A stretch of 64,000 nucleotides of DNA, taken from assembly GCA_021738065.1 (NCBI GenBank), contig JAIPCT010000006.1:1-64000 (forward strand), read 5' to 3'. The DNA comes from Burkholderiaceae bacterium (GTDB lineage Bacteria > Pseudomonadota > Gammaproteobacteria > Burkholderiales > Rhodocyclaceae). Shown in pieces: positions 1-64,000 of this stretch. The notes beneath the pieces are model-generated. The model was not told where the DNA came from and made no database searches. It worked only from the letters and a program-made list of their open reading frames with translations. A program made the translations under genes and the position numbers. Every line of letters starts with the position of its first letter. The stretch's first letter is position 1.

Positions 1-184
1 GGAGGTGCTGGCCGAATGGATGCGTGGCGCCAGGCCGGCCCTGGTCGGAGAAATCGACGGCTGGGAGGTGCTGATCAGCGATACCGCGCCGTATCGCCAG
101 AGCCGACTTTTACGGGTGCTGGAGGCGCGTCGCGGTGAGGTCGAACTCAAGCTCATTGTGGATGTCTGGGACACGGCCGAATGA
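1..184 (+). CDS. lolB: Outer membrane lipoprotein LolB, C-terminal fragment (5' end outside window)
   Basis: Open frame 2..184 ending TGA overlapping the ispE start; ...GEVELKLIVDVW... is LolB-like; lolB-ispE order is typical. Confidence 0.6.
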   Translation, partial: EVLAEWMRGARPALVGEIDGWEVLISDTAPYRQSRLLRVLEARRGEVELKLIVDVWDTAE

Positions 185-1017
185 GCGAGTGGCAGCGCGA
201 GTGGCCGGCACCGGCCAAGATCAATCTGTTCCTCCACGTCGTTGGCCGCCGCGCCGATGGCTACCATTTGCTGCAAACTGTATTCCGCTTCCTTGATTTC
301 GGCGACAGCCTGCGCTTCGAGCCGCGAAGCGACGGCCGCATTGTGTCGGCGACGGCTCTGCCCGGCGTGGCGCCGGAAACCGATCTGACCGTGCGCGCGG
401 CAGCCGCGCTGCGCGCCGCCACCGGTGTCACGCATGGAGTCACCCTGCATCTCGACAAGCGCGTGCCGATGGGCGGCGGCCTCGGGGGCGGCAGCTCCGA
501 TGCGGCGACCACGCTGATGGTGCTGAATCGTTTGTGGCGCACCGGCCTCGATTCCAAAGCTTTGCAGCATATCGGTCTCGCGCTGGGCGCCGATGTGCCG
601 ATCTTCATTCATGGCCGCGCCGCCTTCGCCGAGGGCGTCGGCGAACGCTTTGCCGACGTCAGCCTGACCCCGGCCTGGTATCTGATATTGACGCCCGCTG
701 TCGCGGTGCCGACGCTGGAGATTTTCCGTTCGCCTCGACTGTGTCGCGACACACCGGCCATCGCTCCCGGCGATTGGCGGCCGGGCCTCGGCCACAATGA
801 TCTCGAAGCCGTCGCCTGCGAACTGTATCCCGAGGTAGCGCGGCATCTCGACTGGCTGCGGCAGCATGGCGATGCGCGGATGAGCGGCTCGGGCGCCTGC
901 TGCTTTGTCGAGTTCGCGCAGGAGCAGTCGGCGCGCGCCGCGTTGGCGTCCTTGCCGGCCGACATGCGCGGCTTTGTCGCCCGCGGACTGGACCGGCATC
1001 CACTGGCGATTATTTGA
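181..1017 (+). CDS. ispE: 4-diphosphocytidyl-2-C-methyl-D-erythritol kinase
   Basis: GHMP kinase motif PMGGGLGGGSSDAATTL; N-term WPAPAKINLFLHVVGRRADGYH. Confidence 0.97.
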   Translation: MSEWQREWPAPAKINLFLHVVGRRADGYHLLQTVFRFLDFGDSLRFEPRSDGRIVSATALPGVAPETDLTVRAAAALRAATGVTHGVTLHLDKRVPMGGGLGGGSSDAATTLMVLNRLWRTGLDSKALQHIGLALGADVPIFIHGRAAFAEGVGERFADVSLTPAWYLILTPAVAVPTLEIFRSPRLCRDTPAIAPGDWRPGLGHNDLEAVACELYPEVARHLDWLRQHGDARMSGSGACCFVEFAQEQSARAALASLPADMRGFVARGLDRHPLAII

Positions 1018-1082
1018 CAGCAGGCGCGAAAACCCCGAAAATGCGCGTCCTTTCGACTTCCGCCCCAGGTGGAGTTCGATCT

Positions 1083-1159
1083 TGGGGAGTCGCCAAGTTG
1101 GTTAAGGCACTGGATTTTGATTCCAGCATGCGAAGGTTCGAATCCTTCCTCCCCAGCCA
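1083..1159 (+). tRNA. tRNA-Gln (anticodon TTG)
   Basis: TGGGGAG...CTCCCCA acceptor stem, loop TTTTGAT, GGTTCGAATCC T-arm, encoded CCA. Confidence 0.95.
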
Positions 1160-1233
1160 ACCGAATCACAGCAACGGCGCTGGCAGCCGCAGTTTCGACA
1201 GATACGCTGCCCGTCTCACTTGAGCAGACCGAC

Positions 1234-2184
1234 ATGGCCTACGACAGCCTGATGGTATTCACCGGCAACGCCAACCGAAAGTTGGCGGCTGATGTCGTCA
1301 GACGCCTGCATATCTCGCTCGGTCGCGCCAACGTCGGGCGCTTTTCCGATGGCGAAGTGAATTGCGAAATTCTCGAACACGTGCGCGGTCATGACGTTTT
1401 CGTGTTGCAGTCGACCTGCTTTCCGACCAACGACAATCTGATGGAACTGATGGTGATGGTCGATGCCCTGAAGCGGGCCTCCGCCGGGCGCATTACCGCC
1501 GCCATCCCCTACTTTGGCTACGCCAGGCAGGACCGGCGGACGCGTTCCGCGCGCGTCGCAATCACTGCCAAGGTGGTCGCCAACATGCTGCAGACCGTCG
1601 GCGTGCAGCGCGTGCTGACCGTCGACCTGCATGCCGACCAGATCCAGGGTTTTTTTGATATTCCCGTCGACAACGTCTATGCCGCACCGATTCTGCTCGG
1701 CGACATCTGGAAGCAGCGCCACGAGGATTTGCTGGTGGTGTCGCCCGACGTCGGCGGCGTGGTGCGCGCGCGCGCGCTGGCCAAGCGCCTGGAGTCGGAT
1801 CTGGCGATCATCGACAAGCGTCGGCCCAAGGCCAATGTGTCGGAAGTCATGAACATCATCGGCGAGGTCGAGGGCCGCACCTGCGTCATCATGGATGACA
1901 TGGTGGATACCGCCGGCACGCTGTGCAAGGCGGCACAAGCGCTCAAGGAGCACGGCGCCAAACGCGTGCTGGCCTACTGTACCCATCCGGTGCTGTCGGG
2001 CAATGCGGTATCGAGGATCGTCGAGTCGGAACTCGATGAACTGGTGGTCACCGACACCATTCCCCTCTCCGAGGAAGCCGCCGCCTGCTCACGCATCCGG
2101 CAGATCTCGATTGCCGAACTGATGGCCGAGACCATGTTGCGCATCAGCAACGAGTCCTCGGTGTCATCCTTGTTCATGGACTAG
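1234..2184 (+). CDS. prs: Ribose-phosphate pyrophosphokinase
   Basis: [21 protein letters not shown]...; [17 protein letters not shown] and [19 protein letters not shown] motifs; start moved to internal ATG after the tRNA. Confidence 0.97.
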
Positions 2185-2251
2185 TTTTTTACCCCCTGGC
2201 CTGGTCGCGGGCGAGGGATTTCACTCAAGCAGCACCTTAACGGAGTACAAC

Positions 2252-2911
2252 ATGCAACTAGAATTCAACGCAAACAAGCGCGATGATCAGGGCACCGGAG
2301 CGAGCCGCCGCCTGCGTCGTACCGGCCGGGTTCCCGGCATCATCTACGGTGGTACTGCCAAGCCGCAGTCGATCGATATCGATCACAACGAGCTGTTTCA
2401 GCTGTTGCGCAAGGAGGCATTCTACTCGTCCGTGCTCAACGCCAATATCGATGGCGCCAAGGAAACCTGCCTGCTGCGCGACGTACAGCGCCATCCCTAC
2501 CGGCCGGTGATTCTTCATGTCGATTTCCAGCGCGTCGATGCGACGCACAAGTTGCATCAGAGGGTGCCGCTGCACTTCATCAATGCCGAAGTCTCGCCGG
2601 GCGTCAAGCTCTCCGGCGGCATGGTCCAGCATGTGATGACCGATCTCAATGTGAGTTGTCTGGCGAAAGACCTGCCGGCTTTCATCGAGGTGGATCTGAA
2701 GGACATGGATGCAGGCCATTCGATGCACGTTTCTCACCTCGTCCTGCCTGCCGGCGTCGAAGCCGTGCTGCACAAGGGCGAAGATCCCGTGGTGGCCACT
2801 GTTCTGGTCCGTGGTGGCAAGGCCGAAGAGGAAGTCGTCGAAGCTGAAGTCGCACCGGTTGCTGCACCGGCTCCTGCCGAGAAGAAGTCCGAGAAGACCG
2901 ACAAGAGATAA
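2252..2911 (+). CDS. rplY: 50S ribosomal protein L25 (CTC/TL5 form)
   Basis: [21 protein letters not shown]; acidic C-terminal tail. Confidence 0.95.
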
Positions 2912-2915
2912 GCAC

Positions 2916-3620
2916 TTGCAGGCTTCGTTGCGTCTGATCGTCGGCCTCGGCAACCCCGGGGCCGAATACGCTGAAACCCGGCACAACGCCGGGTTTTGGC
3001 TTTGTGAGCGCCTGGCTCGCGAACTCGGCGTCACGCCGGGCCGTGAATCGCGCTTTCATGGCCTGGCCGGGCTGGCGCGCGCCGAAAGCCTCTGGTTCCT
3101 GCTGCCGCAGACCTTCATGAATCGTTGCGGACAATCGGTGCGGGCGTTGATGCAGTTCTATCGCATCGAGCCGGCCGAAATGCTGGTCATGCACGACGAA
3201 CTGGATCTGCCGCCGGGGCAGTTGCGGCTCAAGTTCGGTGGCGGCCTGGGCGGTCACAACGGCCTCAAGGACATCACCGCGCATCTGGGCACCCAGGACT
3301 ATTGGCGACTGCGCATCGGCATCGGCCATCCCGGAGACCGCAATGAAGTTGTCGACTACGTGCTGAAGCCACCGCGCAAGGAAGAGCGCGGAGAGATCGA
3401 TGCAGCGCTCGACCGTGCTTTACTCGCATGGCCCACTCTGGCGCGGGGCGATTTCGGCGCGGCCACCCAAAAAATCAACAGCAAGCCACCCCCACCCCCC
3501 ACCCCCCGCCCAGGCGGGGGTGACGGTAGTTCGTCGCTGCGCGACTCCGGATCATTGGCAAGCCCCGCCTTGGGACGGCCCGGCGGCGGGGCGGCGCCAC
3601 AGAAGAAAGAAAATCCATGA
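2916..3620 (+). CDS. pth: Peptidyl-tRNA hydrolase with unusual Pro/Gly-rich C-terminal extension
   Basis: [52 protein letters not shown]; likely TTG start. Confidence 0.92.
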
Positions 3621-4711
3621 GTCTCAAATGCGGCATCGTCGGTCTGCCCAACGTCGGCAAGTCCACCCTGTTCAACGCGCTGACCAAGTCGGGCATTGCG
3701 GCGGAGAACTACCCCTTCTGCACCATCGAGCCGAACGTCGGCATTGTCGAAGTGCCGGACCCGCGTCTGGCGGCGCTGTCGGCCATCGTCAAGCCGCAGA
3801 AGATCCAGCCGGCCATTGTCGAATTCGTCGATATTGCCGGCCTTGTGGCTGGGGCGAGCAAGGGCGAGGGCCTCGGCAACCAGTTCCTCGCCAATATTCG
3901 CGAAACCGATGCCATCGTCCATGTCGTGCGCTGCTTCAGCGATGACAACGTGATTCACGTCGCGGGAAAGATCGATCCGCTGTCCGATATCGAAGTCATC
4001 GATACTGAATTGGCGTTGGCCGACATGACGGCGGTGGAGCGCGCATTGAATCGCTACTCGAAGCTGGCCAAGTCCGGCGGCGACAAGGATGCCAAAGTGC
4101 TGGTGCCGGTGCTGGAGCGGTGTCTGGTCCAGCTGAATCAGGCCAAGGCCATACGCGCGCTGGATTTTTCGAAAGAAGAATGGGCGCTGCTCAAGCCCTT
4201 CTACCTGATTACGGCCAAACCGGTGCTGTATGTCGCCAACGTCAAGGAAGGCGGCTTCGAAAACAATCCCCATGTCGAGGCGGTACGCAGCCACGCCGCA
4301 CAGGAAAAGGCGGAGGTGGTCTCCGTTTGCGCCGCCATCGAATCCGAAATCGCCGATCTGGAAGACGATGAAAAACAGATGTTCCTGGCTGACCTCGGGC
4401 TGACCGAGCCGGGCCTGAATCGTCTGATTCACGCCGGCTACAAACTGCTCGGCCTGCAAACCTACTTCACCGCAGGCGTCAAGGAAGTGCGCGCCTGGAC
4501 CATTCATGCCGGCGACACCGCGCCGCAAGCCGCCGGTGTGATCCACACCGATTTCGAGAAGGGTTTCATCCGCGCCCAGACCATCTCATTCGACGACTTC
4601 ATTGCCTACAAGGGTGAAGCTGGCGCCAAGGAAGCCGGCAAGATGCGGGCTGAAGGCAAGGAGTACGTGGTCAAGGATGGCGATGTTCTGAATTTCCTGT
4701 TCAACGTCTAA
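3617..4711 (+). CDS. ychF: Redox-regulated ATPase / GTP-binding protein YchF
   Basis: [40 protein letters not shown]. Confidence 0.98.
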
Positions 4712-4914
4712 GCGGCTGAAAGTCGGCGCTGGCGGCACGGCGATGCGCGGCGCTACGCAGCGCATCGAAAAGGGCCAGAGCCGCTGCGCTCGGCAATCGT
4801 GCTTTGATGTAATCGAAACGCCGTCCTGGTTGTATGATTTCGCTATCGCCTGCCGCCGGCCTTCTGCCATAGAGGTCTGCGGGCGCCATTGGAACAGCCA
4901 CTTGCCCATCCCGC

Positions 4915-6012
4915 TTGCCCATGGACCGATTGCTTGAACTGCCGGTTTCCTTCATTCCGCTGATCGCCACGCTTGCCGCGGTCGGTTTCGCCCTGTATTT
5001 TGCCAACTGGGCGTTGCTGGGTAGGCACCCCGAATTCGGCAGCGACCGCAAGCTGCCGCGGCAACTTGCCATGATCGGCTTCCTTCTGGCCGGCGCCGTC
5101 GCCATTGTCCTTGCGCTTCCCGTCGGCGAAAGCATGCGCAATCAGGTGATTGCGCTGATTGGCGTGCTGGCTTCTGGGGTGGTCGCGTTTTCCTCGACGA
5201 CGGTGATATCGAATCTCATGGCAGGAGTCATGCTCCATGTCTCGCGGTCTTTTCGTACCGGCGACTTCATTCGTGTCGGAGACTATTTTGGGCGGGTTGC
5301 GGGGCGCGGTTTGTTCAACACCGAGATCCAGACCGAACGGCGGGAACTGGTGTATCTGCCGAATACCTTCATGGTCGCGCATCCGGTCGCCGTGGTGCGC
5401 ACTTCGGGCACCATGGTTTCAGCGTCCTTGTCGCTGGGTTACGACGTCCATCATTCCAGGATCAAGGCTCTGTTGATGTCTGCCGCACGCGAAGTCGGCC
5501 TGGAAGATCCCTTCGTCAAGATCGTGGAACTGGGCAACTACGCCGTCACCTATCGTGTCAGCGGCCTGCTTACTGAGGTCAAGGGCATGCTTTCGGCGCG
5601 CTCCAATTTCTACGAAACCATCCTCGATACCTTGAACGGCGAGGGGATCGAGATCGTCTCGCCGACCATCATGAACCAGCGTCGCTTGGCGGACGGGGTG
5701 CGGATCATGCCGCTCGAAGGCAATGAGATGCCGGACTTCGAGACGTCGAAGCACGAGGATATCGTGTTCGACAAGGCCGAGCAGGCGGAGCGGCTGGAAA
5801 AGGCCAAACTGGATCTGCAGAATGAGATTTGCGAACTTGAGACGCAAGCGGAATCCGCCGAGGGCGAAGAAAAAAAGCACATCGAAGACTTGATCCATTC
5901 GAAACGCGACGCACTGGCCGGGCTTCGGCACGACGGTCAAGGTGTGCCGGAAAGCCACCGGAATGGTATGAAACCAGCCACCGCCATCGATTCGAAGGGA
6001 AATCGCCGTTGA
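4915..6012 (+). CDS. Mechanosensitive ion channel (MscS) family protein
   Basis: Transmembrane N-term, SNLMAGVMLHVSRSFRTGDFIRVGDYFGRV, C-terminal coiled coil. Confidence 0.85.
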   Translation: MPMDRLLELPVSFIPLIATLAAVGFALYFANWALLGRHPEFGSDRKLPRQLAMIGFLLAGAVAIVLALPVGESMRNQVIALIGVLASGVVAFSSTTVISNLMAGVMLHVSRSFRTGDFIRVGDYFGRVAGRGLFNTEIQTERRELVYLPNTFMVAHPVAVVRTSGTMVSASLSLGYDVHHSRIKALLMSAAREVGLEDPFVKIVELGNYAVTYRVSGLLTEVKGMLSARSNFYETILDTLNGEGIEIVSPTIMNQRRLADGVRIMPLEGNEMPDFETSKHEDIVFDKAEQAERLEKAKLDLQNEICELETQAESAEGEEKKHIEDLIHSKRDALAGLRHDGQGVPESHRNGMKPATAIDSKGNRR

Positions 6013-6180
6013 CGTTGGCGGCGGGCTAGCCGAAGGTGCCTTGTCGGGCGCCGGCGCAAGGCGGAATCAAGAAGCCGCTTGAACGGATCGGTGCCCGGCA
6101 GTAGCACACAGGCAGGAAGTCATCTGCCGCGCCTGTAGTTTCCGCCGATACCAATCCGGGTCGGCACTCTTTGAACAGGC

Positions 6181-7167
6181 TCAGTCGTGTTGCGGCGCCT
6201 GTTGCCCGCTGGCAACACGCAAGCTGACGTCGGCGATCATCCAGACACCATTTGCCGCTCCGCCTGCCATTTTGCGCCCGGAGAACTCGGCCCAGAACTG
6301 AGTGCCATTGGCGCGACACAGGCGGTACATGCCTTGCGTCACGTGCCCTTTGTCAAAAGCCTGAGCGCTGTCGGCGAGAAACTGATCGGCTTCGATATCG
6401 GTGGCGAAATAGCTGTCGATCCTCGAGCCGGTGATTTCCTGGATGCGACGGCCGAGCAGCTCGCCGAGCCGGGCGTTGCACTTGAGCACCTTTTTGTTGC
6501 TGATCACCGCGATGCCCATGGGGGAAGATTCGAAGATCGCCTGTTGTTCCTCCAGCAGGGATTCGGCTTCGGTGCTGCGCTGGATTCGGCCAGTGCCGGA
6601 ACGGTAGAGCGAGCGCTGCACGATGATGAAGACGGCAATGCAGGATGCCGCGGCGATGGGAGGCCATTGTGCCGCGCCGGCAAAAGTCGATACGTAGAGA
6701 GCGATGGCCGGGCCCAGGGTGGGAATAATGAAAAGCCAGAAGGTGATATTGCTCAAGGCGACAAACACTGAGCCGGTGAAGGCGGTGATGACCACCATCA
6801 GCGCAATGAACATCTGTATGTCTTGATGCGCCTGTCCGGGATAGAGTGGCCCGAGAAGCGCTCCCCAGCCAAGGCCGGTGAGCAGGGCGCCGAATGCGAA
6901 CAGCCACTCCCAGCGATTGACGGTTTCACTATCCCGGTCCGCCTTGGAGAACATGTACCAGATCCAGGCGCGCACGCCCATCACGGAGAGCATGTAGACC
7001 GCCCAAGCTTTCAGGATGTCCAGGTCGACGGTGCCAAACAGCACCAAAGCGCACAGAAAAACACCGATCAACACCACGACAATGCTTGACGGCAGGCTAT
7101 CGAAAAGTATCTCGATACGGCGCATTTCTGCGCCATCACTGAGTTTTCGGGAGAAGATGGAGTTCAT
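6181..7167 (-). CDS. Integral membrane protein with C-terminal PAS domain, no recognised output domain
   Basis: Several TM helices then EEQQAIFESSPMGIAVISNKKVLKCNARLGELLGR...GVWMIADVS; ORF ends after PAS. Confidence 0.7.
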   Translation of the reverse strand: MNSIFSRKLSDGAEMRRIEILFDSLPSSIVVVLIGVFLCALVLFGTVDLDILKAWAVYMLSVMGVRAWIWYMFSKADRDSETVNRWEWLFAFGALLTGLGWGALLGPLYPGQAHQDIQMFIALMVVITAFTGSVFVALSNITFWLFIIPTLGPAIALYVSTFAGAAQWPPIAAASCIAVFIIVQRSLYRSGTGRIQRSTEAESLLEEQQAIFESSPMGIAVISNKKVLKCNARLGELLGRRIQEITGSRIDSYFATDIEADQFLADSAQAFDKGHVTQGMYRLCRANGTQFWAEFSGRKMAGGAANGVWMIADVSLRVASGQQAPQHD

Positions 7168-7215
7168 TCGCCGGACCTTGATGACGAATCCCATCATACC
7201 CCGTTGCACTATTAT

Positions 7216-7584
7216 TTAGCTGGCGTCATCCTGACCGGCGAGTTCCGCCCGTACGGTGTCCATGTCGAGCGCCATGGCCTGTTCGATCAGTTGTTCAAAG
7301 GCCGTGGCAGGTAGCGCGCCAGCCTCCGAATAAATCACAATCTGGTCGCGAAAGACCATCAGGGTCGGTATCGAGCGAATGCTGAAGGCGGCAGCGATTT
7401 GCTGCTGCTCTTCCGTATTCACCTTGGCAAATACAATGTCGGGCTGCTTTTCCGAAACCGCCTCGAAGGTTGGCGCAAAGCCGCGGCAGGGCGCACACCA
7501 TGGCGCCCAGAAATCCACGATCACGTTGGCATTCTCGTTAATGGTTTGTTGAAAATTGTCTGCAGTCAGTTCCACAGTGGCCAT
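7216..7584 (-). CDS. Thioredoxin family protein
   Basis: VIVDFWAPWCAPCRGFAPTFEAVSEKQPDIVFAKVNTEE. Confidence 0.92.
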   Translation of the reverse strand: MATVELTADNFQQTINENANVIVDFWAPWCAPCRGFAPTFEAVSEKQPDIVFAKVNTEEQQQIAAAFSIRSIPTLMVFRDQIVIYSEAGALPATAFEQLIEQAMALDMDTVRAELAGQDDAS

Positions 7585-7653
7585 GATGGATTCCCAGTTT
7601 GATATCGGTCCGATGCTACCGTTTTGGCTCGCGGCGTGTTATCACTCTGGCCG

Positions 7654-8577
7654 ATGAAGACTTCAATTTCTGCTTATAGGGGACGTTTCGCCCCTTCCCC
7701 GACGGGCCCCCTGCATTTCGGCTCGCTGGTGGCCGCCGTCGGCTCCTATCTCGAGGCGAAGACGCGGGGTGGCAGCTGGTTTCTGCGCATGGAAGACGTC
7801 GATGCGCCGCGCTGCTCCGCCGCCGCCGCCGCCGAGATTCTTCGTCAGCTCGAAGCCTGCGGATTGCATTGGGATGGCGAGATAGTTTGGCAGAGTCGCC
7901 GTTCGCCGGCCTATACCGATGCGCTGGAACGGCTGAAGGCAAGCGGTCGGGTGTTCGCCTGCGCCTGCAGCCGCCGCGAATTGGCCGACTCCGCCATCGC
8001 GCCCGATGGCGCGGCGATCTACCCCGGCAACTGCCGGGACGGACTTCCTCCGGGGCGCACGGCGCGCGCCTGGCGATTGCGGGTGGACACCGCCCGCGTG
8101 GATTTCGATGATGCGATTCAGGGGCGCATCGTCAGCGATCTGGCCCGCGAAGCAGGAGACTTCATCCTGCTGCGCAGCGATGGACTGTTCGCCTACCAGT
8201 TGGCGGTGGTGGTCGATGACGCCGACGCCGGCATCACGCACGTCGTGCGCGGTGCGGACCTGCTGGCATCGACGCCGCGCCAGGTTTTTCTGCAAGAATG
8301 CCTGGGCTTGCCGAGACCGGCCTATGCGCACCTGCCGGTGGCGGTCAACGCCGCGGGTGAAAAACTTTCCAAGCAGACGCGGGCCGTGGCGCTGGATGTT
8401 TCCCGCCCCGGGCCGGCGCTGTTGGCCGCGCTGGAATTCCTCGGTCAACAACCGCCACGGGAACTTGTCGGTGCCGGACCCCAGTTGATCCTCGACTGGG
8501 CAGGCAGGAACTGGCGACTGGAGCGGGTGCCGCGCCGCCGGACGCTGGCGGGCGAAGGCGAAACTGATTTGAAATGA
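7654..8577 (+). CDS. gluQ: Glutamyl-Q tRNA(Asp) synthetase
   Basis: RGRFAPSPTGPLHFGSLVAAVGSYLEAK; short GluRS-like protein without anticodon-binding domain. Confidence 0.93.
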   Translation: MKTSISAYRGRFAPSPTGPLHFGSLVAAVGSYLEAKTRGGSWFLRMEDVDAPRCSAAAAAEILRQLEACGLHWDGEIVWQSRRSPAYTDALERLKASGRVFACACSRRELADSAIAPDGAAIYPGNCRDGLPPGRTARAWRLRVDTARVDFDDAIQGRIVSDLAREAGDFILLRSDGLFAYQLAVVVDDADAGITHVVRGADLLASTPRQVFLQECLGLPRPAYAHLPVAVNAAGEKLSKQTRAVALDVSRPGPALLAALEFLGQQPPRELVGAGPQLILDWAGRNWRLERVPRRRTLAGEGETDLK

Positions 8578-8606
8578 GATAACTGTCGAAATCCTGAAAG
8601 GACACC

Positions 8607-9050
8607 GTGATGATTGTTAATGACGACGCCGGCTTGCGCCGGATACTGCTGGCCTGTCCGGTGATCGCCGTGGTTGGCCTGTCGCCGAAACCGGATCGCC
8701 CCAGCCATGTTGTCGCCAAATACCTGCTCGAACGCGGCTATGACATTGTGCCGGTGCACCCGCTGGCGACAGAAATCCTCGGCCGGAAATGCTATCCGGA
8801 CCTGGCTTCGATTCCGCGACCCGTCGACATAGTTGATGTATTCCGCAAACCCGAGGATGTGATGCCGACGGCGGACGAGGCGATCCACATCGGGGCCAAG
8901 TGCTTGTGGCTGCAGTTGGGTGTTGTCAATCCGGAGGCGGCCGCCAGGGCGGCTGACGCAGGCCTTGACGTGGTCATGGATCGCTGCGTCAAGATCGAGT
9001 ACGAGCGCTTGTTTGATGGCGGGATGCTGTCCGAGGTGAGTCGCCAGTAG
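8607..9050 (+). CDS. CoA-binding domain protein (YccU-like)
   Basis: VIAVVGLSPKPDRPSHVVAKYLLERGYDIVPVHPLATEILGRK; PVDIVDVFRKPEDV. Confidence 0.9.
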   Translation: MMIVNDDAGLRRILLACPVIAVVGLSPKPDRPSHVVAKYLLERGYDIVPVHPLATEILGRKCYPDLASIPRPVDIVDVFRKPEDVMPTADEAIHIGAKCLWLQLGVVNPEAAARAADAGLDVVMDRCVKIEYERLFDGGMLSEVSRQ

Positions 9051-9099
9051 GCCTTGCTTGCCGCTTGCACATCGCGCCCGCCTGGCGGGTGAGCCTTGC

Positions 9100-9768
9100 T
9101 CAGCGGCCTTGCGCGCTGCCCCACAGGACTTTGTGCAACTGCAGTTGAAAGCGCAGCGGCAGGCGATCGTCAAGAATCCACTGCGCGAGTCGGGCCGGGT
9201 CGAGCTGCCCTTGCACGGGTGAGAACAGCACCGGACAGCGCTCGAAAAGTCGGCGCTGGCGACACGCCGACACGGCCCAGTCGTAGTCTTCGCGCGAGGC
9301 GATGACGCATTTCAACTCGTCGTTGGCCTTCAGCAGCTCGATATTTTCCCAGCGGTTTCTCGCCACCTCCCCGGACCCCGGGGCCTTGAGGTCGACAATC
9401 CGCGCAACGCGGGAATCGACTCCGCCGATGTCCAGCGCGCCGCTGGTTTCAAGGGATACGGAATAGCCCGCATCGCACAGGGCGGCCAGCAAGGGCAGGC
9501 AGTTTTTTTGCGCCAGCGGCTCGCCGCCGGTGACGCAGATGCTGTTGCAGTCAAATTCGGCGACGCGCCGCATGATGGCGGCCAAGTCGAGCAGTTCGCC
9601 GCCGCTGAAGGCGTACTCGGTATCGCACCAGACGCAGCGCAGCGGGCAGCCGGTGAGGCGGACAAATACCGTGGGCAGGCCGACGCGGCTGGATTCGCCC
9701 TGGATGGAGTGAAAGATTTCGGTGACGCGCAGCATCACGGGTGGCGCGCTGTCACGCACGGCGGACAC
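9100..9768 (-). CDS. queE: 7-carboxy-7-deazaguanine synthase
   Basis: Radical SAM FHSIQGESSRVGLPTVFVRLTGCPLRCVWCDTEYAFSGG; adjacent to cpoB. Confidence 0.93.
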   Translation of the reverse strand: MSAVRDSAPPVMLRVTEIFHSIQGESSRVGLPTVFVRLTGCPLRCVWCDTEYAFSGGELLDLAAIMRRVAEFDCNSICVTGGEPLAQKNCLPLLAALCDAGYSVSLETSGALDIGGVDSRVARIVDLKAPGSGEVARNRWENIELLKANDELKCVIASREDYDWAVSACRQRRLFERCPVLFSPVQGQLDPARLAQWILDDRLPLRFQLQLHKVLWGSAQGR

Positions 9769-9921
9769 CCGGACTCAAGGGGAAAGAACATGTTCGGGGA
9801 AACGGCTGACCATCGGACAATATGAGCATCCACTGCGCCGGTAAGGCATAACGGGAGTGGGTCTGCGTGGCGACCCGACTGTGTTTCATGATCAGGGGCG
9901 CCACCATCCGCCGCAGAAAGC

Positions 9922-10683
9922 TTACTTTCTTCTCAGCTTGAGTTTGGCCGACTTGCCCGCTTCGCTGTTTGGATACTTCTCGGCCAGCAGTTCAAGCGTG
10001 ATACGGGTGTTTTTCCAGTCCTTGCTGGCTTCAAGGCTTGCGACGCGGCTTGCCAGGGCATTGGGCGCGCGCTCGTCGTCTGGCCAGCCCGCGGCGAACT
10101 TGCCGAAAAGCTCGGCCGCCGCCGGGTGGTCCTTTGCCTGTGCCAGTGCGTAGCCACCCCAGTAGTGCGCCGAAGCGGTCAGCGCGCCGCTCGGATAGGA
10201 TTTGATGAATGCCAGGAAGGCCGCGGCGGCTTCCTTGAACTTCGAGGTCTTGAGCAAGGCCAGCGCCGCTTCGTAGTCGCGGGTTTCAAATGCGGGATCG
10301 CCCTTCGCCGGGTCCGTTTTGGCCTCGAGCGGGGGCTGTTCGAGCTTTCTCAGGCGGTTGTCGAGATCGACGTAAAAATCCTTCTGGCGTTTCTGCGTGG
10401 CCTCGAGTTCATAACTCAGTACCTCGATCTGGCCGCGCAGCTTGGCGATATCCGCCTTGATGGCTTCCGCCTGATTGGCGAAATCGGTCTGGTTGCGGCC
10501 GATGATGTCGGCACGCTTGCCAAGCTCGTCTGATTGCGCCTGCACTTGCTCGCGCAGCTTCTCGATTCGGGCACGCGCTTCTTCGTCGTCAAAAACGCCT
10601 GCCTGCGCTGGCACAGACAGCATCGCCGCCAGCAGCAGGCCTGCAACCGACTTCGCAGTGCCTGAGATCACGCGCTGGCGCAT
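9922..10683 (-). CDS. cpoB: Tol-Pal system coordinator CpoB (YbgF)
   Basis: Signal peptide, coiled coil, C-terminal TPR (YEAALALLKTSKFKEAAAAFLAFIKSYPSGALTASAHYWGGYALAQAKD); downstream of pal. Confidence 0.92.
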   Translation of the reverse strand: MRQRVISGTAKSVAGLLLAAMLSVPAQAGVFDDEEARARIEKLREQVQAQSDELGKRADIIGRNQTDFANQAEAIKADIAKLRGQIEVLSYELEATQKRQKDFYVDLDNRLRKLEQPPLEAKTDPAKGDPAFETRDYEAALALLKTSKFKEAAAAFLAFIKSYPSGALTASAHYWGGYALAQAKDHPAAAELFGKFAAGWPDDERAPNALASRVASLEASKDWKNTRITLELLAEKYPNSEAGKSAKLKLRRK

Positions 10684-10685
10684 CG

Positions 10686-11228
10686 TCAGAACTCGCCTGA
10701 ATAGAGCATGTCACCGCGCCGGTTTCTGGCCCAGCATTCTTCGCTGGACTCAAGACAGGCGGGCTTTTCTTCGCCCAGGCTGACGGCTTCGATCTGATCC
10801 TCCGCGACGCCTTGCATCGACAGCGACTTCCTGACCGCATCGGCACGCTTCTGGCCCAGTGCCAGGTTGTACTCGCGACTGCCGCGCTCATCCGCATTGC
10901 CCTGGATCAGCATTTTCATTTTCTTGTTGGTCGTCAGGAATTTGCCATGCGCGCCCAACAGCGCCTGGAACTCGTCCTTGACGATGAAGCTGTCGTAGTC
11001 GAAGTACACGCTGCGCTTGGACAGCGGGCTGCGCGGATCTTTCAACGCGGCGATGCTGTTGGGATCAAAGCTGTCCGGCTGGGTTCTGCCGACCGGAGCC
11101 GTATCGGCCTTGAGCGCGCCGGGACTGCGCGATTCGACGCCGGACGGGTCTTGCTCCGGTGCCGGCGGCTGCGATCCGCAGGCAGTCAGTATCAGGCTCA
11201 GAAAGGTAAGGGAAATCAGTGCACGCAT
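10686..11228 (-). CDS. pal: Peptidoglycan-associated lipoprotein Pal
   Basis: Lipobox LTACGS; OmpA-like VYFDYDSFIVKDEFQ...MLIQGNADERGSREYNLALGQKRADAVRKSL. Confidence 0.96.
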   Translation of the reverse strand: MRALISLTFLSLILTACGSQPPAPEQDPSGVESRSPGALKADTAPVGRTQPDSFDPNSIAALKDPRSPLSKRSVYFDYDSFIVKDEFQALLGAHGKFLTTNKKMKMLIQGNADERGSREYNLALGQKRADAVRKSLSMQGVAEDQIEAVSLGEEKPACLESSEECWARNRRGDMLYSGEF

Positions 11229-11261
11229 GGTGGCTTCCTTGATGATGTCGGTGACGGGTAT

Positions 11262-12545
11262 TTATCGGACAAGAGGACCCCAGGCAGGTTCCCGCACGTC
11301 GGCGGCCTGCACGGAGAGTTTTTGCTTGACGCGGCCATCGCTGGAGACGGCAGCGAGAACGCCGCGTCCGCCGATCTCGGTGGCATAGAGAATCATGCGG
11401 CCATTGGGGGCGAAACTGGGCGATTCATCCTTGGCGGAGTCGGTGAGAATCAGCGCCTGCTTGGTGGCCAGATCCATCAGCGCCAGCTGGAAGCGGCCGC
11501 CATTGCGGGTGATATAGGCGAGGCTCTTGCCGTCAGGCGCGGGGCGCGGAGTGACGTTGTAGCTGCCGTCGAAAGTGACGCGCTCGGCCGGGCCAGCCGC
11601 GCCGCCCGATATCTGAATTCGATAAATCTGCGGGCTGCCGCCACGATCAGAGGTGAAGTAGATGAACTGGCCATCCGGCGACCAGCGCGGCTCGGTATCG
11701 ATGCCGGGTGAATTGGCCACGCGTTTGACGCCGCTGCCATCGGCATTGACCAGATAGAGCTGCGAAGAGCCATCCTTGGTCAGTACCACCGCCAGCTGTT
11801 TGCCGTCGGGCGACCACGCCGGCGCCGAATTCGAACCCTTGAAATTGGCGGCGACATGGCGTCGTCCGCTGGCCAGATCGTGCACATAGACCACCGGTTT
11901 CTTGGCTTCGAAGGAAACATAGGCCAGCTTGCTGCCGTCGGGGGACCAGGTCGGCGAGATGATCGGTTCGCGCGAGGCCAGCGCGGCCTGGTCGTTGCTG
12001 CCGTCGGCGTCGGCGATTTTCAGCTCGTAGCGCCCTGGGCTTTTAACGACGTAGGCGATTCGCGTCGAGAAGACGCCCGGCTCGCCGGTCAGCTTTTCGT
12101 AAATGAAATCGGCAATGCGGTGCGCGGTCGCGCGCAGTTGCCCGCTGTTGTGCAGGTAGGCCGGGTTGCCCAGCGAAGTCTGCTTGAGCACGTCGGAGAG
12201 ACGCACGCGCGTTTCGTGGCGGCCACCGGCGGCCCCTGCGACGCTGCCGCCGACGACGGCATCGGCACCGCGCGCCTTCAAGTCTTCAAAGAGCGGCGTG
12301 GCGCTGTCGGCCAGCGGCGCACCCGCATCGACCAGCTTGAACAGACCGCTGCGGTCGAGGTCGGCGCGGATCACCGAAACCAGCGCCTGGGAAACGACGC
12401 GCTCGCCGGTGAAGTCGGCAATTGCCACCGGCAGGCGGTTGGCGCCGGCACCGGTGATTTCGATCGTGAGTTGCGCCTGGGCGGCGAACGAACACAGCGC
12501 CAGGCCGGTGGCGCAGACAAGGGCATAGGCTTGAGATTTCATCAT
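11262..12545 (-). CDS. tolB: Tol-Pal system beta-propeller protein TolB
   Basis: WSPDGSKLAYVSFE / WSPDGKQLAVVLTKDGSSQLYLV repeats; position between tolA and pal. Confidence 0.96.
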   Translation of the reverse strand: MMKSQAYALVCATGLALCSFAAQAQLTIEITGAGANRLPVAIADFTGERVVSQALVSVIRADLDRSGLFKLVDAGAPLADSATPLFEDLKARGADAVVGGSVAGAAGGRHETRVRLSDVLKQTSLGNPAYLHNSGQLRATAHRIADFIYEKLTGEPGVFSTRIAYVVKSPGRYELKIADADGSNDQAALASREPIISPTWSPDGSKLAYVSFEAKKPVVYVHDLASGRRHVAANFKGSNSAPAWSPDGKQLAVVLTKDGSSQLYLVNADGSGVKRVANSPGIDTEPRWSPDGQFIYFTSDRGGSPQIYRIQISGGAAGPAERVTFDGSYNVTPRPAPDGKSLAYITRNGGRFQLALMDLATKQALILTDSAKDESPSFAPNGRMILYATEIGGRGVLAAVSSDGRVKQKLSVQAADVREPAWGPLVR

Positions 12546-12590
12546 GCCGATTATACCGCCCCCGCCACTGTCACTCGGATTGAGGGATTC

Positions 12591-13346
12591 TCATGGGTCG
12601 AGCGGCCGGAAGCGCAATTCAAGCGAGCGCTGGAACAGATCGGCCTGCCCGGGCTTGGGCAGCGGGCTGGATTTGAGGATGGCGCGTTCGATGGCGGCGT
12701 CCAGCGCCGGGTTGCCGGACGATTGCTTCAGCCGCACGGTGACGATATCTCCGCTGGGTAACTGGGTGACATTGAACACGGTCTCGGGATTGCCCTTCAC
12801 CTCCGGCGGCAGGATGATGTTGCCGCGAATCTTGCCGCGGATGCGGCCAAGGTAATCGGCCAGGGCCTTGTTGCGTGCGGAGCTTGCCTGGGCGTCGATC
12901 AGCGCCTTGAGTTCCTGCTCGGCGGAATCGGTTTTCTTGCGCTGGGTGAGTTGTTCTTCTTCGCGCTTCAGTTGTTCCTTGAACGGATCGACGCGCGGCT
13001 TGGGCTCCACCTTTGGCGGCGGTTTGGGCTTTTCCTTCTCTTTCACGACGATGTCGGGCTTTGGCGGCGGCGGCGCGGGCTTCGGCTCCGGTTTTGGCTC
13101 AGGTTTGGGTATGGGCTTGGGTTCGGGTTTTGGCGGTGGCTCCAAAGTCGGCGCTGGCGGCACGGCGACCGGCTGCGGCGTGGCGCGCACCAGATCGACT
13201 TCGACCACGTCGGTGGCCTTGGTCTGCCAGCGCACGCCATAGAACAAAAAGCCGGCTAGCAGCAGATGCACGGCGATCGCCAGCGCGATCGATATGCGCT
13301 TGCCGGCCTTGTTGGCGGGCGGCAGAAAGGGAGGATCGGAACTCAC
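12591..13346 (-). CDS. tolA: TolA
   Basis: N-terminal TM, KPEPKP-rich linker, C-terminal TonB/TolA fold; operon position. Confidence 0.88.
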   Translation of the reverse strand: MSSDPPFLPPANKAGKRISIALAIAVHLLLAGFLFYGVRWQTKATDVVEVDLVRATPQPVAVPPAPTLEPPPKPEPKPIPKPEPKPEPKPAPPPPKPDIVVKEKEKPKPPPKVEPKPRVDPFKEQLKREEEQLTQRKKTDSAEQELKALIDAQASSARNKALADYLGRIRGKIRGNIILPPEVKGNPETVFNVTQLPSGDIVTVRLKQSSGNPALDAAIERAILKSSPLPKPGQADLFQRSLELRFRPLDP

Positions 13347-13759
13347 TTGCCCTCAGCCACCGGCAGCACCAAAAGCCCGATTCTTGCCACCTGCTGACGC
13401 TGCAATTCGTCCATGACGCCGAGCACGACTTCGTACTTCACGCTGCGGTCGCCGGCGATCAGCACGGCCTGTTGCGGATTGGCCGCCTGTGCCGCTTTCA
13501 GCCGGCTGGCGAGCTCGCTGCGCGTCACGGCCTGCTCGGCACCGCCCGTGGCCCGATCGCGCAGCCCCAGCGAGGTATCGGCCTTGATGATGACTTCCAG
13601 CGGCGCCATGGGCGGCAGGCTGCTTTTGCCGACCGACGGCAGGTCGATGCTGCCGGGCTGGATCATCGGCGCGGTAACCATGAAAATGACGAGCAGTACC
13701 AGCATCACGTCGATGTAAGGCACGACGTTGATTTCGTTCATGAGGCGACGCTTTCTCAT
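13343..13759 (-). CDS. tolR: TolR (ExbD family)
   Basis: MNEINVVPYIDVMLVLLVIFMVTAPMI. Confidence 0.95.
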   Translation of the reverse strand: MRKRRLMNEINVVPYIDVMLVLLVIFMVTAPMIQPGSIDLPSVGKSSLPPMAPLEVIIKADTSLGLRDRATGGAEQAVTRSELASRLKAAQAANPQQAVLIAGDRSVKYEVVLGVMDELQRQQVARIGLLVLPVAEGK

Positions 13760-13886
13760 GAGTGAAACTCAAAAACGCAGCGCCGACTCATGAGTATTTT
13801 CCGCACAATTACCCTACACCCCGTTTCCGGAGAGGGGCTGGCTTCATCCGCGCGGCAACCTCCGGCGATCTTGTTGACGCCAGCTT

Positions 13887-14559
<673 letters not shown>

Positions 14560-14564
<5 letters not shown>

Positions 14565-14680
14565 CGCTAAGGTTCCAGGAGTGCTGCAAATTGGTCGTGG
14601 AGGGCGCGCGGCATCGGGATCGGGCGGCCACGCGCCGGATCGATGCAGGTAACCCGTATTTTCGCATCAAGCAGCAGTTC
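14560..14680. repeat. 121-bp direct repeat, copy 1 (ybgC 3' end to tolQ start codon)
   Basis: TTCATCGCTAAGGTTCCAGGAGTGCTGC...AAGCAGCAGTTC repeated at 16431..16551 with one visible mismatch. Confidence 0.93.
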
Positions 14681-14803
14681 ATGGCCGGGCATGATGCGCT
14701 CAGCGAAGAGAGCTTGCATCCGGTCTCGGGAGGCGATGCCGGGTTCAACTGCGGGCAGCTCTTTGAAGTGAAAAGTTTCGGCCCAGGAGTAAAGCTTAGT
14801 CAT
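14567..14803 (-). pseudogene. Truncated, mosaic YbgC-like thioesterase remnant; C-terminal 37 codons nearly identical to intact ybgC
   Basis: ELLLDAKIRVTCIDPARGRPIPMPRALHDQFAALLEP versus intact ...ACIDPARG...; the part before it aligns gap-free to YbgC but is strongly divergent; 5' half of the gene missing. Confidence 0.75.
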
Positions 14804-15452
14804 GGCCTTTTTGGATGAGGAACTTGCCGTGCAACTGCTGAAGCGAAAGACGTTTGCGTTTGGCAAACTCGGTCGCCGCCCAGATTACTTCCGGCCATTC
14901 AGCGCTGAAATCGTCCCCAACCAATGCGCCTCCTGGGGCGAGCAGCATGAAGAAATTCGTAATGTCTCGCGACACCGATTCATAGTCATGGGCAGCATCG
15001 ATGTGTACAACGTCCGGTCGCAGATTCAACTGCGAGAAATACTGAAAAGCGGTTTCGGAGGTTTGGGCAAATGGACAGATGTAGTGCTGCAGATCGCGTC
15101 GAACCACGTTGGCCATGAATTGATAATAAAGATGGGGCCAGCCATGGCGGCACAATAGTGAAGCCTTGGATTCCTGGCGGTTAAGGTGGGTGACCGAACC
15201 GAGAAATGTATCCACGCCGATGACGACGCTGGAGAGCTTGGCCATTCGAAGTTGCTCGGCCATGAATATTGCGGATGCGCCCTTCCATACGCCGACTTCG
15301 ATAATCAGGCTTGGCTGCTTGACCCGAATCACCTCTAGCAGCAGTGGATGTTCTGAATTCCAGCCCTGAATATCATCCGGATAAGGGCTGGGATCAAAAC
15401 CCTCATAGACGTCGTTGCCATGGAGCCTGAGCGACATTTCGCTTGCCTGCAT
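14796..15452 (-). CDS. Class I SAM-dependent methyltransferase (CmcI / cephalosporin hydroxylase-like)
   Basis: PSLIIEVGVWKGASAIFMAEQLR...VVIGVDTFLGS...DVVHIDAAHDYESVSRDI. Confidence 0.7.
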   Translation of the reverse strand: MQASEMSLRLHGNDVYEGFDPSPYPDDIQGWNSEHPLLLEVIRVKQPSLIIEVGVWKGASAIFMAEQLRMAKLSSVVIGVDTFLGSVTHLNRQESKASLLCRHGWPHLYYQFMANVVRRDLQHYICPFAQTSETAFQYFSQLNLRPDVVHIDAAHDYESVSRDITNFFMLLAPGGALVGDDFSAEWPEVIWAATEFAKRKRLSLQQLHGKFLIQKGHD

Positions 15453-15479
15453 TTTTTGTTCCTCGCGGTGTGCGTGGGG

Positions 15480-16331
15480 TCAGGTGCCATCACCAAGCGT
15501 GGCTGCCGGGGGAGGAGTTCTGACGAGTGAAAATATCCATTTGCGCTGGATCTCCCAACCGTGCTGTAAGGGAACGGTGGAACTTGCCGGAAGCTTCAAT
15601 TCGATTTTTCCGCATTCCCGACCGGAAGCATCTGCCGCCAGAACTGCCTTTTTCACTTCCGCATAAATCGAACGGCGCAGCGCCATCGTAATGTCTTTTC
15701 CAGCGGATGCGCGCATGAGATCGTGTTTGATGTTGGCGTACATGGCGTTGATGCGTTGATTCAAAGGCCGATCCCTGATTTCGTAATAGCGCGTACGCAG
15801 GGCATCGTCATGATCTATGCCAACGAACTGATCCCCCGGAAATGCCGCAGATTTGAGCCCCGCCATTTCCAGCCTTGCATACAAGTCATCGTCCATGCAA
15901 CTGCAGCCCTCAATTGCTTCGTCATAGCCGTACGCCGACTCGAAATCGCTTCGACCGCAGATGAAGCTTCCATAGGCGTTCCAGTCGAGGGGTCTGGGAC
16001 GAAAATAGAAGCCGCTTTTGAGGTAAGGGAGCAGTACCGACCGAAAACTGGGGTCGATCAGGATATCGGCGTCGATCAGACAGAGCCAGGGGGCAGATGC
16101 AGCGGCAGCCCCCAGATTTTGTGCATGGGATTTATGGAATCGGGGAGCGTGGGCGACTTTTACGATCTTGACCGCGGGGAAATTTTCCTCGACCCAACCG
16201 GCTGTTCCGTCCGGACAGTCGTAGTCCACCACTATGCATTCGCAATCAGGTTGGGTCGCCATCCTGGGCAGGGTCTGCCGCAGATGTTCAAGGCGACCTT
16301 TGCAGGTAGTGACGAAGCTGATGTCCGGCAT
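15480..16331 (-). CDS. Glycosyltransferase family 2-like protein
   Basis: MPDISFVTTCKGRLEHLRQTLPRMATQPDCECIVVDYDCPDGT...LCLIDADILIDPSF... Confidence 0.82.
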   Translation of the reverse strand: MPDISFVTTCKGRLEHLRQTLPRMATQPDCECIVVDYDCPDGTAGWVEENFPAVKIVKVAHAPRFHKSHAQNLGAAAASAPWLCLIDADILIDPSFRSVLLPYLKSGFYFRPRPLDWNAYGSFICGRSDFESAYGYDEAIEGCSCMDDDLYARLEMAGLKSAAFPGDQFVGIDHDDALRTRYYEIRDRPLNQRINAMYANIKHDLMRASAGKDITMALRRSIYAEVKKAVLAADASGRECGKIELKLPASSTVPLQHGWEIQRKWIFSLVRTPPPAATLGDGT

Positions 16332-16430
16332 CGCTAGGCTGGCCGCAAAATCATCGACGGTGCCGGCGGCGAGAGCGGCACTGACCTGGCTGCCGCAATG
16401 GCGTTGATGACGTATCCAATGATGGTGAAG

Positions 16431-16551
16431 TTCATCGCTAAGGTTCCAGGAGTGCTGCAAATTGGTCGTGGAGGGCGCGCGGCATCGGGATCGGGCGGCC
16501 ACGCGCCGGATCGATGCAGGCAACCCGTATTTTCGCATCAAGCAGCAGTTC
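16431..16551. repeat. 121-bp direct repeat, copy 2 (within intact ybgC)
   Basis: Matches 14560..14680. Confidence 0.93.
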
Positions 16552-16842
16552 CTCATTGCGTCGAATACGCTGGGAAAACACAATTTGTGCCCGGCCCAGT
16601 GATTCGACGGTGGTTTCGACCGTGAGCAGGTCGTCAAGCTTCGCCGGTTTGAGGAATTCGGCGTTGGCCGAGCGCACGGCGAAGGCGATGCCCTCCTTCA
16701 TCAGTTCATTCTGGTCATGGCCCAGTTCGCGCAACAACTCGGTGCGCCCGCGCTCGATGAAGCGGAAATAATTGGCGTAGTAGACGATGCCGGCGGTGTC
16801 GGTGTCTTCGTAGTAGACGCGAAGTGCGAATTCGGAGTTCAT
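16438..16842 (-). CDS. ybgC: Tol-Pal associated acyl-CoA thioesterase YbgC
   Basis: ALRVYYEDTDTAGIVYYANYFRFIERGRTELLRELG. Confidence 0.95.
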   Translation of the reverse strand: MNSEFALRVYYEDTDTAGIVYYANYFRFIERGRTELLRELGHDQNELMKEGIAFAVRSANAEFLKPAKLDDLLTVETTVESLGRAQIVFSQRIRRNEELLLDAKIRVACIDPARGRPIPMPRALHDQFAALLEP

Positions 16843-16861
16843 GGTAGTTCGGTAGTCGGCA

Positions 16862-18685
16862 TCAGCGGCACAGCGTGAATTCCGAGAGCCAGGGAGGAAC
16901 ATGCCAGGTGACCCGAGGATCGGGCACGTGGCGCAAGGGAGCAGCTTTGCCGCGCCAGGCCACCGCCATCAGTTGCATGGTCAGATACACCATGGTCTGC
17001 CAGCCTTGGGCCTTCAGGAAGGCGAGTCCGCGGGCGACGTCCGGAAACGCCAGATCGTGGAAGATGATCAGCGCGTCGTCCGCGGCGTGGCGCGCAACCA
17101 CGCGAGCGTCTGCCAAAGGGTCATCGCCAGAATGGCTACCGTCGATAAAGATCAGATTCCAGCGACTGCCTGTAGCTTCGGCGAGTTGCTCTACTGCGGC
17201 GGGGCTTGCTCCGGCGTGTAGCGTGCAGCGCGACATGACGCCTGCAGCGGCAAGCGATGAGGTGATGCTGGCCGCAATATTCGGGTTGATCAGCAAAGGG
17301 TCGACGATGTCGAGCCGGACTCCGCCAAGGGCGAGATGACACGCGGACCAACCCATCCACGCCCCGATCTCGAGTGCAGGCAGACCGGAAAACATCCGCG
17401 CCGTGTTGTAGAGCAAAAGTGCCTCGTCGCGGCTGACGAAACCGCTGGCAGGTTCGCGGATGTCGACATACCACTTGTGTGGCACTTCCTTGCGCAGATA
17501 AGGAGTGGTCGCGCGATGACGGTTGCCTTCCACCATGTTCGGGAAGGCGTGATCCGGGGTGACGATCTCGAATCCGGGCGAGACGTAGTCGTAAGTGTGG
17601 AAGTCCGCAGCCAGCCCCTCGATCACGTTCCTGGATTCGAAGGGCGAGGTGTCGAGTCGTTTTCCGGTGCGCAGGAGTTTGAGGAAGGCGCGTCTTTGAT
17701 AGGCGGAAATCGGCGTTCCGTCGACGAAGCGGACGTATTGGTATGGCTGCGCAAATGCTCGCCGTGCGTCCGCCAGCTTTTCCGCATAGGTGTCGGTGAA
17801 TTCGCGCCACCAAGCATTGTCCGAGAAATCGTACGGATAGTGCCGGGAAAGCCGATGTGGATGTTCCGGTTGCCAGCCACTCAGATGCAACAGAACGATC
17901 TCGTCGGGACCGACCCTGGGCCGTCCGTCCGGTCCGGCTTCGAAGCGTTCGCCGCCGCCAATGCTCCAAGGGCCGAAATTCAGCGAACGCGCCTTCTGGA
18001 TCAGCACGTTTTCGAAATACGTCGGTACCAGACCAAGCCAGGTCTGGTCACCGAAGTGAGCAAAACGCTGATTCGGTTGCAGTTCGACGGGAAGGAACGG
18101 ATCGACTTGGCCGTGGCTCAGCATGCGCTCGAAGAACCAGTCGGCGAAAGCTTTTCCGGCGGCGCTGCGGCGCAGTCCAAGCGCGCCACCGTTGTATGGT
18201 CCATACATTGCAAGAATCAAATCTTCCCCGGCGCTGGAGCAGGGATGGTCATGATGCGCGGAGAGGACAATGTCGTACCGGTTCAATGTGGCGAAAAGCG
18301 GTTCCAGCGAACCGAAACAGTACATGTCGCCGTCGAGGTAGAACCAGGATTCGAGCGCGGTGTGTTCGAACAACCATTTGTGCAGTCCACCGCGGGCAAC
18401 ATTGCATATCTCGAACGCGTCGTAGCCGAAGCGGAGTGCGTCGACGGTGGTGCCATATATCTCGTCCAGCGACAGAACAATCAGGGTCAGGTTGTCGCCT
18501 CGCCCTGCGAAAACGGCACAACGTTCGGCGATCGCCGCTGTTTCTTCGGTGGTGGCGTCGATCACGAGCAAATGAACAGATAGCGACGGCTCGTGTTCAA
18601 GGATGCTGCGCACCAGAACCAGAAATTGCCCGATGTGACTTTGCGTGGCAACCGAGCAAATTGCTTTTACCGGTGCGCGGGTCAT
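16862..18685 (-). CDS. Probable bifunctional protein: N-terminal glycosyltransferase-like domain and C-terminal class I SAM methyltransferase domain
   Basis: N-term [25 protein letters not shown]...[18 protein letters not shown]...[13 protein letters not shown]-term [21 protein letters not shown]...[23 protein letters not shown]. Confidence 0.7.
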
Positions 18686-19755
18686 TGCCGGCTGTCTGGA
18701 AAAAGTGTCCCGGAAAGATTGTCATCAGGGACCATCAGCCCGAAATGCCTCCAGATGCTAGCAGTCGCCACGCGTCCGCGCGGCGTGCGCTGCAGGTAGC
18801 CCTGTTGGATCAGGTAGGGTTCCAGCACGTCCTCGATGGTGTCGCGCGCCTCGCCAATTGCTGCCGCCAGATTGTCCACGCCGACCGGGCCGCCGGCAAA
18901 TTTTTCCAGTATCGCGCTGAGCAGCTTGCGGTCCATGACGTCGAGGCCGAGGTGGTCGACATCGAGCATGGTTAGCGCCGCATCGGCGACGTCGCGCGTG
19001 ATCCGGCCATCGGCTTTGACCTCGGCGAAGTCGCGCACCCGGCGCAGCAGGCGATTGGAGATGCGCGGCGTGCCGCGCGAGCGTTTGGCGATCTCGACCG
19101 CGCCGTCATCGACGATGTCGCAGTTGAGCAGGTGGGCCGAGCGGCGCACGATGAGGCTGAGTTCCTCCGGGGTGTAGAACTCCAGCCGGGCGACGATGCC
19201 GAAGCGGTCGCGCAGCGGATTGGTCAGCATGCCGGCGCGCGTGGTGGCGCCGATCAGGGTGAAGGGTGGCAAATCGAGCTTGACCGAGCGCGCCGAGGGA
19301 CCTTCGCCGATCATGATGTCGATCTGGAAATCTTCCAGTGCCGGGTAGAGGATTTCCTCAACCACCGGGCTCAAGCGATGGATCTCGTCGATGAACAGCA
19401 CGTCGTGTGGTTCGAGATTGGTCAGCATGGCGGCCAAATCGCCGGCACGTTCCAGCACCGGGCCCGAGGTCTGTCGCAGGTTGACGCCCATTTCATGGGC
19501 AATGATGTGCGCCAGCGTGGTCTTGCCCAGTCCCGGCGGGCCGAACAGCAGCACATGGTCCATCGATTCGGCGCGGCGCTTGGCAGCCTCGATGAAGATT
19601 TCGAGCTGGCCACGAATCTTCTGTTGGCCGATGTAATCCGACAACCGCTTGGGCCGCAGGGCGCGTTCGAGAACATCCTCCTGGGTGGATTCCACGCCTG
19701 CCGAGATCAGGCGCTCGGGCACGGGATCGCTGAACTTGTCGGTCTGAATACTCAT
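18682..19755 (-). CDS. ruvB: Holliday junction branch migration helicase RuvB
   Basis: [29 protein letters not shown]...[19 protein letters not shown]. Confidence 0.98.
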
Positions 19756-19784
19756 GACGCCAGTTTAGCCGAGGCGGGACCGGC

Positions 19785-20381
19785 TCACGACGATTTGGAC
19801 AGCAGTTTCAGCGCGGCGCGAATACCGTCGGCGACGGAAGTCTCGGGGCTCAGCCCTTTCATCGCTGCAAGCGCTTCGCGTTCGTTGTAACCGAGCGCCA
19901 GCAGCGCGTTCATGATGTCCGACGCGGCATCGGGCGCCGTATCGCCAGCGCCGACTTTTGCGCCCACGCCGGCCAGCGTTTTCGGCAGCCGGTCGCGCAG
20001 TTCCAGTAGCAGGCGTTCGGCGGTTTTCTTGCCGATGCCCGGCACCCTGGTCAGGCGCGCCACATCCTGCAGCGTGACAGCGTGCGCCAGCTCGGTCACC
20101 GACATGCCCGAGAGGACCGCGAGCGCCATGCGCGCGCCGATGCCGGAAATCTTCAGCAACTGGCGAAAGGCCGTGCGCTCGGCTTCCGAGCCGAAGCCAT
20201 AGAGAAAGTGCCCGTCTTCACGCACGATCATGTGGGTATGCAGTGACACGCTCTCGCCCGTGGCCGGCAAGTTGTAAAAGGTACTCATCGGGACATCGAC
20301 TTCATATCCGAGGCCGTGCACATCGACCGTGATGGAAGGCGGATTCTTTTCGAGAAGGATTCCGGAAATGCGGGCAATCAT
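19785..20381 (-). CDS. ruvA: Holliday junction DNA helicase RuvA
   Basis: [35 protein letters not shown]; HhH motifs. Confidence 0.97.
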
Positions 20382-21592
20382 GAGTTTCCTTTGGGTGGAG
20401 CGGAGTCCGCGAGGATTTCAGCGATGCGGCGGACCAGATTGCCGACTACCGCCTGCTGGTCGAAGGCGGCATATTTGTCGGCGAAGGCCCTGGCATTGCT
20501 GCGCCAGGAGGGATTATCGATCAGGTCGGTGATTGTCGCGCGCAAGTCACCCGGTGGCTGCTCGGGGTTCACCAACCGTCCCGCGCCCATTTCTTCGACA
20601 CGGCGCGCCAGCATGAACTGTTCAAGATGCCAGGGCAGCAGCAGCAGCGGTTTGCCGGCGAGAAGAAAAGCCGTGGTGGTGGCGAGGCTGGAGTATGTGA
20701 TGCCGACATCGGCTTCCCGCGACATTTGCTCAATGTTGGCGGGTTGGTCGAGAAAGCTAATGTGAGGGGCGGCAAAGCGCGCCCGCAATGCGGGGTTCAT
20801 GCCAGGGAAATAAACCACCGCGGGCAGCCCGAACGCTTGCAAGGTGGCAAGCAGCGCCTCGTGGTGAATGCATTCCGGGCGCAGGTAGGCGAACAGGCGC
20901 TTGCCGTCGCCAGATGGCCAGTCCACCAATCGACCGGTTCCGGCGCTGGGCAGGCTGCCCCAGTAACGTGCCGGCCCGCGGGTGGCGTAGTGATCGAGTT
21001 CGGGAAAGGTGACCAGCGCCTCCTCGGCGACATCGAACAAATTGGCGAGGTATTCCATCGAGGCGCATTGGTGGCGGGTCAGCACCGCGTTAACGCTGGC
21101 GAGCGCAGCGGAGTCCAACTGCTGCAGGGCTTGTTCGGGAGCCGGCGACCATGGGCGCATGTCGGGCAGGGGGCTGTGGTGCGGCGGTACGGTGAAGCCG
21201 TTGGAGAAAAGCATCGTCGGCAATTTCAGGGTGCGCGCTGCCAATACTGCGGTCGGTGCGTGATCGGCCAGTACCAGTCGGGCATCCGTCAGGCGCATGG
21301 CTTCGCGCCAGGCGCCAGTCAGACCGAAAAGGGCGCGCGAATCGGCGTAGCCGAAGCGCAACAGGATATCTGCGTAGGTAAGGGGTGGGTCTTGCCGCAC
21401 CGTTTCGGTGATGGTGGGTGCGGCCATCCAGGTGAAACCTTCATTGGCGAGGAAATCGCCGGCAATCGCCGGTTCCGTCACCACCCAATGCACTTGGTGT
21501 CCCGCATCGCGCAAATTACGCGCCAGTGGCAGGAACACACCCAAGTGCCCCAGCCCGGCGCCGAATTCCCAAGCATAAAGAATTGACGCCAT
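20378..21592 (-). CDS. GT-B fold glycosyltransferase (GT1/MGT-like), inserted between ruvA and ruvC
   Basis: [34 protein letters not shown]...[56 protein letters not shown]; 4-bp overlap with ruvA. Confidence 0.82.
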
Positions 21593-22125
21593 TACACCAG
21601 CCGCCCGCCGCGCACCCGTTTGCCCAGCGTTGCCAGCGCACCCATGCCCTGGCCGCCGTGAGCGTGGGCAATCGCGCAGGCCAGCGCATCGGCGGCGTCG
21701 GTGCTCGGTATGCCCGGCAGATTGAGCAGGCGCGCGACCATCTGCTGCACTTGTTCCTTGGCCGCCTTGCCGTGGCCGACCACCGCCTGCTTGACTTGCA
21801 ACGCGGTGTATTCCGCCACCGGCAGATTGGCCGTCACCAGCGCCGAGATTGCCGCGCCGCGCGCCTGGCCCAGCAGCAGCGTGGATTGTGGATTGACATT
21901 GACGAAGACGATTTCGACCGCCGCTTGCTGCGGCTGGTAGGTAGCGATGATCTCGACCAGTCCGTCGAGCAGTGTCTTGATCCGCTGCGGCAGCGTGCCT
22001 GCCGCATCCGATTTGATGCAGCCGCTGGCGACATAGCTCAGCGTACTGCCCGTGATGTCGATGACACCAAAACCCGTGCTGCGTAGACCGGGATCAATGC
22101 CCAGGATGCGAATTGGCAGGTTCAT
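21592..22125 (-). CDS. ruvC: Crossover junction endodeoxyribonuclease RuvC
   Basis: [36 protein letters not shown]. Confidence 0.97.
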
Positions 22126-22404
22126 GCTGGAACGATGCAATCGGATTCAAGGGATTCAGAGCAGGCTAACCGGCGCAGCCGGTTAAGCGAGCGCAGCGAG
22201 CGACCGAAACTAAAACCCGTGCTGCGTAGACCGGGATCAATGCCCAGGATGCGAATTGGCAGGTTCATGCTGGAACGATGCAATCGGATTCAAGGGATTC
22301 AGAGCAGGCTAACCGGCGCAGCCGGTTAAGCGAGCGACCGAAACTAAAACCCGTGCTGCGTAGACCGGGATCAATGCCCAGGATGCGAACCGTTGGGTTC
22401 ATGA
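22069..22404. repeat. Three tandem copies (spacing 143 and 134 bp) of ruvC 5' coding end plus upstream sequence
   Basis: AAAACCCGTGCTGCGTAGACCGGGATCAATGCCCAGGATGCGAA begins at 22069, 22212 and 22346; intervening AACCGGCGCAGCCGGTTAAGCGAGCG twice. Confidence 0.93.
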
Positions 22405-22458
22405 CGGGTTAGCGTATCCGGAGCATCGGAAAGGCGCGTTCAGGCGGCAGGCAACGAT

Positions 22459-23319
22459 TCATTTCCGCGCAAGATACACGCCCCAGACCGCGATGGCCAT
22501 GCCGATCAGCGCCACGCCGGCCAGGCGTTCGTCGAACAGCAGCCAGGCGATCAAGGCGGTGCAGGGTGGCACGAGGTAAAACAGGCTGGCGAGGTTCACC
22601 GCGCTGCCATGCCGGATCAGGTAGTTGAGCAACGAAACCGCTCCCAGCGAGAGCACCAGTACCAGCCAACCCATGGCAAAAATGAAATCGGGCACCCATT
22701 CAACGCGGAAGCTCTCGGTCAGGCTGACGACAATTCCCGTGATGACCGCGGTGGGCAGAAACTGGGCGATGGCGCCGGTGCGCCAGTCGAATTTGGTGCA
22801 AAAACGCTTCTGGTAAAGCGTGCCGACGGTGATGCCGGCCAGTGCCGCCAGCGCCGGCCAAAGTGCATCAAGACCAAAGGTACTGCCGAGTTTGCCCGAG
22901 ACCACCATCGCCACACCGACGAAGCCGAGCACGAGGCCGAACCACTGCCGCCTCAGCACGGCTTCGTTGAGCAGCCAGCCGGCACCGACGGCGGTCAGGA
23001 GCGGCTGAATGCCAACCACCAGGCTGGCGACGCCAGCCGGCAAGCCTTTTGAAATGGACATGAAGACGCCACCGAGGTAGACGCCATGCACCAGCAGGCC
23101 CGAGACGCCGATATGAAACCACTGCCGTGCATCCCTGGGCCAGGGCGCGCGCATCGCCAGCGCGATCAGGCTCATCAGGGCGAGTACCAGCAGGTAGCGG
23201 ATCAGCAGGAAAGTCAGCGGCTCGGCATGCGGCAGGCCGAACTTGGCGCCGATGAATCCCGTGCTCCAGAGCAGCACGAAAAGGAGGGGCGCATGGCGGG
23301 CCGCCGCAACAGCGTCCAC
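22459..23319 (-). CDS. EamA/DMT family transporter
   Basis: Multi-TM protein; LLWSTGFIGAKFGLPHAEPLTFLLIRYLLVL; PCTALIAWLLFDERLAGVALIGMAIAVWGVYL. Confidence 0.88.
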   Translation of the reverse strand: MDAVAAARHAPLLFVLLWSTGFIGAKFGLPHAEPLTFLLIRYLLVLALMSLIALAMRAPWPRDARQWFHIGVSGLLVHGVYLGGVFMSISKGLPAGVASLVVGIQPLLTAVGAGWLLNEAVLRRQWFGLVLGFVGVAMVVSGKLGSTFGLDALWPALAALAGITVGTLYQKRFCTKFDWRTGAIAQFLPTAVITGIVVSLTESFRVEWVPDFIFAMGWLVLVLSLGAVSLLNYLIRHGSAVNLASLFYLVPPCTALIAWLLFDERLAGVALIGMAIAVWGVYLARK

Positions 23320-23320
23320 G

Positions 23321-24046
23321 CTATTCGTCGATCACGGCAGTGGTATAGACCTCTTGCACGTCGTCCAGCGCTTCGAGGGCGTCGAGCAATTTCTGCATTT
23401 TCAGTGCGTCTTCGCCTTCGAATTCGGTTTCGCTCTGCGGCTTCATGGTGACTTCGCCAAATTCCGAGGTGAAACCGGCTTTCTCCAGCGCATCCTTGAT
23501 CTCGGCAAAGTCGTTGGGCGGGGTGATGACTTCGATCGAGCCATCCTCGTTAGTCACCACATCGTCGGCGCCGGCGTCGATCGCCGCATCCATCAACGCC
23601 GCTTCATCGGTGCCCGGAGCGAACAGCATCTGGCCGCAATGGGTGAACAGGAAGGCGACGCTGCCGTCGGTACCCATGTTGCCGCCGTGCTTGGCAAAGG
23701 CATGGCGCACTTCGGCGACGGTGCGCACCTTGTTGTCGGTGAGGCAATCCACCATCACCGCCGCACCATTGATGCCATAGCCTTCGTAGCGGACTTCTTC
23801 GTAATTGACGCCTTCGAGCTGGCCGGTGCCGCGCTTGATGGCGTTATCGATGTTGTCTTTGGGCAGGCTTTGCGCCTTGGCTTTTTCGATCGCCAGGCGC
23901 AGGCGCGGGTTGGCGCCGATGTCGCCGCCGCCCATCTTGGCGGCGACGGTGACTTCCTTGATCAGTTTGGTGAAGACCTTGCCCCGCTTGGCGTCCTGGC
24001 GCCCTTTACGATGCTGGATGTTGGCCCATTTTGAGTGTCCGGCCAT
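23321..24046 (-). CDS. yebC: YebC/PmpR family protein
   Basis: [40 protein letters not shown]. Confidence 0.97.
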
Positions 24047-24148
24047 AGTTGTTTCCCTGGTTGGGCGGCTGTGCCGCGATGTTGTTGCGAGGTTGTCACG
24101 GGCTTGTCACTTAGAATCGCAAATTTTAGCACTCCGGGAATCCTAGAC

Positions 24149-25678
24149 ATGAGCCAGCCCCTACCCATCGCCAGGAGCGGTGATCTTGAACTCGCCCTGT
24201 TGTCGCAGCTTGCCAATCGCCACGGCCTGATCACCGGCGCCACCGGGACCGGCAAAACGGTGACCCTGCAACGCATGGCGGAGCAGTTGTCAAAGGCCGG
24301 CGTACCGGTATTCCTTGCCGACGCCAAAGGCGATCTGTCGGGCCTTGGCAGCGCCGGCACCGCTTCCGAAAAGTTGCAGAAGCGGCTGGACCGGCTCGGC
24401 ATCAAGGATTGGCAAGCGAAAGCCAGCCCGGTGGTGTTTTGGGATGTTTTCGGTGAAGCGGGGCATCCCGTGCGCGCCACGATTTCCGACATGGGACCGC
24501 TCTTGCTCGGGCGTTTGCTCGGCCTCAACGACACCCAGGGCGGCGTATTGCAGTTGGTGTTCCGGGTTGCCGATGACCAGGGCCTGCTGTTGCTGGACTT
24601 GAAGGATCTGCGGGCCATGGTGCAGCATGTCGGCGAACATGCCGCCGAGTACAAGACCAAGTATGGCAACGTCTCGGCGGCATCGATCGGCGCCATTCAG
24701 CGCGGCCTGCTGACGCTGGAAGCGCAGGGCGGGACCAGCTTTTTCGGCGAGCCGATGCTGGACATCGAGGACTTGATGCAAACCCAGGATGGCCTCGGCG
24801 TGATCAATGTGCTGGCCGCCGAAAAGCTGATGAACGCACCGCGCCTGTACGCGTGCTTCCTGCTCTGGCTGCTGGCCGAGCTGTTCGAGCAGCTGCCCGA
24901 AGCCGGCGATCTGCCGAAGCCCAAACTTGCCTTCTTTTTCGACGAGGCACACCTGCTTTTTTCCGATGCACCGCCGGCTCTGTTGAACAAGGTGGAACAG
25001 GTGGTACGCCTGATCCGCTCGAAGGGCGTCGGCGTGTACTTCGTCACCCAGAATCCGCTCGACATTCCCGATGCGGTGCTCGGGCAACTGGGCAACCGGG
25101 TACAGCACGCCTTGCGTGCTTTCACGCCGCGCGACCAGAAAGCCGTCAAGGCGGCAGCCGACACCCTGCGCGCCAATCCGGCGTTCGACGCTGCGACGGT
25201 GATCACCGAACTCGGCGTTGGTGAGGCGCTGGTGTCTTTTCTCGACGAGCAGGGTCGGCCGACCGTGGTTGAACGCGCCATGGTGCTGGCGCCCGCATCG
25301 CGCATCGGACCGCTGACGACCGCTGAGCGCAGCGGCCTGATTGCGGCTTCGCCGATCGCCGGACATTACGAACAACTGCTCGATCGCGAATCCGCGTATG
25401 AAAAACTCCGGAGTGTCGCGACTCAAAAACTCGGCGCTGGCGATACGGCGGCGGGGCCGGAAGCGGCGCCCGAAACCGGTGGCAGAGGTGTTCTGGGCGG
25501 GCTTGGCGACGCTTTGGGCGGGATCATGGGCGGCGGCACTTCCCGTGGCGGTTCGCGCGGCCGGCAGACCATGGTCGAGGCGGCGGTGTCAAGTACGGTA
25601 CGGGCCATCGGTTCTTCGCTCGGGCGTCAGATTGTGCGCGGCCTGCTCGGTTCGATCATGGGTGGCCGCGGCAAGTGA
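24149..25678 (+). CDS. DUF853 / HerA-like ATPase (YjgR family)
   Basis: [54 protein letters not shown]. Confidence 0.93.
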
Positions 25679-26577
25679 TTTTTCCGGCGGGCCTGCGCAC
25701 GTCGCATGGCATCGGCGTAGGCCTCGCCATTCTTGCCGCCTTCGGTTTTTCCTTCAAGGCGATACTGGTCAAGCTGGCCTACCCTTTTGGTGTAGACGCC
25801 GTGACCCTGCTGGTGCTGCGCATGGCGTTTGCGCTACCGGTCTTTCTCTGGGTCGGCTTTACGGCGTCGAAAGGGGAGGTGCCGCTGAGCCGGCGCGACT
25901 GGGCTGCCGTCTCCGCACTGGGTGCGCATGGCTACTATGGCGCCAGCATTCTCGACTTTTATGGACTTCAGTACATCACCGCCGGCCTTGAGCGACTGAT
26001 CCTGTTCACCTATCCGACGCTGACGCTGCTGCTGGGTGCGGCTCTGTATGGCCGCGCCATATCAAGGCGTGAATGGGCGGCGTTTGCCTTGTGCTACACA
26101 GGCATCGCGGCAGCCTTTGCCCATGATCTGCAGTTTGCCGACGATACGTCCTTTGTCTGGATCGGTGCCGGATTCGTGTTCGGCTCCTCGGTCAGCTACG
26201 CGCTCTATCTTTCCGGCAGCGTCGGCATGATTGTCCGCCTCGGCGCAGCCCGCTTCACCGCGCTGGCTATGCTGGTGTCGACTGCGGCGACCGGAGGGCA
26301 TTTCCTTGCAACGCATTCAATGACTGCGCTGGTACAGCCGTGGCCGGTGTATGCGCTGGCCGCGACGATGGGCGTGTTCTCCACCGTCGTGCCGGTATTC
26401 GCGCAATCCGTTGCGATTCGCCGTATCGGCGGCGGGCCGGCAGCGCTGGTGAGCATGATCGGGCCTTTGCTAACCCTTGGCTTCGCCTGGCTGCTGCTCG
26501 ATGAGGGGATTTCCGGCGCGCAGATCTTTGGCGCTGCGCTGGTCATCGCGGGGATTGCCTCAGTCAGCCGCAGATAG
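25675..26577 (+). CDS. EamA/DMT family transporter
   Basis: Multi-TM DMT-type protein; [32 protein letters not shown]. Confidence 0.88.
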
Positions 26578-26614
26578 TCCCTGGCGCCCGGTTCGCACCT
26601 ATAATCGCGCGACG

Positions 26615-28639
26615 ATGAGTGAGTATTCATTTCGAGTCGCCAGATTCCTGAGGCGCTATCTGCCACCTGGCGTGGCGTCGGCGCTGTTTGTTTTTCTGGT
26701 GGCGCCGGCGGCAGCGCAGGGAGTCTCCGAGAAGGACTATTTCGGCGACCTCCCTGTGGTTCTGTCCGTAAGTCGGCTGGCTCAACCCCTGAACGAAGTG
26801 CCCGGTTCGGTTACCGTCATCGATCGTGAGCTGATCCGACGTTCAGGTGCACGGGAAGTGGCTGAGGTATTGCGGCTGGTTCCGGGCTTCCTGTTTACCT
26901 CGCGCAATGGCGCCAATCCGCAGGCATCGTATCACTCGGGCATGGACGTCTTCGGCTCGCGAATGCAGGTGTATGTCGACGGCCGTTCGCTTTATTCATC
27001 GTCGTTGTTTGGCGACACTCATCTGGGTCTGCGCGGGCTGATTCTTGATGATATCGAGCGCATTGAGGTATTGCGCGGGTCGAATTCGGCGTCTTACGGG
27101 GCCAATGCCTTTCTCGGAGTCGTCAATATCGTCACCCGCCATGCGGCCGACAGCCATGGCGCCATGCTTTCTGTCTCCAGCGGCGACATGGGGATCAATG
27201 ACAACGTGGCACGACTGGGCTGGGGCGACGAGAAAGCCAGCTTTCGTATCAGCAGCTCACGACGGGTAGACCGGGGATTTGAAGGGATCTACGACGACAG
27301 CCATGTCTCGCGCCTGCAGTTCCGCGGCGACTTCGTCCCTACGCGAGACGACGAAATCATGGTTCAGCTGGGTGCGGGAGAACTGGCACGCGGCGAAGGC
27401 GTGGGCATAGCGGGAAATCCTTTTCGGACCGTTGGGCAAAGCGACGTCTACCTGATGCTGCGTTGGCAACGGCAGCGCGGCCCAAATGAGCAACTGGCAT
27501 TGCGCGCGAGCTATGAACGCGAGACGTTATCCGACCGTGCTCTGCTCACCGGCACGCTGGGTGGATTTCCAGTGAGCGCCTTCAACGACAGCGGTTCCAG
27601 CGTCGAACGGCGAGAACTGGGGCTCCAGCATTCCATAGTGTTGAACCCGGCATTGAGAATCGCCTGGGGCGGCGAGTGGCGCCATGAATTGCTCAGCGGG
27701 CCGGCGCTGTATGCAACGACCGAAGAAATTTCCCTGCATCAGTGGCGCGGCTTCGGCACGGTTGAGTGGCGTCCACATCCGCAATGGCTATTTCAGGCGA
27801 GCGGCATGCAGGAAGGGCACAGTTACACGGGTAGCGCGTTCTCGCCACGAATCGCGGCCAGCTTTCATCTGACGCCCGATCATACATTCCGGGCCGGGGT
27901 CACCAAATCGCAACGCGCGCCGACGTTCTATGAATTACGCGCCGACACGCGACTGTTCAACCTTTCGCCGGGGCATCCTCTGGTGCCGGTAGGATCCCAG
28001 ATACCGGTTATTGGATGGCTATACAAATCATCAGGAACAGTAAAGCCGGAAACCCTCATCAGCCATGAAATTGGCTATCTCGGCAACTTCCGTGAAGTGA
28101 ATTTGAAAGTTGACGTTCGCGGCTTTGTCGAGCGCATGAATCAGCGGATTACTTCGCAGGGTCAAGCGATCGCAAACCCTGCCTTGCCGGCCTCTCCCTA
28201 CAACGACGTCAAGGATTTCATCAACCTTCCGGGACCGCATTTGCATGGCTTCGAATACCAGTTTGACTGGCAGCCGTTTGCCGAGACGCGTTTGATGCTG
28301 GCCGAGGCTCATATCCGCAGCAAGCAAGGTGCGACAGTGGGTGAGACGCAGGAAGCGCCGTTGCGAAATACCGCGCTCACCTGGTTGCAGCAATTGCCGG
28401 GCGGTATCGAGTTCAGCGCCATCTCGACGGCGTCGACACCCTTCAAGTGGGCGGGCGGCGGTGACCTGATCAATACGCCGCGCCGGCTTGATATCCGCAT
28501 CGGCAAGACTTTCGCCGTGGGTGCTACCCGTGGCGAGGCGAGCTTCACCGTGCAGGCAATCAACGGCGGGCATCAGATCTACAAGCTGAATCAGCGCTTC
28601 AATCGTCGCGCTTTTGCCACATTGCGCCTGGACTTCTAA
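26615..28639 (+). CDS. TonB-dependent receptor
   Basis: Signal peptide; plug domain GSVTVIDRELIRRSGAREVAEVLRLVPGF...IEVLRGSNSASYGANAFLGVVNIVTRH; C-term ends in F. Confidence 0.93.
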   Translation: MSEYSFRVARFLRRYLPPGVASALFVFLVAPAAAQGVSEKDYFGDLPVVLSVSRLAQPLNEVPGSVTVIDRELIRRSGAREVAEVLRLVPGFLFTSRNGANPQASYHSGMDVFGSRMQVYVDGRSLYSSSLFGDTHLGLRGLILDDIERIEVLRGSNSASYGANAFLGVVNIVTRHAADSHGAMLSVSSGDMGINDNVARLGWGDEKASFRISSSRRVDRGFEGIYDDSHVSRLQFRGDFVPTRDDEIMVQLGAGELARGEGVGIAGNPFRTVGQSDVYLMLRWQRQRGPNEQLALRASYERETLSDRALLTGTLGGFPVSAFNDSGSSVERRELGLQHSIVLNPALRIAWGGEWRHELLSGPALYATTEEISLHQWRGFGTVEWRPHPQWLFQASGMQEGHSYTGSAFSPRIAASFHLTPDHTFRAGVTKSQRAPTFYELRADTRLFNLSPGHPLVPVGSQIPVIGWLYKSSGTVKPETLISHEIGYLGNFREVNLKVDVRGFVERMNQRITSQGQAIANPALPASPYNDVKDFINLPGPHLHGFEYQFDWQPFAETRLMLAEAHIRSKQGATVGETQEAPLRNTALTWLQQLPGGIEFSAISTASTPFKWAGGGDLINTPRRLDIRIGKTFAVGATRGEASFTVQAINGGHQIYKLNQRFNRRAFATLRLDF

Positions 28640-28642
28640 GCA

Positions 28643-29581
28643 ATGCGCCGCCGGATTCTGTCTCTTGCCGCCTTTGCCTGTCTATATCTAATGACATATG
28701 GATTATCGCGCGCGAGCGAAGCGGGTCCGGTTTGGCTGGCATTGTCCGAGACCGGTCCCGCGTATTTGGAAGCCGCTCAGGCTCTGCGGGCCGAGCTGGA
28801 GCACACGCATCCGGCAAAGATCGAATGGCGCACCGGTCACTGGAGCGAGTTTGAGAAATCGGCAGCGGAGCCGCGCGCGGTTGTCGCCATCGGTACCGCG
28901 GCGCAACGCGGCATGCAGGAACTGTTCGCCAATGCCATCACGCCACCGCCTTTGCTGGTTGTTCTTGTCCCGCGCCTCGTCTTTGAACGGCATGCCGACC
29001 CGATTCGCCTGCGTGCCGGGACCATGTCCGCCGTTTTTCTCGATCAGCATCCGGCACGTCAGATCGAACTGATTCGTCAGGCACTGCCCAAGGCGCGGCG
29101 AATCGGGGTATTGGTTGGTACAGACTGGAAAGATCATACGGCCGGACTGGCGGGAGCAGCAAAAGAGCGAGGCATGGAGCTGGTGATATCACGGGTCGAA
29201 TCGGCCGGGATTTTCACGGCGCTGCAATCATTGCTCGCCGATGTGGACGTCTTGCTTGCGCTACCCGACCCGGAAATATTCAACGGTCAAACAGCCGGCA
29301 ACATTCTGACAGCGGCCTACCGTCGGCAAGTGCCTCTGATTGGATTTTCGCCGGCCTATGTCAAAGCCGGAGCGTTGCTGGCGCTATACTCGACGCCGAG
29401 CCAGATTGGCACCCGCGGCGGTGAGCTGCTGCGTCAGGCATTGGCGGGCAAGCCCTGGCCGCCGCCGCAGTGGCCGCAGGAGTTTTCCGTACGCATCAAT
29501 CAGGATGTCGCACGTTCGCTTGGGCTGGCACTGGATGAGCAGAGGCTTCACGAACAATTGCGGCGGATGGTTCGGCCATGA
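28643..29581 (+). CDS. Periplasmic ABC-type substrate-binding-like protein
   Basis: Signal peptide; ...ARQIELIRQALPKARRIGVLVGTDWKDHTAGLAGAAKERGMELV...; PLIGFSPAYVKAGALLALYSTPSQIG. Confidence 0.75.
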   Translation: MRRRILSLAAFACLYLMTYGLSRASEAGPVWLALSETGPAYLEAAQALRAELEHTHPAKIEWRTGHWSEFEKSAAEPRAVVAIGTAAQRGMQELFANAITPPPLLVVLVPRLVFERHADPIRLRAGTMSAVFLDQHPARQIELIRQALPKARRIGVLVGTDWKDHTAGLAGAAKERGMELVISRVESAGIFTALQSLLADVDVLLALPDPEIFNGQTAGNILTAAYRRQVPLIGFSPAYVKAGALLALYSTPSQIGTRGGELLRQALAGKPWPPPQWPQEFSVRINQDVARSLGLALDEQRLHEQLRRMVRP

Positions 29582-31503
29582 GCATGAGCCTGCGCACCCG
29601 GATGCTGCTGTCGGCCTTATTGCCGGCAACGCTGATCGCGGTGCTGCTGACCACGGTATTCTTGCTGCGCGAGATCGACAATCTTGAGCAGGGATTGCGC
29701 ACGCGCGGTGCATCGATATCCCGGCACATGGCGACAGCCGCCGAGTTTGGTATTTTCTCCGGACAGCATGACACGCTTGCGGCACTGACGGCTGCGGCGC
29801 GGCACATAGATCCCGATGTGCGCGGCACAGCCGTTGTTGATGGCAAAGGGGAAATCATGGCACGCAGCGGTGTTCTTGACGCCTCGCTTTGGCCAGCGTT
29901 GGGAACTGTTGATGGGCGGCGCGCGGGGCCGGAGTTGCTGGTTTTCATCGAGCCGGTGCTACGCAGCAACCTGCCGGTGGATGATATCTATGCAGGCGCC
30001 GAGCTGAAACGGACTGTCGATTCAGCAGTCATTGGCCATGTCGTTGTCGAGTTTTCGCTGCGGAATGTTTCACGAAGAAGCGAACGGCTTGTGGGGGTTG
30101 GCATTCTGATAGCCCTGCTCGGTGCGGTTCTCGGTGGTTGGCTGGCACGCCGCATCGCGCGTGGCGTGACCAAACCGCTGCTTGAAGCCAACGAGGTAGT
30201 AAAGCGAATCGGCGAAGGTGATCTGGCTGCGCGCATGTCGACGGAAACGGCGGGCCCCATGCGTATGTTCGCCGTGGGTATCAACAGCATGGCCAAGCGT
30301 ATTGGCATGACACAGGACGACATGCGTATGCGAGTCGCCGAGGCAACGAGTGATTTGCTGAAAGAGAAAGAAGCGGCAGTACACGCGACCATTGCCAAAT
30401 CGCACTTTCTGGCCGCCGCCAGTCACGACCTTCGGCAGCCGCTGCACGCGCTCGGACTGCTTGTTTCTGGGTTGGCGAGGTCGGAAGCGGCAAAGCTGGA
30501 GCCGAGGCTGGTCGCAAACATCCAGTCTGCCACGGATACATTGCAGAATCTGCTGGATGCCATTCTCGATATTTCGCGACTGGACGGCGGAAATGTAGTC
30601 GCCCGGCCGGGCAATTTTTGCCTATGCGATGTTCTTGAACAACTGGACGAAGATCTCTCACTGCTTGCTGAGCAGAAAGGCCTGCAACTCAAAGTGCGGG
30701 CGACGAAGGTTTGGGTGCATAGCGATCGAAGAATCGTCGAGCGCATCTTGCAGAACCTGATTGGCAATGCATTGCGATATACGCAGTCAGGAGGTGTTCT
30801 GGTCAGTTGCCGGCGTCGCCGCAAAGCAGTCAGGGTTGAGGTCTGGGACACCGGTGAAGGGATTCCGGAGCACTCGACCCAGGAAATCTTCGAGGATTAT
30901 GTACAGCTGGGAAATCCCGAGCGCGATCGTGACAAGGGTTTGGGGCTCGGTCTGGCCATTTGCCGAAGGCTCGCTGATCTGCTGAACATCCCGCTGGGTG
31001 TTCGTTCCCGACCCGGAAAGGGCTCGGTATTCTGGATCGAGTTGCCGGTGGTTGATCCGGTGCCAAAAAGCGCCAACGAGCCGTCAGACATTTCGGCGGT
31101 GGAGGACGCCATGGATCCTGGTCGAATGTCGGGAACTGTTTTGGTGATCGAGAGTGATGCCCTGGTGCGCACCGGGATGGAGCGGGCAATCTCGAACTGG
31201 GGCGGGAATGTGCTGCTGGCAGTCGATCAGGCGGATGCCGTGCAGCGTTGCAGGGAAAGTGATCTTCTGCCAGACCTGTTGATCTGCAATATTCGTTTTA
31301 GGAGCCGGGTCGGCGGAGTCGGCCTCGCGCAAGAGTTGCAGCGAAAGTTTCCCCAGATGGCTGTACTTCTTGTCAGCGCGGATGTCAGCGAAGAGGCACA
31401 AACTGCCGCGCGCCGCGCTGGCTATACCTTGCTCAAGGAACCGGTGCCGCCAGGAAGATTGCGGGCGGCCCTGCGCCACCTGCTCGCCGTGCGCGCTAGA
31501 TGA
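29578..31503 (+). CDS. Hybrid sensor histidine kinase (TM-HAMP-HisKA-HATPase-receiver-like)
   Basis: HAMP; SHDLRQPLHALGLLVSGL H-box; N-box ERILQNLIGNALRYTQSGG; C-terminal receiver-like domain. Confidence 0.92.
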   Translation: MSMSLRTRMLLSALLPATLIAVLLTTVFLLREIDNLEQGLRTRGASISRHMATAAEFGIFSGQHDTLAALTAAARHIDPDVRGTAVVDGKGEIMARSGVLDASLWPALGTVDGRRAGPELLVFIEPVLRSNLPVDDIYAGAELKRTVDSAVIGHVVVEFSLRNVSRRSERLVGVGILIALLGAVLGGWLARRIARGVTKPLLEANEVVKRIGEGDLAARMSTETAGPMRMFAVGINSMAKRIGMTQDDMRMRVAEATSDLLKEKEAAVHATIAKSHFLAAASHDLRQPLHALGLLVSGLARSEAAKLEPRLVANIQSATDTLQNLLDAILDISRLDGGNVVARPGNFCLCDVLEQLDEDLSLLAEQKGLQLKVRATKVWVHSDRRIVERILQNLIGNALRYTQSGGVLVSCRRRRKAVRVEVWDTGEGIPEHSTQEIFEDYVQLGNPERDRDKGLGLGLAICRRLADLLNIPLGVRSRPGKGSVFWIELPVVDPVPKSANEPSDISAVEDAMDPGRMSGTVLVIESDALVRTGMERAISNWGGNVLLAVDQADAVQRCRESDLLPDLLICNIRFRSRVGGVGLAQELQRKFPQMAVLLVSADVSEEAQTAARRAGYTLLKEPVPPGRLRAALRHLLAVRAR

Positions 31504-32326
31504 TATCCAGACGGCGGCACAGTTCCAGCGTCAATCCGGACTGGTTCATGCTATAGAAGTGCAAGCCTGGCGCACCGCGCTCGATCAGGCGCTGGCAGAG
31601 TTCAGTCACCACATCCAGACCAAAGGCGCGGATCGATTCTGCGTCGTCACCGAAGCTTTCGAATTTTCGTCGCATCCAGCGCGGAATCTCGGCTCCGCAG
31701 GCATCGGAAAAACGCGCCAGCTTGGAGAAGCTGGCAATCGGCATGATGCCTGGCACGATCGGCACACAAACGCCAAGTGCGCCGGCCTCAGCCACGAAGT
31801 GTTCATAGGCATCGGCATTGTAGAAATATTGAGTGATGGCCGAACTTGCACCGGCATCGATCTTGCGCTTGAAGTTCAGCAGATCTTCGCGCGGACTCTT
31901 CGCCTGCGGATGCCATTCAGGATAGGCCGCCACTTCGATGTGAAAGCAGTCGCCCGTTTCGGCACGAATGAATGCCACCAACTCGTTGGCGTAGCGGAAT
32001 TCGCCGGCGTCGGCCATGCCGGAAGGCAGGTCGCCGCGCAAGGCGACAATGCGGCGAATGCCGCGTTCTTTGAAACCGCACAGCATTTCGCGGATGCCGT
32101 CCCGGGTCGAACCAACGCAGGACAGGTGCGGCGCTGCATTGTGGCCTTCGTCGGCGATTTCCATCACTGTTGCCAGGGTGCGATCGCGAGTCGAGCCGCC
32201 TGCGCCATAGGTCACCGAGAAAAATTCCGGCTTTATTGCCGCGAGCCTTTTCCGGGTCTCGCGCAACTTTTCCATGCCTTCGCCGGTTTGCGGCGGGAAA
32301 AACTCGACGGATAGCTCAAGCTTCAT
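31496..32326 (-). CDS. metF: 5,10-methylenetetrahydrofolate reductase
   Basis: LSVEFFPPQTGEGMEKLRETRKRLAAIKPEFFSVTYGAGGSTRDRT. Confidence 0.97.
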   Translation of the reverse strand: MKLELSVEFFPPQTGEGMEKLRETRKRLAAIKPEFFSVTYGAGGSTRDRTLATVMEIADEGHNAAPHLSCVGSTRDGIREMLCGFKERGIRRIVALRGDLPSGMADAGEFRYANELVAFIRAETGDCFHIEVAAYPEWHPQAKSPREDLLNFKRKIDAGASSAITQYFYNADAYEHFVAEAGALGVCVPIVPGIMPIASFSKLARFSDACGAEIPRWMRRKFESFGDDAESIRAFGLDVVTELCQRLIERGAPGLHFYSMNQSGLTLELCRRLDII

Positions 32327-32715
32327 TCCAGATCCTTTGGCCTGATGGTGCGCAGTCCCGGTTCGGATCCAGGCGGCGAGTTCAGCAGCAGTCGCGTCAG
32401 CGACCAGGAGATCACGCTATATAACGCCGATCCAACAACCCCGGCGAGAAAACTTTCCACCACGAATCCATCGAGCAGCCGTGCCGCCAGAAGAAACATG
32501 GCGCCATTGATGACAAAGATGAACAAGCCCAGTGTCATCAGCGTGACCGGCAACGTAAGAAGCACCAGTATCGGTCTGATCACGGCATTGATCAGGCCCA
32601 GCACCACCGCTACCGCGAGTGCCGTGGCGAAACCGGCGACGTGTATCGAAGGCAGCAGATAGGGCAGGGCCAGCAGGGCGAGGGCATTGATCAGCCAGAC
32701 AGCCAATAGGCGCAT
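32323..32715 (-). CDS. Phage holin family / four-TM membrane protein
   Basis: INALALLALPYLLPSIHVAGFATALAVAVVLGLINAVIRPILVLLTLPVTLMTLGLFIFVINGAMFLLAARL; sits between ahcY and metF. Confidence 0.85.
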   Translation of the reverse strand: MRLLAVWLINALALLALPYLLPSIHVAGFATALAVAVVLGLINAVIRPILVLLTLPVTLMTLGLFIFVINGAMFLLAARLLDGFVVESFLAGVVGSALYSVISWSLTRLLLNSPPGSEPGLRTIRPKDLE

Positions 32716-32750
32716 CCTGTCTCCTTGTTACGAAGAGAACGGTTCGGGGC

Positions 32751-34172
32751 TCAGTAGCGGTACTGGTCGGCCTTGTATGGCCCCGCCTTGGGTACGCCAA
32801 TATAGGCCGCCTGCTGGTCGGTCAGCTCCGAGAGTTGCGCGTTCAGCTTCTTGAGTTGCAGGCGCGCAACTTTCTCGTCCAGATGTTTGGGTAGGGTATA
32901 GACGCCCACCGGGTAGTCGGCGTTACGCGTAAACAGTTCGATCTGGGCGATGGTCTGGTTGGCGAATGACGAAGACATCACGTAGCTCGGGTGTCCGGTA
33001 CCACAGCCAAGATTTACCAAACGGCCCTTGGCCAGCAGGATGATGCGCTTGCCGTCCGGGAAAATCACGTGATCGACCTGTGGCTTGATCTCCTCCCACT
33101 CGTACTTCTCCACCGAGGCGACGTCGATCTCGTTGTCGAAATGGCCGATATTGCAGACGATGGCCTGGTCCTTCATCTTCGCCATGTGATCGTGGTTGAT
33201 GACATGAAAGTTTCCGGTGCAAGTGACGAAGATATCGGCCTTGTCGGCGGCGTATTCCATGGTGACGACGCGATAGCCTTCCATCGCCGCCTGCAGCGCG
33301 CAGATCGGATCGATCTCGGTAACCCACACCTGCGCGGACAGTGCGCGCATGGCCTGAGCCGAACCCTTGCCGACGTCGCCGTAGCCCGCGATCAGGGCGA
33401 CCTTGCCGGCGATCATGACATCGGTGGCACGCTTGATGCCATCGACCAGGGATTCGCGGCAGCCGTAAAGGTTGTCGAACTTCGACTTGGTGACCGAGTC
33501 GTTGACGTTGATCGCCGGAATCTTCAACTCGCCGCGCTCGTGCATCTGGTACAGGCGGTGCACGCCGGTCGTCGTTTCTTCCGTGACGCCCTTGATCTGA
33601 GCCAGGCGCGTCGAATACCAGGTTTTGTCGGTCGCCAGCCTGGTCTTGATGGCGGCAAACAGAATTTGCTCCTCTTCGGCACCGGGATTGGCCAGCACAG
33701 AGATATCCTTCTCCGCCCTGGCACCCAGATGCAGCAACAAAGTGGCATCACCGCCGTCATCGAGAATCATGTTGGAATAGCCGCCATCCGGCCACTCGAA
33801 GATGCGATGCGTGTAATCCCAGTAGTCAACCAGCGATTCGCCCTTGACCGCAAATACAGCGACTCCATCGGCGGCAATCGCAGCGGCAGCGTGGTCCTGG
33901 GTCGAGAAAATGTTGCAGGAAGCCCAACGTACCTCCGCGCCAAGCGCTGTCAGGGTTTCGATCAGCACGGCGGTCTGAATGGTCATGTGCAGGCTGCCGG
34001 TGATCCGCGCGCCCTTGAGCGGTTGCGCCTTGGCGAATTCCTCACGAATGGCCATGAGCCCGGGCATCTCGGTCTCGGCGATACGGATTTCCTTGCGACC
34101 CCAGGCGGCCAGTGCAAGGTCGGCGATTACATAGTCTGGGGTCTTGGCTGCTGCGTCAGTCACGCTGTTCAT
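32751..34172 (-). CDS. ahcY: Adenosylhomocysteinase
   Basis: [51 protein letters not shown]-type NAD motif. Confidence 0.98.
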
Positions 34173-34230
34173 GAGAGCTCCTTGAACTGTGACCGGGCGG
34201 GAGGCGAACTCACCCTGCCCGGTACGGGTT

Positions 34231-34299
34231 GGGTGAGCGCAGTTTGAAAATGGTCCGAGCCTGGGGGGTAAGCAGTACTACCCTTGCAGCGCTCCTCGG
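34231..34299 (-). promoter_or_regulatory. S-adenosylhomocysteine (SAH) riboswitch upstream of ahcY
   Basis: Minus strand CCGAGGAGCGCTGCAAGGG...CCAGGCTCGG...AAACTGCGCTCACCC matches the conserved SAH riboswitch core and pairing; directly 5' of ahcY. Confidence 0.88.
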
Positions 34300-34375
34300 A
34301 AGCCGAAGATTATATCGCTTTTCGTCAATCGCGTTGACGCACTGCCGCATTTTGGGCATAATCCCGTTTCTCTGA

Positions 34376-34452
<77 letters not shown>

Positions 34453-34460
34453 ATAAAGAC

Positions 34461-34492
34461 AAGGCCTCACAAGCAACAGCTTGTGAGGCCTT
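34461..34492 (+). terminator. Rho-independent-like terminator after tRNA-fMet
   Basis: AAGGCCTCACAAG-caacag-CTTGTGAGGCCTT followed by TGTTTGTT. Confidence 0.8.
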
Positions 34493-34760
34493 TGTTTGTT
34501 CGTGCGCACGCCAAATTGACCATCGTGCTCGACTTGAGCTGAGCACCCTGAATCCGACAACTTTCAAGTCTGGACGGGGGTTTGCGCAAGGTTGCTCCTG
34601 ATCAAGGAAAGATGCACTGACTGGTCAATCGATGGCGCGCATACAACAGCTGAAGCAACTGGATCGTGTGGTGATGCGGTTACGGTTGCCGCTAAATGAC
34701 TTGTTGAAAAATCAGGATGAACCGGATGGAGGTACCAAAGTAGCCGATCCTGGGTTGCAA

Positions 34761-36086
34761 TCAGTCTAGGGCGTGCACCATATCGGCGATCACGATATGG
34801 CGCACAGCCCGCAAAAGGCGTAGTTCGCCGGCGATATAACCGCGCGTCGCCTCTGGATCGGGACTGGCTGCGACATCCTGGTTCACGTTCGCCTCGATTT
34901 CCATCAGCAAATGATCTGCGGCGGCGGGTACGGCCTTCACTAATCTGTCGAGTTCGCGAGTGGCGGTTGCAGCGTTGAGGCCGAGCAGTTGCGCAGCCTC
35001 GATGACATGGCGACGTGTGATGCTGTGGAATGTCGTGGCATCACCCAGCGTTAGCGCCAGAGAAGTGTGGGGCCAGCGCACCGCTTCGTTGGCCAGGGAA
35101 CGCGTCTCATATGCTGCCGTGCAGAGCAGGTCGTACGGGGGGGCGATCTCGATACCCGTGGCATCGACTAGAAAGGAGATGTTCTTCAGATGGTTGTCGC
35201 CATTGCCGACCAGTAGGTTGAACACCAGCCAGCGATAGAGTTGCAGCCGAGCGGCGGCTCGCGACCGACATTTCGATACTGCGGCGCTCAGGCTGTCCAG
35301 ATTCGCTGCGGTGTACTTGAAGCTGCGGGCTTTGTTGAGGAGCTGACACGTATCGATCACATGACGTCGGCCGATTGCGCTAGGCTCGGCGTCGTGTATT
35401 CGATCGAATCGATCAACGAGGTAGACCGGTTGGGGTACGTAAAGCCGCTGTACGCGAGGTGGGGATAGTCTGGCGGCCGCCGCAAGGCGCATCGTGAAGT
35501 ATTCGTTCATCACAGAGGCCGGGTAGCTGGCGTCAGGATGGTCCGGCTTGAGGATATGGGTCGATGGCGTTCCTGCCAAAGGTTCATACAGTTCGTTGTC
35601 CTGCTGGACAACAAGCAGCTTGTGCTGTGCCCCGGCGAGCGACATGTGCTTGGGTGCGTCGTGCGTAAGCGACACCGTGGGCAGATTCTTGATGCGAGCG
35701 CTCAATTCGGCACGGGAGAGAGGGCGCAGTCCCTTGTCGGCCGCCGTCGGCTTGTCCGGTACTTGCAGGACCAGCGCGCCGGCAGACTCGGCGCCGTAGT
35801 ACGCAAGGAGCCCGAACGCATCTTCGGCTTGTAGCGCGGCCTCTTTGGCCAGGACTCCGCGCAGGGCTTCCTCGGGCAGCAGGTTGTCGAAATACCACTG
35901 CACAGGTCTGGACGTGGCGCCGTCACGGTGGAGTCCGCCATTTCGCGGCAGAGCGGGTGACAAGTCAAAGGCATCGGCGGTGTCGCGCCAAGCCGGGTCG
36001 TATTCGAACGTCCAGAGATCGTCGGCCTCGGCAAGGCGGCCGACCAGGTGATCGTTCACAAGGACGTCCAACTGCCGCATGTTCAT
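34761..36086 (-). CDS. hipA: HipA family Ser/Thr kinase toxin
   Basis: MSLAGAQHKLLV; HILKPDHP; LVGNGDNHLKNISFLVD; preceded by overlapping HipB-like HTH gene. Confidence 0.9.
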   Translation of the reverse strand: MNMRQLDVLVNDHLVGRLAEADDLWTFEYDPAWRDTADAFDLSPALPRNGGLHRDGATSRPVQWYFDNLLPEEALRGVLAKEAALQAEDAFGLLAYYGAESAGALVLQVPDKPTAADKGLRPLSRAELSARIKNLPTVSLTHDAPKHMSLAGAQHKLLVVQQDNELYEPLAGTPSTHILKPDHPDASYPASVMNEYFTMRLAAAARLSPPRVQRLYVPQPVYLVDRFDRIHDAEPSAIGRRHVIDTCQLLNKARSFKYTAANLDSLSAAVSKCRSRAAARLQLYRWLVFNLLVGNGDNHLKNISFLVDATGIEIAPPYDLLCTAAYETRSLANEAVRWPHTSLALTLGDATTFHSITRRHVIEAAQLLGLNAATATRELDRLVKAVPAAADHLLMEIEANVNQDVAASPDPEATRGYIAGELRLLRAVRHIVIADMVHALD

Positions 36087-36388
36087 GCGTCACCACTTTC
36101 GGGCGGCGTTTCTTTTGGGCGACGAGGTTTTAGCGGCTTTACGCCGGCTTGGCGCAAGCGTTCAAATGCAGGAAGTATGCTGTCCGGGATGTCTGCTCGA
36201 AGCTCGATACCCAACTCGGCGAGCAAATTCAGGACTCGGCCGAGTTGCACCGTTTCCTTGCCACGTTCCACTTCGCGGACGAACACCGGACCAACTCCCG
36301 CACTACCGGCCAGATCATCCATGCGGATGCATTGGGTCTTGCGCGAGGCCCGAATGAGCAGCCCAAGGGTTTTCGGGGATTGAATCAT
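36083..36388 (-). CDS. hipB: HipB-like XRE family antitoxin
   Basis: LGLLIRASRKTQCIRMDDLAGSAGVGPVFVREVERGKETVQLGRVLNLLAELGIEL; 4-bp overlap with hipA (start could be 36397). Confidence 0.85.
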   Translation of the reverse strand: MIQSPKTLGLLIRASRKTQCIRMDDLAGSAGVGPVFVREVERGKETVQLGRVLNLLAELGIELRADIPDSILPAFERLRQAGVKPLKPRRPKETPPESGDA

Positions 36389-36876
36389 GACTTGCATGGA
36401 GCACTCCATATCGATGCTTTCGCGTCGATTATAGGACTTTAGGTCCTTAGAGGCAAATAAAAGGTGCGATAGCATCGATTTTTGATATTCGCAGTGCCGA
36501 AAGTTGTGTATTCGATGCGATGACATCGTTTATGGTTTCTATTCTTGCAGATGCAGTGTGTGCAAGCCCGATAGATATTGCTCTATTGCGACCAGTGATC
36601 CGAGGTAGGCGGGACAGCCTGACTGGTGCCCGATCTGCAGTTCTTCGGACCGTGAAAATTTTCCCAAAGGTCAATTGAAAGCCGGTATGTTCCGAGTAGA
36701 TGAATTTTCAGTATTCTTGGCTGTTACACTCGCTGGGCCGGGTAGCGAGGCCCTTAGGTTTGGGTGTAATACTGAGTGGTTTTTAAAGGTGACGTAAAAA
36801 CAATACGTTACTTCTAACTATGCCGATTGTTACTGAGCTACGCCATTAGGTTTCGATTAGAAACAAACCTAATGAG

Positions 36877-36910
36877 TGGGCTCACAACCCGAAGACTACC
36901 CCCGCAACCA
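36877..36910 (+). pseudogene. Degenerate 3' remnant of initiator tRNA-fMet
   Basis: TGGGCTCACAACCCGAAGA-CTACCCCCGCAACCA resembles CGGGCTCATAACCCGAAGgtcgtaggttcaaatcCTACCCCCGCAACCA with an internal deletion. Confidence 0.85.
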
Positions 36911-36911
36911 A

Positions 36912-36953
36912 CAACGCAAAAAGGCTGGACATCTGTCCAGCCTTTTTGCGTTG
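36912..36953 (+). terminator. Strong hairpin, probable ancestral tRNA-fMet terminator
   Basis: CAACGCAAAAAGGCTGGAC-atct-GTCCAGCCTTTTTGCGTTG, 19-bp perfect stem. Confidence 0.85.
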
Positions 36954-36970
36954 TTCAGCCCCGCTTCCTG

Positions 36971-37870
36971 CTACAAGCCCTGAATTCGGATTGGCCGCAA
37001 CCTGGCTTGTTCCGGGAACTCGATGGCAGCGCGGATTTCGTTGAGCAGGCGTGGTTTCTCGGCGGCCAAAGTCCCCTTTAGCACCAGGCGGTTGGAGACA
37101 TGGTCGCTGCGGAACACCGTTCGCTTGAGTTCCAGTTCCGAGATCAGCGTTTCCATTTCAGAAAAAAGTTCGTGCGGGTCGCAGGGCGTCCATTCGGGAA
37201 ATCCGGCACGGAAACGTTCTTCGCCTTGCGGGAAACTCACCACCAGTGTGGCGAGAAACTCCGGCTGCGTCGCGTTGACCAGGCGCGCGGAGTTCTCTGC
37301 GTGTTGTTGTGAGAGCACCTTTCCGCCAAGGCCGTTGAGTATCATTACCGAGCGCTTGATCCCTGCCTGTTGCAGTTTGTCGAGCGCTTCGCGAGTGCTG
37401 TCGAAGGTTTCGCCTTTGTGCACTTTTGCCAGCACTTCGTCGTCGCCTGATTCAGCGCCGACGTAAGCCATGCTGAAACCGGCAGCCGACAGTTGCTTGA
37501 GTTCGTCGACCGATTTCTTGTTGAGATTGCGCGGCAGGCAATAGCTCGAGACGCGGCGCACCGCAGGCAGATGCTTACGGATGGCGGCAAGAATCTCAAG
37601 CAGACGCCGGGTGGGCAGTACCAGCGCGTCACCGTCGGCGAGAAATACGCGTCGCATATCGCTGCCGAAGCGTTCGCCGCAGCGCCGCAGTGTTTCCATC
37701 GTTTCTGTGGCATCGCGAGCGCGAAACTTTTTCTGTGGCGCCGTATACATCTCGCAGAATGTGCATTGATTCCACGAGCAACCGTCCGTTACCGGCAGGA
37801 TCAGGGACTCGGCCTCGCTGGGCGGCCGAAATACGGGATCGACATAGCGGATTGGAAAACTGTCAGTCAT
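36971..37870 (-). CDS. Radical SAM protein
   Basis: LPVTDGCSWNQCTFCEMYTAPQKKFRAR (CxxxxCxxC-type cluster motif); SMAYVGAESGDDEVLAKV. Confidence 0.85.
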   Translation of the reverse strand: MTDSFPIRYVDPVFRPPSEAESLILPVTDGCSWNQCTFCEMYTAPQKKFRARDATETMETLRRCGERFGSDMRRVFLADGDALVLPTRRLLEILAAIRKHLPAVRRVSSYCLPRNLNKKSVDELKQLSAAGFSMAYVGAESGDDEVLAKVHKGETFDSTREALDKLQQAGIKRSVMILNGLGGKVLSQQHAENSARLVNATQPEFLATLVVSFPQGEERFRAGFPEWTPCDPHELFSEMETLISELELKRTVFRSDHVSNRLVLKGTLAAEKPRLLNEIRAAIEFPEQARLRPIRIQGL

Positions 37871-37939
37871 GGCTTTGATTATCGCAGGACAGTGACCGGT
37901 ATGATCCCTGACACTCTCCGAATTCCATAAAGTGATTTC

Positions 37940-39325
37940 ATGTCCTTTCCCGCACTGGCATTTGTCGACCTGGAAACCACTGGCGCCACGGCGACCGTAG
38001 ATCGAATTACTGAAATCGGCATTGTCGAGGTGGATGAGTCGGGTGTGTGCGAATGGTCTTGCCTGGTGAATCCGGGCGTCCCGATATCCGGCTTCATCGA
38101 GCGGCTGACGGGCATTTCCAATGCCATGGTCGCACAGGCGCCAGCTTTTGCGGATGTTGCCGCGGAAGTCAAGGCGCGCCTCGAGGGACGCCTTTTCATT
38201 GCCCACAACGCGCGTTTTGACTACGGCTTCCTGAAGAACGAATTCAAGCGTGCAGGACAGGTGTTTGGCGCAACGGTACTGTGCACCGTCAAGTTGTCGC
38301 GCAAGCTGTATCCGCAGCATGCAAAGCACAATCTGGACAGTCTGATCGAGCGCCATGGCCTGGCTGTCAGCAGTCGGCATCGAGCGTTGGGCGATGCCAG
38401 ACTGATCCACCAGTTTTGGCAACGCATCCAGGTCGAGATCGCGCCTGAATTGCTGGCTGACACCGTCAAGGCGCTGACGGCCCGCCCCAACCTGCCGGCC
38501 GGATTGGAGCCGGCGATGATAGACGGCTTGCCGGAAGGGCTGGGTGTCTACCTTTTCTACGGCGAGAATGCCTTGCCGCTCTATATCGGCAAAAGCAAGA
38601 AACTGAAGACCCGCGTGCTGTCTCACTTTGCCGCCGATCATGCGGCGGCGAAGGAAATGAATCTGGCGCGGCAGGTCAAACGCATCGAGTGTATCGAAAC
38701 CGCCGGTGAAATCGGTGCTCTGCTAAAAGAGGCGATGCTGATCAAGCAGTTGCAACCGATTCACAATCGTCGCCTGCGACGCAACGACGAGCTCTGTTTC
38801 TGGAAACTCGTCGAAACCGGCCCTGGTGAGTGGCGACCGGAGCTTGCGCGAGCCGATGAAGTCGAGCCTGATCAGCAGACCAATTTGTATGGGCCATTCA
38901 AGGACACAAGGGAAGCAAGGCGTGTTTTGACTGAATTGGCAAAACCACATCAACTCTGCCATGCCTTGCTGGGTCTCGAGACGGCGAAGTCAGGCGGGTC
39001 GTGTTTTGCCTACCCGTTGCAGCAATGCAAAGGGGCATGTGTCGGCGAAGACCCGGTGCAGTCGCATAGCGCGCGGTTGATGATGGCGTTGAGCCGCCAC
39101 CGGCTCGCTTCATGGCCTTTCGTGGGGCCGGCGCTGCTTCGCGAAGGCGATGAAGTGCACCTGGTCAACAACTGGCGCCATCTGGGGACGGCGCACAGTG
39201 AGGCGGACTTGCATGCGTTGCTGGAACTATCCGTGCCGCTATTCGACGGCGACAACTACCGCATTTTGCTCAAAGCGCTAGATCGAATGGTCCCGTTGTC
39301 GACCGACCGGGCTTTTCAGCCCTGA
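37940..39325 (+). CDS. DnaQ-like 3'-5' exonuclease fused to GIY-YIG (UvrC/Cho-like) nuclease domain
   Basis: AFVDLETTGATATVDRITEIGIVEV...HNARFDYGFLKNEF; then GVYLFYGENALPLYIGKSKKLKTRVLSHF. Confidence 0.9.
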   Translation: MSFPALAFVDLETTGATATVDRITEIGIVEVDESGVCEWSCLVNPGVPISGFIERLTGISNAMVAQAPAFADVAAEVKARLEGRLFIAHNARFDYGFLKNEFKRAGQVFGATVLCTVKLSRKLYPQHAKHNLDSLIERHGLAVSSRHRALGDARLIHQFWQRIQVEIAPELLADTVKALTARPNLPAGLEPAMIDGLPEGLGVYLFYGENALPLYIGKSKKLKTRVLSHFAADHAAAKEMNLARQVKRIECIETAGEIGALLKEAMLIKQLQPIHNRRLRRNDELCFWKLVETGPGEWRPELARADEVEPDQQTNLYGPFKDTREARRVLTELAKPHQLCHALLGLETAKSGGSCFAYPLQQCKGACVGEDPVQSHSARLMMALSRHRLASWPFVGPALLREGDEVHLVNNWRHLGTAHSEADLHALLELSVPLFDGDNYRILLKALDRMVPLSTDRAFQP

Positions 39326-39414
39326 CGATGATCGCCGGCTGCCGCGAGCTGGTGGTTGCAGCCCGACCGTACTGGCTTGGACGAACCCAGCCCGTGAAGC
39401 CAGGCCGGAATTGA

Positions 39415-39660
39415 CTAGCTTGAAGCGCCGGGTTTCCGGCCAGGACTCTTGGGCGGAATGTATCCGGCGACGCGACATAGCACCGCCTCGATCTTTTCGC
39501 CGTTGTTGAATCGCGTCACGCTGCACTTGGAAATTTCGCCGCGTGCCGACAGGTCGGTAATCGAGCGCCGCACTTTTGCCAGCGAGAGTCCTGTTGCCGC
39601 GGCGATTTCAGAGTCAAACCGCTGGCCGTTGTCTTTCAAATATTGCATGATTTCTTGCAT
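39415..39660 (-). CDS. Small winged-helix transcriptional regulator-like protein
   Basis: MQEIMQYLKDNGQRFDSEIAAATGLSLAKVRRSITDLSARGEISKCSVTRF. Confidence 0.6.
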   Translation of the reverse strand: MQEIMQYLKDNGQRFDSEIAAATGLSLAKVRRSITDLSARGEISKCSVTRFNNGEKIEAVLCRVAGYIPPKSPGRKPGASS

Positions 39661-39791
39661 ATCAAGTGCTCCGCGTGAAGGTGACAATTTGGAATTCACC
39701 GTTTGCATTTATCAAATCCGATCCATTGGTGCCTGCAACTGAACGGGACGGAAAGGCATCGCCATCGATTTCCGCCAACCCCTTCGAATCC

Positions 39792-39867
39792 TGGTGGGCC
39801 CAGCGAGACTCGAACTCGCAACCAAAGGATTATGAGTCCTCTGCTCTAACCATTGAGCTACAGGCCC
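39792..39867 (-). tRNA. tRNA with CAT anticodon, probably tRNA-Ile2 (CAT, lysidine-modified)
   Basis: Minus strand GGGCCTGTAGCTCAATGGTTAGAGCAGAGGACTCATAATCCTTTGGTTGCGAGTTCGAGTCTCGCTGGGCCCACCA. Confidence 0.88.
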
Positions 39868-39917
39868 TGTTTGAATCTGCAACAGCTCGCGTTGCAGGAG
39901 CCGTTGGCAATGCGTGA

Positions 39918-42191
<2,274 letters not shown>

Positions 42192-42303
42192 GACTATCCT
42201 CGGCTAGAACGCGATTTCGGCGCTTGGGGTCGTGAAAAACCGCGATGCTGGCAAGCGGCTTGGCTCAGCGCGCCGTGATAGCGCTGGAGAACCGCTAAGT
42301 ATA

Positions 42304-44055
42304 TCAGATTGGACTGCCGCTCGTCGAGGGACTAGTCGGATGCTTTTTTGCCAGCAATTCGGCAAGACGCAGCCGCTCTTGCGGACTCAGTTCATTGGCG
42401 CGGGCATAGAGTTGCTTGATTTCGGCCGTCAGGGCCGCTTGATGCAAATGCGCCACGCTGTCATTGAAAACCTCTTCCAGGGCGCCGAGATCGACTTCCT
42501 CCACCATGTTGGCTGCGATCGCCGAGATCAGTGCTTCGTGGGGCGTGTCGCGGAAAAACTCCAGAACGATGCCAAAGCCGCCCGAAGGCAACTCGCCGTG
42601 ATCGATGGCATCGGCGATGGCTTTGAGCGCTTCGCCTTCAACGCGTTCATGGTCGATCAGCTCCAGCGGCAGGCGCCCCGCCCATTCCGGCTTGTGCAGG
42701 ACGATTTGCAGCAGTTTGTATTCGACCGAGGAAGGTACCGGTCGTTGTTTCATCTGCGCCGGACCGTAGCGGCTGCGTGCCAGGGGCTTGAGTCCGCACT
42801 GGGCCTCGACTTCGGCTTGCGAGACCTGCGCGCGCTGGGCGATTTCACGGGTCAACTGCACTCGCAAAATAGGCGCCGCCATTTTCTGCAACAAGGGCTT
42901 CGCCGCATGCACCAGCATGGCGCGCCCCTCGGCCGTATTGGGGTTGGTCTGCTTGACCAGTTCACGCAACATAAATTCGCTGAGACGGGTCGCGCTTCGG
43001 GTTTGCTTCACAAACGCCTCTTTGCCATGCTCGCGGATAAACTCGTCCGGGTCCTGATTGCCGGGCATTTGCAGGATTTCGACTACCTTGTTGTCGGCCA
43101 GGTGGGCAAGGCTTACCTCCATGGCGCGCCAGGCGGCGCGATCGCCGGCGCTGTCGCGATCGAAACAAAACACCACGCGATTGGCCTGTTTCAAAAGTTT
43201 TTGAACATTGGCGTCGGTGGCGGCCGTTCCCAGTGTGGCGACCACGTTCTCGACCCCGCTTTGAGCCAGTCCGACGACATCCATATAGCCTTCCACCACC
43301 AGTACGGTGTCTTCTTCCTGGATGGCTTTGCGGGCTTGCGACAGCCCGTACAGTTCGCGACCCTTCTCGAACAGCGGCGTTTCCGGCGAATTCAGGTACT
43401 TCGGTTCACCCTCGCCGATGATCCGGCCGCCAAAGCCGATCACGTTGCCGCGCTGGTCGAGGATGGGAAACATGACGCGGTCGCGGAAGCGGTCGTAACG
43501 CCGGCCCTGCTCATTGACAATCACCAGGCCGCATTCAACCAGGGCCGGGTCGTTGTAATCGGGAAACACCTTCTGCAGGCCTTGCCAGTCGTCCGGCGCA
43601 TAGCCAAGGGCAAATCTGGCCGCAATTTCACCCGATACGCCGCGATTCTTGAAGTAATCGACGGCTTTTGGTGAAATTTTCAACTGTTCGCGATAGAAGC
43701 GCATGGCCAGCGCCATGACTTCGGTCAACGGCGCCTTCTTCGCCCGCATCGCGGCGTTGCGTTCCTCCTGCGGTACTTGCAGGCCAGCGGAGGAGGCGAG
43801 GTCTTCAACGGCCTCGATGAAGCCGATACCCGCATGCTGCATCAAAAAGCCGATGGCGCTGCCGTGCGCGCCGCAACCGAAGCAGTGATAGAACTGCTTG
43901 GACGGGCTTACCGTGAAGGACGGGGTTTTCTCGGAATGAAAGGGACAGCAGGCGCTGTAATTGGCGCCGGCCTTGCGCAAGGGAACGTAGCGTTCGACCA
44001 CATCGACGATGTCGATGCGGGCGAGCAGTTCCTGAATGAAGCTTTCCGGGATCAC
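42304..44055 (-). CDS. dnaG: DNA primase
   Basis: MIPESFIQELLARIDIVDVVERYVPLRKAGANYSACCPFHSEKTPSFTVSPSKQFYHCFGCGAHG. Confidence 0.98.
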   Translation of the reverse strand: MIPESFIQELLARIDIVDVVERYVPLRKAGANYSACCPFHSEKTPSFTVSPSKQFYHCFGCGAHGSAIGFLMQHAGIGFIEAVEDLASSAGLQVPQEERNAAMRAKKAPLTEVMALAMRFYREQLKISPKAVDYFKNRGVSGEIAARFALGYAPDDWQGLQKVFPDYNDPALVECGLVIVNEQGRRYDRFRDRVMFPILDQRGNVIGFGGRIIGEGEPKYLNSPETPLFEKGRELYGLSQARKAIQEEDTVLVVEGYMDVVGLAQSGVENVVATLGTAATDANVQKLLKQANRVVFCFDRDSAGDRAAWRAMEVSLAHLADNKVVEILQMPGNQDPDEFIREHGKEAFVKQTRSATRLSEFMLRELVKQTNPNTAEGRAMLVHAAKPLLQKMAAPILRVQLTREIAQRAQVSQAEVEAQCGLKPLARSRYGPAQMKQRPVPSSVEYKLLQIVLHKPEWAGRLPLELIDHERVEGEALKAIADAIDHGELPSGGFGIVLEFFRDTPHEALISAIAANMVEEVDLGALEEVFNDSVAHLHQAALTAEIKQLYARANELSPQERLRLAELLAKKHPTSPSTSGSPI

Positions 44056-44071
44056 GAGGGCATTATGCCCC

Positions 44072-44524
44072 TCAAACTGCGGCTGACAGCCTGGCCTTGA
44101 CCAGCTTGGAGACTTCGCCCATGTCGGCGCGGCCGGCGACCTGGGGTTTGACCAGGGCGATCACCTTGCCCATGTCGGACGGGGCTTTGGCGCCGGATTC
44201 GATGACCGCGGCGCTCACGATCGCCTCGATTTCCGCAGCACTCAGGCCTTGCGGCATGTAGGTGGCGAGCACCGAGGATTCGAACTTCTCGACATCCGCC
44301 AGATCCTGCCGCTTGGCGGCTTCGTATTGGGTGATGGAGTCCTTGCGCTGCTTGAGCATTTTTTCGATCACGGCAATCACCGCCGCATCATCGATGTCCA
44401 CCTGTTCGTCCACCCGTTTTTGCTTGATCGCGGCGCGCAGCAGGCTCAGTGCCTCCTTGCGCGCCTTTTCACCGGCCTTCATGGCGGTCTTCCAGTCATC
44501 GTCAATGCGGGTTTCAAGTGTCAT
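44072..44524 (-). CDS. yqeY: GatB/YqeY domain protein
   Basis: ARKEALSLLRAAIKQKRVDEQ...; VIEKMLKQRKDSITQYEAAKRQDLA. Confidence 0.93.
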   Translation of the reverse strand: MTLETRIDDDWKTAMKAGEKARKEALSLLRAAIKQKRVDEQVDIDDAAVIAVIEKMLKQRKDSITQYEAAKRQDLADVEKFESSVLATYMPQGLSAAEIEAIVSAAVIESGAKAPSDMGKVIALVKPQVAGRADMGEVSKLVKARLSAAV

Positions 44525-44582
44525 GGCATTTTCCTTCGCGTTGGCGTGAGTATCGTCCTCGACTCACGTCTTGGACATAAAA

Positions 44583-44607
44583 CACAAAAACCGCCGAAAG
44601 GCGGTTT
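44583..44607 (-). terminator. Rho-independent-like hairpin downstream of rpsU
   Basis: Minus strand AAACCGCC-TTTC-GGCGGTTTTTGTGTTTT. Confidence 0.75.
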
Positions 44608-44666
44608 CCGATATCAAGCGAGACAAGCGTTGCGGTTCACCCGATTGCGGCGAACCACGACCCGGA

Positions 44667-44879
44667 TCAATACATCTTGGGCGGCAGCAACTGGCTGCGA
44701 ATGCGCTTGTGGTGGCGCTTGACGGCAGCGGCCGCCTTGCGCTTGCGCTCGGTGGTGGGCTTTTCGTAGAACTCGCGTGCGCGCAGTTCGGTAAGCAGAC
44801 CAGTCTTTTCGATCGCGCGCTTGAAGCGGCGGATCGCGACTTCAAACGGCTCGTTTTCCTTGAGGCGAATACCCGGCAT
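44667..44879 (-). CDS. rpsU: 30S ribosomal protein S21
   Basis: [59 protein letters not shown]. Confidence 0.98.
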
Positions 44880-44956
44880 TGCAATTATCCTGGAGAGCGG
44901 GGAAAGCCGGGCATTCTAAACGCTTTGCCATGTATGTCAATTCTTTCGGTGCGCGT

Positions 44957-47146
44957 TCAGCGAGCTTTGCGCAGGGCGCGGACTTCGAACTCCACCGCGT
45001 CCAGCTCGCGGTTTCCCGCATCGAGCAGTGCCAGGCGGTGCTTTCCGGGCTGCGGCAGCCAGTGGCTGGGGCGGTCGGCGCGGCCCGCCGGCTGCTTGTC
45101 GATATGCCATTGCCAGCCGGGCTCGCCGCTGGCGGAAAGCTGCAGCAGCAGGCGCTGGCGCTGCGGCGGAATGTCGGGGTCGAGCGCGATCACGGTTCCT
45201 TCGGTCGGATAGCGAATGCGCGCCAGTTCTTTGGCCTGTGCCGCGCGCACCACGCTGCGCTCGCTGCCGGCCAGAAACCACTCGCGGCGTGCCGGTTCGC
45301 CGCGGTAGCCGGCGGAAGGCTCGAAGCGGATCTGGCGCGCCACCACGCCGGCAGGGGCCTTGGGCGCCGCGCTGAGGACGCGACTGCGCCCGGCATCGTC
45401 GCCACGGTGCAGCCAGTCCATCACCTCGCGCCAGACCGGGGCGGCGCCCGAAATCCCGGAAACATCGTGCATCGCCTCGCCCGAGGCGTTGCCGACCCAG
45501 ACCGCCACGGTGTAGCGTTGCGTGAAACCGGCCGCCCAGTTGTCGCGCATGTCCTTGCTGGTGCCGGTCTTGGCGGCGCTCCAGTAAGGCGTGGCGAACC
45601 AGGATTCGAGGCCGAAAGTGCCGGCGCGCGCGGCGCGGTCGGACAGAATGTCGGCCACCAGAAAACTTGCGGCGGCCGACAGCGCCCGCTGCGGCCGCCC
45701 GGAAAAAGCGCCGCAGGCGTCGCCGCGACAGGGAGCGAGTTTGCCGTCCGGCGTGGCGCGCAGCGCCGTCCAGCGCCCCTGATTGGCCAGCGTGCGAAAG
45801 GCATTGGCCAGACTCAGCAGCGAAATGTCGGTCGAGCCCAGCGCCAGGCTGTAGCCGTACCAGTCGCCGCGCTCGGTCAGGCTGTCGAAGCCGAAGCGGC
45901 GCAGGCCCTGCTGGAAATTGTCGGCGCCGATGCGGACCAGGGTTTTTACCGCCGGCACATTGAGCGAGCCGGCCAGCGCGACCCGGGCGCTGACCCAGCC
46001 GTGGTAGTCCGGCTCGTAATTCTGCGGCGCGTAGAGGCCGTTGCCGGTCGCCAGAGCCAGCGGCGCGTCTTCGATCAGCGAGGCGGCGGTGAGGTCACGC
46101 CGTTCGAAGGCCATGCCATACAGAAAGGGTTTCAGCGTCGATCCGGCCTGGCGCAGGGCGGTGACGCCATCCACCTGCGCTGCCGCCGAGATGTCGCCAC
46201 TGGACCCCACCCACGCGAGAATCTCGCCCGTGGCGTTGTCCACCACCACGACCGCGCCATCATGCGCATTGCGTTTGTCCAGCGCGGTCAGATGGCGGCG
46301 CAGGGTGTCGCTGGCGAATCCCTGCAAAGCGGCATCGAGGGTGGATGCGAGGCGCTGTCCCGGTCGGCTCAGCAGCTTCACGGCCAGATGCGGGGCGAGC
46401 TGCGGTGTCTGGTCGGGGCGATACAAAACACTGCCGAGGGTCACCGCCGCGACGCTGTCGATATCCCCGCATAGCGCTTCGCGTTGCATCTCGCGCAGCA
46501 GGCCGCAGGCACGGCGGGCGACGACATCGGGTTTGGCGTTCGGTGCCCGCAGCAAGGCGGCGGCCAGCGCCGCTTCCTGCTCGTCGAGCCCCTCCGGCCA
46601 CTTGTCGAACAGAGCGCGGCTCATGGCCGCGACGCCTTCGAGTTCGCCGCGAAACGAGACCAGGTTCAAATACGCTTCAAGGATCTGATCCTTGTTCCAG
46701 CTGCGCTCGAGGCGCAAGGCGGCCGTCGTCTGGCCGAGCTTTTGCAGAATGCTGCGGCGGCCGTTCTTGCGGTTTTCTCTGTCGAGCAAGCCCACCAGCT
46801 GCATGCTCAGCGTGCTGGCGCCGCGCGTGTTGCCGTGCCACAGCTTGCCCCAGGCGCCGGCGGCCGCGGCTTGCCAGTCCACCCCGGCGTGCTCGTTGAA
46901 GCGCTTGTCTTCGGAAATCAGCACCGCGCGTTTCAGCGTCGGCGCTATCTCATGCAGTGGCGTCCATGGCAGGCGCCGCACGCCGTAGTCGAGGCGCAAG
47001 GTCGCCAGCGGTGTGCCGTCGCGCGCCAGCAGCCATGCATCGGAAGCCCGATGGGCGGCGCGCACCTCGGCGAACGAAGGCAGCGCCAGGGCCGGCTGGC
47101 TGGCCAGCATCAGCGCTGCGGCGAGCCATCGCAGCCGGTAATTCAT
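44957..47146 (-). CDS. pbpC: Penicillin-binding protein 1C
   Basis: Transglycosylase LISEDKRFNEHAGVDWQAAAAGAWGKLWHGNTRGASTLSMQLVGLL; transpeptidase GSTLKPFLYGMAFE, AAKTGTSKDMRDNW; paired with alpha-2-macroglobulin. Confidence 0.93.
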   Translation of the reverse strand: MNYRLRWLAAALMLASQPALALPSFAEVRAAHRASDAWLLARDGTPLATLRLDYGVRRLPWTPLHEIAPTLKRAVLISEDKRFNEHAGVDWQAAAAGAWGKLWHGNTRGASTLSMQLVGLLDRENRKNGRRSILQKLGQTTAALRLERSWNKDQILEAYLNLVSFRGELEGVAAMSRALFDKWPEGLDEQEAALAAALLRAPNAKPDVVARRACGLLREMQREALCGDIDSVAAVTLGSVLYRPDQTPQLAPHLAVKLLSRPGQRLASTLDAALQGFASDTLRRHLTALDKRNAHDGAVVVVDNATGEILAWVGSSGDISAAAQVDGVTALRQAGSTLKPFLYGMAFERRDLTAASLIEDAPLALATGNGLYAPQNYEPDYHGWVSARVALAGSLNVPAVKTLVRIGADNFQQGLRRFGFDSLTERGDWYGYSLALGSTDISLLSLANAFRTLANQGRWTALRATPDGKLAPCRGDACGAFSGRPQRALSAAASFLVADILSDRAARAGTFGLESWFATPYWSAAKTGTSKDMRDNWAAGFTQRYTVAVWVGNASGEAMHDVSGISGAAPVWREVMDWLHRGDDAGRSRVLSAAPKAPAGVVARQIRFEPSAGYRGEPARREWFLAGSERSVVRAAQAKELARIRYPTEGTVIALDPDIPPQRQRLLLQLSASGEPGWQWHIDKQPAGRADRPSHWLPQPGKHRLALLDAGNRELDAVEFEVRALRKAR

Positions 47147-47163
47147 TCTGGGAAACTCGGATT

Positions 47164-47304
47164 AACCACAGAGACACAGAGGCACAGAGGAAGGCGATGA
47201 ATCAACGCTGTTTGAGTCGGCGGCTTCCCAGTCCGTGGATGATCCGACGTCAGGATTCGGCGCTTTGTTTTTTCTCTGTGTTCTCTGTGTCTCTGTGGTG
47301 AGGT
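47164..47304. repeat. Long inverted-repeat element A (CACAGAG heptad type)
   Basis: AACCACAGAGACACAGAGGCACAGAGG...CTCTGTGTTCTCTGTGTCTCTGTGGTGAGG. Confidence 0.88.
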
Positions 47305-47317
47305 TTTTGAGTTCATT

Positions 47318-48391
47318 TCAGCCAAGCGCCAGTGCCGCCATCAGCCAATCCGCCGCCTGGTCGGCACCGCTGGCCAAGGGCAGTTTTGGCGCCGGGCGTT
47401 GCCGGAGCTGGCGCAACTCCTCGATGAAGTCGCCGGCCATCAACTGTGCGCGCGTCAGCTCGCGGGCACAGGCGTTGGTGTTGAGCCATGCGGCGAAAAA
47501 CGGTGTTTCCGGCCAGTCGTCGCGTTCCAGGTAGAGGATGGGAATGCCGCTGCAGGCTGCTTCGACAAACGTGCCGTAGCCCGGTTTGGTGACCACGGCA
47601 TCGACGCTGGCGAGCAGATCGCTGAAGTCCAGCCCGGCAATCTCGAAGCTGCGCGCGTCGTCCCGCTGCACGTTCCACTCGCCCGGCAGCAGCCAGTTGA
47701 TGCCCGGCGTCTGCGGCCAGCTTGCCACCGGCAGGCGAAACTCCATGCCTCCCATGGCGAGCAGTATCCAGCAGTCATTTACGTCAAGCTTCAGCAACCG
47801 CGCCGCGCGCCGACGATCGCGCCTGCCAATCCGCGCGATGGGTGCGATGTCGTGATGACGTAGCGCATCCATCGGCAGTCCCGGCGTGACGCGCAGAAAG
47901 CTGCGGCCGGCGTTGTAGGCGGCGAGAATCTGGTCGTGAATCGGCCCGGCCCAGGTCTCCGTGCCGAAGTAGTGGGCGAACAGGTCCGCCCAGTTCAGCG
48001 AGCACATTCCGGCGGCGGCAATGCCGGCTTCGGCGGCGGCGGCCAGCGGCAGGTAGGCGACGTTGCTCAGCGCCGCGTCAATATCGTGCCGCCGGAGCCA
48101 GAGGGCTTCTGCGGCCACCCGCGTCGGCCAGTCGCCATGAAAGTCGCGATAGCGCTGTGCGCTGGCAGGCAAATCGATATCCACGGCGTTGTGCATCACG
48201 TAGCCGAAGTCGCGCGCTTCGGGCACATGTTCGAAGCTGGCGTCGATACGACGCGCCAGATGTTCGCGCGGCAAGGCGCTGCGTACTGTCAGATGCAGCG
48301 TCGGCGCCAGGCGAGCCAGGCGATTCAGTACCGGCGCGGTCTGCGCCAGATGCCCGAGGCCGTGGGCAGAAATGTCCGCCAGCAAACGCAT
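47318..48391 (-). CDS. Glycosyltransferase-like protein (GT-B, MGT/MurG-like)
   Basis: MRLLADISAHGLGHLAQTAPVLNRLARLAPTLHLTVRS...LASVDAVVTKPGYGTFVEAACSGIPILYLERDDWPE. Confidence 0.78.
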   Translation of the reverse strand: MRLLADISAHGLGHLAQTAPVLNRLARLAPTLHLTVRSALPREHLARRIDASFEHVPEARDFGYVMHNAVDIDLPASAQRYRDFHGDWPTRVAAEALWLRRHDIDAALSNVAYLPLAAAAEAGIAAAGMCSLNWADLFAHYFGTETWAGPIHDQILAAYNAGRSFLRVTPGLPMDALRHHDIAPIARIGRRDRRRAARLLKLDVNDCWILLAMGGMEFRLPVASWPQTPGINWLLPGEWNVQRDDARSFEIAGLDFSDLLASVDAVVTKPGYGTFVEAACSGIPILYLERDDWPETPFFAAWLNTNACARELTRAQLMAGDFIEELRQLRQRPAPKLPLASGADQAADWLMAALALG

Positions 48392-48397
48392 CGGTTT

Positions 48398-48715
48398 TCA
48401 GCTCGCAAGATTGAGGCGGCGCGCCACCCGCTTGTCGACAAAACTGCGTGCCGCGAAATCCGTGCCGCCGGCGGCCTTGGCCGCCTCGACCGCTTCGGTA
48501 TCGAAAGTCGCCGCGCAGGTGATGATGTCCACCTGGGGATGCAGAGCCCTCAGCCGCACGATGTGGTCCAACGCGTCGCGCCGCCCCAGGTCGATGACGA
48601 TGCAGTCGGGTGTCTCGCTGCTGGCATTGCCCAGCATGGTCGCGCCGGCGGCCTTCCAGACCGATTCAAGGCGCAAGCGCGTGGTCAGGTCGTGACACAG
48701 AAGCAGAATTTTCAT
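48398..48715 (-). CDS. Stand-alone receiver-like domain protein
   Basis: MKILLLCHDLTTRLRLESVWKAAGATMLGNASSETPDCIVIDLGRRDALDHIVRLRALHPQVDIITCAATFDTEAVEAAKAAGG. Confidence 0.6.
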   Translation of the reverse strand: MKILLLCHDLTTRLRLESVWKAAGATMLGNASSETPDCIVIDLGRRDALDHIVRLRALHPQVDIITCAATFDTEAVEAAKAAGGTDFAARSFVDKRVARRLNLAS

Positions 48716-48732
48716 AATCCGAAAAACCTCAT

Positions 48733-48868
48733 TTGAACCACGGCGGGCACGGCGACACGGTGACGGCAGCAAAGTGCTTGGCAAAACTCTCCCTTGCCCC
48801 GTGGGTGATGCTGAGTCATTTGCAAGCTTTTGATTTTAAGCCGTGTTCGCCGTGTCGCCGTGGTGAAC
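48733..48868. repeat. Long inverted-repeat element B (CACGGCG type)
   Basis: TTGAACCACGGCGGGCACGGCGACACGGTG...CCGTGTTCGCCGTGTCGCCGTGGTGAAC. Confidence 0.88.
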
Positions 48869-48956
48869 TGATTTTTCCAAGACAACCTTTCCTTTGTTGC
48901 GAGTCTGTGGCCCAACGGATACGCCGTATCGCCAGCGCCGACTTTCCGGCGCTGAA

Positions 48957-51900
48957 TCACCACACGACCACTTTGTCGTTCGGCACTTCGCCGAATACGT
49001 CCGGGGCATACATCGCCTCGACGCGCGTGGGCGGCAGGGCGAATTCACCGGTGTTGTTGATGCGCACGGTGTAGTCGATGCTGAAGCGGCCCTGGGGCAC
49101 GACTTCGTAGTAGGCGCGGAAGTTGGCGAAGGTCCGCTCGACGTAGGTGGGCCACAGGCGGCGCGCGCGCGCGTCTTCGGTCAGGGTGGCGATGCGCGAA
49201 TCGCGGCCGTCGCCATCGCCGAGTATTCGCCCGCCGGCCGGGGTCGGGTCGCTGACGGCGACCCAGCTCATGTCTTGCGCGGCCTCGATGTCGAGCCTGA
49301 CGCGCCACAGGTCGCCGCGGCTGACCTTGCCTTATTCCTTTTCCTGCACCGGTGTCACCGGGCGCTTGATGCGATAGCCGAAGTCGCGCGGCTTGCCCGC
49401 CGGGATCGCGGCCAGTGCCTGGATGCTGGCCCAGGGTTTGCCGTTGCCTTCGTGATCCAGTTCCAGCGTGCCGGCGCCGCTGGTCCAGGGCAGGGCCAGC
49501 AGCGGCTTGTCTTCGCCGCGCTTCCAGCGATATTCCTGTGTCGCGCCGCCAAGTTTGCCGCGACTGACGCCGCTGACTGTATCGAGTTCGAAGCGGCGAC
49601 CATAATGTTCGAGGACGATGGCGGCCCAGGTATTGGCCGTGGTGGTGAACCAGTGGCCTCGCGTCTGGCGCTCCTGCGCGCCGCGCAGCAGTTTGGGCAG
49701 GTCCTCGCTCCAGGTCGGCTCGTCCATCACGGCTTCGATCAGGCGGAAGGCGTTCGAGTCGCCGCTGACCATCATCCACCACCAGTAGTCGCTCTTCTCT
49801 GTAGTGAAGCTGAGCCGGCCGCCGCTGTAGCTCAGGCGATTGCGCAACTCGCGGTCGGCCGCGGCGAGTTTCGCCGCGCGCTGCGGCAGCTCGGGCAAGC
49901 GCTTCAGCACCAGATACCAGTCGATCAGCGCCGAGCTGGGCAGGCGCAGCAACTGCACCTCCAGCGCAGCGACCGTCTTGAGCGGACTGCGGCCGGCGCG
50001 GGTGAGGGCTTCAAGCGCCATCAGCTTGGCGGCGAGCTGGGCGTTGGTGTGCGCGGGAGACCAGACGGGCGCCTTGAAGCGCGCCTGGACAAAGCCTTCA
50101 AGGCCGTTCTCCATGCGCCTGCGTGTCTCTTCCGGCAGATCGAAGCCGCTGGCCAGCGCGATGTCCAGCAGATAGGCGGTAAGCGCCACGCTGCCGGCGT
50201 GTTCGACGCCCGAGTTGTCGGGGAAGTAGCGCGCCAGGCCGTTGCGGTCGAGCAGCGCCGGCAGGCTGTCGACCACCTCTTTCCAGCGCGCCTTGTCCTT
50301 CAGGCCGACGGCGACCGATGCCTGTTGTTCAAGGCAGACGAAGGGGTAGTCCTCAAAAAACTGCTGCAGGCCCGGTGGTGGCGCCGAGAGGCGGGACGAC
50401 AGGCCGATCTCCAGGCCGCCTCGCCCGGGCAGGGCATCGCGCGGTGGCGCGACGGGCAGTTCGAGGTGGCCCTCGACGCGGGCGAAGCTGCTTTGCTGAA
50501 CCGTGGCGGGGATGGCCGGCACGATGCGCTGCGTGATCTTGAGGCGGTCGCGGCCCTTGCCGTCATCCTCGCTGGCGTCGAACTCCCAGGCCAGGCTGGT
50601 TTCCGCCTCAGGCGCCCGGATATTCCAGACCAGCTCGGTCGAACCTTCGGCCACCAGCCGCGCGTGCTTGGTTTCCAGTTCCTGCGGGCCGGCGCGCGCG
50701 GTGACCTCGACGCCCATGATCCGGTCGGTGCCGTTGCGCACGGTGAGCAGGGCCTGGTAGCTGTCGCCGGTGCGCACCAGCGGCGGCAGGCCGGAGATCA
50801 TTTGCAGATCCTGGCGGGTGCGGATGCTGCCGCTGCCGCTGCCGAACAAACCGCTGCCGGCGCTGGCGATGCCGACCAGGGTGAATTCGGTGAGCGAATC
50901 ATTGACAGGGAACTTCACCGTCGCCGTGCCGTCAGCGCCGACTTTCACGCGCGGCTGCCAGGAGAGCAGGGTATCGAACAACTCGCGCGCCGGAGCCCGG
51001 CCGCCGCCGCCGCCGGGCGGCACCGCCTTGCGCCCGAAGTGTCGCTTGCCGATCACCTGCGATTGCGCGGTGGCGGTGTTCACCTCATAGGCGCGGCGCG
51101 GCGTCATGGCGTCCAGCAGCTTCCAACTGTGGTTGGGCTGCAGTTCGAGCAAGGCCTGGTCGACCGCGGCAAAGGCGATTTCGGTGTCGGCCGGCAAGGG
51201 TTTGCCGTCGGCGGTGCTGACCTTCAAGCGCACCGTGGCCTCCGCGCGCGGCCGGTAGTCGCGGCGTTCGGGCAGCACCTCGACCTTGAGACGCAGGCGC
51301 TCGGTGCCCACCCCGAGCGGCGTCAGGCCCATGCGCCAACTGGGCTTGGCCAGGTCGACCATGGCGGTCGGGTGCTGCGGGTTCCACCATTGGCGAAACC
51401 AGGACGCCGGCTCGCGCCAGCCCCACTGAAAGAAGGAATACCACTTGAGCGGCTCGACCCGGCCGCGCACCACCAGCACCGAAACAAAAACATTGGGTGC
51501 CCAGCTGGCCTTGACCGGCAGCTCGATGATCGGGCTGTAGCGCGACAAGGGGCGCACCAGGGTGTCGATGATGCCGCCGGCCTCCACCGTGATCAGCGCC
51601 GTGGCGTCGAGAAATGGCGTATGCACACGGAATCGCGCGGTATCGCCGATCTGGTAGTTGGGTTGTTCGGGGACGATGCTGATGCGGTCCTGGTTGCCGG
51701 CGGTGAACCACGGATCGCCCTTGCCGCTCGCGCTCCAGTAGCCGGCGCCGCTGCGCGCGACATTGCCTTCGGCATCGTGGGTTTGCGCCAGCAGATAGAT
51801 CTCGCCGCTGCTGTCAATCGAGGGCTCGCAGTGCAACAGGCCGCGCTGATTGCTGCGGCCGCCGCAGACCGAGCCCAGCTCGACGAACTCCTCGCGGTTT

Positions 51901-54608
51901 TCGTAGGCATAGAAGCCGCCGACCACGCGGCGGCGGTGGGAGTGCGAAATGCGCTGCTTGGCGGTGACGGTGATTTTTTGTCCGGCCACCGGTTTGCCAT
52001 CCAGATCAAGCGCCACGACATCGATGGCCGTCTTGCTGCCGGCCGTCACCCATTCCGGAATGCGTACTCCCAGCACCACCGCGGAAGGCCACACCGGCAC
52101 GCTGCCGTGGATGGTCTGAATCTCGCCGTTGGGATCGCTGAAGCTCATCTCGGCGTAGATTTCGGCCGGACCGCGCGGCTTTTCGTCCAGCGTCAGATCG
52201 AGCTTGCCGCCGCCGGCGCTGTCCAGCACCAGCTCTTTCTTGTTCAGGATCAGGCGCTCTCGTTCGCGACCGTTGTCGATGCCGAAGGACTCGATCCCGG
52301 CTTCGCTGAAATCGACACCGAAGCGAAAGTCGTCGTACCCCGCCCAGCTTGAGCCGCTCGACCAAGCCGGGCGCAGGGTGGCCGAAACTTGCACCGGATG
52401 CGCCTTCGCCGCGCCGCCGTTGAGAAAGGCCAGGCCCAGCGCCAGGCCGACTTTTTTAGGCGCGACCAGGCGCTCCGCGGCGCCTTGCACGCTGCCGGTG
52501 AACACCGGCAGGCGGAAATCGGAAACGCGGAAATCGGCATCGCCGCCGCCGGGGATTTCGACGCTGTAATGACCCCGCTTCGCGCCAAGGGGAATCTTCC
52601 ACTGGCTCAAAGCCACGCCCTGCGCGTCCCAGCTCAGGGGCAGCTTGTATTCGTCGCCGCCATCGTGGCGAATCGTGGCCTGCGCGGGCAAGGCCGCAGC
52701 GGCCGGGAAGCTCATGCCGCGGCTGCCGCGATCGCGCGCGATGTGCTTCATCGACACAGTCTGGCCGGGGCGCAGCAGGCTGCGGTCGAACAAGGTGTGA
52801 ATCAGGCGCGTGCCCTGGCTCTCGCCCCAGGTGGGGATGCCGAAGCGCCAGGGTTCGATGCCTTCGGCCCAATCGTTGCGCACGAAGCTGTAGTCCTCGC
52901 CAAGGCGCGCGCTGATGAACAGGAAATCCTCGCCCTCGCAGTTTTTCTCGGCCAGCGTCCGCTCGGCCAGGGCGCGGCCCTCGGCATCGGTCTTGGCCGA
53001 CCACAGCAGCGTGCCCTTGCAATCCGAAACGCGCACCTCGGCGCCGGCCACCGGCTTGCCGCTATCCAGCGCCGTGACCCAGACCAGGGCGTTATCGACA
53101 CCGCGCTTGAAGTGCACCGCCATGTTGGTGACCAACGCCGCGCTGCGCACATACATCGGCCGCGGCACGCTCTTGTCGCCGCCGAGCAAGGCCGCGCCGA
53201 GCATCAGGCTTTCGATTTCGACAACATGGTAGCCGGGCTTCGTCAGCGGAATGCCCAGCACCTCAAACTCGCCGCTGCCGCCCGGCTTGGGCAATTCGCG
53301 CCGGGTCACGCCGGGCTGTCCGGCAAGAAACGACAGCTCGCGGGCGTAATAGCTGTCTTCAAATTCCTCGAGCTTGCCGTCCCGCATCCGCTTCACCGTT
53401 TTGGTCTGCCGGTTGAAGCGGGCGAGGGCCTGCATCGTGGAAATCACCTCGGCATCCTTGGTCAGCCGCCGTTCCTTCATGCCCAGGCGAGCCTCGACAT
53501 TGCGCAATGTCACCGGCAGCACGCCGCCTTCCTTGAGCTCGATGATGCCGAAGTCGCCGGGAAATTTCGCCAGCGGCGGCAGCGCGCCGGTGGCGACGCG
53601 CAACGGAAAGCTGGCGGCATTGGTCAGCAGGCGGCCGGATTCGTCGGTGAAGTCGGCGGGAAGCTCAAGGCGCAGCTCGGCATTGGGCGCAAACGGCGGG
53701 GCGAAAACGAAGCTTTGCGCCGTGTTCTCGCGACGGTCGTCGCGCCGCGTCGGGTCGATCGGCAGGCGCACGCCGTCGGGCGTGACCAGCTTCACCTTGT
53801 CGCGCAGCGACGTATCGACCGCGGTGGAAAATTCCAGCGTCAGGCTGGACAGGGGCGAGCAGGGCGCGCTGGCCCGTTCGCGTGCGCAGCTCACTGTCGC
53901 GCGAAACGGTTCGCGTACCGGGAAGAGGAAACTCTCCTGCCGGGTGGATTTGGAACCTTTCTCCGTCTCCACCCCCTTGCCCCAGATCAGTTTCATTTTT
54001 GCGCCGGCCGGCAGCCGCTCGCTGCAACTCACCACCACATCGCCATCGCCGCCGCGTCGCATCGCCTTGAGGATGGCCGCACGCTGCGCCGGCGGCACCA
54101 GGCGCACCGGAATGCGGTTGCCGACGCCGTCCGCCTCGCACCAGACATGCTGCTCAACCGAGGCGGGCTTGAGCGGCCCCGCCGGCGTAATGACAAAGGC
54201 CTGATCCTCCTCGATGCGCTCGCCCGGCGAGGGGTAGACGGCGCGTGGCCACGGCCCGGGCGCAAAAAACTGGTAACGGTTCTGGCCGCTGATGCTCTCG
54301 CCGTTGGCCGCCTTGAGACCGCTTCTCAGCGTGAAGACGCAGCGTTCGCCCGGCTGCAAGGCGCGTTCGAGCTGCCAGGCCCAGGTCTTGGTGTCGACCC
54401 ATTGCCCCGAACCGCGGACTTTGCCGCAGCTGACACGAAAGGGCGCCGGCGCCTTGCTGCGGCCCAGCGGAAGCATGTCGGCGCTGAACACGGCCGTGGC
54501 ACGCGTTTGCCTGTCCACCAGCTCTTGCGGGGTGAATTGTTGAACCCAGGCAGCCTGCGCTGCAAACGAAACAGCGAGGCAAACCAGCGCCGAAGCGCTT
54601 CTAAACAT
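48957..54608 (-). pseudogene. Alpha-2-macroglobulin family protein, split by an in-frame TAA (49332..49334); main ORF 49332..54608, C-terminal piece 48957..49331
   Basis: MG domains and thioester motif YPFVCLEQQASV; translation continues in frame past TAA as GKVSRGDLWRVRLDIEAAQDMSWVAVSDPTPAGGRILG... Confidence 0.85.
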
Positions 54609-54792
54609 TGTCGTGATCCGCAGGATTGGCGTGGCTTGATTATAGCCAGCGAGTTGCGGGGTTCGCGGGCGATGGCTGTTAACTTATCTGTTGATTGGCT
54701 CGCCGTATCGCCATCCGCTACGGCGAGGAGAGCGTTTTTTGCTCGACCGCCTTGTAGCGCAGTTGTTTCATCAGCGCCGACTTTTGAGGCTC

Positions 54793-54822
54793 TGTCATTC
54801 CGGCGAAAGCCGGAATCCAGTG
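54793..54822. repeat. REP-like palindromic unit
   Basis: TCATTCCGGCGAAAGCCGGAATCCAGTGAA. Confidence 0.65.
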
Positions 54823-54838
54823 AATCGTTGATTGTGTT

Positions 54839-55147
54839 GCCGTATCGCCAGCGCCAGCGCTTTGCGTCCCTTCGGGAACTTTTCAGGCCGTGCCCTTAAC
54901 TTATATGCCGGGACTCGCCCCGGCGGGCGAGGTACTTTCTTGCTGCGCGGCAAGAAAGTACCCAAAGAAACGCGCCCCGCCTCCCCGGCCCTGCGGGCTC
55001 CCCTCGCTGCGAAAGGCCCGCCGGGCCGGTCGCTAAACTAGCCGGCCAAAAAAGCCGGCCGTCGTCGGACAACGCGACCGGACTTCCCCCGGCGAACCTT
55101 CCTCGCTCGGCGGGTCAGAGGGGATTGAAAACCGCCGTGCGTGATGG
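54839..55147. repeat. Left arm of long inverted repeat flanking the cassette array
   Basis: Reverse-complement matches 57995..58299 at high identity; contains internal hairpin GTACTTTCTTGC-TGCGCG-GCAAGAAAGTAC. Confidence 0.92.
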
Positions 55148-55200
55148 AGCGTGCCGCAAACAAAAAGCGAAGCCGACCCTTTTTCGCCTCATTGATAGCC

Positions 55201-55266
55201 TCTAAACGTGGAAGTAACCGGCCTGCGCGGCTGTTCGCGCAGGTCCTGTTGACTGCCGGGTTGGGG
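55201..55266 (-). other. attC-like recombination site (degenerate)
   Basis: Minus strand CCCCAACCCGGCAGTCAACAGGACCTGCGCGAACAGCCGCGCAGGCCGGTTACTTCCACGTTTAGA; downstream of lipoprotein ORF. Confidence 0.65.
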
Positions 55267-55290
55267 GCACTGTTCGTCGTCACTTGCTTG

Positions 55291-56100
55291 TTAGCTTGCG
55301 CTAACCAATTCAGAACAGACTTCCATCTTGTTTGTAATCTCTTTGAAAAGCACATCACCTTTTTCAGCGCGAGTCTTGATCTGGTCGTGCGGTATATCAG
55401 CAAACCCTTGAAGTGATTTGTTTGATGCTGCTAATTTGTTAGCTTCGTCAGTAGTCGAGCTACTAGCGGTTTGCTTTTCATTCTTTTTCACAAGCGCAGA
55501 CTGTAGTTTGTCAAGGTTCGGGGCTACAAGCGTGACGCTTGACTGCGCCGTATCAAGACGCGCGTGAATAATCTTGAACGTTCTGTATGTCAAGTCTCCG
55601 ATCGTTCTTTCACTCTTGCTTCCAATAAGACTTTCATAAGTGACCAACGCGACTTCATCGTCAGTATTGATCTTTCGGAGTTCGTCAAATACACACACAG
55701 ACGCCTTCTCAGCTTTTCCAAAATTTGCAGCTTGTACGGCAAGTTGATAGCGACCAGGTGCAATTTCAGCGCCGGCAGAAAATGCACCGCCAGCTACAAC
55801 AGCTTCAGGCGACTTGGCTGCACCTCCAAGCATTGCAAAAATTGCTCCGAATAGGCTTGCGTCGCTGTGGTTGTAAACCCGTTTTTGAATAGCATCCTTT
55901 TGTGTTCGATAGAACTCGCCGTAAGTCCATGCGTACTTTATCGATTCAGGTACACCTGAAGGAACCGGAATGGCGGTCGCCGCCGTGTCCTTATATTTGT
56001 TGTAGTCCTCCAAGCTAGGCTTTGAGATGGGAAGAGGATGGTAAGTGGAGCAACCCATCATCATTACTGTTATAGCGACCACATTGAATAGCTTTGACAT
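55291..56100 (-). CDS. Putative lipoprotein (cassette gene)
   Basis: MSKLFNVVAITVMMMGCSTYHPLPISK lipobox; low-GC relative to backbone. Confidence 0.8.
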   Translation of the reverse strand: MSKLFNVVAITVMMMGCSTYHPLPISKPSLEDYNKYKDTAATAIPVPSGVPESIKYAWTYGEFYRTQKDAIQKRVYNHSDASLFGAIFAMLGGAAKSPEAVVAGGAFSAGAEIAPGRYQLAVQAANFGKAEKASVCVFDELRKINTDDEVALVTYESLIGSKSERTIGDLTYRTFKIIHARLDTAQSSVTLVAPNLDKLQSALVKKNEKQTASSSTTDEANKLAASNKSLQGFADIPHDQIKTRAEKGDVLFKEITNKMEVCSELVSAS

Positions 56101-56154
56101 TTTCTCCTCCTCGCTTCAACGTTTTAACGTAACAGCTGAAATTTTTGCCACGAC

Positions 56155-56222
56155 CCCCAACGTTTGAGTTCACCGGCCTTGCGCGGCTTTATGCGCAAGG
56201 CCGGTGGAATGATGGGTTGGGC
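56155..56222 (-). other. attC recombination site
   Basis: Minus strand GCCCAACCCATCATTCCACCGGCCTTGCGCATAAAGCCGCGCAAGGCCGGTGAACTCAAACGTTGGGG; immediately after the stop codon of the DUF4145 gene. Confidence 0.88.
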
Positions 56223-56918
56223 CTATGTTGCACGGCGAGACTCCCTTCGCTCCTTAGCTAGGCGTAGGCGCTCTGGCTCCGTGTACATTCGCTCCAGCAG
56301 CGCAAAGGTGAAGTCGAGAAGATCTTCCGCATCTTCCTTTCCGAGCGTTCCGTCATGAGCGCCATCGTTTCCGTCTTCTTTGATGCACGACGAAAGCTCT
56401 TGTAATGCAGTTGGCAACAGACCTTGCTCGAACAGCCATGGCAATCGAAGGCCAAGGTTACGGCGGATTTTCGAATTTAGGCCGTTAGCGTCAGCTTCGG
56501 GAAGTAGTGATTTGGTAGCGAGATCAACACACAGTCGGAACATCGTACCCGCCGCATTGAAGCAGCCCACAGCCAAACAGGTTGCACCTTCAGAGAACAC
56601 AGAAAGGATTTCTGGAGGGAGGTGTTCGGGCGGAGAGATAGCTTTTGCATCCTTAAGGCTTACGTAGTTCTCTACGGTAACTAACTTGTTGGCAGCGACC
56701 GGTAGCTTGTTAAGCCCGGACTGACGAATGGCTTTGGATTCATCTATCCCTTTTTCGCTTAGAAGAAAGACTGTCGAGCGACTACAGTGGCGGCAAATGC
56801 AGAATGCCTCGTACCAAGACTGCCAGTTGTGCCTGTAACCGACCTGCGTGTGGGCAACCAGATCGAATGTCATTCGACTCGAACCACAACGAGGACAATC
56901 GGCAACTAGCTCTGACAT
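56223..56918 (-). CDS. DUF4145-like protein with N-terminal zinc-ribbon-like motif (cassette gene)
   Basis: VADCPRCGSSRMTF...FCICRHCSRSTVF; LPPEILSVFSEGATCLAVGCFNAAGTMFRLCVDLATKSLLPE. Confidence 0.8.
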   Translation of the reverse strand: MSELVADCPRCGSSRMTFDLVAHTQVGYRHNWQSWYEAFCICRHCSRSTVFLLSEKGIDESKAIRQSGLNKLPVAANKLVTVENYVSLKDAKAISPPEHLPPEILSVFSEGATCLAVGCFNAAGTMFRLCVDLATKSLLPEADANGLNSKIRRNLGLRLPWLFEQGLLPTALQELSSCIKEDGNDGAHDGTLGKEDAEDLLDFTFALLERMYTEPERLRLAKERRESRRAT

Positions 56919-56961
56919 TTCATTTCTCCTGCTTCAATGCGTAGACAAGTCATAACGAAAG

Positions 56962-57031
56962 GCCCAACGTCTGAGTTCAGGGGCGCTGCGCGGCTTTATC
57001 GCGCAGCGTCCCCTGGAACGATGGGTTGGGC
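56962..57031 (-). other. attC recombination site
   Basis: Minus strand GCCCAACCCATCGTTCCAGGGGACGCTGCGCGATAAAGCCGCGCAGCGCCCCTGAACTCAGACGTTGGGC; canonical RYYYAAC...GTTRRRY ends. Confidence 0.92.
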
Positions 57032-57134
57032 GCTGATTTACGCCAGAAGACAGCAGTACAACGTAGCGCAAAAGTCGGCTCTGGTAGGGCAGCGACAGCA
57101 AGGCACGAGTGGTTAACGTCATGAGTCGCCAAGT

Positions 57135-57347
57135 TCACTCAGGCGGTTTTTGCTTTCGCGAGCGTAGAAACGCCACGAGCATGATGATCGCTCCCAACAA
57201 AAAGGCTGGCGAGAAGAACATCCATGCGAACGGCACAGCCAGACAAATTTGCGTCGGATAGACAGCACAAACTCCAAAACCAAGAACGGTGATCGCTATT
57301 GGAGAAAGAAAGATGAGTAAGCCTACGGTTTGAAGAGGATTTTTCAT
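57135..57347 (-). CDS. Small two-TM membrane protein (cassette gene)
   Basis: MKNPLQTVGLLIFLSPIAITVLGFGVCAVYPTQICLAVPFAWMFFSPAFLLGAIIMLVAFLRSRKQKPPE. Confidence 0.65.
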   Translation of the reverse strand: MKNPLQTVGLLIFLSPIAITVLGFGVCAVYPTQICLAVPFAWMFFSPAFLLGAIIMLVAFLRSRKQKPPE

Positions 57348-57393
57348 CAGAATTGATGTGCCCGACGTAAATTGAAGGTCGACTCGAAGTTAC

Positions 57394-57747
57394 TCATCTT
57401 TTGCTGTCTATGTCACTTTCGGGCGACTTTGCGCGTTGAATCAGCAATTGACAGTCTGATATCGGCAGTGAGCCTTTTTTGTTGAACAGTGCGCGAATCA
57501 TATTTTCAATATCTTTGAAATCGGCCCGACTCTCTGCCGCATCAATATGCTTTTGATTACGTTGCTTCCATAGCGAAAACGATGCGTCTATCTCAGCTTG
57601 CATGGATGGTTGGTCTGCTTTGCATTTTTCAACGTGGACTATTGCAAAGACTACTGCGGCAGCTCGATCACTTTCAATCATTGCCTTGCTAGGTGTTGCA
57701 GTCACGCCTAAAAATATTGCTATGAAAAGAACAGTAACGTTTTTCAA
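57394..57747 (-). CDS. Small secreted protein with signal peptide (cassette gene)
   Basis: TTG start: (M)KNVTVLFIAIFLGVTATPSKAMIESDRAAAVVFAIVHVEKCKADQPSMQAEIDASF. Confidence 0.6.
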   Translation of the reverse strand: MKNVTVLFIAIFLGVTATPSKAMIESDRAAAVVFAIVHVEKCKADQPSMQAEIDASFSLWKQRNQKHIDAAESRADFKDIENMIRALFNKKGSLPISDCQLLIQRAKSPESDIDSKR

Positions 57748-57768
57748 TTTGATAGCCTCGCCAAATAG

Positions 57769-57821
57769 GCCCAACGTTAAATATGGCTCCTAATTGACGG
57801 GATGCATTCCGTCATTTAGGC
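57769..57821 (-). other. Degenerate attC-like site
   Basis: Minus strand GCCTAAATGACGGAATGCATCCCGTCAATTAGGAGCCATATTTAACGTTGGGC; 3' TTAACGTTGGGC typical, 5' core weak. Confidence 0.6.
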
Positions 57822-57976
57822 CGGATATAAAGTCGTACATTTTGACAATTCTCCAAATGTTCAAACTGTTGACGAATTTTAGTGGGGCCTAAAACGTCGG
57901 TAATCCCGTCATTGCTGGAACCAGAGTCGGGGTCACGTTCGGCTACCCGAAATGGATTAGACGATTTATCCGGCAT
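57812..57976 (-). CDS. Small hypothetical cassette ORF whose stop overlaps the attC-like site
   Basis: MPDKSSNPFRVAERDPDSGSSNDGITDVLGPTKIRQQFEHLENCQNVRLYIRPK. Confidence 0.35.
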   Translation of the reverse strand: MPDKSSNPFRVAERDPDSGSSNDGITDVLGPTKIRQQFEHLENCQNVRLYIRPK

Positions 57977-57994
57977 TTCCACAAGGGGCAATCC

Positions 57995-58299
57995 CTCACG
58001 TGCGACGCTTTTCACTCCCCTCTGACCCGCCGAGCGAGGAAGGTTCGCCGGGGGCAGTCCGGTCGCGTTGTCCGACGACGGCCGGGTTTTGGCCGGCTAG
58101 TTTAGCGGCCGGCCCGGCGGGCCTTTCGCAGCGAGGGGAGCCCGCAGGGCCGGGGCGGCGGGGCGCGTTTCTTTGGGTACTTTCTTGCCGCGCAGCAAGA
58201 AAGTATCTCGCCTGCCGGGGCGAGTCCCGGCTTGTGGGTTAAGGGCACGGCCTGAAAAGTCCCCGAAGGGAAGCTAAGCGCTGGCGCTGGCGATACGGC
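57995..58299. repeat. Right arm of long inverted repeat flanking the cassette array
   Basis: Reverse complement of 54839..55147. Confidence 0.92.
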
Positions 58300-58318
58300 A
58301 ATGGACTGAAGGAAGCAC

Positions 58319-58590
58319 TGGATTCCGGCGTTGCCACCCCGCGCAGCGGAATCAAAGGCATGCAGAGCCGTCGGAATGACAGAACCTCAAAACTCGGCGC
58401 TGGTGATACGGCGATGCGATCAACGATGCACTGGATTACGGCGTTGCCACCCCGCGCAGCCGAATCCAAGGCATGCAACGTCGCCGGAACGACGGCACGT
58501 CAAAAAGTCGGCGTTGGCGACACGGCGAAGGCGCGGCCATGCGGCACGTCAAAAACTCGGCGTTGGCGACACGGCGCCCAAGCCGCCATC
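58319..58590. repeat. Tandem/nested REP-like and KVGAGDTA-type repeats upstream of metG
   Basis: CTGGATTCCGGCGTTGCCACCCCGCGCAGC at 58319 repeated at 58431; AAACTCGGCG(C/T)TGG(T/C)GA(T/C)ACGGCG at about 58388, 58502, 58551. Confidence 0.85.
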
Positions 58591-58664
58591 CCTCCCCGGT
58601 ACAATGCCCCTCTTCAGGCCCGCCGCGCCGCGCGGCGGCCACCAGCAACCGGAAAGACCGTGTC

Positions 58665-60827
58665 ATGACCCGCAAGATTCTCGTCACCAGCGCCCTGCCG
58701 TATGCCAACGGCGCGATCCATCTCGGCCATCTGGTCGAGTACATCCAGACCGATATCTGGTCGCGCTTCCAGAAGATGCGCGGCCACGAATGCTGGTATG
58801 TCTGCGCCGACGACACTCACGGCACGCCGATCATGCTGCGCGCCGAGAAAGAGGGCATCACCCCCGAGGCCCTGATCGAGCGCGTGCATGCCGAGCACTC
58901 GCGCGACTTTGCCGGCTTTCATGTGGCCTTCGACAATTACTACACCACGCATTCGGACGAAACGCGGCATTACTCGGAAGACATTTTCGCCAAGCTGAAG
59001 ACCGCCGGATTGATCGAGGTGCGCTCGATCGAGCAGTATTACGATCCGGTCAAGGAGATGTTCCTGCCTGATCGTTTCATCAAGGGTGAATGTCCGAAGT
59101 GCGGCACCAAGGATCAGTATGGCGACGCCTGCGAATCCTGCGGCGCGGCCTATGCGCCGACCGACCTGAAGAATCCCTACTCGGCGGTGTCCGGTGCCAA
59201 ACCGGTGCTGAAATCTTCCGACCACTATTTTTTCAAGCTCTCCGATCCGCGCTGCCAGAGTTTCCTGCGGCAATGGACCAAAAACGGAGCACGCCTGCAG
59301 ACCGAGGCATCGAACAAGCTGCAGGAATGGCTGGGCGAGCCGGGCGAGAACAAGCTTACCGATTGGGACATTTCGCGCGATGCGCCTTACTTCGGCTTCG
59401 AGATTCCCGGCGACGACGGCAAGAGCACGGGCAAGTTCTTCTATGTCTGGCTCGACGCACCGATCGGCTACATGGGTTCGTTCAAGAATTTTTGCGACAA
59501 GACGGGCCTGGATTTCGACGAATACTGGGGCAAGGATTCGCAGGCCGAGCTGTATCACTTCATCGGCAAGGACATTCTCTACTTCCACGCCCTGTTCTGG
59601 CCCGCCGAACTGGAGCACGCCGGCTACCGGACGCCGACCAATGTCTTCGCCCACGGCTTTCTCACCGTCGATGGCGCCAAGATGTCCAAGTCGCGCGGCA
59701 CTTTCATCACCGCCGAGAGTTATCTGCAACAGGGCCTCAATCCCGAATGGCTGCGCTACTACTTCGCCGCCAAGTTGAACGGCACCATGGAGGACATCGA
59801 CCTCAATCTCGAGGACTTCGCCCAGCGCGTCAATTCGGACCTCGTGGGCAAGTACATCAACATCGCCAGCCGTGCCGCCGGCTTCATCGCCAAGCGCTTC
59901 GACGGCAAGCTGCTGCACGCGCATGTCAATGAGCGCTTCCACGCCGACCTGCCCGGCCTTCGCGAGGCCGCCGAGGAGATCGCCGGTTACTACGAAGCGC
60001 GCGATTCGGCGCGCGCGCTGCGCCGGGTGATGGCCTTGGCCGACCAGATCAACCAGTACGTGGACAAGAACCAGCCCTGGGTGCTGGCCAAGGACAAGGA
60101 AAAAGACGAGCTGCTGCACTATGTGTGCTCGGCATTGATCAACGCCTTCCGCCTGCTGACGATCTATCTGAAGCCGGTGTTGCCCAAGCTGGCGCAACGC
60201 GCCGAGGAGTTCCTCAACGTCGCTCCGCTGCACTGGGCGGATGCCGGCCACTTGTTGCCGCCGGCGCATCTGATCAACGCGTACGAGCACTTGATGCAGC
60301 GCATCGACCCGAAGCAGATCGAAGCGCTGGTGGCGGCCAATCGCGAGTCCCTGGCGCCGACCCCGGCCGCCGTACCGGCCGCCGTGTCGCCAGCGCCGAG
60401 TTCCGCCGCTTCGCATTCGCCGCAGCGCCACGCCCAGCATCAGCAAGCCGCTGAAGACAAGGCGCAGGCCAGCGCGGGCGGGCCGTATATTTCGATCGAC
60501 GATTTCAGCAAGGTCGAACTGCGTATTGCACGCATTGCCGACGCGCAACATGTCGAGGGCGCCGACAAACTGATCCGCCTGACGCTCGATCTCGGCGAAG
60601 GCGAGGGCAAGACGCGCAATGTTTTTGCCGGCATCAAGTCGGCCTACGATCCGGCGCAACTGGTGGGGCGCCTGACCGTGATGGTCGCCAATCTCGCTCC
60701 GCGCAAAATGAAGTTCGGCATGAGCGAGGGCATGGTGCTGGCAGCCTCGGATGCCGACGACAAGTCCACCGGCCTGTTCCTGCTCTCACCCGACAGCGGC
60801 GCGCAGCCCGGCATGCGGGTCAAGTGA
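58665..60827 (+). CDS. metG: Methionyl-tRNA synthetase with C-terminal tRNA-binding domain
   Basis: [51 protein letters not shown]. Confidence 0.98.
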
Positions 60828-60835
60828 CAGGGAAA

Positions 60836-60976
60836 AACTTGAACCACGGGGAACACGGGGAGCACGGGGATTGTCGGAAGCTTTTGCCGGTTGGTGTCTC
60901 GGGCCGAGGGTATTGATGGACGAAACTGCCAATTCGGAGAATTCCCCCGTGCTCCCCGTGTCCCCCGTGGTCAACC
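60836..60976. repeat. Long inverted-repeat element C (CACGGGG type)
   Basis: GAACCACGGGGAACACGGGGAGCACGGGG...CCCCCGTGCTCCCCGTGTCCCCCGTGGTC. Confidence 0.9.
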
Positions 60977-60989
60977 CGAGCGTGTCTGG

Positions 60990-61265
60990 ATGACTGTAGT
61001 GCGTCACCTGCTGATCAGCGGCCGAGTGCAGGGCGTCGGCTTTCGCTACTCGATGGCGGCGCAGGCGCGTCTGCTGGGCGTTTGCGGCTGGGTGCGGAAT
61101 CGTCGGGACGGCAGCGTCGAAGCGATGATCGCCGGCGATGCCGGGCAGATCGAGCAGATGCTGGCCTGGTGCCACACCGGCCCCGCGGGGTGCGCTGTCG
61201 AGAAAGTCTCGATCCAGCCCGGTCGCGACGAGTTCGCCGGATTCGAGATCAAACCCACCGCCTGA
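60990..61265 (+). CDS. acyP: Acylphosphatase
   Basis: VRHLLISGRVQGVGFRYSMAAQARLLGVCGWVRNRRDGSVEAMIAG. Confidence 0.95.
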   Translation: MTVVRHLLISGRVQGVGFRYSMAAQARLLGVCGWVRNRRDGSVEAMIAGDAGQIEQMLAWCHTGPAGCAVEKVSIQPGRDEFAGFEIKPTA

Positions 61266-61598
61266 ATCGCCGCATCCAGCAAGCGAAGCTCCCACCGCGT
61301 GGGAGCCAAACAGTTTGTGCGTCTGTCGAGAATGCGCAAGCGGATACTTGAAGCCGCCGGTATTCCACCCCGGGGTCTTTCAAATCTGAACAAGCAATAG
61401 CAAAGAATTACCCCCGTTTTCCGCGCATTCCCTTGCTTAGCACGAGTCGCCTGTTGTTCCATACTTCAGCGCGGATGACTGCTCCTGCCTACTGCACCAT
61501 CAACGCTCGTAGACGCAGTATCACTGGAAATCAGCCATGCCAATTCGAAGCTCAGAGCCCGTGACGATGTCACTCTTGATTGGAAATGGAGATTTGCA

Positions 61599-62387
61599 AT
61601 GAAACTGAATACACAGACAGAAACGACGCAACACGTTTCGGTGATGGCGACCGGTGAAGCCAACCAGGCCGATGCCGACATGCAGATACAGCGGACCATG
61701 ACCGAGGAAAGACTGCCCTTCACTGTCAAGATAGTGCGCAACGAGGTGGATCTCGACAAAGCCGTATCCATCCGCCACATGGCCTACGAACGCCACATCC
61801 CTGAACTCGCGGCAAAACTGGATAGGCCCGAGGCCTACGACAATGAGCCGGGATCGGTGGTGCTGCTGGCGGAATCCAAACTCGATGGTTCGCCCCTGGG
61901 CACCATGCGCATACAGACCAATCGCTTTCGTAAACTGGCGCTGGAGGAATCTGTCGAACTGCCGTCCTGGTTGCAAGGCAAGAGCCAGGCCGAAGCCACC
62001 CGACTCGGAATATTCAATAGTCGCGTCATGGGGCGATTGGTCAAGACGGCGATATTCAAGGCCTACTATCAATACTGCCTGCTGGACGAAATCGAGTGGA
62101 TGGTCATCACCGCACGCTCACCGCTGGACCGGCAATACGCGGCCCTGCTATTCGTCGATGCAATTCCTGGCGGCGGCTACATACCGATGAGCCATGTCGG
62201 CGGTATCCCGCATCGGGTGATGGCACTCAAGGTTGGCTTGGTAGAGCAAAACTGGCGCAAAGCGGGACATCCGCTTTACAACTTCTTTTTCCATACAAGC
62301 CATTCGGATATCGATTTATGCGGCATCGCTGGCCAAGTGGCAACCGGTTCCCATTTTCGCTCCACGACTTCCTTGGGAATTAGCTGA
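61599..62387 (+). CDS. N-acyl amino acid synthase FeeM-like / GNAT-related acyltransferase
   Basis: FTVKIVRNEVDLDKAVSIRHMAYERH...VVLLAESKLDGSPLGTMRIQTNRFRKLALEESVELPSWL...EIEWMVITARSPLDRQYAALLF. Confidence 0.65.
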   Translation: MKLNTQTETTQHVSVMATGEANQADADMQIQRTMTEERLPFTVKIVRNEVDLDKAVSIRHMAYERHIPELAAKLDRPEAYDNEPGSVVLLAESKLDGSPLGTMRIQTNRFRKLALEESVELPSWLQGKSQAEATRLGIFNSRVMGRLVKTAIFKAYYQYCLLDEIEWMVITARSPLDRQYAALLFVDAIPGGGYIPMSHVGGIPHRVMALKVGLVEQNWRKAGHPLYNFFFHTSHSDIDLCGIAGQVATGSHFRSTTSLGIS

Positions 62388-62576
62388 AATTCCGAATATT
62401 CGGCAGAGAACCCTTGGATGGGACAAGCCAGGTTGTCGCAGCCGAAGTTCAGACCAGAGACAGCAGCAACGCATTTGATGTTTGGCCGCAGGATCTGGGA
62501 TGGTTTCGGGTTGGGCCACGACGGCCCATTCTTTATCTAATTCGCGGGGCACCGCTTACCCTGGAAAGAGGACCAC

Positions 62577-64000
62577 ATGAAAGCGCTTCTACTGTCACCC
62601 ATATTCCCAATATCCTTCTGGCACTACAGCGGCTTCCTCAAAATAGCGGGATTGAAAGCCCTGGTGCCGCCGCTTGGTCTCATCACCGTTGCGGCATTGC
62701 TCCCCGAGAATTGGGAGTTTCGGCTGCGTGATCGCAACGTGGGGGAGGAAACCGATGACGACTGGAGCTGGTGCGATATCGTGCTGATTTCGGCGATGCG
62801 CTGCCAGCAGGCCGACTATCATCAGCTCATTGCCAAGGCCCTGCGGTTGGGGAAAAAAGTTGCCGTCGGCGGACCTTACGCTACGTCCAACCCCAAGGCG
62901 TCCATCGATTCAGGCGCGCATTTTGTGGTGTTGGGCGAGGGTGAGAACACTATTCCGCAATTCGCGGCGGCCGTCGAGCGCGGTGACCCGAATGGGACTT
63001 TCCGCGCGGAGGGGAAGGTTGACCTGGCCACGAGTCCGATCCCGCGCTTCGATCTGCTCCAAACAGAAGCTTATCTCCACATGCCGGTGCAGACTAACCG
63101 GGGCTGCCCTTATTCCTGCGAGTTTTGCGAGATTCCAGTGCTGGACGGCAAGAAAACGCGAACCAAGGGCGTCGCGCAGATACTCGCCGAACTGCAGGCA
63201 ATCCATGCGCTCGGTTTTCGCGGAACGATATTTTTCACCGACGACAATTTCATCATTCTGAAAAGGCAGGTCAAGGAACTGTTGCGAACCATCGTGCGCT
63301 GGAACGACGAACACGGACGTCCTTTCGACTTCCTCACGCAAGCCTCGGTGAATGTGGCCGAAGACGACGAAATGCTCGAACTCATGGGTCAGGCCGGATT
63401 TCACGCGCTGTTCCTCGGCATCGAGACACCCGAAGTCGATCTGCTGAAAATGACCAAAAAACAGCACAATGCGCGCCGCCCGCTGCTCGACGCCTGCCGC
63501 AAGATCAACGATGCCGGCATCCTCATCCACTGCGGCATGATCCTGGGCTTCGACGGCGAAAAGACCGGCGCCGGCGATCGCATTCAATCCTTCATCGAGG
63601 AAACCGCCATTCCGCAGGCCATGCTCGCGGTGCTGCAGGCCGTTCCCAACACGCCGTTGTGGAAGCGCCTGGAAGGCGAGGAACGCTTGATGTTGGTGAG
63701 GGATCCGAGCAAGCCTTTCCTGGGAAACGATACGGCGGCGATGCCGAATTTCTCCACGACGCGTCCCGTTGAGGACATCGCCCGTGAATTCATCGAGGCC
63801 ACCTGGAAGCTTTATGAGCCCAGCCGGTATCTGGGCCGTTGTTTTCGGCAAGTGCGGCGCTTGCGCGTGATTCATCCCTTCCGTCAGAATGTTCGCGGGC
63901 CATTCCGGGTCACAGCGCATCTGATTCCCCGGCTGTTGTGGCGTCAGGGTGTCATGACCGAGGGTGTGCGGTTGCAGTTCTGGGCGCAGCTCGTCGCAAT
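62577..64000 (+). CDS. B12-binding-domain radical SAM protein (DUF4070-like C-term), truncated by window end
   Basis: MKALLLSPIFPISFWHYSGFLKIAGLKALVPPLGLITVAALLPENWEFRLRDRNV; radical SAM TNRGCPYSCEFCEIPVLDG; open to 64000. Confidence 0.88.
   Translation, partial: MKALLLSPIFPISFWHYSGFLKIAGLKALVPPLGLITVAALLPENWEFRLRDRNVGEETDDDWSWCDIVLISAMRCQQADYHQLIAKALRLGKKVAVGGPYATSNPKASIDSGAHFVVLGEGENTIPQFAAAVERGDPNGTFRAEGKVDLATSPIPRFDLLQTEAYLHMPVQTNRGCPYSCEFCEIPVLDGKKTRTKGVAQILAELQAIHALGFRGTIFFTDDNFIILKRQVKELLRTIVRWNDEHGRPFDFLTQASVNVAEDDEMLELMGQAGFHALFLGIETPEVDLLKMTKKQHNARRPLLDACRKINDAGILIHCGMILGFDGEKTGAGDRIQSFIEETAIPQAMLAVLQAVPNTPLWKRLEGEERLMLVRDPSKPFLGNDTAAMPNFSTTRPVEDIAREFIEATWKLYEPSRYLGRCFRQVRRLRVIHPFRQNVRGPFRVTAHLIPRLLWRQGVMTEGVRLQFWAQLVA

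Follow-up and report, generated by a model that had tools for sequence, protein, structure and literature searches.

A three-cassette array with an attI site and an integrase-gene relic in a Rhodocyclales genus, probably a decayed sedentary chromosomal integron

The window (the whole stretch of DNA analysed, 64,000 nucleotides) contains an array of three gene cassettes, A to C, with all ORFs on the minus strand. Cassette A holds two ORFs. The first (57394-57747) encodes a predicted secreted protein of ~117 amino acids with a signal-peptide-like stretch, MKNVTVLFIAIFLGVTATPSKA, and its start is presumed to be the TTG at 57747; the second (57135-57347) encodes a small hydrophobic protein of 70 amino acids, for which no family was found above cut-off. 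The ORF of cassette B (56223-56918) encodes a 231-aa DUF4145 protein (PF13643, 33.3 bits against a cut-off of 23.1). That of cassette C (55291-56100) encodes a predicted 269-aa lipoprotein with a lipobox-like MMGCS; no family above cut-off was found for it, and one plasmid homologue was 30% identical. GC content was 0.49 for the array and 0.44-0.52 for the cassette genes against 0.61 for the window, in agreement with the initial annotation, which had described the cassettes as lower in GC than the backbone. No match to a sigma-70 promoter was found for the array. Among 60 relatives, the lipoprotein and the secreted protein were each found in none (0/60) and the DUF4145 gene in one (1/60), where it adjoins an attC. 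These three genes are therefore not core genes, and the counter-reading raised in the initial annotation, fixed core genes in related genomes, does not apply.

attC sites were scored with a covariance model trained on eight attCs from other genomes, with the sequence of the window excluded. Three sites were recovered, all on the minus strand: the attC of cassette A at 56962-57031 (98.2 bits, E 7e-24), that of cassette B at 56155-56222 (71.9 bits, E 9e-17) and that of cassette C, the last in the array, at 55201-55266 (50.4 bits, E 5e-11). The best remaining independent match in the window scored 11.4 bits. The first two had been proposed as near-canonical attCs and both score strongly, so that the failure of the model at 56155 and 56962, named beforehand as evidence against the reading, was not seen. 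The third had been called degenerate; it is an attC, with a diverged R' (GTTTAGA), and its score is convincing. The DUF4145 stop codon abuts the attC core as described (TAG-GCCCAAC). Single-strand folds of the three sites were far more stable than those of shuffled sequences (z = -6.85, -7.65 and -3.60 for the attCs of A, B and C, respectively). In an alignment that contained the two best attCs of the window, 8 of 24 stem pairs were changed on both sides, against a mean of 3.3 in shuffled alignments, with one of 500 shuffles reaching 8; this signal was gone once the pairing partners were slid.

As a positive control, the model recovered, at 73.9 bits, the attC that follows OXA-2 in a class 1 integron on a plasmid; the attC arms of OXA-2-type cassettes of class 1 integrons are 86-87% alike to those of the array. 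A strict R''/R' pattern run over the metagenome-assembled genome (MAG) retrieved only the best attC, and a search of Rfam gave no matching family and chance-level matches only. attCs of the same type were also seen on large plasmids of Ideonella dechloratans (L059, 51 bits) and Cupriavidus oxalaticus (L056, 59 bits), adjoining hypothetical genes. A 1983-bp circular 'plasmid' of Marinobacter sp. M3C (L058, NZ_CP092287.1) bears a single clear attC (61 bits) along with genes for a toxin-antitoxin pair, a further antitoxin and a cupin. Its annotation lists no replication gene; it could be one or more excised circular cassettes instead of a plasmid.

A fourth site, 57769-57821, had been proposed as a degenerate attC. 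This candidate was rejected, because the attC model gives no match there and the sequence aligns as an attI. The attI lies at 57766-57815 on the minus strand (core GTTGGGC at 57769-57775) and was aligned with the attI beside intact intI in relatives; the core ACGTTGGGC is kept and one of two small hairpins is lost. Region 57766-57990 is collinear with attI, leader and intI start in 13 related genomes (12 of the same genus and one of the same family; blastn, best E 1e-9), and the best E among 200 shuffled queries was 0.05. In 14 related genomes a LexA-box-like CTGTATA-N6/7-CAG stands upstream of intI. In the multiple alignment the corresponding position in the window, 57821-57836 on the plus strand, reads CCGGATATAAAGTCGT, the decayed box of the former intI promoter.

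The initial annotation had reported that no intI was visible. A relic of it is present on the plus strand at about 57894-57990 by DNA alignment, blastn and tblastn. The ATG of congeners reads ACG here, 58 nt are missing at ~57940 and the codons end after RFIRHF. The relic is short (about 97 nt). It is also the place of the best match of IntI proteins in the window (tblastn, E 0.003); the claim of a relic is made because of the collinear DNA alignment, since the evidence at protein level would by itself be weak.

The bases from 57992 on, directly after the relic, belong to a repeat that was absent from the initial annotation. Two inverted copies of ~340 bp bracket the array, 54806-55148 and 57992-58332, at 91-92% identity. 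The left copy is on the plus strand and runs to 55183, and the right one, joined to the intI relic, is on the minus strand. The repeat contains GGTACTTTCTTGC...GCAAGAAAGTACC. Further copies, long and fragmentary, were found in the same MAG on contigs C108, C4 and C3, so that it is called a dispersed repeat here and is not taken to demonstrate a transposable unit. Compared with the left and C108 copies, the right copy lacks ~35 nt at its inner end, which points to a scar of deletion or recombination at the joint with intI. The array is located on contig C85, between A2M and metG, and both joints with this backbone run through the repeats. The address of the array could therefore be a misassembly. 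In six relatives no metG was seen over the ~6 kb upstream of A2M. The region was therefore rearranged here or, less likely, misassembled.

The host MAG has 3.4 Mb in 148 contigs and a completeness of 87.6%. No IntI above the TIGR02249 cut-off was found in it, and IntI was found above the curated cut-off in 23 of 30 congeners. IntI-profile matches on contigs C35 and C127 of the MAG fell below cut-off and were set aside, presumably as XerC/XerD-type recombinases. Over the MAG the attC model gave 25 matches; these fall at 24 places spread over ten contigs, and several are at contig ends. About twenty of these places lie outside the array (contigs C48, C61, C62, C106, C142, C35, C56, C146 and C127; loci L147-L154 and L031). 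Where they fall at contig ends, the assembly was probably interrupted by larger cassette arrays. Given the incomplete MAG and the attC arrays at contig ends, an intI of this genome may be absent from the assembly; the many attC places, together with the IntI of congeners, mean that the genus carries many cassettes. attCs near-identical to those of the array are present in two congeners, G030 and G018. G030 is taken to be the Rhodocyclales MAG NC_groundwater_1815, as the positions of its IntI and DUF4145 genes agree with those in G002/L036. In it, contig C26 carries an integron with homologous attI, leader and intI start and a near-identical attC type; unlike in the window, its intI is intact, adjoining the attI, and its cassettes are different. 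Elsewhere in G030 (contig C41, locus L036, 773-855) a site resembling attI stands upstream of a DUF4145 cassette; it shares 78% identity with the attI linked to intI in that genome. No IntI match was found in that locus, and it is perhaps a second integrase-less platform in the genus.

Cassette B was compared with its homologues. It is 93.6% identical in DNA over 812 bp, and its protein 99% identical in amino acids, to Azotobacter beijerinckii DSM 378, a gammaproteobacterium. The homology is bounded on both sides by ACGTT, exactly at the GTT crossover points of integrons; such base-exact limits are the prediction of transfer as a cassette. The protein has an N-terminal part resembling a zinc ribbon (C8, C11, C42, C45) and a HEPN-like C-terminal domain, and all four cysteines and H188 are kept in all 17 homologues. 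The cysteines presumably form a zinc ribbon. DUF4145 belongs to the HEPN superfamily, members of which are often linked to conflict and defence (PMC3710099). The Rx4-6H active-site motif of HEPN RNases is absent: K180, seven residues from H188, replaces the expected R in cassette B and in 17/17 homologues. Judged by sequence, the protein would be classed only as a DUF4145 protein and not as an active HEPN RNase.

The PADLOC model of PD-T7-4, an anti-phage system found experimentally (PMC9519451), matches the cassette B protein weakly (30 bits, E 7.8e-8) and, again weakly, 11 of the 17 homologues. An AlphaFold model of the protein was confident (pLDDT 86.7). A fold search of the PDB with this model returned nothing below E 0.001 and hence no confident match; a viral fold library gave one unnamed match, and no solved structure was matched by sequence.

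Gene neighbourhoods of DUF4145 were surveyed at 21 genomic loci. At seven of them (L035, L036, L039, L044, L045, L047 and L052) the attC model puts a site no more than about 50 bp from the gene; it does so weakly at L055, and a simpler pattern gives such a site at L042. Such attC neighbours of DUF4145 genes recur in both Beta- and Gammaproteobacteria, and probably also in Verrucomicrobiota and Omnitrophota. The P2-like Escherichia phage Cartapus has a homologue (L159, 162-860; 47% identity) between cos and the portal gene, an interval that fits an accessory gene. A passage of PMC12444791 cites work in which many integron cassettes are reported to be anti-phage genes. Because of the tie to HEPN, the weak PD-T7-4 match, the recurrent attC neighbours and the Cartapus homologue, the DUF4145 protein is a plausible, if weak, candidate for phage defence. 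More broadly, the zinc-ribbon DUF4145 gene is tentatively proposed as a recurrent, widely mobile cassette with an undescribed single-gene function in phage defence, a possibility held at rather less than even chances.

The core of the initial annotation holds: this is an array of integron cassettes that lacks a working integrase, on a contig of apparently chromosomal type. The locus is very probably a sedentary chromosomal integron, in a Rhodocyclales genus, that decayed and no longer has its integrase. A software annotation would label it a CALIN. In IntegronFinder 2.0 (PMC9024848) a CALIN has at least two clustered attCs and no integron integrase nearby; here three attCs were found, with no functional IntI nearby. 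Unlike a CALIN, the locus keeps attI and the intI relic, which show that it began as a complete local integron. The layout of a complete integron is still seen, with attI beside the plus-strand intI relic and all cassettes on the minus strand, leading away; the intact intI of a complete integron is lacking, its start codon being lost, 58 nt deleted and the gene truncated. With attI and relic still attached, the locus is therefore an integron that decayed locally, as opposed to a cluster of orphan cassettes.

An ancestral IntI encoded on the plus strand would have inserted circular cassettes at attI, its gene probably regulated by SOS through the LexA box. The resulting minus-strand order would be attI, A (secreted and small membrane protein), attC, B (DUF4145), attC, C (lipoprotein), attC. 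The intI gene would afterwards have decayed, through changes in its start codon and LexA box and an internal deletion, and would then have been truncated at the dispersed repeat, freezing the array. Past activity at the locus and this order of events are inferred. An IntI from elsewhere may still be able to recombine the remaining attCs in trans, and a functional intI may be present elsewhere in the cell, the MAG being incomplete and fragmented.

Three other accounts were weighed. A trans-acting IntI could have placed the cassettes at an attG-like chromosomal site where no integrase gene ever stood. attCs are indeed spread over many loci in the MAG and in congeners, and Xanthomonas commonly carries CALINs distant from its intI locus (PMC12444791). 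The array, however, begins at an attI with the intI leader and a relic, which is unexpected for an orphan CALIN, and this account is very unlikely.

The flanking repeats bear on the other two. They may have moved the integron as a unit, in the manner of MITE-bracketed mobilisation units, and may thereby have removed most of intI. The 91-92% inverted repeats that directly flank the array speak for this, as do A2M and metG, which are not close neighbours in relatives. Against it, the repeat is found singly and fragmented elsewhere in the MAG, the right copy itself lacks part of its inner end, and neither a transposase nor a target duplication nor clean ends could be seen. Such a move is unlikely; it is compatible with a decayed integron, and both can hold. 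The same repeats on both sides, in a fragmented MAG and a region of non-conserved synteny, could also have led to the mis-joining of an integron fragment of the same genome at this position. The copies differ by ~9%, however, and are hence distinguishable, and attI, relic and attC type all fit the same genus; an error would at most affect where the element lies, not what it is. Mis-joining is considered quite improbable. The reading as a decayed sedentary integron is retained.

The initial annotation had named the array as its best candidate for novelty. It is not a strong one, as broken intI with retained cassettes is already well documented: about one third of intI genes are broken (PMC2426708), and most Xanthomonas strains have a broken intI (PMC12444791). 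As in those sedentary chromosomal integrons, the integrase has decayed and the cassettes are retained; unlike in them, only about the first 50 intI codons can be traced, the remainder being lost at the dispersed repeat. Since broken intI genes are common, the locus belongs to an already known kind and has met an ordinary fate.

The element itself is thus ordinary. It gives a clear snapshot of the death of an integron platform, in which attI and the cassettes last and the probably SOS-controlled integrase erodes, and one of its cassettes, B, is shared between bacterial classes with limits exact to the base. The genus, which has both intact and broken platforms, would be a good subject for work on integron loss.
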